Origin: Rhodamnia argentea
Lineage: Eukaryota > Streptophyta > Magnoliopsida > Myrtales > Myrtaceae
Assembly (NCBI RefSeq): GCF_020921035.1
Contig: NC_063151.1
Coordinates: 23,504,934-23,568,933 of the forward strand
Direction of reading: 5' to 3'
DNA: 64,000 nt
Part shown: in pieces, positions 1-64,000 of the stretch
How the letters are laid out: every line of letters begins with the position of its first letter
How positions within the stretch are numbered: the stretch's first letter is position 1
The notes under the pieces: generated by a model
The model's database searches: none
Told to the model about the DNA's origin: nothing
Seen by the model: only the letters and a program-made list of their open reading frames with translations
Made by a program: the position numbers and the translations under genes

Positions 1-780
1 CCACGTTAGCAATTTCTTGTCAACATTGGTCGGATGAGCTTAATTAGCACAAATACAAAAGGTTTATGATAGATTTGGCCTAATTAAAAGGTTTAAAGTT
101 GAATTGGCACTAATACAACATGTTTAAGACTTTTTTGGTACTATTGCCTATTTTTCGATTAACCAAAAGGGAATCCACGCTGAAGTAAACTTGTTGATTT
201 AAACATTGAGTATGATATCGATCTCCTCAAATCATCTGATGGTAACCGAAATTTGGCAATGCATCACTTGGTAGTATTCTTATCGTCTCAAACCTTTTAT
301 ACACTATTAGGATAGCCAAATGTCATCAAACTCAAACAGCTATGGTCGTATCTCACGCCACCAACCGATATGATGTGCAAGCAATCAATGATACCATCCG
401 AACTGCATGTACACAGCGGAATCCGTCTTCAAATTTGCCGAGAAAATGGAGGCGGGCGAGGCATAGGCGGTCACAACACACGGCGTTCTCTCGCAAACCG
501 GAGCAAATCGTATACATATATCGATGACGTGATGTGCGGTGACGTCTCGATATTTTCTGTAAAGAGGCGTGCAGCGAGGAGGAGTGCCAAAAAAAAAAGG
601 CAAAAAAAAAAAAAAGACAGCGACCTAATCTAATTCATGGGATTTCGATTTCACCACATAATAATACCGGCAAATTGAAGCTTTGTGCGTTACTCGGTCA
701 TTCACGGCAAGTGAGTTTGCCGAAACAAGTGGTATTCAATGGAGTCACATTATGCGTTGCGCGGGAAACTCTCCCCATCA
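1..780. other. Upstream intergenic DNA with a TIR-element remnant
   Basis: No gene seen. About 50-155 reads like one end of the TIR family found complete at 48565-49461: short phrases such as 'ggcactaatac' and 'ttttggtactattgcc' recur in both. The rest is AT-rich unique DNA leading into the GASA promoter. Short open frames here have no family resemblance and overlap each other on both strands. Confidence 0.5.
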
Positions 781-795
781 AGAGCCTCCTCCCAC

Positions 796-803
796 TATAA
801 ATA
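796..803 (+). promoter_or_regulatory. TATA box of the GASA gene
   Basis: TATAAATA about 105 bp upstream of the GASA start codon. It is followed by a CT-rich leader, an arrangement common in plant core promoters. No transcription start can be fixed from sequence alone. Confidence 0.6.
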
Positions 804-839
804 CTCTCGCGAGCTCTCGAAACTTCATGCATTCTGCTC

Positions 840-864
840 ATCTCTCTCTCTCTCTCTCTCTCTC
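840..864 (+). repeat. (TC)n microsatellite in the presumed GASA 5' leader
   Basis: Run of about 12 TC units between the TATA box and the start codon. Pyrimidine-rich 5' leaders are common in plants and this one should be length-polymorphic. Confidence 0.85.
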
Positions 865-907
865 TGATCTGCGGTCGTCGCGCATTCGTGTGCTCGTGGG
901 AAAGGAA

Positions 908-1491
908 ATGGCGAGTGCGAAAACGAGCATCCTCTTTGCAATCCTCTGCCTGGTCTTGGTACATGAGGTACGCTCATATATATACATGTGCCGTGCTACT
1001 TAAGCGTTCGTACCCGGCATCGTTTTAGACTGTTCTAAACAGATTCAAATTCGGTGTGGAGGGGTTGAAAGAGATTCACTGAGAGTGGAAGTCTTGACTT
1101 AAAGTTTCTGTCTTTTTCTTATTTGGGTTTGCAATGTCAGCTGCTGATTTTTGATGGAGTACAATTCCAAGCTGAAGCTCAAAAAATTGGTAAGGTCTTC
1201 TGCAGATTTTGATCGGCGAAGCTACGCGCATGCTTTCGACCACCCAAAGAACAGACACATACAGTGGATGGCTACATTGATTTTTGCGATTTCTGGTGAT
1301 CCTCTGCAGATTGCGAGAACAGGTGCAACTACAGATGCAGCAAGTCGTCGAGGCACAAGATGTGCATAAAGGCGTGCAACACGTGCTGCCAGAGGTGCAA
1401 CTGCGTGCCTCCCGGTACTTCTGGGAACGAGGACGTTTGCCCTTGCTACGCCAACATGACCACCCACGGCGGCCGCCACAAATGTCCCTAG
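908..1491 (+). CDS. GASA/Snakin gibberellin-regulated cysteine-rich peptide
   Basis: Three exons: 908-967, 1141-1189 and 1310-1491, spliced at GT-AG sites with matching phases (0, then 1), giving 96 residues. Residues 1 to about 30 form a hydrophobic signal peptide starting MASAKTSILF. The mature C-terminal GASA domain (about residues 38-96) has the family's 12 cysteines in the usual C-x3-C-x3-C-x8-C-x3-C-x2-CC-x2-C-x-C-x11-C-x-C-x12-C spacing and ends HGGRHKCP. Family members are secreted to the apoplast, form six disulfides, and act in gibberellin and other hormone-regulated growth or as antimicrobial snakins; which role applies here cannot be read from sequence. The gene is complete, the ATG follows a TATA box and CT-rich leader, and no closer start exists. 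It is very compact and lies in the same direction as the J-domain gene downstream. Confidence 0.95.
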
Positions 1492-2620
1492 ATCGCATCG
1501 TACATGTCGAAGTTCGACTCGGACATTGGATGTAATAATCTGTGCTGTGCTGCGTATCCCGCTGTATCTGTGTTCACGTCCGTCTAAAATCTGAATGTAG
1601 TTCGTCGTGCCCGCACGCGGTTCATGCATGTGTGTGGGAAGAAAAAGTGAGGTTGGGTTTGTATAAGAAAAGCAAGTTAATTCGGATGTGAGAAGTGGTT
1701 TCTATGTACTTAGCTGGATCCATCGTGGGTTCATTTCCAAGCAAGAGACCTTTCGGTTTAGTTAGTTGCTAGATAACATGTGTCTCTGAGTTTCCTGGGA
1801 GGATTATGTACGGATGGTTATATTCTGCAAACGATTAAATAATCCGTCAATGTCTAGATTGTGGCTTGCTTCTTTAGCAGGGTGTGGATGAAATCAAGTT
1901 CTATTTCTCCTCGGATGCTCATTCGACGGCCATTTCGTGCCGAGTCTCATTTCGTAAACCCTTCTCACAAACCATCTCCTATTTGAGACGGGATTGAGAT
2001 GCTATAGCTAATGAAATCATCTGCAAGAACAACGTAGTCGAATCTGCTCGGGGCAGGAAAAATAGTGTGGACATTAGGATGTGCCGGGAATGCTTCTGAA
2101 AAATTGCAAAGCTTTAGAGATAAGGATACGCCGTTGAATTATCTTCGATGTAAATGACGCCCCATTACTAAATACGCATCTTATCAAACGATGAGACAAG
2201 AGGAGAAGCCTCCAATGCAGTAACCCGACCAGGGCCGTGCTGCCGGCGCCATGGGTGTAGAAAAGCTGCGGATCTTTTCTTTTCGGGAGATAGAGAGACT
2301 GCTGATGAGAAGTGAATGCATCTTGTGAAGTGGGATACTCTCTCTGTGGTGGGATATCGGATTGAAGAAGCTTGAGGTGATTAATGGCGGTTTTCCTTGA
2401 TGAAGTTAAGCCAGAGGGGGGGTTGACACGAAATTTGTTGGGCCTTTCAAAACTTGGGCTTTGTAATTGCTATGAGTAACCCGAAACGGAGAGAATATTT
2501 TCTTTGGCCCAAAGCTGGTGCCTTTTCCCGATCGCCCGCGCCATAACAGCCGGTGTCAACTGGTGGCCATCGGCCGGGTTTGCATCTTCGTCTCTCTCTC
2601 TCTCCCGCCCCCCAAAAAGT
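1492..2620. other. Intergenic: GASA 3' end and J-protein gene promoter
   Basis: Holds the GASA 3' untranslated region and the promoter of the next gene. A pyrimidine stretch at about 2591-2605 lies immediately before the J-protein ATG and probably belongs to its leader. No gene, RNA or transposon recognised. Confidence 0.6.
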
Positions 2621-5600
2621 ATGGTGAAGCGGAGGAGGAAATCATCGCGGCGCTCGGACTCGGAGACGGACACGGAGACGGAATCGCCGTCGCCGTCTCT
2701 TTCGAGCTCCGATGGCTCGGAAGAGTCCTCCGGGAGGCGGCGACACCGCCGCCGGAAGGAGCGGAGCGGTTCTAGGAGAGAGAAACATAAGAAAAGAGAG
2801 AGGAGTGGCGGCAGTAGTAGTATTAGGAAGAAAGAGAGGGGACGCGTGGATAGAGAGAAGGAGCGGAAGAGGTCGAGGAAGGATGAGAAGAGGAGCAGCA
2901 GGAGGAGCGCTCGCGATGGATCTTCTGGCGGTTCGGATGCGGAGACGGAGAGAGCTTGTATTCATCCGGAATCGGTTCTGAGGAATATGTTGTTGGAGTT
3001 CCCTAGTGTAGCGAGTGACTTGAGGCAGGTAAAGCTCAGATCTTTTGCTAGTTCTGTTTGATGGAATGTGATCCTGTCTGAATAGTTCATGTTTAGAGCT
3101 CCGCTTTGATCGGTTTTGAGTTTTGAAATGAGAATAGTTGAAAAAAGAATCGCAGCAGACTGAAATTATCAGCACAAGTTCTGGAAAATCTCGTTTCTTT
3201 GAAGCGATCGTTGGATATGAAACTTCTGTCCCTTGTCTATACAGCGAAGGTCAGTTGTCCTTTTTAGAAGCTAAGCTGTCGCAGAGGTACCGCCTGAAGA
3301 ACTGTGAGCATTTTGAGTTGTACTAGTTATTTGTTCCATCATCTTTTCACATGTTTATGTCCCGGGAATAAGAATGTGGTTACCGTTTCCTGTCGGTTGT
3401 TGCGCTCTTTAAATAGCTTATTTTGGATGAACCTCATCTGTTAAGCTATTTACTCCTTTTCCGTCTTCTCCAATAGCTTCTGCAAATGATTGATAGTGGA
3501 CAAGCAGTTGACATCAATGGCATATCCGAAAGATTGTTGGTTAGGCATTTGAAGCAGCTCTTCCATTCACTCGACCTTGAGGAAAAAGATGGAGTATTCT
3601 TACTGCCACCAAGTAGCCGTCCAGTTCTGCACGTTGTTGGACCCTTGATTGAAGCTCATATGGAGCATAAAGAGGAAAATCTTAAACAGCCTGAAGTTGT
3701 GAAGAACTCACAGCTGGAGTCTAACCATCGGGAGGGCATAAGCGGTGATGTTTCAGAGGAAGGTTCTTCAGCTCGTAGAAGGTATTATGTCTTTCGATCT
3801 GTTTGACTGGATAATAAATGAAACAATGACATATAATGCTTGATTTTTCAATTTGACACTAGCCCAGTATCATTTCCGAAATCCAAACATTGGAAGTTGA
3901 TATTGCACAGGTAGTTCCATTCTTCTTTTGTATATTTAACTGCTGCTACCCATATAAACAATTGATTGCTGAAACATGTTTTCGTAAATTTTTGGTAAAT
4001 GTGGTTTATTAAAAGTTTTTCCCTGTTATGGTTTTTTTCGAGTACCCGTGAATGCAATTGTCTCCTACCTATGCTTTTAATTTATAGTCCAGAAGGCTCT
4101 TTTGAACCTAATATTGCTCAAGGTTCTCCATTTGTCTGCCAAGTGCCAATATGGTTGGAATAGTGTCGACAAGTGTTGAATGAAGCTATTTAAGAATGGA
4201 TTTCGGTTTTCAACAGGATTTTAAGCTGGGCCGGGAGTAATTAATACCACACTCACTCTTCTTGACATCATCGAACATTGTGAAGCTGCTTGGATCAAAT
4301 CTTCAAGACAAATACATTCTCTTAGTGCTCAAAATGGAAATACCGTGAGGAGGTCACAAGTTGATCTGGTGCTAAAGATCTGAGCTGCCTTTAGACATAA
4401 TTCTTGCTTGCCGAGTACTCTCCATAGAGACTACCTAGCCTCACGTTAGCGAAGGTTGAGGAGAAGAATGTTTAAGAGCTCAAGATAGAATTGTTTTAGA
4501 AAAATTGCAGGATGTTAAAAGCTTTGTCTCTATAGGTGGAGTGATTTTTCAAAGTTCTTATTTTGTGTAGAAGCTCTTGGTATAGGACAGGACATTTCAT
4601 TGTCCAAACAAAGAAATAAGACTGATTGACAAATGACAAATGAAATAGGAAGTTGTGATCAAGTTCAAAGGGACATATTTCCAATGAAAGATTGGTGGAA
4701 CTGACCTTTGTATAAAATAGGGCTGCCTCAGACTTTTTACAGGGACAACATTCAAGCCACACACTTATGTAGTTAGGCATGAATCCTGATAGGAGTGGCC
4801 TAATTGATTATTGCCGTATTCTTGTGTTTGTACTTGGTTTGTATTTTGAAGCTTGTTCATGTAAGTGCTCTGATTGTAACTGCGGATGCTGCATTGCAGG
4901 GTCATTGGTCCAGAAATGCCGTCAGCTGAGTTGTTGGCTGCCGCGGCTAAATTAACCGAAGCACAGGCTGAGCTCAGGTGTTCCTTTTTCCCTCTAACCC
5001 CATGTGGTTTGCAGCAGTGCTCTACTTAGGCACTTGTTTGGGAGCAATGTTTATTTCCTAGTTTTAGGTCATTCTTTGTGAGTATATGTGTTCATGTGTA
5101 TAGTCTTATGTAACACTGTGTATGGACCCTTGCATATTCTTAGGGATGCTGAATTGGAGGAAGATACAGAATTATTCATTGGACCTGCACCACCAGCTGT
5201 GGTTGCTGAAGCTGAATCTGCAAATGAAGCAGAGCGTTTTGAAGAGGTTTGTTATTCTTCTATGCACCATGGTTAATGTACTTTGTGGTATATCAGTCAT
5301 GCTGGATTATGGAATATGTCATATAGACTCGCTCTATAACTAATGGTGGCATTGTAAAATGACAAAGGTAGTAAGCATAATAAGGATGACATAGAACTCT
5401 TGTTGATATGAGGAATATATCTGGCTTACCATTTGACTATGAGGATGCTTGCATTTGAAAACCATTGTGGCGCTGAGCACTGTATGCAACTAGGACTATA
5501 GGGCAAACCAACTGATAACTTGAGGCATGTCTAGCTCTTAGAAGGTGTGAGTCATAAGTAAAGGCTATCAATGGGATTCTCAACAAAATTTGCTTGAGAC

Positions 5601-8600
5601 CCATTGAAGCCTGACCAAGAAACTGCTAACCATCACCTGCTGCATTTCCATTTGGGTAGCTATGGCCATCTCTTGCTCTGTTGGTCTCAATTGGTTCGTG
5701 GCAGGTGTTTCCTTCCATTCTCAATCGTGTATGGAGAGGAACAGAAGGACCTTTTAAGAATGAAATTTGTTACTTTTTGTTTCCTGGGAGGTAGTTGCGG
5801 ACTTTTAGTTGTCGTGTATAATGGCAAAACTTTTTATGGAAAGCGTGTATTAGATTTGGATGTAGACCTCTTGCTTGTAGTTTTTTTTTTCTTTGTAGAT
5901 AGTTGATTTTATTTTGTAAATTGGTACCTCCTTTGTTCTTCTTGGTCAATGAAAGACTTAATAATTATTCTGAGATAAATTCTTTTGACATAAAATGAAC
6001 TCTGTGTACATAATTTATTGTGTTGAATAAGTCATATGGTGTAGTAAGATATCAAAAAGCAGCACGTATGGTTTAATACTCGGACAGCCACTGACAGGAG
6101 AGCTAAGTATTTTTCAACTTCTTGCGTAATTATTATGAGGATCTGTTAATGTGTCTTAAGATATTATTTTTTTGGTCGCATGGATATTCAAATATTTCAT
6201 CAGCTACTCAATTTCCATTTTTTCCTCTATTTATTCAGGTGACAAGAATCATGGGAGCTGAGGTTGATAACCCTTATGATGTAGTGGGCGTGAACCACAA
6301 CATGTCCACCGATAAGGTGAAGAAAAGGTAAACTACTTTCCTGTGCGTGGATCATCTCCTGTCTTTGGAACAATTTTGAGAGCTGGACATTGATCCATAA
6401 ATATTCGATAAACTTTCCTGAATTATTGCTTGTGAAAAATGAAAAGTAAACGGCTAGATCGTTTGACCTTTTTTTTTTTTCCTTTTGCTCCGCCTGATTT
6501 AAAGTAAGTCAATATAGTAAACCAATGATACCACTCTTTATGTTATAAATGTAAACATGTCAAGAAACTTTGGATGGGGGGCTTGAGAGGAGTTGTGATA
6601 AATGTTTATCAGTGAAATTTGTAGAACTTCTATGTTTCTGTCCATGGATTCGATTCAAGAATGGAGGCAATAAAATATGTAGGGAGTTATAGTAGCTGAG
6701 ATGAATAGTTTTGCACCTTATTGATGTTTAATAGTGGATTTCTCTCAACTTATTGATGACATAACCAGCAACGGTAAACTAGTCTTCTCCTACTAACCCA
6801 GGTTGGTTAGATAAATGTTACTAGCCATTGCGCTCAAATTCGTCTGATCTATTGTGTAAAGTCTAAATGCTCCATATCTCTTCTTATTATCTCCTTGCAC
6901 GTCCTTTTGGGTTTTACCCTTTACTCCTTTATACCCGAGTCGCCGATCCACTGATCACATCTCGTGGAGTACGAAAGGTGTTCATTCAGTGAGACCAAGT
7001 CATCTAGTACAAGCCTTTCCTCTTATTATACTCAATTATAAGCCACATGTACTTTTCCTCAAATAATTTCATTTCTAATTCTGTCTTTTCTTGTGTGCTC
7101 GCACATCCAACAAATCATTCTAGTCTTCTCTACACTCATTCCGAATGTTCTCACGACACTTCGTGCCATAAAGCATGTTGTTCTTAATTGTCATCCTATG
7201 GAACTTTCTCATAAGCTTAAGTGGCGCCCAACAGTTGCACATAACACTAGATGAACTTCTCCACTACATGGATCTTGCTCATACTCTTTTACTCTGTCTT
7301 GCAAACATATAGTTTTGCATTCACTCTTTGGGACGTTATGGTCTTTCAATCCTCACCAATGATTGCTGTCACTTTAGCCTGAATGAACCTGGATACATTA
7401 CATATGTCTCCGTCTCCAAGGGCTATACACTTACTTTCTCTGTGTTTCCATTCTATTTGTTAATTACTGCGAAGTAAAACTGGATCTATGCTTATAATCA
7501 CTCTACTATCCTGAGGTCGAATTGCTATGTATCCCCTAATTGTGGAGAGAATTACAGTCAACAACCTAATCTTGTTTTCAAAATTATAGTAGGTTTGATA
7601 TATATTGAGTAGTTTACAGGCTGTGTATTTGACAGGTGTCTGCATATTCTGAAATCTTTTTTCTTACATGTTAAAATCATTATAGGTACTGGAGGTTGTC
7701 TCTTTTGGTGCATCCGGACAAATGCTCTCATCCACAAGCTCACCAAGCATTTATCAAACTGAACAAGGCATTTAAGGATTTACAAGATCCAGATAAGGTG
7801 AGATAAAATTAAATACACAATTAAAGATACTTTATATGCTTTTGTTCTCTCTCTCTCTCTCTCTCTCTATAGAAAATTGGGGGGGGTGGTTGTTGGTTCC
7901 ATCGAAACCAGTGTTTTAATGCCTTAAATACGCTGCAGAGGGATGACATCACAGTGATTTATGTCTCAGTAAAGAGTGCAAAGCAGTAGCAGTCTGCTGC
8001 TCTTTCTAGTCATTGGATTGACATTTACTTATTTTTCCGCCTTTACTAACAGTGCTTTGTCCTAAGTATTATATCTGAGGTTGCTCTGGTCCTTTTGAGA
8101 CGGATCCTTCTCTTAACGAAGGTACCAGTGTTGAAGGTCCATTTAATAGACACTACCTTGGTTGTCGGTTTCTTAGTTTAGGCAGAAGCAACACTCAGAC
8201 ATATACTTGCTCCTAACCACATTATCTTTGCCTGTACATGTGGTCTCCTTATCAAATAGAGAGCTTAAATTTCAAATTTGTATTCAAACCTTGGTTCTCA
8301 GAGACTTTTTTGGACTATTGGTCCTTCCCAATAGTAGGGAGTGTCTTTAAAATTAGAGTTGTGTGCAAAGATGTTAGCCCATGTGCATATATGTTGTTGA
8401 AAGAGCAAGTGGAGGAACACTGGAGACCATTCTGGAGTTCTATCTGCCTTTTTTCGATTAATATTTTTCATCTTCTTTGTCCAGCGAAAAGTATTGGATG
8501 ACAAAATCAAACTGAAGGAGGAACAAGAGGCATTTAAGGTGTGCACTTTGTTATGGATCAATATCGTTGAGGCAATATATTAGGAATATATCTCACTGGC

Positions 8601-10914
8601 CTCAAGACTGATGGAGTTTCTTTCACCTTAGATTGAATTGAAAGCAATGCGTGAGGCTGCCCAGTGGAGGAGATTGCAGGGTATGCTATTTCTGCTTATA
8701 TGCTGTTAATCCTTTTCCCTGAAGTCTCTGATACTCAATTTTAACTTATACTGCTATGGATTGCCTTAGATAGAATGAGATGGATCAAATGGTCCAAATT
8801 TTTTTCTTGGAAAAGTAGATAGAAGAAAATACACTAGTTTAATGCTTTGATGAGTCAGTACGTTTGTTGAGGTTAGAGAAATATGAAACAGGGTTTTTTT
8901 AGGAGTCTGCATCACTTTCAGTATTGTCTTATTGTACTGCATTTTTGCCAACTACTACCACCAATCATATTTAGTCAGTCATGGCTATAGCACCCAATTA
9001 CTTGCCAATAAATGTTGTCGGGTGCAATGCTGACAAGGATCTTTAACTGTCACCACCAATGGGAGATTGTCGTCGGGTTCAATGCTGACAAGGATCTTTA
9101 ACTGTCACCACTAATGGGAGACTGAAATGTTGTCGGGTGCAATGCTGACAAGGATGTTTAACTGTCACCACCAATGGGAGATTGTCGTCGGGTTCAATGC
9201 TGACAAGGATCTTTAACTGTCACCACCAATGGGAGACTGCTATCACCCATGAGAGTCTGAGTCGTGTCTCGGTCCCAAGGTAGCTGATCATCCTCGGTCA
9301 ACTACCACCAATTGTTATGTACAAATCCCTTGGCACATTGACATATAGTCTTCTAGTTTCTTTTATTAATCTTTTTATGCAACACTTTTATATGGAAAAT
9401 GATCAACCAGGAATTAAAGTCCTGAACATTCTAATTTTCTGTATCTGGTGAGTCCTGTGAAAAGAATTGAAAACATTTGATTATATTCATGTTCAATTGG
9501 AGGTGGTCCTGAGGTTCTGCATCGTCACGTAACTATTGACTCCTGAGTGTGTGTGGCATGAGTGAACTGATGTCAGAATTACTTTCATTGGAAGAACTAA
9601 AGCAAATATTCGTTGGTCTATTATTAATTATTAGTTGTTTTGTCAGGTATATCCATGGAAGGTGATGATGAGCTCTTAGCAGACATACAGGTTAAAGAGA
9701 TGCCCAAAAGAGACGAGTGGATGACAACTCTACCTCCAGAAAGGAAAGTAAGATCACTCATCCTTTCTTGATCTTATTAAAATTTCGCAATTGCATTTTA
9801 TGTCAACTCTCATGTTAGTTGACAGGGCCACATAAATTTTAGTCCCCTGTAACAAATAGAGTTTATTGGTAAACAATGGTTATAGGAGGGGAGTTAAATA
9901 TCTCAGTGAGTGGTCTGTAATGTTCTGATGCATCACTTGATACCAACTTGATTAGTCGGGCAATGCTGAAAAATCCTTGTAAGGTCCATATCATACTTAC
10001 AGTTTGAGAACTAGTGCATGATTAGTCTTGTTCAAGTTAGTTTTGGATTTTCATCTATTTGCCCCTGAATAGTGGAAGACCCTGGAGAGGCACGTCATAT
10101 ATACTGTAGGAGAGTTGCTAGGGCCTCTGACAATCATTGAGCTTGTCTGATCATATCGCTGTTGTCCATGCTATGTGATTCATTTTAACTAAGTTGCGGT
10201 AAAAAGTAAAACACACATCAAGCAAAGGGTGATTTTCATTGTAGACTGTTAATCGCCATCTTTCCTCTAATTATAGTAAGGCCCACAAAAATCTAAATCA
10301 CCTCTCAAGAGAGTTAAACAGCACTACCTTTTCTTTTAGATAATTTCAGTCAGCTTCTTTTGGTTGCCAGGCCGGTGTGTCTATGCAATCCACAAAATTT
10401 AGCAAGGGCTCGAAAGAAGGCCGTGGTGACACCAGTGTATGGACTGATACGCCATCAGACAGAGCACAGAAAGCTAAGATGACGTAGGTGCCTCGTTTTG
10501 AAAACATTCGGAAACTCCAGCTTTGCTGTTTTGATTCTGCTCATCCGTACAATTCACTTTCGACATGGCAGTTATCTGGAGGCATACAACGAGGCTACGG
10601 CACTTGCTTCAAATGAAGAGGAAAAGAAGAGGGTCAAAGCAGACGGGGACTTGGTGGACATGTACAACAAGGCCAAAAGATCGAAATCATTGGTTCAAAA
10701 GCACCAAGAAGAGTCTACGAGCCGTTCAAAGAAGAAGCAGAAGCAGCAACCACAAGAGAAAGAAGATTGGTTGGGGAAACATCCATGGAAACCATGGGAT
10801 AGGGAGAAGGACCTAGTCGCTGGGCGCCAGAGTGTAAACCTCGACTCCGAAAATATGGCTCAGGGATTGACTTCTAGGTTTTCCTCTGGAAATTTCCAAA
10901 GGAACTTCCTCTAG
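2621..10914 (+). CDS. GPALPP-motif, J-domain and DUF3752 protein
   Basis: Eleven exons: 2621-3028, 3477-3781, 4900-4977, 5144-5246, 6239-6327, 7686-7797, 8485-8538, 8632-8680, 9647-9747, 10371-10483, 10572-10914. All phases agree and give 584 residues. Residues 1-120 are Arg/Ser/Lys/Glu-rich, like nuclear speckle or splicing proteins. GPEMP (about 241) and GPAPP (277-281) are GPALPP-type motifs. A J domain follows (about 309-365) with the Hsp70-stimulating HPD tripeptide at 337-339. The C-terminal DUF3752-like part contains VWTDTPSDRAQK and a Lys-rich stretch. In animals GPALPP1 has the GPALPP and DUF3752 parts; the added J domain is the plant form (I recall Arabidopsis At1g65280, about the same length). 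Role inferred: nuclear co-chaperone, possibly in RNA processing. Introns carry a (CT)n run and a four-copy tandem repeat. It is convergent with the EDRF1-like gene. Confidence 0.93.
7846..7868 (+). repeat. (CT)n microsatellite in J-protein intron 6
   Basis: About 11 CT units shortly after the 5' splice site of intron 6. Intronic, with no sign of a function. Confidence 0.85.
9011..9238 (+). repeat. Four-copy tandem repeat in J-protein intron 8
   Basis: Four copies of a 55-59 bp unit containing 'caatgctgacaaggat' and 'tttaactgtcacca', starting near 9014, 9069, 9129 and 9184. Copies 1 and 3 share 'gttgtcgggtgc'; copies 2 and 4 share 'gtcgtcgggttc'. The array therefore looks like a doubled dimer: a first duplication, divergence, then duplication of the pair. 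Confidence 0.9.
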
Positions 10915-11845
10915 GTCCTGGGTGTATTATTGCCGGATGAATTTTTTCTTTTCTTTTTAGGTAAGAGTTTGTTTATTCAGCAAGATACTAGGAAAAAAAG
11001 GATGTTTAAAATGTCTTATAGTGTGTTGATAATGTCAACCATTCCCGAAAATCGTCCTTTCTCATGATGAAGAAAGCAACTTGTGATCGGTTGAAAAGAT
11101 TGAAGAGACTAAAAAAATCGAGACTGGTTCAGTTCCTGTTCAGATGGTCATTTCTACAAATCTCAAGGATCCTCGGAGATTTGCAACGTTTGACTCACAT
11201 GACAATTCCTAATGGTCGTTCATTGAAAAAGCGTTTTGGGTGCTTGTGTGGTATTACATTTTGTATACGAACTAAGATGCATTAAGATACAACAGTGCTT
11301 AGGACAGTGGCTCAGTTCTTCGATAGATCATAGAAAACCTTGGTTCAGAATTTCGACAACCAACCCCTTCAAGGTGGATTCCCGATCGTTCAAAAAGGTT
11401 GATTCCAGGTTTTATCCCCATGGATGCATCCCCAATCTTCTCTGCAGAAGAGGCTAGAGGGTTGTGTTCTTTTCTGGGCGATGTTGATGGCTGAAGCCAA
11501 GCAGTAAAGCACTCACATTCTTTACGGCTTAGGCCTCTCTCCTGATAGCATAATATAGATAAGAACCAGAACTTGCTAAAACCCACAAACACATCCTTTT
11601 CTATAGAGGGGTAAAACCGGCACAGGAAAAAAAAAATGAATATCAATGAACTTTTGCTCTCCCATCTTCAAGTTCAGACAGAACCACCTTGCAGGACTTG
11701 TGCGAGTATTCAACCACGGATTAATTCAAGGGTTTCGATACAGTACATATATGCAAGATATCCAAGAACCAGTCCATTTCTGTATGATACCTGTTTAGAT
11801 GCATGTGTTTATTGAAAGTATCACGAAATGCAGATTCAGGCCAAC
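10915..11845. other. Convergent intergenic gap between J-protein and EDRF1-like genes
   Basis: Only the two 3' untranslated regions and a short spacer are expected here. No gene, transposon or RNA recognised. The open frame at 11299-11646 (-) has no family features and is taken as chance. Confidence 0.6.
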
Positions 11846-14800
11846 TCAAGATATCCACAAGGAGTGCATGACATGCAGCTGACTGAACTCAGTAGACTTT
11901 AAAGACATCGTATATAGTTCTTTGAGCTTCACAGCATCTCCGGGCTTGCTGGTAACTGCATGCGTGGGAGACTTGCTGCCACTTGCAGCAAGTGTTGACG
12001 CCAGCATATTCTTCAAAAGCTTCTGTAATTGCCCCCAAAATTTGGCATGAATTCCAGGATGACTGGCCTTTAGAGCATTTGAGGTTGTTTCGGATATTTG
12101 ATGGCCATCGAGCAGACGAGACAGGGATGCTTCCAGCATCTGCAACAAGAATAATCAATCTGGATCAGTTGCAGACTTGCCTTTTATCATGAAAACCGAA
12201 AAGGACTGGAGGACTGTTGTCATAAGTTCAGGTGAATAATATATCCGGAATTACGGGGAGTTGAATTTAACAATTCTTAACCAAGTTGACAATCAAAGCT
12301 GGTTAAGAAGTCAGATCATACTAATGAGTCAAAGAGAATGAATCCTGGTATTACTTTGATTCAAGCTACACACTCCTTTCAAGTGAAAAACTGGCTAACA
12401 GTCTTCACAATGCATTGAAACTCAAGCAAATTTCTACCGCACTATAAGAAGGACCAAGAGTGCTATAGTCGCCGCACACAAGAAACTCCCAACTGTTCTT
12501 GATCTTAATTTCTTTAATGTCGCAGACATAATCGCTACTCCCACATCACTCCCCCCATTATCTACTAAGTGCACCCAGTCACGTAGTATTTTCTACTAAG
12601 CAAAAGCACCATACTGAGTCTTAACTCAAGCTCAGTGAAAATAGAATAATCAATTCGATGTCGTAACGACGAATGTGCCCAAGCTTTAATGTACTCAAAA
12701 TCTGTAGGATATTGTGTTCATTGTACAAATAGAAACACCACACCTATGTTGATTAAACAAAAAGCAAGAGAAGCAAGAAGCGATGAATCTTGCATGTTAA
12801 GTTATCTAAAGATAATTGTGATTCAGAACATTCCCTATGGCTTCGCTCAGTGTACATTTGTTCAACTTAATAATCTAAGAGCTAAATTGAGAGTAACAAA
12901 AACGGATAAATGCAATTTTGATCATGAAATGAAACAAGAAAAAATAAATGACTAAACCAATCGAATGAATCAATCACATAATGAATGACCTAAAAGAAAT
13001 GGTGACTCGGTGTACTCATAATCGCTTGTTGTACAGTGAATTTGTCCAACTTAATTATCTAGACCTAAACTGAGTAATAACAAGAAAAAATTACGCGATT
13101 TCATTGTAATATAAAGAGTAGTTTCAAATGAAACAACCCCTTCTTTATGTATCAGTAAAAAGACTTGGGGAGATGAAGGAAAACCAATAATATTTCCCCA
13201 ATCCAAAATGATGTGAACATTGTAAACTTATAAAAAATTAAAAGAAGAACAATGGTATGCATGATAAAAGACGCTACAAATACCCTTACCAAAAAAAAAA
13301 AGATGCTACAAATACTCACAAATGCATGTTTCACATACTTCATTCATACATGAGGGTTCTTAGGCCTAGGTGTTAAAAGTCTAACCTAAAAGCTTAAGCT
13401 GATAGGTGGACGGAAATCACATAAATATAAAAAGCATTTAGAACCCATTGTCAAGCAACGTGGGATAATACTTCAACACCCCCACTCACATGCAAGTCGA
13501 ATTACAAGCGGCACGTGAAATTTTGACTACGCACATTCACGTGGAGTTTTACCACGCACATTCGCGAAAGGGATAACCTGGCTTTAATACCATGTTAGAA
13601 GTCCAATCCAAAAGCTTGAACTGATAGGTGGAAGGAAACCACATGAATATAAAGAGCATTTATGACCCGTTGTCAAGCAATGTGGGATGATACTTCAATA
13701 CCAGGCTTACACAATTCTCCGATCCAAAATGCATCAAATGATCAGGACTGTATTAAAAATTGCTTGTTGTCAGGATTGCAGGATCCCACAGCCGATCATA
13801 GTGATCCAAACTAGCTTGGGAATTGATCTTGTCAGCCACAAGAAAGACAAAATCGGGCCACATACCTCCCAGACAAGACCCACTCTCTTCTTTAAGCCTA
13901 CTTTTAGGTCCATTCGAAAGACTAGGGCATGGGGAATTGACAAATCCCTACGGGTGAGGCTGAGCTCTGATGAAGCACGAAGCAGAAGAGAAGATCTTCG
14001 GCTGTGGCAATCGACTTCTTTTCAGAAGACACCAACTTCCACATCAGCATGTTGATGCCATCTTCTCTTGCTTTTCTCTTTCTTCTTTCCGTTTTCTTTT
14101 CTTTTTACCTTTCTTCATCAACCCACTTGATCAACACATATTTAGGCTTTAGCTTTACATTTTCCAACCTTCTCACGTCAAACTGTATTGGTCATGCCAT
14201 CTATATTCAGTTATTTTGTCTTTTCTATTTCTAATACTCTTGTTTCTAGTCCTTTTTTTGGGTGCTATCTCAATTTGGTGAAGGAAGATTTTCTTTCTTC
14301 ATTTTCACTCTCAGATTGCTTTCCTTTTTTCAGTATATGGTCTAGGTGCCCGTAAACTATAAATAATGATTAATGAATTATATAAATTATGTGTTCTAAT
14401 AGTTTCTTTTAAATAATAATGTTAGTGGACGCTTGGTAATTGCTTCTATGGAACTCATTTGTGTTTCTAACATGGTTACTTTACATTGTATTCTCAGATG
14501 CTGTACTATTCTTTGTGGAATGCTAGAGTTCGAACCCTGACCTTCTATATAGCATATATTAAGCTTCCTCGCTCTCTTTTGAAGTTAATATGTATGTAAT
14601 TATGTATGACAAGGGAAAAATTGCACAACTTAAGTATCAATTATGTAAAAAAGTAGGATCTTATGAACCTTGATCTAATCCTCAGACTCAGAACTATCGT
14701 ACTTAGGACCCCAACCCCGACAACCTTGTATACATGAATCAAAACAGAAGTATGTACTCATGACCAAGGGAAAACAAAGTGATCTGGCTGGACAAGATGA

Positions 14801-17800
14801 CCGCAGATATCATTGTATGCAGCTAAACAGGTTGACAAACTATGGAACAAATATTTCCAAAGACATACCGCATTTGAGTGCAATGAACTCGAGAGGGTTG
14901 ATGAAAGATCTGATCTCTCCATCAGTATGGTGAGGTACATGGCTGGATGGGTCTGGGGGCCATAAAAATCTGCTGCTTTCTGCCAGTTCCGCTCAGCCAA
15001 TAAAGCATACTGTTTCACTCGCTGGAGAATGCTATTCTCACCTTTAGAGAATCCTTTCTTATGATTAGAATTCTGAAATTTCACGCAGCAATCTCTCTGG
15101 TAGCAAGCAAGCTGGAAATATGCATATGCGGCCTCCTGTTTACGCAACTCACCCAATGATTCATACACAGACAATGCCTCTCTGATGGCCTCATTCGCCG
15201 TGATTTCATGCTTTCTCAAGAACAAATCTTTAGCTCTTCTAGGACTATAACTAGAGCGAGCAAGTGATATTTCTTCCAAAGCTGCATTTTCATACACATC
15301 AGCAGTTGTATCTTCTTCAGCCAAAAACATACCAAGCCTCAGATAAGTGTGGGCATACTGTGTATAAACCTCATTTTTCAAGCTCTCGGAAACAGAATCT
15401 TCATCTTCTTCCACAACCCTGAGCTCTGACTTTGCTGCCCCGTAAAATTTAAGAGCTTCACAATATTCAAACTTTGCAGTTACCAATGCCTGCTTATATG
15501 AATCACGAAAAGCTGAATGTGATTTAAGATGTCCGATTTTGGCAACCATCTCCTCGGCTAATGCCCGTCTCCCATGACCCAGATTGCAATTAATTAATAT
15601 AATGTTGGTGTGGTCAGAGACTTCTCTAAATGCAATTATAGCATCAGCAAAAGCAACCTCAGCTTCACTCAACTCTTTCCTCTCCAGCATGTTTCTACCT
15701 ATTTCATTGCAAACCCACCCTTTCTTTTTCATAATAGATTGAAGTTCTGCTGAGCCAGCAGGAACTCCGCCTAATGCCTTTCTAGCTTCTTCATAGCAGC
15801 TTAGAGCAGATAAAAGATTGCAGTCTGTGTCTTCGGCTGCAGCACCCACGACATATCTAAATATTCCACCAATCTTTTTAGGTACTTCTTTCCAAGATGA
15901 ACCTGTTTCAGAAGCCCCTTTGGATGCAACAGCATGCTTTTCGGAAGAATCTTCATCATTCTTAGAAACAGCAGCAACTGATGAATCCAAATCCACAGTA
16001 CCTCTAGTTATATCAAAAGTTTCTGGTACAGTGCCGATAGTTTTCTTTTTCCGCCTACCCTTGTCCACTTTCTGGACAGTGCTTTCATCTTCAGTGTCTA
16101 CAAAATTTGACAAAGAGCTTCGCCTACTATGCGACTTTCTACCCTGTCTTCTGCTATGAGCAATCACATGTGAATCTCCAGTGCTACTGCTTGCGCTGCT
16201 ACCACTGCTAACCCTATCACTTTGACAGCTGCAATTCACCAGGGAGCACAAACTGCAGTTCTGCTTAAGTTGTCCCAACTTCTTCTTGAGCCTTTTGACT
16301 TCCTTCACAACCTCAGATGACATTCTCAGCTCTTTCATGGACCGTTTCTCAGCTGTTTGAATTGAAACCTCTTTGCCCTTTATCATATGAAACTGAACAT
16401 AAACATCTCCAACCAGAGTCCACGCCTTGGCCCAAAAGAGGTAAGTGAAAGAGAATTGCTCAGAAGTAAAATGATCATTGTCTGTGGTCGATATAACATC
16501 TTCACCAGCATCAAACTTCGATTTTGTCCTTCCATTTGTGTCATTTAGCATTGAAAAGGATGTTGAACAGCTAACCATTGAGGAAATAAATCGGGTATCT
16601 TTAAGATGTTGGGGCATTGATCCATAGACAGAACAAGCTAATTCCACAACCTTCAATGCTTGAAGCAACTCACCTTCCTCTTTATACGCTTGTGCAAGTG
16701 CCAAGTAAGATTCTCCAAGCAACAGAATAAGTTTCCACAGCTTATGATCCAATTTTGATGTAGGCAGCCATTCACGAATATCACACACTTCAATACAGTC
16801 AGCATCACCACATGCACAAACAGCGAAATTCATTGGCAATGGTGCTCCATCAGCAGCTCCAGTGCCACAGTCAACCAGCTCTGCCTCATTACTTTGCAAT
16901 TGGCGCATCCATCTCAGTGATTTAATAGCTTGAGAAACATGATTAATTGCAGCCAGCTTGGAGGAGATAGGATCTGCAACAGTTTGAATTACTTGTGTAG
17001 ATACAGGGGACCTTTTGCAGATTGCAAAGTGATCATTGCATCCAGAAGTAGAGACACCTCCTTCTGAAACTGTCTTCTCAATGTCAGATGATGTTATCAA
17101 TTTTCTGGAAGCAGACATACTAGCCTCTAAAGACATATTCAATGATGCTTCTGATGCTAAATCTTGAAGTCCCTTTCGCACTTCACTGCACTTTTCTTTT
17201 TTTAAAACAACAGAGGGATCATCATCCTGGACATTAGAATCAGAAATGCTTCTCCAAAAATCAAGAGATTCTTCTTCAACGTCGGTAACTTTAACTTCAC
17301 ATTCTTCCGGGACAGATTCAGATGCCAAATCAACATCTTGATCATCACTGTTCAAAATAAGTCTGGCATATTGTTCATGAGCAAGAGCGCGTACAACCTA
17401 ATATAATAAAACAACAAGAAAGTGAAAACAAATTGTACTCCAAAAAGGGGATTGAAAACAAATTAATAACTCATACAAGCTGATCTGGCTCATCCAGTAA
17501 TTCCAAGCACTTCCTAATGAAGCTTGCGCATTTTGCCTTATCTTTTGGAGTCTGCAGCAAAATCATACATTGTCATCAATAGATTGTAGCTAATAGGGCG
17601 AAACAGAAGGTTGCTACGCAGTTCTAACAAGAAAGTTCTGACCACTGATAAGGAAAGCCTATGAGCAATGCGGTAAAGCAGAGTGCCCAGTGAAAACAAA
17701 GAGTCACTTCTTCCTCTATGCATTGGAGAAGGCAAAGAGCTTGAGCCATCATCACCACTGTCAGACGCATGATTCTTAGGGATAACAGCAAGATCAAAAA

Positions 17801-20800
17801 GTTGAATTACATCTTCCCCAGCACCTTTGTATAGCTGTGACAGAGCATGCCAAAAAAAAAAAAAAAGATGAGAAAAAATTAACACCCACAATTTTCGCAA
17901 GAAACTTTTAAAATACTGATCAGTAACTTTACCATGTATGAGATTATAAATAAAAACTTACCCAGTATGCCCCAGGATCTTGCTTGCAATTATCTTGAAG
18001 GAACCTCAATACAGAAAGGCCATTTTGCTGGACAACATGAGGGTTAAAAGCAGGAGTGCCATCGTCTGAGATGCCTTTTAATAGAAATATGTCTTCTGTC
18101 TTAAGAAGCTCATAGCCCTGAACCACTCCATTCCGATGATAACAAATAGCCAGTTCTGGTGCACTAGCCATGATATTATCAAGCCAGGCTTCAAGCCAGG
18201 TCAATGGAGTGACCTACACAGTATAGAAATAGAGTAAAAAATGTGGCTATACCAGTGTCAGAAATTAGGGATTTTTGATAACCGAGAAGAAAACAACTGA
18301 TTTATTAGATGAACCTGTCTTGTAATGTCCCACAGATGCAGACTCACAGCAACATATTTTTCATTACTAAAGAGAAGCAAGTCACTGCCCAGAAGCATAC
18401 GGAAATTGTGAAATTGCCAAAACAAGACCCTCAAAAATCCATCATTGGCAACTCTCCTATGCCTGTCAGACTCTTGCATCACATTCCGGTTCTTTTCACT
18501 AACTTGTGTTGTCTTTTTGACAGGATCACACCTTTTATTCCTCTTGGACTTACTTTCCCATAAGAAACCAGTCTGTTTTATTTGCGGATATTCTGAGCGT
18601 TGTCTTAATTGCTCTTTTTCAGCAATGTCGTCATGCAGGCCAAAAGTATTCGAAGTATCTATTCCAGGAAGAACAGAGGAACTCGATTGGTCCTTCGATG
18701 ATGCAGCATTATGTGTTGGTGGACAATCACAAGCCTCCACTCTAACAGAATGCATGGCAAAATTAAGAAATAATGCCTGCTCTGCACATTGTGATTGACT
18801 ATGTCTTTTAATCAACTTCTCTCCCTCTTCCACATCAGGCCTGCATCACATCCGAAACATAAGATTAGAAGTCTAGAAGCAATGTTAAGCCAAGACAGTC
18901 GGTTCTCGAACAGACCCCATATTCAGAACAAGAGTTTGCCCGATACGATGGACAGCAATGGACAAACGAGCTTTTGAATAAGGCATTTTAAATATCTGCT
19001 TCAATATATCTGCAGGAGCGATCACGTCAATCTCATCACCATACTCTACCAAGCCAGATACGGCAAGGGCCTCACATTTCCTACTAAAGCTTGAGGTGAT
19101 AGCACTGTCTTCCCAAGGTAAATCTGTCAATACAAATACCACAGAACCATCTTCAGAAAAGGAGCTCCAAAATGAAAATAACAGAAGGCAAGAATTATCT
19201 AATCAATTTGAACTGAAGGATCAGGTTTTGTAACTAACAACTTGACAGCATCATATATTATTAAATCTTACAATGCATCCATCAGATAACAATGCTCTGA
19301 AAGGACAAAAGAAGAACCATATGATACACTGATCAATTCCACAAACAAGCATTTTAATAGTTCTTGAATTGCAAATCTTTATATTAAAGAAAGTTCACTT
19401 TGGTGCAAACAGAGTTGGAAGTTCAGCTCTTCCCTAACCTAAAGGTTTGGGAAGAGCTTTATGCGCTCTTTGCTTGTGAGGCCCCCTTTTAGATAATTTT
19501 CTTTTATATGGGGCATTGCAAAGCCATTATATTTATCAGTATATTTTTTTTTTATCTCGACCTTTTTAAAGGGTTCATTGTACGTTTTCTTTCGATAATC
19601 AAACATTCATGCATTTGAAAATGTAACAAAATGATCTTTGGTTTAATAGAGAACTACTCCAGAAGTTGTGAACTTTTTGTAAGGAATCAAACAAATCCTC
19701 AACCATTTCGTAAAGTTGCAACGAGGTCTGTATTCTTCTCACATGGCAAAAAGGTGTCAATGCAATTTTTTGATACTGTTTAGCACTACATTGCATCAGT
19801 TAAAAACTCTTGAACTGGATCGAATCCATGCAGAAAAGTTGGAATTTTCCATTGCACTAATTTCCTTGGCATAAGAAAAGCACGTTGACCAGAGATGAAG
19901 AAGTGTATTTCAGCTACTTATTTTTGGTACACCAGTGACTGTACATCACTCAATAAATTCCCCACTCATTTTCTTACATGCTATGTGAAGTTGATTGTAC
20001 TCTCCACACCTTCAGGGTGCATATTTCTCTTTTCTCTTTTCCCATTAAGTGAAGGGTTTTTAACAAGTTATTAGTTTTTTATTTGGAATAAAAATATTGC
20101 CAAGTTTTTAGTTACTACAAATTTAATCAAAACACACCAAGGGGGTGAGAACCATAAACATAAAAGATGAAAGCCCAAAAAGAAGCTCTTTCACCAGAAA
20201 CAGAAACTTCAGTGCCAGTTGAAGCACTTCATACAATACCAAAAGTACGAAGTTTCGATCTAAAGGATGAAAATACTTTCCATTGAAAGGCCTTCTGTTC
20301 CTCTCTTTCCAAATCAAAACTAACAAAGATGTGCTAATGTACAAAATGACAACTTTCTCTTATTAACAGGACCCTTCATCTGTACCAAGCCCAAATAACT
20401 TGCGGTAATAATCATATTATGGCCCAAGCCATCTCTGTGCATAAACAGTAGACCAAGTATGCCACATCCAAATGTTGTGTAGAAAGATATGAGCAACATG
20501 TCTTCTTCTTTCTAGCATGATAGCATCAAGGCATCGACTTGTGCCTCCACCTCTTATGTTTTCCTAAACAAAGAGGAGTATACTTTTCCTAAGATATTTC
20601 TTTTCTAGATCGCCTCCTGATGGAGTCTCTAGTTCCCATTACTGACGAAAAATATTCTACGAGATCTACAATATCATTAGAACGTTAACACCATATAAGC
20701 CATAGGCCATGAACGGCATCCCCTGTTTTTCCTGCTGAAGTAACTCTGATATATTTCTATGCAAAAGTTAGAGAAGGGTTCCAATTCCCTAACTTGGGCT

Positions 20801-22136
20801 TGCTTGGAAGGAAACGAAACCAGACAATCTTATCATCATAATGCACATAATAGATGCTGCCAAAGCCTCTTTGCTCCTAGGAACACGATATTGAGGAATC
20901 AATTCTTTAGAGGTTCATTTGAAACCGCATGGCATGATCAATAGTGTTTCCCTCCCATTCCCAACTTGAGTGTCAACTGATTCGAAGTACCCGCAACCAA
21001 CTCCATCCTTCTTATAAACGGCCGCTCAGGACCTCCTTTTTTGTTTGAAACCTATCATTCTTCTTCAAAACCAAATTCTAATATTGCCTGTCACCAAACA
21101 TCATCTTGTTCAGTACTAAAACACCAAATTCACTTCCCAGTAGAACTTCATTCTTCAAATGAGTAAAGACTTGCCTTAAACACCCAGCAGTAACAAATTG
21201 TTCAATCAAGTTCTAGCTACTAACTAAATAAAACCTCTTGTTTTTCATCGTAACACCAAATTCTGCAATGCATGAACCCTAATCTTCTGAGCAGAGAACT
21301 AAAATAATCCTTGCAACAATCATGACGAGAAAGCCACAATAAGCACATTGAAGAATCAACACTTTCTATGCAAACCCTACGGCTGGTCTAAGAACTCCCG
21401 AGGTCACAGTTGAAATGAATGTTGCACGCACACAGGATAACTCAGTCCACATAATCATCAAATAATTTCACAATCTGCTGCCTCAAATCATCATGTACTG
21501 AGACAGCCAAAGAACATACACGGTGAATTCCCTGAAATTGTAGAATGCAGGGAGGAATACATGGATGCCGAACGCCAATCAATCCATTCAGAAGAACAAT
21601 TAAGAAGTACGATCTCAATAACACTACGAAAACAATATTAACTGCATATTCACATGCGCATCGTATTCCAGCATTTAACGCAATCCCAAAATTACCTCCA
21701 GCGGCCATCCTCGACAACAGTGCACCGGTAGGGAGCAACTTCTCGGAAAAATTCGGAGCAACAGGAGGCCTATTGAGGTCGGTCTCCGTCGGAAGCATTT
21801 GATATCGTGGAGCACTCACCCTGAACCAAGCAAGATAGGAATCATCGGCCAACAAGAACCGACAACTCCCGAATTCCAAACGAACATGACGATCATGTAG
21901 ACGAATACGATCACAAACGCATTTAGGGATGAACAAGGGAAAAGAACCGAATACGTTTGGCGAGAGGGGACGAGAGCAGAGTTGAAGGCGTGTAAGGCAT
22001 TGTCGGTCAGGACGGGGATGGAGCCGCAGAGAAAGCCGACGGGCTTGGGGTTGACAATCTCCAGCTTGCCCACGCACTGAAGCTCTCTCGAGCCTTCACA
22101 CGGCGGCGACGGTGACGGCGACGGTGATCTCTCCAT
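11846..22136 (-). CDS. EDRF1-like protein (erythroid differentiation-related factor 1 homologue)
   Basis: Nine exons read leftward: 22136-21955, 21820-21696, 19123-18916, 18840-18315, 18213-17962, 17834-17646, 17551-17477, 17397-14869 and 12139-11846. All junction phases agree, giving 1459 residues, the size expected for plant EDRF1 homologues (about 1400). Landmarks: an N-terminal block with VGKLEIV and GFLCGSIPV; then EALAVSGLVEYGDEIDVIAP, MPYSKARLSIAVHRIGQTL, CDCPPTH, WLEAWLDNIMASAPELAICY and QDPGAYW; a TPR-like helical C-terminal half; and a last exon with HPGIHAKFWGQLQKLLKNML. The animal protein was linked to globin gene expression; the plant function is little known. The donor after exon 6 (tca|gtggtc) is the weakest junction. 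Intron 2 carries a LINE relic and the last intron (about 2.7 kb) a TRIM. A short exon 7 of 75 nt is well supported by DEPDQLVVRALAHEQYARL across the junction. Confidence 0.93.
13371..13700 (-). mobile_element. Complete TRIM retrotransposon in the last EDRF1 intron
   Basis: Read on the minus strand. A terminal direct repeat of about 108 bp (13700-13593) begins TATTGAAGTA and ends CTTCTAACA. It is followed at once by a primer-binding site TGGTATTAAAGCCAGG (13592-13577), a degenerate match to the initiator-methionine tRNA site TGGTATCAGAGC. About 110 bp later come a purine tract (GTGAGTGGGGG) and the second repeat (13478-13371), TGTTGAAGTA to TTTTAACA. Flanking 5-mers are ctagg and ccagg, a target duplication with one mismatch. 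With no coding capacity and 330 bp total, this is the terminal-repeat-in-miniature (TRIM) architecture. It lies in the same orientation as the host gene. Confidence 0.85.
20100..21120 (-). mobile_element. Decayed LINE relic (reverse-transcriptase zinc-binding region) in EDRF1 intron 2
   Basis: Minus-strand translation, broken by stops and frame changes, shows pieces typical of the C-terminal part of plant LINE ORF2: DDKIVWF, then a HVAHIF...IWMWHTWSTVYAQ stretch like the zf-RVT 'His...W' module, and LVLIWKERNRRPFNGK (about 20300), the near-universal 'W-x-ERN-R-F' signature. No poly(A) tail or target duplication could be placed. No full reverse transcriptase core is present, so this is a 5'-truncated or eroded insert. 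Confidence 0.55.
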
Positions 22137-22556
22137 CCTCTATCTACTCCTCTCCGTCGCGAAAGTAACAACACGTCAAGTCTTGGAGGGAGTCGGCCTT
22201 AGCTATATCATCCATAGCAGAGTTGCTCGATTTGTCTTCATGGAGCTCGCCAGAATGTACCAGAAATCTCTCTCTTTCTCTCCCTCGCAATGGGACTACC
22301 AATCGAGAAGGAGTTCCGACTAAGTGCGTCGTAAGCCTTACAATTCATTATAAAAATAATAATTCAATTCTAAAATTTATCTAAAGTGGAATTAAAATTT
22401 TAAAAAAGTACAATCAAATCTTAAAATTTATTAAATTAATAAAATCAAGTCCCGTTGATTGCATTTTTTTTTAATTTTTGGAACTTAATTTTACTTTGTG
22501 GTAAATTTTTGGACTTGATTACATATTTTGAAAGTTTTAGAACTCGATTGTACTTT
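22137..22556. other. EDRF1-like gene upstream region
   Basis: Contains the presumed leader and promoter of the minus-strand EDRF1-like gene (a CT-rich run at about 22268-22287), then AT-rich repeat-like DNA from about 22335 with recurring 'ttaaaatttatt' phrases. No gene seen. Confidence 0.5.
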
Positions 22557-22650
22557 TGTGATAAATTTTGAAAATGAATTGCACTCTTGTGATAAATTTT
22601 AAAAAATGAATTGCACTCTTGTGATAAATTTTAAAAATGAATTGCACTCT
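22557..22650 (+). repeat. Three-copy AT-rich tandem repeat
   Basis: Three nearly identical 31-32 bp units, 'tgtgataaatttt...aatgaattgcactct', starting at about 22557, 22588 and 22620. They lie in a wider AT-rich block (22335-22735) whose phrases ('aaattttagaactcaatta', 'aaaacttgt'-like) resemble the TIR arms at 50955-51140 and 60930-61085, so this may be an eroded relative of that element. Confidence 0.75.
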
Positions 22651-23492
22651 TTGAAAATAGAAAATTTTAGAACTCAATTACAATTTCGTAACAAATTTTA
22701 GAGTTTTCAATCCACTTATCTTAAAAATCAATTGACTTTGGTAGATGCTTTGGTTAGGTCATTTAGAGGTGAGGTCGATCGGTTCTTGGCCTGAACTAAT
22801 CCATTCTTGAATCGGCCCAATCGGTCAACTTTATGATCGTACCATATACGAGTGATTTCGATTTAGAAAGTAGCAAGCTAATGAAAGGCCAAATATTTAA
22901 TATATTCTTAGTGATATTGATGAACGAATGCAACATTTTTGTTTTATTTATTAATTTTTAATTTCTAAATATTGAGAAGAAAAACGTTCTTTGTTTAAAA
23001 AAAAAATCGCAAAGAATATGAGAGAAGGGTAAGAACAGCATGTCTACCAATTTCTCCTGAGCAGCATACACATCGATTTGACCATATGAGTGGGACCATC
23101 ACCCTATAGCTGAAACACAATAATCTCTAATCAGAATTATGCAAAGAAAGGGTGGGAGAGAAATACAAGAATCGTGCTATTAGGCGAAGCAACATGTTAT
23201 TCTTCATTTTAGATAATAAAAGCATTCCAGTACTATCAATCCAAAGAAATACGACCTCTCTAAGATATACGGTTTATCTTGGAAAGGTACAAAGTTGGAC
23301 TAATTTGATCCAACCATAAACTATTCTATAGAATTTTCTAATTGATAATATAAATTTGAATTCAATTAGATTATCGTATTCTTTTTTATTTTTGAAAATG
23401 AAATCAAAAAAGAAAATCTTTCGAAAAAAAAATGGCAGGCCGGATGTAATTCGTCAAAAGGGGGATCAAGACTTTGCAAAAGGGTACTAGGA

Positions 23493-24006
23493 ATGACCCG
23501 TAAAAGACAGGATCAAGATAAAGAAAAGAAGAATGCTTCTCCTCTAGTTGCGAAGGATTTCATACTGAAAAAGAAAATCATAAAAAAAAAAATTCCATAT
23601 GTTAGACGGGTTACTCACCCGGCGTCCACCACTGGAAACACCACTTTCGAAAAGGAAACTCAAAGGAGCATTATCAACTACCTAAACCGACTTGCTATAA
23701 TAATTCCATAAACATGTAACTAGAGGATTTCCAATTGATCAAATGGGAGGCTCATCTGCGGCCAACCTCCTTACTAAAAAAGAAGGAAAGTCGATGAGTG
23801 AGATTTATGTTCATTATAGCCACCCCACGTATGTGGTAAAATACGAGAATACATATTACACCACGATTTTGATTCGTAAAAGAGATTTCAATATCACTAA
23901 GAATATGAAGATTGGTTTCCAAAATCGATGTACAAGGTCTGGTAAATTAAAACATTCCTGTCTTTTTAGTCATATCAATTTCCTAAAAAGCCGCGATTAT
24001 GGATAA
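23493..24006 (+). other. Two adjacent short basic open frames, not recognised
   Basis: Frames of 72 codons (23493-23711) and 87 codons (23743-24006) lie 31 bp apart on the same strand in AT-rich DNA (about 35% GC). The first is very Lys/Arg-rich (ILKKKIIKKKIPYVRRV); the second contains ENTYYTTILIRKRDFNITKN. The tight spacing and base composition recall organelle DNA, but I could not match either frame to any plastid or mitochondrial gene I know. They may be chance. No function is proposed. Confidence 0.25.
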
Positions 24007-24339
24007 TCGATTTCATGGTGGAGGTTCCAATTTTTTAAGCCTTACCTTGTTAGTATCAGTTTTCAGATTTTGAAATTTGGAAACTCTCCTATTTATCATG
24101 GAACCTACCCTTGTCCAGTCGGGTTACAGGGCATATTAGGGAATCGGTTTCTCTTTTTCTTTTTCGCTTCATTTTTTTTTTTATAAAAAAAAGGCCAAGA
24201 TAAATAGCAATTATGGCAAAGTAGCATGATCAACAAAATGGCTTAAAGTAAAATATCGAGACAAAATATACAGAAATATAAGGTAATGCAAAAGTTACGA
24301 TCATTTAAAAAGGATAAATCGATTTCTTCAAACCTCATA

Positions 24340-24505
24340 AAAAAAAAAGTTTTAACCGGTCCCCGAGCGAGTGGGTTCCGCATCCAAAAGCCAAAACATA
24401 CCTGCATAATAATACCTGTTTCGAATTTTCGGAACCGAAAATCGGGTTTTTATGACCGATTGGGTTCTATTCTAGAGCGGAATTAGACCGATTGCACAAC
24501 CCTAC
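24340..24505. mobile_element. Partial hAT-like MITE fragment
   Basis: Internal phrases ('accgattgggttc', 'cggaaccgaaaatcggg') are of the same kind as the complete MITE at 40655-40941, and the right edge 'gcacaaccctac' reads in reverse as TAGGGTTGTGC, close to that element's TAGGGGTG terminus. No left terminus or target duplication found. Confidence 0.35.
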
Positions 24506-24751
24506 TCTAAAAATACCCAAAATCTAAGATGGAGCAACCCTTTCGGTTTTGCAATGCGCCGGCGTTCCTAGAGCTTGCCAAATTTTTCCAAAAGATAGGA
24601 TGGGCTAGAATTAGCATTAAAATAAAAATAAAAAACCAACACAATTGCATTAGAACTTCATCGGGGTGCGGTTGACCCAACTGGACCTCATTGTTGCATA
24701 GCACCGTGCAGAACGTTACGGTACAATACAAGCACAAAATCGTAGCGCTAA

Positions 24752-25373
24752 GGCCATGTTTGGGTGTCTGGAAGACACCCGGGGAAGGTCAGTTTTTCCG
24801 GTATTTAGTTCACTTAGAAAAACGAGTCAAGGAAAAATATTTTCCGAGTCAACGGAAAATCTAAACATAAATTCAGGAAAATAATTTCCTCTTCAATACA
24901 TCGGGGAATCATTCCGAAATATGACTAGGTGTTAACGCCCGATTCGAAACCGTACGCTTTGGCACAGAAATCCTAACGCCGGCTCATCGAGGCCGGACCC
25001 GAGACCTAGGTGCTTTTGCCTCGACCCCCGGCGCCCTCGGCCGGTGTCCATCAAGGCTAGACTTGGGACTCCAGTGTCCGTACCCTGTTCAGCGGCTGCC
25101 CCATGCGCAAGTTATCAACGCCCGAGTAGTGTACCTGTGTACGTCTATTAGAAAAAAAAAATCAAATCTGATTTTTCACACGAACGGTCGAAAGATATTG
25201 TCCAGTTCATTCTAAAGGACAACATTGAAAAATATTGTCGTTCTCGTGAAAAATAACTTCATGAAAAACATATTTTAGAAATATTATACCTTTCGCGAAA
25301 CGGACGGAGTCTTCAAATTTTGTATCTTTTTCCACTCTAATTTACTGCCCTCCCTATCTTCCCAAACATGGGG
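24752..25373. mobile_element. TIR element of about 620 bp with GGCCATGTTTGGG ends
   Basis: The left end GGCCATGTTTGGGTG is mirrored at the right end by CCCAAACATGGGGC. The inner flanks are also roughly inverted (ggaaaatattttcc-like on the left; gaaaaatatt, catattttag on the right). The centre (24930-25140) is GC-rich and unrelated, as if an extra segment had been acquired. No coding capacity. The target duplication is unclear. Confidence 0.5.
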
Positions 25374-27770
25374 CAAACGTACTGTGGTACCACGGGCGAA
25401 ACATGTCAAAAAGCAGAAATCGCGTACAACGACAGCATAAAGTACAAAACAAAATCAAGAAGAGGTGTCAAAGCCTTGGCCACAAACGGAGCCGGGCCAA
25501 TTCCACCGCATCGGCTTCTTCATGAAAATCACATTAACACCAAGCGTTCTCAATTAATAAAGGGAATTAATTATGTAATAGTTTTTTGAAAAATTATTAT
25601 GCTAATAGTCTATTTTTTATTATAAAAAATAAAAAATAAAAAAATTATTATGGAGTTCATTTTTTTCGAAAATTTATAGTTCATAATATGTTGTTATTTT
25701 CACGACCATCCAAAAATCGTTATCTAGCAAAGTCCAATAATACATTTTCTTTCCTTAATTTACATCTTAAGACACTCGTATTTTGACCTTTTGTAAACGC
25801 GAAACATCTCGTACAACTATCGCAAACATTAATCCGCATATAGCTGTTGCTTCTTTTTCTTTTTCTTCTTCTTCTTCTTCTTCTTCTTCAAATTTAAGAT
25901 GGTATTTTGAACTTCGGAAAGAAAGCTAAAATGGCTTATGCTTGATCGATTCAAGGAACACAGGAGCTGCGACGAATGCAGAAGTTATTGTCTATTGAGA
26001 TCAAGAGACGATGACCCCGTGACAATAGAAGCCGATGGCGGCTCTTTAGTTTCATGGTAAGTCGTCACCTCATCCTACTCTTTCAATCTTCGGATGCGCC
26101 CTTTTCCAACCTAATTATTTTAATGTTTTTATAACAGTCGAGTCTCGTTTTGAAGCGCACGTGATTATCCACGTCACATTACGCGATTAGCCAATTTCAA
26201 GGAAGCAGGCCTTGTTTCCGACCATCGTAATCGCATGTAAATCCGAAAGGCATAAAATCTTTGCTTAAACAACTAATGTCGCTTTGGAGGGTCTTTAAAG
26301 ATCAAATGGCAGCAAGTGACTTAGATTTCAATCCTCACATGCAATCTTCTACATGGCGATGGGAATGTGATTAAGATGACACTCGTTCTCATTTTTCGAA
26401 CCTGAAACAACATCAAAACTCGCACGTGAACCCCCATAGAATATCGAGATTCTCAAGACTTTCGATCGGAGCGAGAATTGACAGGACTGTATTGTTGTTA
26501 AGTGGGTGGGGGGGGGGATCACAGCCACAAGACAAGAGGCTCATTATATGGCTAAACTTCATTAGCACGCCTAATTAAACAAGGCATCTTTCACTTAGAC
26601 ATGGACATCTCATAATCCTCGAGACGACTTCATTCGTTCGTTTTGCGAAAAATAAATAATAATTTCTCTAAAAATGATTATTTGAATCAAACTGACAATA
26701 ATTTGGGTCTTGACTTTTTTCACGGATAATAAAAATATTATACTTTTTTCGTGGAACGGAGACGATAAGTCTACAAATAATAAAGGTAGAAGTGATGTCA
26801 GCAGCCGTCATGGGAAAGAGGTGGGACCCAATGAGCTTCACGTGCGAGTAGCAGACAAAAGGCCGCCCGTCAAGTGCACGGGGCTCGTGGACGATGCCCG
26901 TCATCGCTCGACCGAGCATTAGCGATGCGGAAAACATTTCCTTTGCAATAGAAATCCCGTGCTCCTTCTTCACCGATGTGAAAGATTAGATGTACCGGTA
27001 CATCGTACATGTAAATGATAGTACACGTGAATAATAATTGTAAATTCAATCTGATATGGGTACGATAGATAAAATAAACAGAGCCAAATCATAACATGTA
27101 ATCTTTGGACCGGATATAAATGAGGGTTTTTTTCTTATTGTAATAAATTTTTTCTATTGACGAAACATTATAAATCTTACAACCCTTATACAAAATAAGT
27201 GTGATTGTCCCACACTATAAAGAATCTCTTAAAAAGACTTTACCCATAACGAGGGAAGATGATTCTGATATATATTCTCGTCATTATATGGTCCAATCCA
27301 ATAATTCTTTTTTAATTCGAAATATTTTTCAAGCACCTTGCAAAGATGGAATCGCACTCACCCCCACGATCAGCATTGTCACAAAGAGGTTGTCCGAGAC
27401 ACGTATGGTACATGCATGCGTGACATGATTTCTCGATATTTCGAAACGAAGTTCGCGTGTAGTTATTTCGGTGAAGACCTTTCCGACATTTCACATGGAC
27501 TCAACAAGGCCAAATCTCCCGTGTCAATCGTCGGATGATGACCTGACGCTCCCCACACTAAGAGATTTCCGGGTCCACCTAACTATTTCCCTGTAGCAGC
27601 CATCTTTTTTTCTTCCCCGTGTGGTCTACTGTCATCAAGGCTGGAGGGGGTCGTTATGTCAGTTAAATAGCGTCTCCTCCCTCGTCTATTTTTCCTCAAT
27701 TCTTCCTCTCTCTTTTTCCTGTCCAAACGCCTGAGAGATGACAACATCCTCCGGCTCAGGCTGAGCTCAT
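25374..27770. other. Intergenic DNA before the DUF688 gene
   Basis: Contains a CTT microsatellite (25861-25889), a poly-G tract near 26512-26520, and AT-rich MITE-like phrases near 26640-26760 ('tgaaaaataaataataattt', 'ataataaaaatattat'). Open frames here are short and overlap on opposite strands. No gene recognised. Confidence 0.5.
25861..25889 (+). repeat. (CTT)n microsatellite
   Basis: About eight CTT units in intergenic DNA, preceded by a T/C-rich run. Confidence 0.85.
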
Positions 27771-27779
27771 CTATATATA
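27771..27779 (+). promoter_or_regulatory. TATA box of the DUF688-type gene
   Basis: CTATATATA about 75 bp before the start codon, followed by a C/T-rich leader ending directly at the ATG. Position and composition fit a plant core promoter. Confidence 0.6.
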
Positions 27780-27850
27780 CACTCAGCAGAGATCAAAGAA
27801 GACAGAGAAATGTAACAGATCCTCTCCCCCTCTCTCTCTCTCTCTCCCCC

Positions 27851-28474
27851 ATGAACAAGATGGATTCCTCAGCTTCTCTGGTAACACTAAAGTGTTCATC
27901 TTCTCGCAGAGCTCCTTCGCTTTCTCCACCAACATCGTCACTTCGATTGTTGTCGTGGTCGTCTTCTTCTTCTCTTCTTGAACCTTCAGACTTCCCTGAA
28001 CTCTGTCACGGGTCGGTATCTCCGTTCTACCCCCTCGCTCCCGTTGCCTCCTCCGGCGTTCCCTTCTCCTGGGAGAAGATCCCGGGAATCCCCAAGAACC
28101 AATTGTCCTGGAGGACGGCGCAATCTCCATCCACCAGCCCCCTCCTTCCCTTACCTCCTGCCGCCGTTGCCTCTGCTGCTTCTTCTCTGTCCTCCAAGAA
28201 ACACCGGCTCAGCAGAACGGCCTCCGCCGCTAGAAGCAGCAAGAGAGACCCTTTTGTTTCGGCGATCGTCAAGTGCTCGAAGGACGACGGCCGAGAAATG
28301 ACTGGGAATCACCGGGTTGTGGCCAGGGTCTCGAGGAGGATAAGCAATGGCTTGGGGTTTGTTAACCTCGCATCTTGCAAGCAAACCTGCGCGGTTTCAC
28401 ACTCCGTGGTCTACGTCACGGGATCGAACAGAGCATCCTCCGATCTATTTTGCCGCAGAATCGGTCAAGCATGA
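27851..28474 (+). CDS. DUF688-type plant-specific protein
   Basis: A single exon of 207 residues. The recognisable element is GVPFSWEKIPGIPK at residues 69-82, the 'VPF.WE..PG.P' signature of the plant DUF688 family. Before it is a Ser-rich, low-complexity N-terminus; after it a Ser/Pro/Ala-rich linker, a basic stretch (SSKKHRLSRTASAARSSKRD) and a conserved-looking tail (FVSAIVKCSKDD, GLGFVNLASCKQTC). Members are mostly disordered and their molecular role is unknown. The first ATG (27851) is preferred; a second in-frame ATG lies three codons on. The gene is GC-rich relative to its surroundings, as many short intronless plant genes are. It stands alone, with a TATA box at 27771. Confidence 0.8.
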   Translation: MNKMDSSASLVTLKCSSSRRAPSLSPPTSSLRLLSWSSSSSLLEPSDFPELCHGSVSPFYPLAPVASSGVPFSWEKIPGIPKNQLSWRTAQSPSTSPLLPLPPAAVASAASSLSSKKHRLSRTASAARSSKRDPFVSAIVKCSKDDGREMTGNHRVVARVSRRISNGLGFVNLASCKQTCAVSHSVVYVTGSNRASSDLFCRRIGQA

Positions 28475-30321
28475 TCAGGTAGGTGGTCACGGTGATGATC
28501 AGTAGTCGGTAGTTCATGGTTTAGCAATCCCGGCTCTAGCTATGTGTTTTACTGATGATCCTTCCTTCATATTCACCGTGGTATTTATGTGTAAACAGTG
28601 TGTGCTTCTAGTTCTGGTGTGTTCTATGTGAAGTCTATTGTGTTAACCAAAAGGAAGAGGGTGGTGGTGTCTGGTTTTTTTGGTCTTTCCAAATCTTAGC
28701 GGAGTGGTGTCGCTGTCTCTGTCTTAATGGGTGGATTGAGCTTCTTCTCACATGCGAACTTGCCGGGTCTCATGTGCTTGTCTCAATATGAAAACGATGC
28801 CCACTGTATTATCCCACATTCCCATGTGACAATCGTCCAAAAAAAGCAGTGGCCAACTGCAGTTTTCTCCATTAACAACTCTGTCTAGGAATTTCACCGA
28901 GCACACGGCCAGTCAATGTATCTAAAACAACCGGGCATCGGGCTACTCGTCAATTTCGTGATCTTCAGCATATATGTTTGATGACTCTGCCGGACCTATA
29001 GGGGCCTTTTGTCGTAACGTAGCAATCAAAAAGTCGATCGACCCTAGCATGGAGGGTACCCTCAAATGCAGCAAAGGGTGGGTGCATTAGTCGAAATTCT
29101 GGGTAGCGTGAGCACTGAACGTGTGCCGACTTGTGATACTGAATTGGGCAATGCTGATATACGTGCGGAAAGCTCATGAAGACGATGGACAGTAAATAGA
29201 ATCTAGGTCATGAACCAGTATTCAAGTCCCAAGACCACCTTCAATTTGCACTGACCTAAGAATCAGACAAATGGTCGGCATCTCTTAGTTATACAGCGAC
29301 ACATGGAGAAATTTCATAGAGGAATTAGAGAATGGCAAGAAATTAAATCCACAAAAACACATCTCAAAGCAAATGTCTTTCATTATCGATGGCGGTTGAG
29401 ATGCATTCGCTTCAACAATGATACAGAAGCTATAGACTAGAATTGACCAGAATTATAAAGTAGCAACGCAAATGAACATTCAAACTACTACTTTGTTGGG
29501 ATGATGTGCCTTATACCTACTAATGATTCATAAGGTGATGCAAATCATGTACATTGTAAACGCCTACCTTCTTTTGTGGAGAAATGCTGCCTCGCAACAT
29601 CTCCCCTCTCTAGTATGGTAGGGGCTGGATTTAAGACTTGGGACTACAAATTGAACAATAAGAGAAAAAGTCCCATGGGTGATTGCAAAGAGTGACAGAA
29701 TAGGTTTTTCTTTCACATGTATCTGAGAAACCCTCTCATGAGAGCCTGATCCCGCAAGAACAAGGCACGAGCGCAAAAATGTAGCCCCGAATCATGTGCA
29801 GAATTCCATTCTCATCTATTCATTAGGTACTGTGGGTAATGAAATTCTCATTCCCCGGCACCTTGTTCATACGTGCAGTCTTTCCTTGATGAATAGGAAA
29901 GTGATATCAAAGAGCAATACTGATAAAAAGAGGTCATCCTAGGAATCGCAAGCCCCTATGTATTGGATGCTTTTGAGTCAAATCACTTCTGCCTCATCGC
30001 AGCTTAATAAGGAGAAAGGGCCTAAAATACAAGTATACAAAACCAAAGAGTTCAGCAAGATCCAAATCTAAGCAGCACATTTTCTTAACTTAAAAAAGTG
30101 TGGATTTCATGTTCTGGCCAAAGGAAGAAAGGTTTAGTGCTCATAACTTGCTGCAATTGTTCGAACTGGAACACAAATCCACCTTCTGTCCAATACAATT
30201 AGGCTTTTCTGACTTGTAGAAACCTAAATGTCCAAGCTACAGTACTTGTCATGCTAAATGCACAGAACCACCCATAGGATGTACCCGGACCTCATCCACT
30301 GGTATATAAGAATGAACCAAG
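28475..30321. other. Intergenic: 3' regions of DUF688 and proteasome genes
   Basis: The two genes converge here, so the stretch should hold both 3' untranslated regions and unique spacer DNA. No open frame with family features, no RNA gene and no clear transposon seen. Confidence 0.55.
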
Positions 30322-33300
30322 TTACTCCACTTCTGCCAAATAATCGTCAATTTCGGCTGAAGTCAGCACCCTGCATGGGAGAATTTTCGCTTAAGTTACC
30401 TATGCATGGAAAACAGACATCTGGAGTTCTATACCTCATTAAGCATAGGCAGCAATCCCAATCTTGGAAACATTTTAAGCAAGTATTGTGCCAATAGATT
30501 ACGTTATTATTGACAAGGACACAAAGATTATCTTTCGTACCAAACAAATTCTAGACATCTTTGATTTTGGACATCTGATAGGAGAGAGATTTGACTGTCT
30601 AGATTTGTCCCCTCTTTTGCAGCTTGAGAAGCATGTCACGAAATGTAATAACCAATGTCCATGCATATTATAGGATAAACAGAATTTGTTGTTCATATTT
30701 TTCTCAACAGTAAAGAATCACATGGAAGCATCAGGCGATCAATACCTCAAGCATGCAATAAACTTCATTTGTTGTGTATAAGGCATAAGCATTAATATTT
30801 TCACATCAAATCAAAAATTATTAATCATTTTCTTTCAAAAAAATGTTGATTTATTGGTTGGTTACAGAATTCTCAATGCTATGACTCTTCTTGCATTCCA
30901 AACTCTAGTGACAGGTTCAGCTTCCAATCTTTATGTTTTATGTTTGCCTGAAAATCTTACTTGACCCATCTTCACCAATGTTGTACTACAGAAATCACTA
31001 CATGCACGTGAAAGAAAAAACAGCATATTCAATGCGAATTTTGTGGAATTTTATCTTAAAAGTTGTTGGCATGTGTTCAGATGTAGTCCAAAGTAACTGA
31101 TGATTATATATGCCAAGGGAAGACTTTTTGTATACTTCCAAAACTCAATTCAATTAGAAAACATGCCAGCTACCCAATATAGATAAAACTCTTTGAGCTT
31201 GGATTCAACCAAGAAAATTTAACTAGGATCTTTCAAAGATGAGCGAAATGACTTTTCTTCATGAATGTTGAAGTTCATATTGCTTCACATCCACAAAAGA
31301 TAAATGTACCAAAAAGTCTAGGCAATCATGAAGAAACTTATTCACCAACAAAATTTGAGAAAACTTTAATATTTTCCCCCAAATATTACAGAGAAGTTCA
31401 CTAATGTGATGTTACCTGAACTTCTTGTCAGTACCAATTATTCCAATTTCAATGTTCTTTCCTGAAATTTGACCTTCAAATCTGCAATCCACAATAAAAT
31501 ATGTTTTACGTGTAATATCAACATTTGCTACTAAAGTAACATCAGCTATGTATGGATCACAAGAAGCAAGGTGGAACAGAAGAACCTGCAAACCATCTAA
31601 CAATAATATGACTTGGAATCTCAAATAGAAGGAAAAAGTTAACAAGAAAGCCCAAGTAGTCGAGCAGAAGAAGCAAACAGAAGGAAAAAGTTAACAAGCA
31701 AGCCCAAGTAGTCGAGCAGAAGTAGCAGAACAGAATAAAGGAAGCCAAAGCCAGAGGGATTAACAAAAATTGTCACAGCTCCTTCCTGGCTTCATGTAAA
31801 CCAAAAGATCGATGATAATAACCATCCCCTTGGCTTTCACATATGCCCTGGTTAAGCAATTATCAATTAAACATCTCATCACACACCGAATTTATTTTGG
31901 CACTTGCCCATGCAAACCAAATTTACAGATGCCTACCAAAGTAAATGCAAATGGTCACTGTCTGGAACCATCTAGTGACAATCAAAGCATACATGGCTAA
32001 AAGATGCCATATTTCATGGCTTTTTCTAAATATTCAACCAAAAACACTGCCATTGCACAATCAACCAACTCATACAAAGGTCGTAATCAGTACCTGCACC
32101 CATTGATTAGCAAAAGAAAAAACCCCACCATGAATGGATATATTTGATTCCTGACAAGTTTACTTCTCTAACCGGAGCATTTCTGACTGCAAGATTCTGG
32201 ATACGCTTTCTTCTAGTTGAATATCAAGCCAGTTGTCCAAAATGCAGCTTTTCAAATTCTAAAGAATAGAAAAGAATGCAAATGCAGCCTTTCTCATTCC
32301 AAAGTTGTAATCCCAACCTATCCAATGAAGTGAAGTTCTAAAGTCCCTAATTTCTGGCTTACAGATGCAACAAGTTAGGCCCAGCGACTGCATTATTGCA
32401 ACACATTGCCGAGGGGCACTTGCCACCATAGATATAGACTACATCAGTCACCGACAAAGTAACAAAGTCATCACTAGGCTATCTGCAAATCAACTATTAA
32501 AGCCCCTTAAAAACTTGCAGCCATGTGATAGGAAGGACCTATGTAATTCGACAGAGAGGCCTCTTGCAAGCCCACCTCTAAATTTCCATTAATGCACGAT
32601 GAATGCAGTGGTAAAGAAAGAGGAGTATTTCCGCAATTTATCTCATTCTCATAAACATTAATCTGTGAAGCTCCGTAGGTTTTCTAGTCTCCAGTATCAT
32701 AAAAGGACTGGAAGAAACCAAAAAGTAATTGGATCAGCACATCTAAATGCCTTAACAGTGAAAAGAATCCCATTGTCGGCCTTAACCAATCAAATGAATC
32801 CTAGCCAAAGGAATCAAGCAGAAAGACATTAAAACAACTGCCATCAAGGAAATTGGAAGTGACAAACAGAATCCAACAGAAGCATTCCCCACAGAGTATA
32901 TGCACTAAACACTATCTCTAGAATCATAAGAGATTGCATGTTAAACAAAGCCTCAAGGTAAAGGAAAAAAGAAAATCACTTACCCTTCCTTCAGTGTAAG
33001 AATGGCTGTGTGAACGGCATCATCAAGCTCCATATCATCAGTGTACCTAGAATACCCAAGAAGGAGCTTACTCTTGTCATCAAGGGAGTCCACATAATAA
33101 AGTGACATCATCAAAAAACAGATCTTATGGGGTATAATTTCAAGAAAGAAAAGAATCCTCATTAGGACATTCACAAGCCATTTAAATTAGTACCAAAGAG
33201 GAATGTGAAATGACCAGCCATACAATGAACCTGCGGAACTTCCATACTGTTGCAAAATGCGGCACTTACAGCTCACTTATTCAGAACTAACAGGAGTGAC

Positions 33301-36300
33301 AACACAATAAGACATTGTTCCTTCAAAGGTTATAGATTGAGTGGTCCAAAAGTTTCCGAAAGTAAACCTTTCAACCGCATAATCAATTTTCAGGATAATA
33401 CTGATCTGTGGACATGATCTACTAGAATCTATTGTTAGGAACAAAAGCAAGATTCACTCGATAATACATTAATACAGCTCTAATAATCCAGACTGTTGAT
33501 ACCATCTGCTCATACATCACTGCTGCGTGCCCCTCTATTTCAATAAGCTTTTGACAGAATCTGTTTAGAATTCCTCCTTAACTTACCACCTACAGTAGCA
33601 AGCTGATATTTTAACGGGAAGGAATATTAATATCAGTTGACATCTTCGGCCAGGAGCCAAAACATTTATCTAAAACCACACAAAGGGAACCTTCGTCTGC
33701 CTCTTGATGGCCATTAGAAGCAAATTAGTTCAGAATATAGATGAAGGGAGAGAAGAAGCAATCAGAATAACCTATCATGATTCAGACAAAAAAAAGTTGT
33801 TACATGACTCATGGAATAGAAGACAGACATTAAATAAGCACATGCGGAGGGGAGTGGGCAAGAGTTATATTCCTCGACTTAAATCATGTCAATCAAGGAA
33901 GTTTACGTTAAAAGGAAAAAGATAACGATAAACAGATCTTTTCAACCTTCTACCTCTCCATGCCACAGTGCAAAGACCTCATTTTTGCATAGTTCATGCA
34001 GTGATATAAAGCTTAGCTAAATATCTAGAGTCGTATGACGAATGAAGACTATTTGCTGTATCTTCAACTGTACAATTCTATGACACTACATAATCAAACA
34101 TACAGTAAGAAGAAGTCAGAAGACATTCCAACAGCTACTACATTTTTATTACCTCTTCTCAAGAAATGTCTTTGCATTCGAAACATTTTTTCCCATTGCT
34201 GAAGCTTTCCACGAGAAATATGAACCCGATGGGTCAACCTACAAGTGTACAGCAACAACTACTTCATGATAGTTCTAATTATCCACATACAATGTAAAAA
34301 AAGACTGTTGTTTTGGTTTAAAACAAATAAAGCCAGATAGTAAATTCAGCATTTTTTTTATGCTTCTAACTGTGATTGCTGGGATATCCATATTTCAACA
34401 ATGGCTGTCTTGACGTTAAAGAGGCGGTACAAAGCTCTCAAGGTTGGTAGAATATTATGAAGGGAAATATGCTAGAAGTGTCAAAACTATCGTGCAACGC
34501 TCACATTAGTACCAACAATTTTCCACCGATCACTTTGGTACTATAACTTTTAAAATTTGGCCATTAAAGTCACTGCAGCAACTTGGCTCACCAGAAAATT
34601 CTACTTGGACTTATTTAATAGCAAACGTGTCCCACGTAAATAAAGATCCAACATAACAAATCAGAGAGGAAATATGGCCAAAACAACAACATTCACCAAA
34701 CCCTAATCTCTCTCTCTCTCTCCGGTTTACTGCGATCACGCTGAACTCCAGTATAGATAAGATATTGAAAAGACATAGGATCTACAACCCAGTACATACT
34801 TGAAAACAAAATTGCCACCACGTATGGAAAAGTTCTTTGAGGTATTCTAATTAAAGTGACCTTCAGAATTATTTTTTGATGTTAACCTGATAAAATATCA
34901 AAGAAAAACACAGAACACCGCCAATCTTGTCATGGACAGAACGTCAACCTAGAACCCCATTACAACATATTAAACTTGACTCACATGTTAATTAGAGGTG
35001 GATCAATGATGAGAGGTGTTCATCCATCATATTAAGGGGGTATTCACACATCCACTTTCCCAGTCAAACACTATAAAGCAAATTAACTAAATATATAGCC
35101 ATCATTAAAACACTGCAGAATCTCATAAGAGTAGACAAAATACCTGATACAATTGAGGACCATTATCATCAAATCCAGCAACCAGAAGAGATACTCCAAA
35201 AGGCCTCACACCACTTCAAAAGAGGACAGATGAAAAGGGAAGGCCATGTAAGCAATGGCATTCGAGATAAAAAAGAGCAGTGAAAACTTTGCAAGGATGA
35301 GATCCATTATAAAATCAACAAACATACTTTCTTTCAGGGTATGTACATCATGTTAGGTGCAACCACACCTTCCATTAAACGAAAAAAAATATGAAAAAAA
35401 AAACAAGTACAGCATCACTCCATAAAAGCTGATTTACCCCGACTGAGTAAACTCCTGCATGACAGCTGCAGTCTCCCTCACTAGTTGCGTGACGGGTATG
35501 GGTTCCTACAGTAAAGCAAGAATGGCCTATGATAGCTGAACATTGCAACAAAAACTTATATCTTTTCCATGGATATCTATTTAGGAGTGCTTTACAATCA
35601 TACTTTTAAAAGTTACAGCAGCTACAATACTGCTGCTGATGAACTTGCAAGAGCAGAAGGCACATAAAACTGAAGCAGTTAAATACATTTACAAAACAAA
35701 AGCAGAAACATTCAATTAATAATTCTCAAGAAGCAGCTCGATAATACTTTTCTATCTTGTGAATTAAAAGGTATCATAAGTGTGTTTGCTAGATTATACT
35801 GATATTTTCGGTAATAATTAAGATAACTACACAAATGTACAGGTTCCACAAAAAATACTGATTATTCTCTCTTATGTGTAACCCTACAAAAGAATTAAAG
35901 ACGAATAACCGAAAAACAAGAATGTCCTTCTACGATATTATGATCCTTAGATTTCGTGTGAACTGTGGATTGTACTTTTACGAAACCACACTATGCTTGC
36001 TTAGATTACCTATGAACCAAACATAGGTCAGAACAATCCTTGGTCTCAACACAAGAGAATGGCTAGCTTGCCAACTATATTGACCCAGGAAAAGAGGATC
36101 ACTGTTCAGAATGCAAAGAGGTACCTTATATAACCTGTGATACTGTTCTGCCTGTTTCCTGCTTTTCCGAACTAAGACTCTAAAATCTGGACCCATGCCA
36201 CTGCAACATGAACGGTGATGAAAAGACCATAAATCAATAACCAAAGAGAGTAACATGAAGAGCATGTCTAGTAGTAAAAGGAATAGTGAAAAATACTTTC

Positions 36301-38387
36301 CAAGTGTTACTTGACTGGAGTTGTAAAATTCAGATATACACTAATTTTCAATTACATTAACAAATAAGGGAAACATAGTGCAATTCTTGCATTTTTATCT
36401 TCCAAAAGCCCACATTTCTTCACTGTATTGTATCTTCTTTTGCTTCATTGTAAAAGCATGTTATATACCATATTTTCTCCAAGGGCAACAGAGAAGAGCG
36501 GCCAAATCTGCTTTCCAGAGCAGAACTGGAAGGCTCAAAGATTTTTTAGCAGATTAAGTATCTTCGCGGAAAAGTCAAAATACACCATTCCATGTCTTAA
36601 TCTTCGTAAAAAACAATACAAGCATAACTTGAGAGATTATAGTCCCTGAGCTTTACATTAGTATCACTTTCCCGTTAAAAAAACTAATTCTCATATTGCC
36701 CTCTCCACTTTAAGGAACAGACTCATATTGCCACAGAACCGGATGCCCGATGTTGATAGTCCCGTCAGAAATAGGGCCCACAAAAGTATGCTTGCAACAT
36801 TTAAAAGAATAGGGAAAAAAACCTGTAAACAACTCCGATGTTTGGTGTCAGGCACTGTATCTTTTGAACCTGAAAAGAGTAAAATTGATAACATTTAGCA
36901 CAAAAGATAGAAAAAGGGTTAGACAACAGCTAAAGAATCAAAGAAATAAATGCAAACACATAAGGCCATAATAGCAATTACAACAGTGACAAGAACAAAA
37001 TATATAAAATTCGCATTATCAAAGATGCCAAGGAGAGAAACCCTTCATAAGTAAAGCATTAGAGGGGAAGCCATCCACAGAGAGGAGACATTAACCAAAT
37101 GCAGGACATAGACTTTAGTGCCTTGCATAATCAGACAAACTACATATATAAATTAAGTCCTTAGGAGTTGGGACCAATTATCCCTCTATGGTATTCGAAA
37201 GCCTCGAAACCCGTCTGCAACTTCTTCACATAGATTCTGTACCTTCAAGAAAGTTCTTTAGCTACCAACTTATTCATCAGAAAATTTGCAAGGACCTCTT
37301 ACAACCATTTAAAGAGGCAGATTTCATCGCCAGTATATAAAACCAAGAAGAAAACGGAGACAAGTCCAAACATAACCAACAGGCATGATACAGATATTTC
37401 TTAGATAAAAATTCAGTCCTTCAAAAGAAACAAAAAGACTATAAAAGGCGTGCTAAGAGTCACTTACGGAAGTTTCATCAACCAATATAGAGGGAAGCTT
37501 CTTCTCTGTCGCAATGACAACACCATTAGCAGCTGCAATCAAGTAAATCAGATTAAGGCCATTAAATTATTACATAGTAGATTTAAAAATAAAAATATCC
37601 ACAAATTTTGGCCACAGAAGGAAACGAGAGATAGAATGAATCTTAAAGAACTTGATCCATCCGGTGCTATCGACTGCCAAGAACTATTTATAGCCCCCCC
37701 AATATTCAGGTCAAATGGCCTACCTTGAATTGATCAATCAAGTGAATATTGGTCAAATGGCCAATCTAAAATGCAAAATTTAACACTGAAAAAGTATGAA
37801 ATCATTGGGTCTTTGTCCCAGTGAATATTGCACAAACAATGCATTAGAAATTCTTCAATGCAATACCTAAACGTAGCAACTTGTTCACCTACGTCCACTA
37901 ACAGCCAAGTGGCGTTTACAGTTTTCTCTATGCTGAACATTGGGACACTCGCATATAACTAATCAAACCCAATGGTGTTACAGCTGAACCAAAGTGAGTC
38001 TAGCAGAATCCTACCTAGAAAGCTTCCCTAGACTCCGTGTGGGCCTCTTCACAATGCTTAAATTCCTACGGCAAAAGATTCTCACACCACCGAAGAAAAA
38101 GCACTCTACCTACAGGACAAACATAAGGACCTGGGGAACTCACCTTTAATTCCCAGAGACGTCTGCCCAGAACCCACCGCCGTTAGGGCGTGCTCAATCT
38201 GTACGAGCTTGCCGGAAGGGCTGCTCCATCGCAACACAGAACAAAATCAAATTCGACGAAAAACCAGCGAAAGACACAACCAAATGCAACAAGAAGAAAA
38301 CCAGTGATGACTAGGAGTTCCAGCTTCACCGGCTGCGTGGACGCACCTGAAGGTGGTGAGCGAGAAAGAGTACTGACTGTCTCCCAT
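30322..38387 (-). CDS. PAB: 20S proteasome subunit alpha type-2
   Basis: Eleven exons read leftward: 38387-38347, 38220-38144, 37532-37468, 36869-36823, 36200-36125, 35505-35438, 35213-35144, 34238-34153, 33046-32984, 31481-31416, 30370-30322. All phases agree and the product is 235 residues, the length I recall for Arabidopsis PAB1. It starts MGDSQYSFSLTTFSPSGKL, the N-terminal proteasome alpha signature that gates the 20S channel, and shows GMGPDFRVLVRKSRKQAEQY, GVRPFGVSLLVAGFDDNGP, VDPSGSYFSWKASAMGKN and YTDDMELDDAVHTAIL. Alpha subunits are non-catalytic, form the outer rings of the core particle in cytosol and nucleus, and dock the regulatory particle. The gene is intact and is expected to be expressed everywhere. 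Introns hold a 52-bp tandem duplication and a decayed TIR-element copy. Confidence 0.97.
31627..31730 (+). repeat. Two-copy 52-bp tandem duplication in proteasome intron 9
   Basis: The unit beginning 'agaaggaaaaagttaacaag' occurs at 31627 and again at 31679, with only a few differences. It lies about 150 bp into the intron, near the splice acceptor used to define exon 10's partner. No function apparent. Confidence 0.88.
34470..34680. mobile_element. Decayed TIR-element copy in proteasome intron 7
   Basis: The left part reads 'gaagtgtcaaaactatcgtgcaacgctcacattagtaccaacaa', and 'gatcactttggtactataact' follows. These are the same phrases as the terminal repeats at 48567-48655 ('gtgccaatatttatgt...cgctcactttggtactaac'). 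No second terminus is convincing, so only one side or an eroded copy remains. Confidence 0.45.
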
Positions 38388-39360
38388 TGCGAATAATAGA
38401 GCGCGAATCTGCGAGGCAAAAGGGAGGAAGTCCGTCACTCGCATGCCAGAGAAGAACTACGAACTGATCCATCAATTGCTATCAATCGCACTTACACGCA
38501 CAAGCACACGCACACAAACAGAGAGCGAGAGCGAGAGAGAGAGATAACCAGATCTCGGCCTCGAGCGAGAGAGACGAAGACGATCAGGATCAGGATCGTG
38601 ATCACAAGCTCAGAAGGATCGCGAGGAAGCCAATGCAAGCGCACGAGGAAGGGGAAATGTGAGAATTGACTGAGGTCGCGTCCGCTGCTTCTGTGAACGC
38701 CTTCTTCTGCGCAATTAAAGCTTCCGAAAGGTTTCTTGTTGGCAAAGAAGGCATAAGCCCGGGTCCGGACCGGGTTCGGAGTCATTTGCCCCCTCTCGGG
38801 TTTGAACCGGAAAACCTAAAACACGGGTCCGGAGTTCTTTCGGGCTGGGCTTTCTTCTTCCTTTCGTCCTCTCAGGACATCTCGATTTTGACCGACGAGT
38901 CAACTTCTAATGAGAGCAGGTTCGGTTCAACTTTACTAAAGCCCATTGAGGTCCCAAAGCTCCTTAAAGAAAATGCGGAGCGTTTGGCAACCCTTCACAC
39001 GGGGCTTTGAGATCAAAGTTACCCTTGGAAAAGATGAAAAGTCAATACTGATAGAGGCCAGTTTTGAGCTTTCAGCATTTAGGCAAATGCTGAGTTAAGA
39101 TTTTTTCTTCCAAAACTATCCTCGCTTATTCCTTTAAATTTTGATTTTGCCCCTTATCTTTTTTCTTACATTTTTTAATACATTATTTTTTATTAAAATC
39201 AAATCAAATCCTAGGCCGCCGGTGAGCCAAATTTGGCTTGCCCGCTACCGCAGCCGAGACCGCAAGGGTTGCCTAGGGCCACACAATCCCAGGCAACGGC
39301 CGCCGGGTCGCGTGACCTCAAGCTTCGTTGCTAGGGTAGCGCGATGATGGGATTTCGAGA
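38388..39360. other. Proteasome gene promoter and adjacent intergenic DNA
   Basis: Contains the upstream region of the minus-strand proteasome gene, with a GA-rich run (about 38519-38545) and a CA-rich run. Beyond about 38760 are open frames without family features. 39000-39120 has a short MITE-like look. No gene recognised. Confidence 0.5.
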
Positions 39361-40250
39361 TTGTCAAAACGCGGCGGAATATGATTCTAAATCAAAATCC
39401 TAAACATGATCCATGCGTATATTGAAATCAATAGGAGTTCAAGATGTACCTTTTGCGGATCAAAGATAAATTGACGATCGGTTGTGTCCGGATTAGCGCC
39501 CCAAGTGTTGTGCCTCTACCGGTATCCACACACGCGAATTGAAGTCTCAAATGATCCAAGTGCTAGCTTACAGATCTTGGACCTCCTCTTGCTTGATTGT
39601 CTTTGATCTTCAAGACTCTCTCAAATATCTAAGAACAAAGAACGTTTCTATGTGTTTTTTTTTTTCTCCTTGAGAATTAGACTCTCTTAATTCCCCTCGT
39701 CATTTCTTAGGGTTTTCCATGCTTATATATAGCTTCAATATTTACGCGAAACAAAAGAAGTGGGGTAGGACGATTTGGGCCCGCCAAACCGCCGATCTCC
39801 AATTGTACGTTCAATCATTATCTCATAACATGCACGATCGCGTAGATATTTAGAATAGGAAAATAAATTAAAATTTACTTCTTAAGTATATCAAAGCATA
39901 GAGAAAATGTAAATTCGGTTTGCTATTGTGTACAACCCTATAAGTTCACTAAATATTAGCAGTATGTTCAAAACTCTTTTCGGCCCATAAGTCATAAATG
40001 GCCTCTAGCAACATATTATGACTACATAAGTATAGTGAATGTCATTTTTCGACACAACCTAATCCACAACTAATGTTATAATATCCACCTTGATTAATTC
40101 CTAAGGCGGATCGCTAACGGAAAAAACATCCTACCTTTTCAAATTGGGACGTTCACATAATACCCTATCATTGTCCTACTGAGATATGTGTGTGAGTTAC
40201 GTTAGAAAAGCATCGTATTGAAAAATTGAGGTGGTGTGAAATAGTTAATA
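39361..40250. mobile_element. Probable LTR-retrotransposon long terminal repeat fragment
   Basis: The block begins 'tgtcaaaacgcggcggaat', includes a TATA-like 'cttatatatagc' (39721-39731) after a pyrimidine-rich run, and has the mixed composition of plant copia LTRs ('aacgcggcggaata' resembles a common LTR phrase). No matching second LTR, primer site or target duplication was found, so the limits are uncertain and it may be a solo LTR or a fragment. Confidence 0.3.
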
Positions 40251-40654
40251 TGTCCTAATTAACCCATAATTCATTGATTTAAATTATCGAGTGAAGGTGG
40301 AGCCAACCGGTTTGTTGATGGGCTTGAACTTGAACTTTCTCTTAGCGATCTCCCCGAATGTAGTTATCGAATTTCTAATGTGCTCCCAACACATTCCATT
40401 CCCAACAATGTTAGGCTTATATGGTTCATTTAATTATCTATTTTTACAAGCACCAGTAGTTTACAATCTTAATTGGTTATGCGATTCGAAATTGTGATTA
40501 ATTATGTAGCATCCTTAGATGATGTAAGCGATTGCTTGGAGAAAAGAAGCTGGCCAGCTCCAAAAGCCCTAAGAGGGTCATTTCATAACGCTATAGCTTG
40601 ATAAGACCCAAGACGAATTTGTGACCGAGCGAACACTTTTAATCGACTTTCAAG

Positions 40655-40941
40655 TAGGGGTGTACATGGGAACCAGACCGAATCGACAAGTTTTGGGCTG
40701 TTCCTAGTTCCAAATTTTTGGAATAAGAAATATTCAATCCTTTTCCCAGTTCCAGGTGAGGAAAAAAAAAATGCCCGGACCAGATCGGACTTATATGTTT
40801 TTCCTTTTCTTTTAAAGAGTAAAGAAAAAAATTGTCAAAATCCTAAACCGGACCAGGATTGACCAGTCCAATTTTCGATTTTATGGTGGAATCGGCCCAA
40901 CTCTTGAGCTAATCACCCAACTCTTAAACTGATCATCCCTA
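40655..40941. mobile_element. hAT-type MITE with perfect 8-bp target duplication
   Basis: 287 bp. The ends are TAGGGGTGTAC on the left and GATCATCCCTA on the right (inverted repeats with a few mismatches). The flanks are CTTTCAAG at 40647-40654 and CTTTCAAG at 40942-40949, an exact 8-bp direct duplication. TA-G-rich termini and 8-bp duplications are the hAT signature. No coding capacity, so mobilisation would depend on a transposase elsewhere. Confidence 0.88.
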
Positions 40942-40949
40942 CTTTCAAG

Positions 40950-42240
40950 AGTTCTCACAAGTAGAACTTTGACTGGACGGATATTAGTTGAGAATCATAT
41001 TTCATGAACCGTACAATGGAGGTGTTGCGGCCGCAAGGATTACCTAGCAAACAAGCAAATATACATGGCTTGGAAAGAAGCAGTATCAAGTCCCTTCTAA
41101 AAGAGATTATAGAGCTGTTTTCTTCGCTCGCTCTTTTTGGCGTTAGTGATCAAATGTTGTCAGTTCAACGAAATTGTCTATAATCTTGCACCAATCAAGA
41201 AAATTAATACAATGATCTACTGTTCATATACATACTTATCATTAATTTTAAGGAACTAGTGAAAACTTTGTTGATTCAGTTTCTTGATATAGAATTGTGA
41301 CAACAATGTCATTTTGCGGAAAATTGTAATGAATATTTTAAAGTTCACTTTAGGCCGCATTTAGTTTTCTAGATTTTTAGTTGGGATAGGACTAAATAAG
41401 ATATGATAAGAAATCATGGGATATTGTAATAGTATATCTATTTTTTAGTGAACTGCAAATTTAAAGTGAGATATTTTGATATTTTATCTTATCCATAGTT
41501 TTGTGAAAATTAGATATCACTATAAATGACAGATATTGTACCCGTGAAATTATATCGATAGGTTTACGAGAGCAATAATTTTTTTTTATGTTTTCAAACT
41601 CGCGTCAGAAATTAATTGAAAAGCCAGAATGACGATTTTTAAAACAATGGATTAATAAGGTTTGCTACTCTGATGCAATCACAAGTTCATAATTCCATCA
41701 CTTCCGCTATTAAAAAAGTCCCATCCGTCTTAAAACTTTGTTCCCACGACCAAATGCAGCAACAAACAATACCAACCATCCTGGTATCAAATCCAATGTC
41801 TCCTAAACGAGCATAAGTACAATGAAGACAATCTCTCTTTCCAAACCATACTTCAACTAAAGGAAAAAAAAAAAACAAATTACAATTCCATCAGTCCAAT
41901 AAACAATTTCATCATCTTCCCACCTATCTTTTCCAAATGATAAAGCAAACTCGATCCTCTCGGTCCCATTTCACATGTCTAAATGGGCATGAATCACAAA
42001 CAAATAGAACTCTCTTTTCCAAACACACCCAATTCATAGCTCTACCAACCCACTAAATAATTGCATCGTCTTCAAAGCACAAGTAATAGCACATCTAGAA
42101 AACATTTGATTCCAAGAAATAGCCAACGTCGTTCATTTTCATAAAACAACGAATGTCTTCAACTCTACCTAACTCACCAAGCTCCAAACTTCACAAGAAA
42201 TAGCACATTCATAAAACAAATTATCAGTCTTTCCAATCTA
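40950..42240. other. Intergenic DNA with MITE-like and LINE-like traces
   Basis: The segment at about 41353-41530 starts 'ggccgcatttagttttct', a common MITE-like edge. Minus-strand frame 41687-41878 contains VEVWFGKRD, which loosely resembles a LINE zinc-binding region, but support is too thin for a separate call. No gene recognised. Confidence 0.35.
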
Positions 42241-42513
42241 TCATCTCTTGGAGAAGCTGTTCCACAAATATCTTCTTGTCTTCTCCTTGAAATCAAGAAA
42301 TTGACGAATGTTCTGAGGATCCTTCACAATTTTTCTACATACTTTTATTATTTCCATAGTATTTAGAGACATTTGAAGAAGCTCCTCATTTATTCTTCTC
42401 TTATCATTGCCCAAATCTTTAGCATGTCCGATGCGTCTAGCAATCATCTCCATCCTCTTGTTAGCTTTTTCCAAGAAGAAGCCGAAAGTGGTAGCAATCT
42501 CAACTAACCCAGC
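42241..42513 (-). pseudogene. Orphan coding-like exon, family not recognised
   Basis: The minus-strand frame reads about 91 residues to a stop. Useful segments are GLVEIATTFGFFLEKANKRM, RRINEELLQMSLNTMEIIK and FLDFKEKTRRYLWNSFSKR: helical, charged and protein-like rather than random. An in-frame stop lies directly upstream at a point where 'aaag|ggctgc' could serve as a splice acceptor, so it may be the last exon of a gene whose earlier exons I cannot find, or a stranded gene fragment. There is no ATG near its beginning. Function not proposed. Confidence 0.35.
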
Positions 42514-43405
42514 AGCCCTTTATTCTGGTTTATGGCTCAACATTGTTACACAAATAGTAACAATGATGAGAATTAGGAAACCAAAACAGCATAAATCCAC
42601 ACACATAGTACACCTGTAAACCACAGTAGAGCTAAATCAGATAAAGATCTTCCGGTTAAGGAAGCTAGCAATGTACCTTGTAATTCCAGAAATGCAACAT
42701 AAAAGGTTTCCATGCACACGACAGAGTTTGCTCCACGAAAAAATTTCAGGCACTTCCAAATGAATATCTTTAGTTCTCAAATTCATTTTTTTTTAAAAAA
42801 GAATGTGAAAGAACGTAGGGAGGAAAGAGGAGGGAAAATGATTTCTCCATTTTCCCCACTTTGACTAGTTTATTTTCTGTGAACTAAATGTCAGGAAATC
42901 TGAAAATCTTTATCCTGAAAGTCGTTTTTCGCAAAATAAGCAAAGCCTAAGACTGAAGCTTTTCTCTTAGAGCTGACATACACCATGTGTTTGGTTTTGA
43001 TTTATTTGTTCGATTGAAAATGAGATGGGACAAAAATTTGATATTGTTTTCATCATTTTCCTCATTTTTATTCGAAGACCATATAAATCAATCGAAAATT
43101 TGTTTCTTTACCGGTAATGTAGTGGAATCATCGTATTATACAAAGCCCATTAATGTGTAATGCGTGTATCAAAGGTGGATAAGGTCTGGTGTGCCTTAAG
43201 AAGAGGATACCATACCCAAGCTTTAATTAAAGTGTTTATGCTGATTCGAGGAGATTTTCAAGAATCTCCCGACATTGAGGCCCATCAAAAGGAGAAGATA
43301 GTATTCACACACACCCTAACATGATTAATAAAATGTTCATATTTCCATTCCCATTCCAGCTCAAAGCTTAGAGCTCCTCCATTAATTTATACTTTCTTGA
43401 GCAAA
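42514..43405. other. Upstream region of the bHLH gene
   Basis: AT-rich DNA with MITE-like wording at 42790-42960 ('ggaggaaagaggaggg', 'aaaatcttt', ending 'aataagcaaagcctaag'). The stretch just before the coding start includes 'aatttatact' (about 43384), only about 20 bp from the ACG, so the true transcription start may lie further up. No gene recognised. Confidence 0.45.
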
Positions 43406-44286
43406 ACGTTTCCTTTACAACCCAACACCGATCTGCTCTATCTCCCACTGAATCACTACCCGATCCCGGAGGATCGGATCATCCATGATGATGAAGATCT
43501 TCATGGCCTTTGCGTCATGGATAAAAAGGACAAGAACAAGGGCTTAGGCAAGTCTGCACTCATATCTTGCAGTGGAAGCAGCAAAAGGGATGAAGATTGT
43601 GATCCACAGAAGAAGATGCATCGAGACGTCGAACGGGGGAGGCGGCGAGAGATGAGCACCCTTTGCGCGTCTCTCAGATCATTACTCCCTCTCGAATATA
43701 TTAAGGTAATCTCTCAGAGAAATTGTCTTTTTTGTTATCATGATGTTTTCCCCTAAATTAGGGTTTTTGTGCATGGGAGTTTTAGGGGAATCGAACGACG
43801 TCGGATCATATAGGCGGGGCTGCAAATTACATAAACCATCTCGAGAGGAAGATCAAAGAGCTGGAAAGTAGAAGGGATGAACTAAAGAGCAGTAATCGTT
43901 CAGTGAGAGCTTCGAGTGTAGGGCCTTGTCTGGATGGAGTGGAAATAGTCATCCAAAGTGCTAGTTCCAGGGACCAAGACCCTAATTTTCCATTATCGAA
44001 GGCGTTGCAACTACTACTTGAAGAAGGAATTAGTGTAGCAAGTTGTGTTTCCACTAGAATTAGTGAAATGACATTCATCCACACCATCCAATCCGAGGTA
44101 CAACTCTCATGAAGAAATGTTGTAGAATTAGGGTTTATGTGTTGATTTAGTTCAATGAAAAATGATCTAAGTGCTAAGGATTTATCCCCTTATATTCTCG
44201 TCATCTTTTTTCAGGTGTGCCATGCCAGGTGTCTCGATATAGCTCAGCTGCAATCAAAACTTGATGAAGTGCTTGCAGAATATTGA
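43406..44286 (+). CDS. bHLH transcription factor (bHLH36/118/120 type) with ACG in place of ATG
   Basis: Three exons: 43406-43705, 43786-44097 and 44215-44286. Phases agree (all 0) for 227 codons plus stop. The bHLH domain spans the first junction: the basic region HRDVERGRRREMSTL has the His/Glu/Arg residues that read E-box DNA, then SLRSLLPLEYIKGNRTTSDH and the second helix with INHLERKIKELESRRDELK. The C-terminal part has SVGPCLDGVEIVIQ and LLEEGISVASCVSTR, as in this subgroup. Relatives start MFPLQP; here the same place reads ACG TTT CCT TTA CAA CCC, so the initiator is ACG, with A at -3. The frame is closed upstream by TGA at 43322 with no ATG between. The first in-frame ATG (VMDKKDK, about residue 42) still precedes the bHLH domain. 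Either non-AUG or downstream initiation occurs, or this allele is weakened, or the base is an error. Confidence 0.85.
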
Positions 44287-45118
44287 GTGAGATACATTGT
44301 TTTCTGCTAATTGATTGATATGAACAGCTTCCCTATTCTTTTCAGATTTCCATTATCATCGGTCCTCTTGGACAAAGAATTGTGTAATTGATGTTTCTCA
44401 TGTGTGCACAAGGAGGAGGTTTTCAATCCTACCAGACTTGGGTTTTCAAGATCTTTTGAAGGGTTTGCAGCATTCAGGCTAAATCGTTTTACAAGTAGTG
44501 CGCCCAAATCGCCGTAATATTATCCGGGTTATCCCCATCTATACTTTGATCATGTACATAAATATCTGATGTTGCAAATGTGGGTTTCTTCTTCGTTCGT
44601 TAACTTGTAATTGTTAACCAAAAAACAAAAACTTGTAATTGACTGATATAAAGCTGCTTGTAATATTGGAATCACCAAGTGTAAATAAAAAACGAGATAT
44701 TTAAGTAGAAAGTACGGTTAGACTGGCTGCTCCATGACTTTTCTTGGTTACCAGGGGATCCTATACAGTAAGTTAGCTAGAGGAAGTAGCAGATTCCATA
44801 TATTTGGACAGGGTTGCTACTGTTGCCTTTGCTGATTTCACATCCAGACTTAGTACGTGTGTGCAAAAGCGAGAAGTTACCATGTCAATACATCACTTCG
44901 AAGGTCTGAGGGCCTGTGCTTCTTAGGATGAAGGCAGGCAGGTTTCAAACTTAGGGTTTGATTGCACATTTACACTGGATCACATGCTTCTTAGTACAGT
45001 GATCCTGACTTGTAAAGGAACATGTGATGGTGGAAATCAGCACGCAAATCAAAAGGTCGGCGACGGGGTTAGTCTTAGTCATTTTCTCGGTTAAAGTTAG
45101 ATGGCCATTATATGCACA
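44287..45118. other. Intergenic DNA 3' of the bHLH gene
   Basis: Presumed 3' untranslated region followed by unique sequence. No open frame with family features and no clear repeat. Confidence 0.5.
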
Positions 45119-45715
45119 TAGAGGTGGCAAAATGGGTCTAACATCAATATTTTAACCCATATTTAAGGATGTGGGTCATAATTCGTTGCCTTAAGTTAAA
45201 AAAAAAAAAAACTTAAATGAGTCATAAATGAGTTACTTAACAGCTTAATGGGTCTTAAATGGTCTTTAGATGAGTCATAAATGTGTTACCTTACTATTTT
45301 AAGTGAGTCATAAAATATTTTCTGATTTCTAATTTCCTGATTTTTTATATTTTTAATTTTCTTTTTTTTTTCTTTCTTTTCTTTACGAAATCCGGCAAGG
45401 GTCGCCGGCTCCCGCCTGACGAGGGTTGGGCGACCCTCGCCAATCTTAGAACAAAAAAATTTTAAAAATTATATTTTTTTTAGATTATAAAAATTGCCCA
45501 CAATATTTTAACAATATAATTTTTTCAAAAACTTATAAGAAACAAGTTTTCTTACATTTGATAAAAAAAAAAAAATGGAAGTGTTTTAGCAATATGGATC
45601 AATTGTGGATCGAAAAATTTGCATTACAATAAATGAGTCATAAACAAGTCATAGGGGTCAATTTCGGTCCGGTCGGGATGACCTCGTCCCGACCCACCCG
45701 CTTGATAGGCCCTAT
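45119..45715. mobile_element. Probable hAT-like TIR element
   Basis: The left edge is TAGAGGTGGCAAAATGGGTC, a motif widely seen at ends of plant hAT MITEs. Near the right edge is 'gacccacccgcttgataggcccta', the partial inverse. Flanking 8-mers TATGCACA and TATACATA differ at two positions, as an old target duplication might. The interior includes a GC-rich hairpin (about 45396-45441, gggtcgccggc / gcgaccctcgcc). Confidence 0.4.
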
Positions 45716-45869
45716 ATACATAGTGTATAGTTAGGTGCATCTACCATTTAAAACTAATCATGTAACACACTCCAGGGAAAATGTTGTTTTGCTAACGTAC
45801 ACGTTTCGAAATCTTGTGTGGTGGTTTGCAAATGGCAAGTGCATCTAAACGAGGTCTACTTGCCGTCTA

Positions 45870-47200
45870 GTCTTGTGTATACGTCAAAGCTTCCCGGTGA
45901 TCATCTTGCTCATGTTTTACAAACCAGATGACTCTTTTTAAGTTGTTGGCCATGAAGGAATCGTCTTGCTCCAAAGTCGATGCATGTTCTTGCCTAATTC
46001 GTAAACTCAAAAGGATAGAAACGCAAATGAGCCAGACGAACGCGCTTGAAAACAAATTGACTGATGTGGTTGAATGCTAACCAAATTTGTCTTCAGGATA
46101 ATGCATGGAATACCTAGAAGAGTTTGGTTCGATTCAGCTATGAAACCGTATCTCCCCTTCGATTCTCACATTCTCAAAAGCAACAACATTCAACATACCT
46201 TGTGTGCTCCTTTTTCTGCATACGCGACCCACTTTCATCGCCACGGATTGTGTAGTTATAGTTCGAAAAGAAGTTGACCAAATGTCCAAATCCATAGCAA
46301 TAGACGCCATTTGTGTGAAAAAAAGAAGAGTCCACGAGCTATGCATCTACTCTTCTCCATTCTGATGGATTCACTTCTAAACTTTTCTTTTCGCTTTATC
46401 ATACAAGTGATTGAATTTGAAAGCGCCATTTTGCCGGCCAAACATAGTTTGTCACTAATCAATAGGTTCTGCCCTGACATGAGCTATAATTCAAATGAAA
46501 ATCAAAGAGCTCTTGGGAATTAGTAATGGAAAATGCTTCTATGATAGTATTATCAAGAACGGTATAATCTCAAGCGTAGACCCACACACTATCACCGTGT
46601 ATTTTGCATAAAACACTCATTGATTGGGAGATCATGTGATTAAAAATAATTTATAAGCTTGTCAGACTGGTAGCTTCCCTCACTTCGGAACTTCTGATCA
46701 CGAAAAGCAATCGGAACTTCGGTAGGTAACGTGATTCTAGAATATCCTACCAAAAAAGAAAAGAAAAAAATATGATTCTCAGACAAAATAATGATGTGAC
46801 CTTAACCTCTTCGGATAGTTCCTTTCCATCAGTTAAGCATGCAACCAATCATTCATCCTAAAAACAAAATAAAAAATTAAAAAAGAAAATGCTCTCTTTG
46901 CACTTTAACATCAGCACCACCAAACCAGATACCTCTCCATTCACTGCATTCGAACAACATGTGCTCAGTGTTTTCAACTTCATCACAGAAGGGGTATACA
47001 TGGTTAGGTCTCAACCTTCTTTTAGAGGTTCCCAGGCCTCATTACAGCATTTCCAAAGGAAGTGTTTAAGCTTTGGTCTAGCATTCCAAAGTGAGAATCG
47101 GAATGGAATGCGAAATTGACAATCGAGGATGAAATAGGATGGAGACGATGTTTGATGCGGGATGGTGGATTTGATCGGTGGGACTGGAAGGTAAGGAAGA
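45870..47200 (-). mobile_element. LINE relic with reverse-transcriptase zinc-binding region
   Basis: On the minus strand, across frame changes, 47110-46890 reads WNARPKLKHFLWKCCNEAW, then RRLRPNHVYPFCDEVENTEH and MLFECSEWRGIWFGGADV. That is the zf-RVT arrangement (W-x-PK-x-F-W ... C-x2-C-like ... EH-x-LF-x-C-x-W) found near the C-terminus of plant LINE ORF2. The lower-numbered part (46350-45870) would be the region after it and reads protein-like only in patches. No core reverse transcriptase, poly(A) or target duplication was placed. It lies just downstream of the V-ATPase G gene, in the same orientation. Confidence 0.65.
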
Positions 47201-47605
47201 TCAGATGATGTAAGAGGAAAGAATAAACGAACGCCGGAGAGGACACCATAACATAGTACTTGAAAAGCAGAACTTTTTCATGAGTAACCACATGAGTTCG
47301 TTGCATTATCACGACAATCTTGTTTTCAAAATCATTCTTAATCATCGTAGACTCAAAAATTTATGTGCACTTAGGATTCTTATCATCACGTGTTGGTTTA
47401 AGAGAAATCAAGCATTTCATATGTCCCAGCCATGCAAAATTGAGAGGGAAAAGCTCAAGAAGTGGAGAGAGCAAGCTAAACATACGACATGGGCTACGCC
47501 AATATCGTTACGCGAATGAAATGGAAAGAAGCACTGATCCTTTTCTAAGACGAAGTAAAGCATAATTGAGATTTCTTCTCCAAATGAAAGCAATGCAATC
47601 GGTCT

Positions 47606-48214
47606 TCACACCTTCACTGTCGTAACATGCTTGATCAACATCCCAGTTATGTCCTCCGAAACTTTCGAAGCTGATTCTTTCAAGTTCTGGATTTTCGCAC
47701 CTGTTTCTTCTTCGAGCCTCTGTACATTCGCTCCAGATGCCCCGCCCGTCTACGAGTTACAAACGGCGAGCATTAGCTCACACAAACGACTACACAAAGT
47801 AACTGAGAAGAGAAGGTTTTTTTGGGCTGCAAAATAAGCAGAGACTACCTCAGCAATACTCTTCTGGTACTCACTCTCTAGATGTGATCGATATGTTGCG
47901 ACATCCTTTTCCGCTTCTTCCTTCGCTTTTTTCAATCTCGTGATCTTTACTGTTGAATCGAACAAAAGAAATAGCCGAACCAATCGGCGGTTAAGAGCAA
48001 TGAAAAGATATGACTGGAGGAAATTCTCTCACCCACACGATAAACTTGTTCTTCCGAAACGAGAACATCAATGTAAACGACATCTTAAACAAGTTAAAGA
48101 AACGCAATTTGCTGCTCAATCCTTACGATTCTTGGCGCTCGAAATGATCTGTTGAGCCTCCTGTTCTGCAGTCAACAGCATCTGAATCCCGCCTTGTCCC
48201 TTCATGGAATCCAT
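47606..48214 (-). CDS. VHA-G: V-type proton ATPase subunit G
   Basis: Three exons read leftward: 48214-48127, 47949-47849 and 47749-47606. Phases match (1, then 0), giving 110 residues, the family length. It begins [20 protein letters not shown], like the plant VHA-G isoform starting MDSLRGQGG, followed by the charged helix [20 protein letters not shown], a linker, and [20 protein letters not shown] up to the end HVTTVKV. Subunit G pairs with subunit E to make the peripheral stalks that hold the V1 head against the rotor, so it acts on the cytosolic face of vacuole, trans-Golgi and other endomembranes during proton pumping. The upstream ATG (48214) is chosen over the one at 48205 because family members carry the MDS prefix. 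A TIR element sits about 350 bp upstream. Confidence 0.95.
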
Positions 48215-48564
48215 CGGAAATCCTAACGACGTTGCCGGACGAAGCTCGATAACTAACGAAGCGGAGACAGATCGAAGTCACGATAAGAAGATGAACGCAA
48301 GCAGGAAAAAACCTGAGAGTGGCAATGGCAAATTGAGACTCGCAACGTGTAGCGTTGATGGGAAAGAGAGAATTCTCAGTGCATGAGACAACAACATGTT
48401 CTCCGACATTCTTGCCGAGATCAGCTCCTTTCATTCCAACAACATGTTTGACAGATTCTCTCGAGAGAGAGGCGTCGTATTGGCTTCAACAATCCAAAAG
48501 CGATGTTTAACGGATTTTTAGGTGCTTTGTTTTTCGAGAGTTTTTTTCTATGTATAATTTTTCC
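48215..48564. promoter_or_regulatory. V-ATPase G proximal promoter region
   Basis: About 350 bp between the start codon and the TIR element at 48565. This is all the host DNA left for a proximal promoter and leader before transposon sequence begins. No strong TATA box was noted; the region has moderate GC, and no family-like open frame is seen on either strand. Confidence 0.4.
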
Positions 48565-49461
48565 TAGGCAAAAGAACTCCTGGAGTGCCAATATTTATGT
48601 ACGGCGCTCACTTTGGTACTAACATATTTTTTGGATTACTTAAGTGCCAAATCAGAGAAAAAAGATCACTTTAGTGCTAATGGCGAGAAATTCCGGCCAA
48701 AATATATACATGGCATTTTTATTTAAAACGTTTTAGTGCCACATCATTTATAAATCCACTTGGCAATTTTTTTTTATAAAAATCAGTTCACGTGGAAATT
48801 TTATTTTAAAAAAGGTCCATATGTCAATTTTTATTCAAAAATTCACTCTTAAAATTAAAAACAAGTTAAAAAATAAAAAATAAAAAAGTAAAAGCTCAAT
48901 GGCAACAACGAGAGCTATGCGACTACTGGGGGCTGGTCGATCGGGGGTCGGCGACGCCCGACCATACCCCATCCGTGGGCGGCAACGGCGAGGGCTAGCC
49001 CTCGTCGCTGCCCGCTTTTCTTTAGTTTTTTGTTTTTACTTTTTTTTTGTTATTTAGTTGTTTTTAGCTTAATTTCTAATTTTTAATTTTTTTAGTTAAA
49101 ATTAGGGAGTAAATTGTGATGTTTTTGCATATAAAAGTGATGGAGATTGCATTAAAATTTTTCAGATATCAATGCTGAAGTACTGATGCTTTTTAGCAAT
49201 TTTTTTTATTTTTTCTATTTATTTTTATATTTTAGCTTATTTTATTTTTTTAATATTATGTGGCATTTTTTAATTAATTTTTGCCTTTTTTTATTGCTTG
49301 TAAGCCATTAGATGCCACGTAAGATTTCTAGCGACGCTCACCAGAGTTAGTACTCAAATAATCATTTTTAAAAAAAAATTGACACTTAAGTGATCCAAAA
49401 AAAAATTGTCACCAAAGTGAGCGTCCCACACAAATATTGGCACTTCATGTGTCCTTTTGCC
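48565..49461. mobile_element. Non-autonomous TIR transposon, about 0.9 kb
   Basis: The left end from 48567 (GGCAAAAGAACTCCTGGAGT) is mirrored at 49461 leftwards (GGCAAAAGGACACATGAAGT). The inverted repeat continues for about 85-90 bp, including 'gccaatattt', 'cgctcactttggt' and 'ggatcacttaagtg' or close variants. The 8-mer ATTTTTCC lies outside both ends (48557-48564 and 49462-49469), a likely target duplication; two extra bases on the left leave the exact edge uncertain. The interior has no transposase frame; it is AT-rich with a GC-rich patch (48905-49016) containing an inverted 'gagggctagccctcg'. The superfamily (hAT or Mutator-like) is not settled. Confidence 0.82.
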
Positions 49462-49469
49462 ATTTTTCC

Positions 49470-50731
49470 CTTTCTTATATTTAACAAATTTCACTTTTAT
49501 TGTTGTTTTTCTTTATTGTAGAGTAGATGAGAAATTTGTGAATTGCAATGAAATAAGGTTCGGTTGAAACAAACTACCGGAGACTACAAAGTAATAGAAG
49601 TATAAAGTATGTGCATATTTTATAATGCTTCATTTATTCCGTGAAAAATAAATGATTTGGAGAATATTTTTCTAAAAAATTGATAGCTTGTATCACTTGA
49701 AATAACTAGTGGATGGAAAATATTTTCATCATCAATAATAATTTATGTTTAAACAATTTTAAGTCTAAGTATAAAGTGCTTATGCATATTCCCGATCGTA
49801 ATCATTCATCACAATGTGTTATGTTATCTGCTTGCATTTGACTGAATAATCTTGTATGAGTTCATGATTTTCATCGATATGACACAATAGTAAATTAATG
49901 CAGACATTATTCAATTGTTTCTCATAGCTATGTTGCATGTGATTGGGATTGTAGTGTTGTGCATGCACCAAGTTAAGTAGCGAGACAATCTCCTATCTTA
50001 GACTCAAGGATTTCATATATTGGGCTTCGGCTCACTCCTTATTTTTCAAACACATAGGATGGTCCCCCCGGACAAGACGATGGAGGGAACAAGATGATGC
50101 TAGATGCCATCAACCACTGAGTTGGATAGTGGTTTGGTTAATGTGTAGGTTTGTCTTTAGTTCATTATAGGTGTAGTGGCACTAGATAGCCTGACCTTCT
50201 TTCCAGATCTAGTGTAATGTATTGTATTGGTATGAATATTGTATAAGGATGCTAACTAGTGATGTAAATATAAAGAAGGATATGTATAGTATTTAAATTC
50301 GTTAGATTGTCTTGTATGGTATGTTATAGTGCTTCTAGATGCTATTAAACAAAGGATGATATAATTAGAAAGGACACGTGTCGTGCATGACGTTCTAAGG
50401 CGTCACACGGGTAGATGGTGATGCACCTAGCATATTGGCTAGTCTTGCCCGAGATTGACCCAAATTGCCGAAATGCGATCAAGCTTGACGAGAATTGTTG
50501 ATGATTGACCAAGCATCAAACCATTATTCGGTTCTTTGTGTGTGTGTGTGTGTGTCACATCTATCAATTGGTCTAATCAATGCCACATGAGAATCCGTGT
50601 TAAAGTATTTAATATGCTATTTTAATTGGAATGACCAATATAAACAAAAAGGACTATAGTTTAATGACCAATCAAATAAAGTTGAACGAAAAATGAGGGA
50701 TGAATAATGTCTTATATTTCTATTTTAAACT
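49470..50731. other. Intergenic DNA between TIR elements
   Basis: AT-rich. 49610-49790 resembles the MITE at 50732-50952 in wording ('ttattccgtgaaaaataaatgatttgg', 'gaaaatattttcatcatcaataataattt'). A (TG)n run lies at 50537-50555. No gene recognised. Confidence 0.5.
50537..50555 (+). repeat. (TG)n microsatellite
   Basis: About nine TG units in intergenic DNA. Confidence 0.85.
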
Positions 50732-50952
50732 GAGGTTCTGTTTGTTTATCGAAATGGATGATTTCAAAAATGTTTTTTGAAAAATAATTGTTTATATCGC
50801 CCAAAATAATAATTGATGAAAAATGTTATCATTATTAACAATGATTTACATCTAAATATTTTCAATATTTTATGTTTATTTTGAAATATAAGCCATCATT
50901 TTACGAAAAATATTTTTGAAATAATTCTTGTAGCATGGAACAAATAGAGCCC
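50732..50952. mobile_element. Short MITE with GGCTCTATTTGTTCC-type ends
   Basis: The left end 'gaggttctgtttgttta' is inverted at the right end 'ggaacaaatagagccc'. The interior is AT-rich and itself partly palindromic ('aatgttatcattattaacaatg', 'tgaaaaataattg'). About 220 bp with no coding capacity. It butts directly against the left arm of the large Pack-type element. The target duplication is not clear. Confidence 0.6.
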
Positions 50953-51143
50953 GCATTAAAGAAATTTTGGGACATATTTATTAGAAGTCCTAAAACTTGT
51001 CACGAAAGTGCAATTGATTCTTAAAACTTGTAAAAAGTGCAATCAAGTCCTAAAACTTATCAAATTGGTTCAATCGAGTCATTCTGTTAATACCATCAAT
51101 TTGTCTAAAGAAAAATGCTGACGTGGTATTTTTAAATTAATTT

Positions 51144-51897
51144 CTTTATCCCATATGAAATTTTTAATCATTTTCTTTTTCGAAATCTTTTTGCAGTTAA
51201 ATTAAAAATTGAAAAAAGCTAAAATTTTATTTGAAAAAAAAAAAGGCGGGGCCTTGCCGGTGAGGCCCCGCTACCGTCGCTGCCCATCGCCGGAGAGGCC
51301 GACGAAGGTCGCCAACCCTAGGAGAGGGTGGTCGGCGAGGCAAGGGCGAACAACGCCTTGCCCAAATCTAGATTGATATTTTCTCACGGTTGCTTTGTTC
51401 TCCCCTCATCCACTCGCGCCTCAACTCCCTTATATTGCCATTTCATCTTCCCTTTCGATTCACGACGATTTTGGAGCTTCTTCCATGTACACATTCTTTC
51501 TGTCCTCGTATTTCTCTCTCTTAGACATTGAACGGAACCAACACTCGATTTCTTTGTAACTCGCTTCCGACCATAGTACCGAGGCGGCTCTTATGTCATC
51601 GCATCATGTTCGAGTGTTGATTGGTGCCCATGAATGCTTCTTGGTGTTGTTTCGATTTTTCGCTCGTTCGTTAGTACCGGATATGGGTTGAAGAAACCCA
51701 AACCTCACCAGCCCTTGCCTAGGGCTGGCGAGGGCTAGCGACCTCCACCAACCCCTCTGACAATGGGCGGCGGCGTGAGTGGGGCCTCAATGATGAGGCT
51801 CTGCCCCCTTTTTCCATTTTTTTTTCAAATAAATTTTTAGCCTTTTTACAATTTTAGTTTAATTTAAAGAAGATTTTGAAAAATAAAATAAAATTAA
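51144..51897. mobile_element. Foldback element inserted in the left arm
   Basis: Arms 51144-51345 and 51700-51897 are imperfect inverted copies. Both have an AT-rich outer part ('tttttcgaaatctttttg' against its inverse near 51880, 'aaaaagctaaaattttatttg' against 'caaataaatttttagcctttt') and a GC-rich inner part (ggcggggcc...gaggcc on the left, ggggcctc...gaggctctgcccc on the right). The segment interrupts the outer element exactly where its right arm is continuous ('ttaatttta|ggaaaaatt'). The central 350 bp (51346-51699) is unlike the arms and could be captured DNA; I did not recognise a gene in it. Confidence 0.65.
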
Positions 51898-52149
51898 GAG
51901 AAATTTTCAATTAAGAGCTCGAAGTGCTATGATTTTCTCAAAAAATGGCTTAAAGTGAACCTTGTTTCAAAGAAAGGCACGAGTACCCTCTTTATTTTAA
52001 AGAAGGACCTGGCCGAAGGACATTTTCATCTTTTATCATTTTAAATTATTTTATTTTTCTTTCTTTTTTGTTTTCCTTTCACCGGGACCGGCGTCGAGCA
52101 AGGGTTGCCTCCAATTCGCCGGCCCCTTTCACTAAGTTCAAAAGAAGAG

Positions 52150-52364
52150 GGCCAGTGAGTCAAACCCCTTTGTAATCCCCAACTTCCCCAGAGAAATCAC
52201 ATTGTCCAGGATGTTGTTGCCGGACTTAGTCGGGGAGGAGACCGAGTCAACCAAGTTCACAACATGGTGAAGGAATCGGAGAAGACGAGCTTCAGAGTCG
52301 TCATGAATAGCTTCTACGAGCTTGAGCCGAGCCTTCGTTGACCATTACGGGATTTTCTCTCGGG
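52150..52364 (+). pseudogene. UDP-glycosyltransferase (UGT73-like) fragment, 5' part
   Basis: Across two frame changes the strand reads SNPFVIPNFPREITLSRMLL, PDLVGEET, then MVKESEKTSFRVVMNSFYEL and EPS/FVDHY. This is the stretch of group D UGTs that runs from the variable acceptor region to the 'NSFYELEP..ADHYR' motif. A stop follows the first shift (near 52285). The piece begins without any start codon and stops at 52364, where copia is inserted. Its continuation is at 60255. In living genes such enzymes move glucose from UDP-glucose to flavonoids, coumarins or other small molecules in the cytosol; this copy is dead. Confidence 0.85.
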
Positions 52365-52369
52365 AGATG

Positions 52370-52790
52370 TGTAAAATAAATGTAGCCCATATGATGTCAT
52401 AATAATGGTGTAATAATTATTTCATGTTATAATTAAGTTATATTAGTTATGAAAGGATACAATTGAAAAGGTGCGATTTTGACGTGCTTTGATGGAAGGC
52501 ACCTCTTGGACAACATTTCAAGTTTAAAAGAAGTTTGGTCCTTTCTCCACCATATCAATGAACAGACATTAATTACGTGACGTACGGTTGTCTCTCTCCA
52601 TCAGAAACAACGTGAAAGAACAGAGGGTTAAGGGAGAGAAATCAAGTCTTCATCTTTATTACGTCGATCGTTCTTGAATAATCGCTATGGATAAAGGTAC
52701 GTTCTTCATATTTGTTGATTGTGAAAATCATGAAGATCGAAGATTCGTATATGATGAATATCAACATAAAGTTTACGTTAATCGCTTACA
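52370..52790 (+). repeat. Copia 5' LTR
   Basis: 421 bp from TGTAAAATAA to CGCTTACA. It shares long stretches with the 3' LTR (for example 'gatggaaggcacctcttgga', 'acgtgacgtacggttgtctc') but differs at many scattered sites and by a few indels, so the insertion is not recent. Confidence 0.95.
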
Positions 52791-54229
52791 ATTGATATCA
52801 AAGCATGGTTTAGGATCTCGTGATTTTCCGATTATATCAGTTATGTATATGTACTTATGGATCAAGGCTCGATGAATTTTCGTGGTTTTGATAAAATTGT
52901 GGGGCATGATGAATTCACGTTGGCGTTTTTACTTATGGATTAATTTTTGGGGTTTTTAGACGTTTTGCAATATTGGCTACTTTTCGATTCTTGAAAGAAA
53001 ACGCCGATTCCGGCCAAATACCAGTCACCCACCACCCAAAATTTGTATAATAGGGTTACATCGCCATGGGCAACAAAAGCCCTAAGTTTGCTCGGCATTA
53101 CTGTGATTGGCAGAGGCGAATCAAGTGGCGGAAATCTCCGTGGTTAGGGTTTACGTTTAAGAGAACTTTACTTGATTTCTACCAAAATTCTTGGCCATTT
53201 TCGTTGATTTAAGGGCCTATGTGGTTGTGTCGGAATGGTCTCCAAAATCCACCAACTAATTTGTTTGGGGGTGGGTTGTCGGAAGAGACCCATGTGAAGA
53301 TAAGACCGGCGGAGCACAAAAAAAAAATTGCGTCTGTTTGCTTAAAGGAGGAGTTTACGCTAGGACAAAGAAGGCGCATGGAGTCCACATGCCACACGCG
53401 TATGATCCACAATCCCGTGAGGGCAAACATGCACCTGCGCGTGCTGGGCACACGCCAAGGGTTGGATTTTCCTTTTTACCCCTACTGTTTTTTCCATTTC
53501 ATTGTTTTGTCCTTTTAAAAAAAAATACAGTTTTGCCCTAGTTTTGTCCTTTTGTGAAAATTACAAATTTTGCCTTGTTTTGTCCTCTTACGACAAAATT
53601 ACTGTTTTTCTCATGAAGCCTAATTATAGATTTTCCCTTGACACATAAATTTACTATTTTGGCCGTAGATGTTGAATTTACGATCTTGCCCTTGGACACA
53701 TGAATTTAATAAAGTTTGAAAAGTTAAGGGTTTATTAGTCACCAAAGGGGCCAAACCTTAAGTTTCTTGAGTTTTTGAAATTCATAATTTTTTATTCAAT
53801 CTTATATGATTATTTGATGCTATGCTTGAAATTGATATGTTTCATATCTTTATTGGTATCATGGATATATTGAAATTCATTTATTATAAGAACTTAAGGA
53901 TTAACCAAAAGGTTAATTAATTTCTTATAATTCATGAACATAATGGTTGGTAACTCAAATATCTTATTAGATTTATTTGTATAACCAAAGATAGCAAATA
54001 AATTTTAATGAGATATATCTATAATTGCCAAATAAAAGTTGTTAGCATCATTATGGTTTAATATATGTTGGAGTATCATAGGATCTCCCAAAGGAAAACT
54101 ATGATATACATGTAATGTTTACTTTGAATACGATCGTGATATTCACAAAGCGTTAATGTATGAGTATTTTCTTGCATACATGTAGTATCTATACCCATTT
54201 CTCTTCATTCGCAAACTTCATCTGTTCCA
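52791..54229 (+). other. Copia leader region, no recognisable coding sequence
   Basis: Starts with the degenerate primer-binding site (52791-52808). The remaining 1.4 kb is longer than a usual copia leader. The part around 53200-53520 has a different, GC-richer composition and overlapping short frames without homology that I can see, so a small foreign insert is possible. Confidence 0.45.
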
Positions 54230-54843
54230 ATAGAATGAATTTCTCTAATTGGGGTGAATAAGTCCAATTTCACTCAAGTGTCATATATCTTGATTTAGCA
54301 CTTCAAGTTGAGAAACCGGCTACTATTACTGACGAGAGTAGCGATGATGAAAAGTTTTTCCATAAAGCTTAGGAAATATCGAACAGACTAAGCTTAATGT
54401 TCATGCTAATGACAATAGCGAACAACTTAAACACCTCACTTCCCAAAACTGATAATGCTAAAGAATTTATGAAATTTGTGAAAGAGCGTTCTCAAACTAC
54501 GGACAAGTTACTTGCTGGTACACTGATAAACACTTTGACCACCATGAAATATGCTGGTTTACGTACCATGCATGAACATATACTTGAGATGACGAACTTA
54601 GCAGCAAAGTTAAGGACTTTGGGAATGAATGTGGATGAGTACTTTTTAGTGCAATTCATTCTTAATTCCTTGTCTCATGAGCAATATAGGCTATTTCGGA
54701 TGAATTACAACGCTATAAAAGATAAGTGTAATGTAAATGAATTGGCCAGCATGCTTGTACAAGAGGAAACAATGATAAAGAATCAAAAGGCTCATTCTGT
54801 TCATCTCTTAAGTCATCAAGAGCCCGAAAAGAATTCCAAATGA
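54230..54843 (+). pseudogene. Copia Gag remnant
   Basis: The N-terminus NFSNWGE (about 54236) is followed by stops. An open stretch from 54397 includes AKEFMKFVKERSQTTDKLLA, MTNLAAKLRTLGMNVDEYF, LVQFILNSLSHEQYRLFRMN and VNELASMLVQEETMIKNQK. These match the UBN2/Retrotran_gag copia nucleocapsid family. The Lys-rich tail that precedes the zinc knuckle is seen, but the knuckle itself is gone. Confidence 0.9.
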
Positions 54844-54885
54844 AAAGGTGGGAAAGATAAAAGAGCAAGAAGAAAGGATTATTGT

Positions 54886-57000
54886 GACGCCATGGAAATA
54901 TGTCGATTGTAAGATGCCGGAATTTAATAAAATGATGAAAATTGGATTTCGGTCTGTACGAAATTTTGGAGCGTAAGGACGTAAGTGACAATTATTCGGA
55001 CGATTCCCGAGTTGTCGATCGGTTTAGATTATGTTTCGAAAGTCTTAGCCGCCGCGATTGAGGATTTTTAATCCTCATACCTAAGCTTACTCTTGATCGA
55101 GCCCGGTGCGAGTTGCAATGACCTGATCGACCAAGCGCAGCCCCGGCACCCAAGGCCCGCAGTTCGGCGCCCCGCCACCTCCATCCACCACCCTTGCCTG
55201 TTGAGCTTCAACCGTCACCAAACCCCGCCCGACCCGGGACCCCTTTCGGCCTCCTCCGTCCGACGCTTCCGTTAGCCGCGGCCCCGATCGCAACTATTAC
55301 GTCGCCTCACCACTCCATCGCGCCGTTGCTTCACGGCCAAGACCCACCGTTCATCGTCGCCCCCACTTCATGCTACCACCAGCCCGACGACTTTTGGCCG
55401 CCACCACCTTAGCCTGTCGAACCCGAGACCTCTATTTCCCCCCCGCTAACCCCGCCACCTCTGTCCCGAGCCAACCGGCCCCTATAACCCCGAGGAGCCC
55501 ATGGGTCGTTGCCGCCGACGAGCTAGCCAGAGCTTCTTGCCCTCTGCCATGACGCGGTGCCATCAAGCCCGAGCCAACTCAAGCCTATGAACCGTCACGA
55601 CCCACCGTCTTGAGCGCGTGCCGCAGAGGTTACTGACCTGTGAACGATTGCCGGCCCGTGAACAGTACCCGATCCGAAAGTTTCGTGCCCGACACCGACT
55701 CACTGTTTTTCTTGTGAGTTAAACCCCTAAATCCCGATTAGGGCGCTAATTACGCTTAGTTAGTGTAATTAGCCTAATATGGTGTTTATGTAGCTTAATC
55801 GTGATCAATTTAAATAGAGACTAGGTTTAAGTTAAATGGCCACGATTAATTAAGTCGATCTGCTAGTCGGGTTGTCAACGGCTATTTGGTGATTAATTGG
55901 ACTAATTGTTTGGGCAATAATTGTCGGTGTGTGTTTACGAGCGAGCAATAGGACAGAACCGAGTTGACGCTTGATTGTTTGTTGGTAGGACTTTCGATAG
56001 TTGAGTTATAAATCTGGATCAACTTTTATCGTCAAATTATTGAAATATGTACGGTTGATTGTCCCGATTGCATGTCTGGATGCTTAGTTTTGCGTGTTGG
56101 ATGTTATCGGTGAAAATTATGGGTGTCGGTCCCATGTTTTCGGATGCAAAGTCTGGTGGATAATCGGTACATTCATGCGAATCGAGTGAAATCAAATTGC
56201 ATATTTTAGCATGAAAACGGCATGGTGCCGAGTCCTTGATCATGATCGTATGAGCATCCGGCTAAGTGTAAAGATAAGAATTTGACTAGTTGTTGTCGGA
56301 TGCGCTTGAATGATCACGTAATGGTTGTCCCTAACAAGATTGTACCGTGTAGATCGGAATTACACGACTTGTTAGATCCACGTCAATCCGTATCGTCGGG
56401 TTGATCGGATGCCGGTCGCAGCTTGTGACGGACCAACGCTCCTTTTGGAATGCACGCTATGTCGTGCCACGTCGATCGGAATTACAACGGCACGGTAGTC
56501 GCCGTCACCGAAGTAACGGGACGATGCCTAGTCCCGCCAGTAGAGCACCAACTGCCTAGTGTGTTAGGCACCAACTATCTAGTGTGCCGGGCCATGTAGC
56601 CTCATCTGTTAATAATTGGATTTCATGTGGTGTCCTGTGCATGCAAGTTGATATGATGTCTTGCCGGTTATTTATCGGCGGTGGATGTTGATTTGAGTCA
56701 AGCATTGCATTATGCGTGGGCGAGGACTAGTAAGTTGCACGTGCTTGAATTATATGCTTGATACCTTGTGGTTGTTGCCTTATAGGATTTTTCGAGTGAA
56801 TCAACATCCTAACCGGACTTAGGCGTTGACTCACCGAGATTCATATTTCACCCCGTCGTTGTTAACCATTTTCAGGCCCTTAGTCTTAAAGAGCTAGAAG
56901 TGGCGTGGATCTTATTGGAGTAATTTGGGAGATGTGTTAATTTCGACTTGATATCTTCAAGAGTTGTAGAAAGTGTCCCGAAGAATGGGCTTGTAAATAA
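54886..57000. mobile_element. Gypsy-type LTR-like insert inside the copia element
   Basis: Begins TGTGACGCCATGG directly after the Gag tail and gives way near 57000 to copia integrase. About 2.1 kb. It is GC-rich in 55080-55730 (short Pro-rich frames there are not genes) and holds no retroviral domains, as expected for a large gypsy (Tekay-like) LTR. Since the copia protease and the first part of integrase are also absent, the event was more than a clean solo-LTR insertion; a deletion accompanied it. The right edge and target duplication are not fixed. Confidence 0.55.
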
Positions 57001-57008
57001 TTCATAAA

Positions 57009-57758
57009 TCTCAATCAATGAATGCACTTGAAGTGTATATTAAAGAGGTTAACAGACAATTAGATAAAAAGGTGAAAATAGTAAGGTCGGATAGAGGTGG
57101 TAAATATTATGGAAAGTATGATGAATCAGGATAATGTCCTAGTCCATTTGCCAAATTTATTGAAAGACATGGTATTTATGCTCAATACACAATGCTAGGT
57201 ACACCACAACAAAATGGTGTACGCGAAAGGCGTAATCTTACTCTAATAGAAATGGTTAGGAGTATGATGAGTTATTCATCTTTACCCTCATCTATGTGGA
57301 TGTATGCATTAAAGACTTCTATGTACTTATTAAACAAGATTCCTAGTAAGGCAGTTCCAAAGACTCCCTTTGAATCATGGACGGGTAGAAAACCTAGTTT
57401 ACGACACTTACATATTTGGGATTGTCCAGCTGAAGTACGTATTTACAATCTACATGAAAAGAAATTGAATTTTAGAACGACCAGTGATTATTTCATTGGT
57501 TATGTAGAAAAATTCAAGAGGTATAAATTTTACTGTCCTAATCATAATATGAGAATTGTTGAATATGGAAACTCTAAGTTTATTGAGAATTGCGACATCG
57601 GTAGGAGTGAAAGAATACGTAATGCTTACATTCAAGAAGTTATGGTAGAGGTTCCTTTACCCAAAACTTCTAAAGTTGTTCGTGATATTATTGTTCAACC
57701 AAACAATAATCAAGAACAACAAATAAATGATCAAACAATTCATAATGAACATGGTTGA
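57009..57758 (+). pseudogene. Copia integrase remnant
   Basis: Reads QSMNALEVYIKEVNRQLDKK and KIVRSDRGGKYYGKYDES, an interruption by stop codons at about 57131, then GTPQQNGVRERRNLTLIEMV, which holds the third catalytic acid of the D,D-35-E triad (E of RER). WMYALKTSMYLLNKIPSKAV and WTGRKPSLRHLHIWDCPAEV follow. The N-terminal zinc-finger part and the first catalytic aspartate are missing to the left. Confidence 0.92.
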
Positions 57759-57984
57759 GCCACTAAAAATAGCATTAAGAAGATCTCAAAGGGACAAAAA
57801 GTCAGTTATTTCTTATGACTATGTGGTTTATCTACAAGAGTCAGAAATTGACTTAGGAATTGATAATGATCTAGGTTCATTTTCACAAGACATGGATTGT
57901 TGAATTGTGCGGGATATTGTTGAATTGATAATGATGCCATAAAAGAAGAGTTAAAATTTATGAATCGGAATCAAGTTTAGGATA

Positions 57985-58632
57985 TTGTTGAATTGTCTAA
58001 AGGATGTAAAAAGGTTGGCTGTAAATGGGTCTTTAAGACCAAGCGTGACTCAAAATATGATATTGAACGGTATAAGGCCACACTTGTTGCTAAAGGTTTT
58101 ACTCGGAAAGAAGGCATTGATTATAATGAGACTTTTTCACCGGTCTCTAAGAAAGATTCACTTAGAATCATTTTGGCTTTGGTGGCTCATTAATATTTAG
58201 AGTTATACCAAATGGATGTGAAAACTGTCTTTCTTAATGAAAATTTAGAGGAATAGATTTATATAGACCAACCTAAAGGTTTTCGGTTAAAGGAAAGGAA
58301 TACATGGCGTGTAAATTAAAGAAGTCAATGTACGAACTTAAACAAGCTTCCCGACAATGATATCTCAAGTTTAATGATACAATAGTCTCTTTTGGGTTTA
58401 AGGAAAACAACGTTGATCGGTGTATATATATAAAAATCAATGAGAGCAAATTTATATTTCTAATTCCGTACGTTGATGACATTTTGCTTGCTGTTAATGA
58501 TCTTGGTTTGTTACATGAACCAAGAAATTTCTCTCTAAGAAGTTTGAAATGAAAGATATAAATGAGGCAACATATGCGATGGGAATAGAAATATTCCGTG
58601 ATAGAACACAGGAATTGTTTGGGTTGTCTCAA
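57985..58632 (+). pseudogene. Copia reverse transcriptase remnant
   Basis: Reads [40 protein letters not shown] and [18 protein letters not shown], then LYQMDVKTVFLNENLEE after a stop, and the catalytic box PYVDDILLAVND (YVDD at 58469-58480). Frame shifts and stops are frequent, so no active enzyme can be made. Confidence 0.92.
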
Positions 58633-59447
58633 AAAGCTTATATTAGTAAAATTCTAGAAAGATTCAATATGAACAAATGTTCAGCGGGAATAGTTCCAAT
58701 TCAGAAATGGAACAAATTTAGCCTTATGCAATATACGAAAAATGAATTGGAACGTGAGCAAATAAAAAGTATTCCTTATGCATCTGTTGTTGGGAGCTTA
58801 ATGTATACTCGGACTTGCACCGGACTAGACATTGGTTTCGCCATCGGAATGCTGGGCAGGTATCAAAGTAATCTAGGATGGATCATTGGAAAGCTGCAAA
58901 GAAAGTTTTCAGATACTTACAAGGAAGGAAGGATTACATGCTTACTTATAAAAGATCCAATCATCTTGAGGTGATTGGATATTCAGATTCAGATTTAGCC
59001 GGATGCGCCGATACAAAGAAATCAACATTTTGTTATTAGTTCCCTTTGATTGGAGGTGCAATTTCATGGAAAAATACAAAGTAGTCGGTCATTGCTGCAT
59101 TCACTATGGACGCCGAGTTCGTGGCATGCTTTGAGGCAACTATTCATGGATTATGGTTTCGAAACTTTATTTCAAGGCTTGTGATTGTCGACTGTATTGC
59201 CGGACCGCTGAAAATTTCTTGTGATAATTCTGCAGTAGTTTTCTTCTCTAAGAATGACAAGTATTCTAAGGGTACTAAGCATATGGAAATCAAATACTTG
59301 TCCGCCAAAGAAGAAGTTCAGAAACAAAGAGTGTCAATTGAGCATATTAGCACCAATCTTATGATTGCATATCCATTAACAAAAGAAATATCACCCAAAA
59401 CATTTAATGAACATGTTAAAAGGATGGGCATTATTGGACGTCACTAA
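58633..59447 (+). pseudogene. Copia RNase H remnant
   Basis: Begins with the connection region (SLMYTRTCTGLDIGFAIGML, HLEVIGYSDSDLAGCADTKK) and ends with MDAEFVACFEATIHGLWFRN, PLKISCDNSAVVFFSKNDKY and KHMEIKYLSAKEEVQ, the usual C-terminus of copia Pol. Stops at about 59036 and 59083 break the frame. Confidence 0.92.
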
Positions 59448-59836
59448 TGATATTGTATTATGACTCTATTAGTTTCTGTATTTGACACTCAGAGCTCATT
59501 TATGTGTGTTTCTAATTTATCATGTTTTCTACTTAGTATACGTGATGGAAGTAGATAATGTTTGAGAGGATAGTCTCTAACAGAGATATTATAATTGGAT
59601 CATTGATATATTTCTTATCTATGAATCATGATGAGTAGAGAGTTATAGTTGTAGTACATAAAAGGGATTGTATCGATTAATGACACATAACCGCTATGAC
59701 TCGCATTAGTCTAATTTACTTTATTGTAGTTATTATTTGATAGCCAATTAAAGAAAAGTTTTAACATGATGTTATTGTGCACATTATGGTATTTATTAAA
59801 CCATGAAAGGAAACTCATATAGGCCAAGTGAGAGAA

Positions 59837-60249
59837 TGTAAAATAAATGTGGCCCATATTAATAATGGTTTAATAATTATTTCATGTTATGATTAAGTTA
59901 TATTTGTTACGAAAGGATACAATTGAAAATGTGCGATTTTGAAGTGCTTTGATGGAAGGCACCTCTTGGATAACATTTCAAGTTTAAAAGAAGTCTGGTC
60001 CTCTCTTCACCATATCAACGAACATACGTTAATTACGTGACGTACGGTTGTCTCTCTCGATCAGAAACAACGTGAAAGAACAGAGGGTTAAGGGAAAGAA
60101 ATCAAGTCTTCATCTTTACTACTCCGATCATTCTTGAAGAATCGCTATGGGCAAAGGTATGTTCTTCATATTTATTAATCGTGAAAATAATGAAGATTGA
60201 AATCCATATATGATGAATTTTCGCATAAAGTTTATGTTAATCGCTTACA
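59837..60249 (+). repeat. Copia 3' LTR
   Basis: 413 bp, counterpart of 52370-52790. Preceded by a weak purine tract 'aagtgagagaa' (59826-59836). The last base is followed directly by AGATG, the repeated target. Confidence 0.95.
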
Positions 60250-60254
60250 AGATG

Positions 60255-60690
60255 ATCTTGGTTCGTAGGCCCATTCTTATTGTGCAGTAAGGAGATTGAG
60301 GACAAAGCAAACAGGCAACCAAGCATCCATAGACCAGCACAAGCGCCTCAAGTGGCTTGATTTGAAGTAACCCAACTCGGTGATCTATATTTTGCTTCAG
60401 AAGCATGGAGAGTTTCAATGCTGCTCGGCTCCACGAGATCGCAATCGGATTGGAAGCATCGGGGTAACAGTTCATCTAAGTGGTGAAGAATGGCCCAAAT
60501 GTGGAAGAAGGCAGAGAAGAGTGGTTGCCCGATAGGTACAAATCGAGAACCCAAAACAAAGGCCTCATCGTGAGGGGTTGGGCTCCTCGAGTGCCGATTC
60601 TCGATCGCGAGACGATGGAGGCATTCGTGACATATTGCAAGTGGAACTCAATCTTGGAGGCGATCATAATCGGTGTCGGGCGACACTAGC
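60255..60690 (+). pseudogene. UDP-glycosyltransferase (UGT73-like) fragment, 3' part
   Basis: Continues the piece broken at 52364. In shifting frames it reads ASIDQHKRLKWLDLK and PNSVIYI, then SFNAARLHEIAIGLEASG, and from 60480 an open stretch NGPNVEEGREEWLPDRY, KSRTQNKGLIVRGWAP and VPILDRETMEAFVTYCKWNS. This covers the first two-thirds of the PSPG sugar-donor box; the box normally has an HCGWNS core, here YCKWNS. It then departs from UGT sequence at about 60680. Because the pieces on both sides of copia abut in UGT order, they were one fragment before insertion. Confidence 0.88.
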
Positions 60691-61085
60691 TCGAGCGAGG
60701 GTCAATCGACGGCGGCGTGGATAGCCATGGCTTATGAGGGGAAGGGGGAAGAAAAAGGGAAAATAAAAAATAAAATAAAAAGAAAAGGAAATGAAAAAAA
60801 TTTAAAATGGTAAAAGATAAAAATATTATTCGGCCAGGCCTTTCTTTGAAATAAAGTTCACTTCATGCTCTTATTTGAGAAAATCGGAGCACTCTAAATC
60901 TTTAATCAGAATTTTTCCTAAAATTAATTTAAAAATATCACGTCATTCCTTTCCGTTAGATAAATTGACAGTTTAAATAAAATGAGTTGATTGAATCAAT
61001 TTGAAAAATTTTAAGATTTAATTATATTTTTCTTTTGTAACAAGTTTTAGAAATTATGGTGAAAACATATCCAAAAAAATTCTAA

Positions 61086-61326
61086 CGGAACTCGCCTCAC
61101 CCGACATTTCTAGACAGACTAGACTGCGTTGCCGCGTCGACTCGGCTCGGCTCACCTTTCCACGGCTCTCCGACTTCTGCTGCAACTTTTCTTTTTCTGT
61201 TCTAGATCCCGCGTGCGACACCGAGTGCGTCCGTTGTCTTGCCATCGCAGCAAGAGTTCGAATCTGCGACTCGAGCTTCTCTTCTTCTTCTTCTTCTCTC
61301 GCGACTCGGGGAAGAAGGCGACCGGT
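61086..61326 (+). promoter_or_regulatory. Promoter and leader of the GT29 gene
   Basis: Only about 240 bp separate the right arm of the Pack-type element from the start codon, so the core promoter and leader are in this short, GC-rich, CT-rich stretch ('cttcttcttcttcttct' at about 61279-61296). Confidence 0.5.
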
Positions 61327-64000
61327 ATGAGGGTGTTGCGGCTTGGCCTCTTGCTCGCGCTCGCCTCCGGACTCCTCGCGCTCTGCATCTACATAACCGG
61401 CGTCTCCGATTTCTGTATCCCTCCCGCTCTCGATTCGCGATTTTCTCTTCGCTCGTTTGGTCGCCCGCAATCAAATGCATTGTGATTATTGACCTGCCGT
61501 ATCTGTGTCTTTGCTCGTGTGTGGCAGACGGTGGCTATCGGCTCTCCGACGACGATTTGGACGCTCTGCGGTCTCTGCAGAGCCAGTTCCAAAAGTGCGT
61601 GGTCAGTCATCTCCCTCCCTTTTCTTCTCTCCTCTTTTTCGGATCGATCGTGTGGTGGGAACAGTTATGATTCGCACCTTGCCGTTCGTGTAGAAGGCGA
61701 ATGGATTGGGATTAGAAGCTGTCAGTGGGAAGAGTATCTGTGAAGTCGCCTTGAGCTTCCCTCCTGACACTGTTTCCAAATGGGTGGGTGATTGGGATCT
61801 TCTTGCCAGTTGAGGCACTGCGTTGTCCGTGGGCAGTTGGGTTTCTTTTTTATTTTTTAAGTGTAAAATGGGTTTTGTTTGACAGAAAGATCCCAAATCT
61901 GGAGAACTTGAAGGTTTGTCTTTCGATTTCAATCTTTGTGAAGCTGTAGCTACATGGGAACAGGTGAGCCTAGGGTTGGCAAATTGAAACACAAATTGAG
62001 ATATTGAAGATAGGATAGAGTAAATGTGGCCTTAAACACCCCCCCGGCCCCCCTTCCTTTTCCATGGAACTTGGTTCCTGAGAAATCAGATACGCTATGC
62101 GATTGATTTATTATGTAGCGAGTTGATTGCCACAGGTGAGGAATAGTACCACTATACTTACCAGGGAGTTCCTTGATGCTTTGCCAAATGGGTGGGAAGA
62201 CTATGCGTGGCGGAGGATTAACAAAGGAATACAACTGTAAGTATCATGTAAATTTCTCTCGATGTTGTTCATAGTTCGATTCGGCCCTCGCTTGGTTAGA
62301 GAATGCCATAATGTTAGGAAAAGAAAGAAACATTGGGGGTAGTCTATGGGATGGAATTTATTGACATTTCTTCAAAATATAGGAAATTTTGTTCTTGCAT
62401 ACAGTCACTTCTGGCTGCTCATATGTATGAAGTTTGCTTTGCAAATGAAATTAGTAGCGTCCGATGTCTTCCCTTGGTTATGTTCTTCCAAAGTTTTAGT
62501 CACCTTAGGGAGTTGTTATATGAAATTTGTATAGCTAACTAGAGTGAGCTGCAGAAAGATTGCACACAAGTAGTCTGACGAGGTACATTTTTGTGTTCCA
62601 GCAACCAATGTGAAAATAAGACTCTATGCAAGGAGAAACTTTCTCTGGTACTTCCTCAAACCCCCCCATACTTTCCACGGCAGTTCGATCGCTGTGCTGT
62701 CATTGGTAACTCTGGAGATCTTCTAAAAACAAGGTTTGGAAAGGAGATAGATGATTATGATGTTGTCATCCGGGAAAACGGTGCACCTATCCAGGTCAAA
62801 TTTCATAGTGCATGTGCAAATTTCATTTCTACTCTACTTAACCTGCTCTTGACTATCTTTGTATACCAGAATTACACGGATTATGTAGGAAAGAAAAGTT
62901 CATTTCGTCTTCTGAATAGAGGATCTGCAAAAGCTCTTGATAAGGTTGTTGAGTTAGATGGTATGTGTGACACCTGACTTATCATGTTCTCTGACTCCAC
63001 TGGAGATATTGTAACAACACTCTTCTGCAGAAACGAGGAAGGAAGCTCTGATCATAAAAACGACAATTCATGACATCATGAGCAAGATGATAAGGGTCCG
63101 TAAGTTTCCTTTTTCTCTTAATCTGTCTCATAGGCATGTTTGGAGCATCCTCCTTACTTGGCACAAGGTTTGCCTTTTGCAGGAACTTCCTATAAAAAAT
63201 CCTGTGTACCTTATGCTAGGGGCATCCTTTGGATCTGCTGCTAAAGGAACTGGGCTCAAGGCTCTTGAATTTGCTCTATCTATCTGTGAATCAGTAGATA
63301 TGTATGGTTTCACCGTGGATCCTGGTTATAAAGAATGGTATAGATTGTAATTTGCGTATATCATACGACCTCTTTCACGTTTTCACTGTGGATCTCTGGT
63401 TTTCCTAATCATGTGTCCTTCCCAAGTGTTCTCTCAGGACGAGGTACTTTTCAGAATCTCGACAGGGTCATACACCTCTTCATGGTCGGGCTTACTATCA
63501 GATGATGGAGTGCCTGGGGGTATGTGAAGAGTTTATCTACGTTTTTCAATCAAACCTTTAATGTTTTCGATAATAAAATTGGAAGACTCTGGCAATAGGA
63601 TTTGGTTTTACATCAATCTGGTGAAGCATCTAGATGAATTGATTTTTTAACATATCATTTACATGACAAGTCGAATGCAATTCTTTCTTGAGATTTGAAT
63701 CCATTCTTAACTTGTTTCAGTCTTTTATCGTATCTTTGTAATTTGTACTTCCGAAATGTATCATCATCGTATTCTATCCCACTGCATGTTAGAATGCTCA
63801 CCTGTCAGTTTTTGTAATTAACATTATCTAATGTCATTTTTTCATCGTCTTGTAAAGCTCATCAAGAGTTTTAGTAATTAACATTATCTAATGTCATTTT
63901 TTCATCGTCTTGTATAGCTCATCAAGATTCATTCTCCAATGCGTGCTGTTCCAAACCGTGTCGTGAAGTGGTTGCCAAGCCATAGCTTAATCAGAGCTGC
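61327..64000 (+). CDS. Sialyltransferase-like protein, GT29 family (3' end outside window)
   Basis: Eleven exons so far: 61327-61414, 61528-61601, 61694-61783, 61886-61963, 62136-62236, 62602-62794, 62870-62960, 63031-63095, 63183-63337, 63438-63519 and 63918-64000 (cut). Phases agree; about 366 residues seen. Residues 5-27 form a type II membrane anchor ([20 protein letters not shown]). [20 protein letters not shown] followed by [17 protein letters not shown] is the L sialylmotif that binds the sugar nucleotide; [20 protein letters not shown] and [13 protein letters not shown] are in the S-motif region. Plant GT29 members (SIA1/MGP2, SIA2 in Arabidopsis) live in the Golgi and matter for pollen tube growth; the donor is debated and may be CMP-Kdo rather than CMP-sialic acid. 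The last intron carries a 60-bp tandem duplication that includes the acceptor. Confidence 0.93.
63814..63930 (+). repeat. 60-bp tandem duplication covering the 3' splice site of GT29 exon 11
   Basis: The unit 'gtaattaacattatctaatg...cttgta(a/t)agctcatcaaga' occurs at 63814-63873 and again from 63874, with an exact 60-bp offset. The second copy holds the acceptor used (tgtatag|CTCATCAAGA). The first holds a near copy (tgtaaag|CTCATCAAGA) with the beginning of the exon. Confidence 0.9.

Follow-up and report, generated by a model that had tools for sequence, protein, structure and literature searches.

In which order did the transposable elements that lie nested within one another at this locus arrive, and which of them is the host of the others? 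The stack was read in the region of 50.5-61.5 kb of a window of 64,000 nt, the whole stretch of DNA that was analysed (C2:23504934-23568933). Seven stack pieces were used as queries against the genome (346.7 Mb, 74 contigs) and copies were then fetched. The nested stack of four layers described in an earlier note was present, and the range given there, 50955-61085, was close to the ends found here, 50969-61072. The arrangement is very probably a linear nest of ordinary plant transposons, in which element A was entered by element B, B by a copia element and copia by a Ty3/gypsy element, followed by a deletion (Table 1). All parts of the stack are known kinds of elements.

The stack seems to sit between two genes that are read away from each other. 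Both had been called housekeeping genes, a description that fits the V-ATPase G gene better and the GT29 sialyltransferase-like gene less. A candidate first ATG of the latter, the presumed start of the gene, lies at 61327, 255 bp past the right end of A.

Table 1. Features of the nested stack and its flanks (window positions; TIR, terminal inverted repeat; TSD, target site duplication; UGT, UDP-glycosyltransferase)
Feature	Position	Strand	Basis and remarks
V-ATPase G piece	47753-48028	-	domain match
Element A, short MULE-like with long TIRs, outermost and oldest layer	50969-61072	.	paired inverted copies elsewhere; ends from copy comparison; family flanks agree best at 9
A left TIR, unbroken, inner end approximate	50969-51336	+	matches in other copies
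A right TIR, inner part, left of B insertion, inner end approximate	51731-51897	-	left arm aligned with right arm joined over B site
A right TIR, outer part, right of B insertion	60928-61072	-	family matches change at 60919/60920
Element B, Pack-MULE-like with UGT piece, inside A's right TIR	51898-60918	.	own TIRs common to other genomic elements; TSD
B left TIR, inner end approximate	51898-52083	+	window repeats and genome copies
B right TIR, inner end approximate	60738-60918	-	window repeats and genome copies
B TSD left copy, 9 bp, TAAAATTAA	51889-51897	+	sequence comparison
B TSD right copy, 9 bp, TAAAATTAA	60919-60927	+	sequence comparison
Captured UGT piece, first part, up to the copia break	52138-52369	+	193/228 aligned bases identical to L028 (C11)
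Captured UGT piece, second part	60255-60662	+	346/406 aligned bases identical to L028; Pfam UDPGT
Copia element, interrupted frames, interior short by ~0.9 kb	52370-60249	+	Retrotran_gag_2 and RVT_2; comparison with other copies
Copia 5' LTR	52370-52790	+	LTR comparison
Copia 3' LTR	59837-60249	+	LTR comparison
Copia TSD left copy, AGATG	52365-52369	+	sequence comparison
Copia TSD right copy, AGATG	60250-60254	+	sequence comparison
Ty3/gypsy LTR within copia, intact 5' end with TG, 3'-truncated	54883-57004	+	genome relatives; family interior L080
GT29 sialyltransferase piece, first	62579-62974	+	domain match
GT29 sialyltransferase piece, second	63015-63347	+	domain match, below curated cut-off

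The copia element and the LTR within it

The copia element has what is expected of a Ty1/copia LTR retrotransposon: a TG/CA LTR pair (start TGTAAA, end CTTACA), present as direct repeats in the window, a 5-bp TSD, and gag and reverse transcriptase domains of the copia type. It differs from such an element in an interior deletion of about 0.9 kb and in its broken frames. The claim that copia had entered a captured glycosyltransferase piece, leaving AGATG on both sides, was confirmed by the empty site, through which all seven UGT relatives on C11 align without interruption. In the genome search with the copia LTR, the best 40 of 108 candidates were scored.

A comparison of the two copia LTRs gives 36 differences in 413 aligned bases (K2P 0.094), which corresponds to 3.6 million years at 1.3e-8 per site per year, gene conversion being possible, and to 6.7 million years at an alternative rate of 7e-9, neither rate being calibrated for this plant. 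The former is a rice rate, as used in PMC1940013. As a dating object, which the stack had been proposed to be, it offers one LTR pair and is limited to that pair.

Within copia, the gypsy-like LTR of the earlier description was recovered as an LTR of the Ty3/gypsy type, but its junction with copia proved not to be clean, as the LTR is truncated and copia lacks about 0.9 kb. The best 40 of 1745 candidates were scored in the genome search for this LTR. The alignable LTR starts at window position 54883-54885 in eight of nine relatives and the sequence upstream differs. Ty3/gypsy coding domains (Retrotrans_gag, Ty3_capsid and RVP_2) were found in the relative L080 on C3, between two LTR matches on the same strand; the window LTR is without a coding part. 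It resembles a truncated Ty3/gypsy copy in that gag and protease of the Ty3 type lie between members of its LTR family, and departs from one in that just the 3'-truncated LTR is left in the window. That LTR elements can be cut short by illegitimate recombination is well documented (PMC1940013).

Position 57004 was considered as the true LTR end and rejected, because the query's own junction stops every match there, while the relatives go on. Beyond this position, three relatives (L041, L081 and L082) are similar to one another (47, 49 and 51 of 60) but not to the window, apart from short chance matches; since they continue past 57004, the window LTR is 3'-truncated. This common sequence decides against a reading of the window LTR as a full-length solo LTR, in which the copia segment would have disappeared when two Ty3 insertions, some 0.9 kb from one another, recombined. 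That reading would accommodate the missing copia sequence, the CA in which the window segment ends and the lack of a matching 5-bp duplication around 54883-57004, where a TSD was looked for and none was seen. As 57004 is not an LTR end, we consider that reading very improbable and retain a truncated LTR.

The two copia flanks of the Ty3 site are about 914 bp apart in copy L079 (positions 429 and 1344) and 639-1140 bp apart, with a median of 912, in a set of 18 copia copies for which the two flanks were both among the listed matches. One-sided copies were excluded from this set, as were two copies with very large spacing (about 8.8 kb on C3 and 18 kb on C5), which have other insertions inside or are not one copy. 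By eye, the lost copia piece includes the region around a motif that we take to be zinc-knuckle-like and continues as far as the presumed integrase core. The missing sequence suggests that a deletion after the Ty3 insertion took about 0.9 kb of copia.

Element B and its captured gene piece

The boundaries of B were placed by genome copies on both sides. On the right, the query 60760-61090 was matched by two distinct copy families that meet at 60919/60920 (best 40 of 605 candidates scored). On the left, the query 51880-52374 was matched by a TIR family over approximately 51880-52081 and by separate UGT-like loci over 52138-52367 (best 40 of 518 candidates scored). The ends of the B family start with GGGAAAATTT or similar, which gives 51898-60918 for B. 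A 9-bp sequence, TAAAATTAA, is duplicated without a mismatch at these edges; it consists of A/T only, and its presence on both sides places B in the right arm of A. Perfect agreement was found in 28 of 5550 pairs of 9-mers that were drawn from A and are made up of A/T only, so the probability of a chance TAAAATTAA match at the predicted place is about 0.5%. The pair GAAATTTTC/GAATTTTTC was rejected as TSD because the ends of the B family show these letters to be part of B's own TIR.

For a TSD test on the family, 10 of 18 loci with B matches were entered and eight passed the end finder; locus L004, in which B abuts A, was left out. The flanks of the eight loci agree best at 9 bp (0.625 versus 0.409), and none of the eight had a match of at least 8/9 at that length. 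At L004, an A element starts immediately next to a B-family end.

Both parts of the UGT piece match adjacent segments of seven loci on C11, the best being L028, and the whole piece corresponds to approximately codons 177-390 of the 499-codon frame of L028. One stop-free UGT piece matches Pfam UDPGT at E 6e-5, with a score slightly above the curated cut-off, and a second, of 43 aa, had no Pfam match. Judged from these alignments, the captured piece in B is derived from a plant UGT gene with relatives on C11. The K2P distance of about 0.17 to L028 bounds the time of capture loosely, as the true parent may be another gene than L028. The terminal repeats of B were not found in the examined flanks of the seven UGT relatives.

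A Pack-MULE is a Mutator-like element with a gene fragment (PMC3903597 and PMC3310237). B agrees with this type in its long TIRs of about 180 bp, in a TSD within the range of 9-11 bp, perfect on both sides in the window copy, and in a cellular gene fragment between the TIRs (some 640 bp from a UGT gene). It is unlike a typical Pack-MULE in being disrupted by copia and in being a single copy with the UGT fragment among the best 40 of 518 matches.

The presence of two MULE terminal-repeat sets at this locus could also mean that A and B are not two insertions but one MULE with tandem terminal repeats. Such tandem-TIR MULEs, Pack-MULEs included, are known in tomato, Arabidopsis and others, according to PMC3310237. 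The same paper describes their internal TIRs as being without a recognizable TSD, whereas the inner element here has a perfect one of its own. In addition, the TIRs of A and B belong to different families that are found apart in the genome, B cuts only one A arm, and copies of A without B exist. A single MULE is thus very improbable, and two insertions, B within A, are preferred.

Element A, the outermost layer

In the genome search with the left arm of A, many copies match the window without a break over 50969-51244 and often on to 51330 (best 40 of 1974 candidates scored). Some of the left-arm matches showed one arm only. From the paired places among them, 20 loci were picked for listed matches on both strands; five (L060, L063, L064, L069 and L070) have common flanks and count as one site, so that the set represents 16 independent insertion sites. 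In these loci, chosen for matches on both strands, the arms were present in both orientations in 20 of 20, with a span of 718-1428 bp. The earlier note would have been refuted if genome copies of the outer arms never occurred as a pair; they do occur as inverted pairs in these loci, so that this test did not refute it.

Without the later inserts, A measures 1074 bp (pieces 50969-51897 and 60928-61072, with one TSD copy counted). Once the two parts of its right arm are put together at the B site, this arm can be paired with the left one across about 300 bp, lacks some 25 bp near the B site by comparison with it, and aligns through the B junction in 19 of the 20 fetched loci, L074 being the exception. 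The arms are approximately 300-370 bp long in the window and in the copies, within the 100-500 bp of long TIRs in Mutator-like elements.

For these elements, a TSD of 9-11 bp is stated in PMC3310237. Flank identity in the A family peaks at 9 bp, with a mean of 0.653 over the 16 independent loci versus 0.412 for swapped flanks, and a match of at least 8/9 at this length was found in 7 of 16 independent loci versus 3 of 240 swapped-flank controls. By this peak at exactly 9 bp, the A family is classed as Mutator-like; at the window copy the TSD is poor and not clear, the best value, 8/9, being reached only when the ends are shifted, and in a stretch rich in A/T. Arm length, a total of about 0.7-1.4 kb and the 9-bp signal of the family are those of a short non-autonomous TIR-MULE, from which A differs in its interruption by B and in nothing else. 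On these comparisons, A is identified as a short Mutator-like element and as the oldest layer of the stack.

The earlier note had read the nest the other way round: a TIR element with a captured gene would have come first, and a separate foldback element (51144-51897) would have entered its left arm. In the window, the best ungapped inverted pair, 51033-51143/60921-61031 (77% identity in the window repeat map), together with a second pair, 51170-51242/51817-51889 (84%), does resemble an element within an element. An independent foldback insertion would have its own ends and TSD, and other copies of the host arm would lack it. Instead, the supposed entry site is run through by the left-arm copies, with 51144-51169 crossed by one unbroken match and 51170-51242 continuous in all 20 fetched loci (16 independent sites). 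The second pair is best described as the inner part of A's own TIRs, and the supposed foldback as the core of A with its inner arms. The terminal repeats of B are of a different family, and a perfect 9-bp TSD surrounds B within the right arm of A, so that A, not the gene-carrying element, is the older. A foldback-second order has next to no probability, and the nest with A outermost is retained. The relative age of foldback and copia, left undecided before, is a question that falls away: A precedes B, which in turn precedes copia. The check that the earlier note proposed, excision of 51144-51897 along with copia, would take out the core of the outer element.

Order of events and its meaning

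The order of the first four steps follows from which sequence interrupts which. A inserted about 0.26 kb upstream of the presumed present first ATG of the GT29 gene. B, a Mutator-like element of the Pack-MULE type that now carries part of a UGT gene, then entered the right TIR of A, duplicating TAAAATTAA, after which a copia retrotransposon entered the UGT piece, duplicating AGATG. A Ty3/gypsy retrotransposon entered copia in turn and, as the missing sequence suggests, a deletion would finally have removed the 3' end of its LTR, whatever came after it and the copia piece.

No other locus was found to share either copia/Ty3 junction among the best 40 of 73 and the best 40 of 81 candidates scored for the two junctions. 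That the LTR was already carried in the copia lineage before its jump to this site, a reading for which no support was found, is hardly conceivable, as the right junction was spanned by none of 39 listed non-self matches and the left was passed by one of 39 (C1:27473603-27473740), by 29 bp of sequence that is not copia (L083, fetched to check).

It is doubtful, with little probability in its favour, that B-type elements prefer the terminal repeats of A-type elements or their edges as targets; if such a preference were systematic, one MULE family would be a landing site for another. The stack illustrates neatly how a nest can be turned inside out when the window alone is read: the inverted pair that aligns best without gaps extends over two elements, and it takes genome copies and a TSD to reveal the order. 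The right edge of the stack lies so close before the candidate ATG that it would matter for the promoter history of the GT29 gene.

Duplicated copies of element A

Element A is the oldest and outermost element of the nest and a short MULE-like element with long terminal inverted repeats. Five of its loci on one contig of the same genome have flanks in common, at an identity of 84-96%, which indicates a single A insertion that was multiplied by duplication of a larger stretch. On contig C9, L010 and L011/L075 hold two A copies in opposite orientation with identical letters at their ends and in their flanks, and with the TSD CGGTGAAAA in common; these copies represent another duplicated stretch.

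Features in the window and at other loci of the genome
Feature	Location
A loci with shared flanks (L060, L063, L064, L069, L070)	contig C3, 7.06-8.66 Mb
Contact of A with B-family end	L004, 1421-1499
Inverted repeat	window 50734-50952
Tandem repeat in copia leader	window 53504-53613
G+C-rich stretch of Ty3 LTR	window 55105-55667

Neighbours of element A

At L004, the start of an A element is directly abutted by an end of the family of B, the Pack-MULE-like element lying inside A in the window, and this is a second instance of A-B contact. Immediately left of A in the window, a small element-like inverted repeat was observed with termini GGTTCTGTTTGTT / GGCTCTATTTGTT and 70 matches over 92 aligned bases between its arms. 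It looks like a hAT-type MITE, for which we take it to be a candidate.

Possibly variable parts of the retrotransposons

In the copia leader a unit of 36-37 bp occurs three times in tandem, and upon comparison L051 was about 240 bp shorter than the window copia in this region. In the genome search with the Ty3 LTR, its G+C-rich stretch was unmatched in most relatives among the matches listed; this stretch could be either a part of the LTR that varies or captured sequence.
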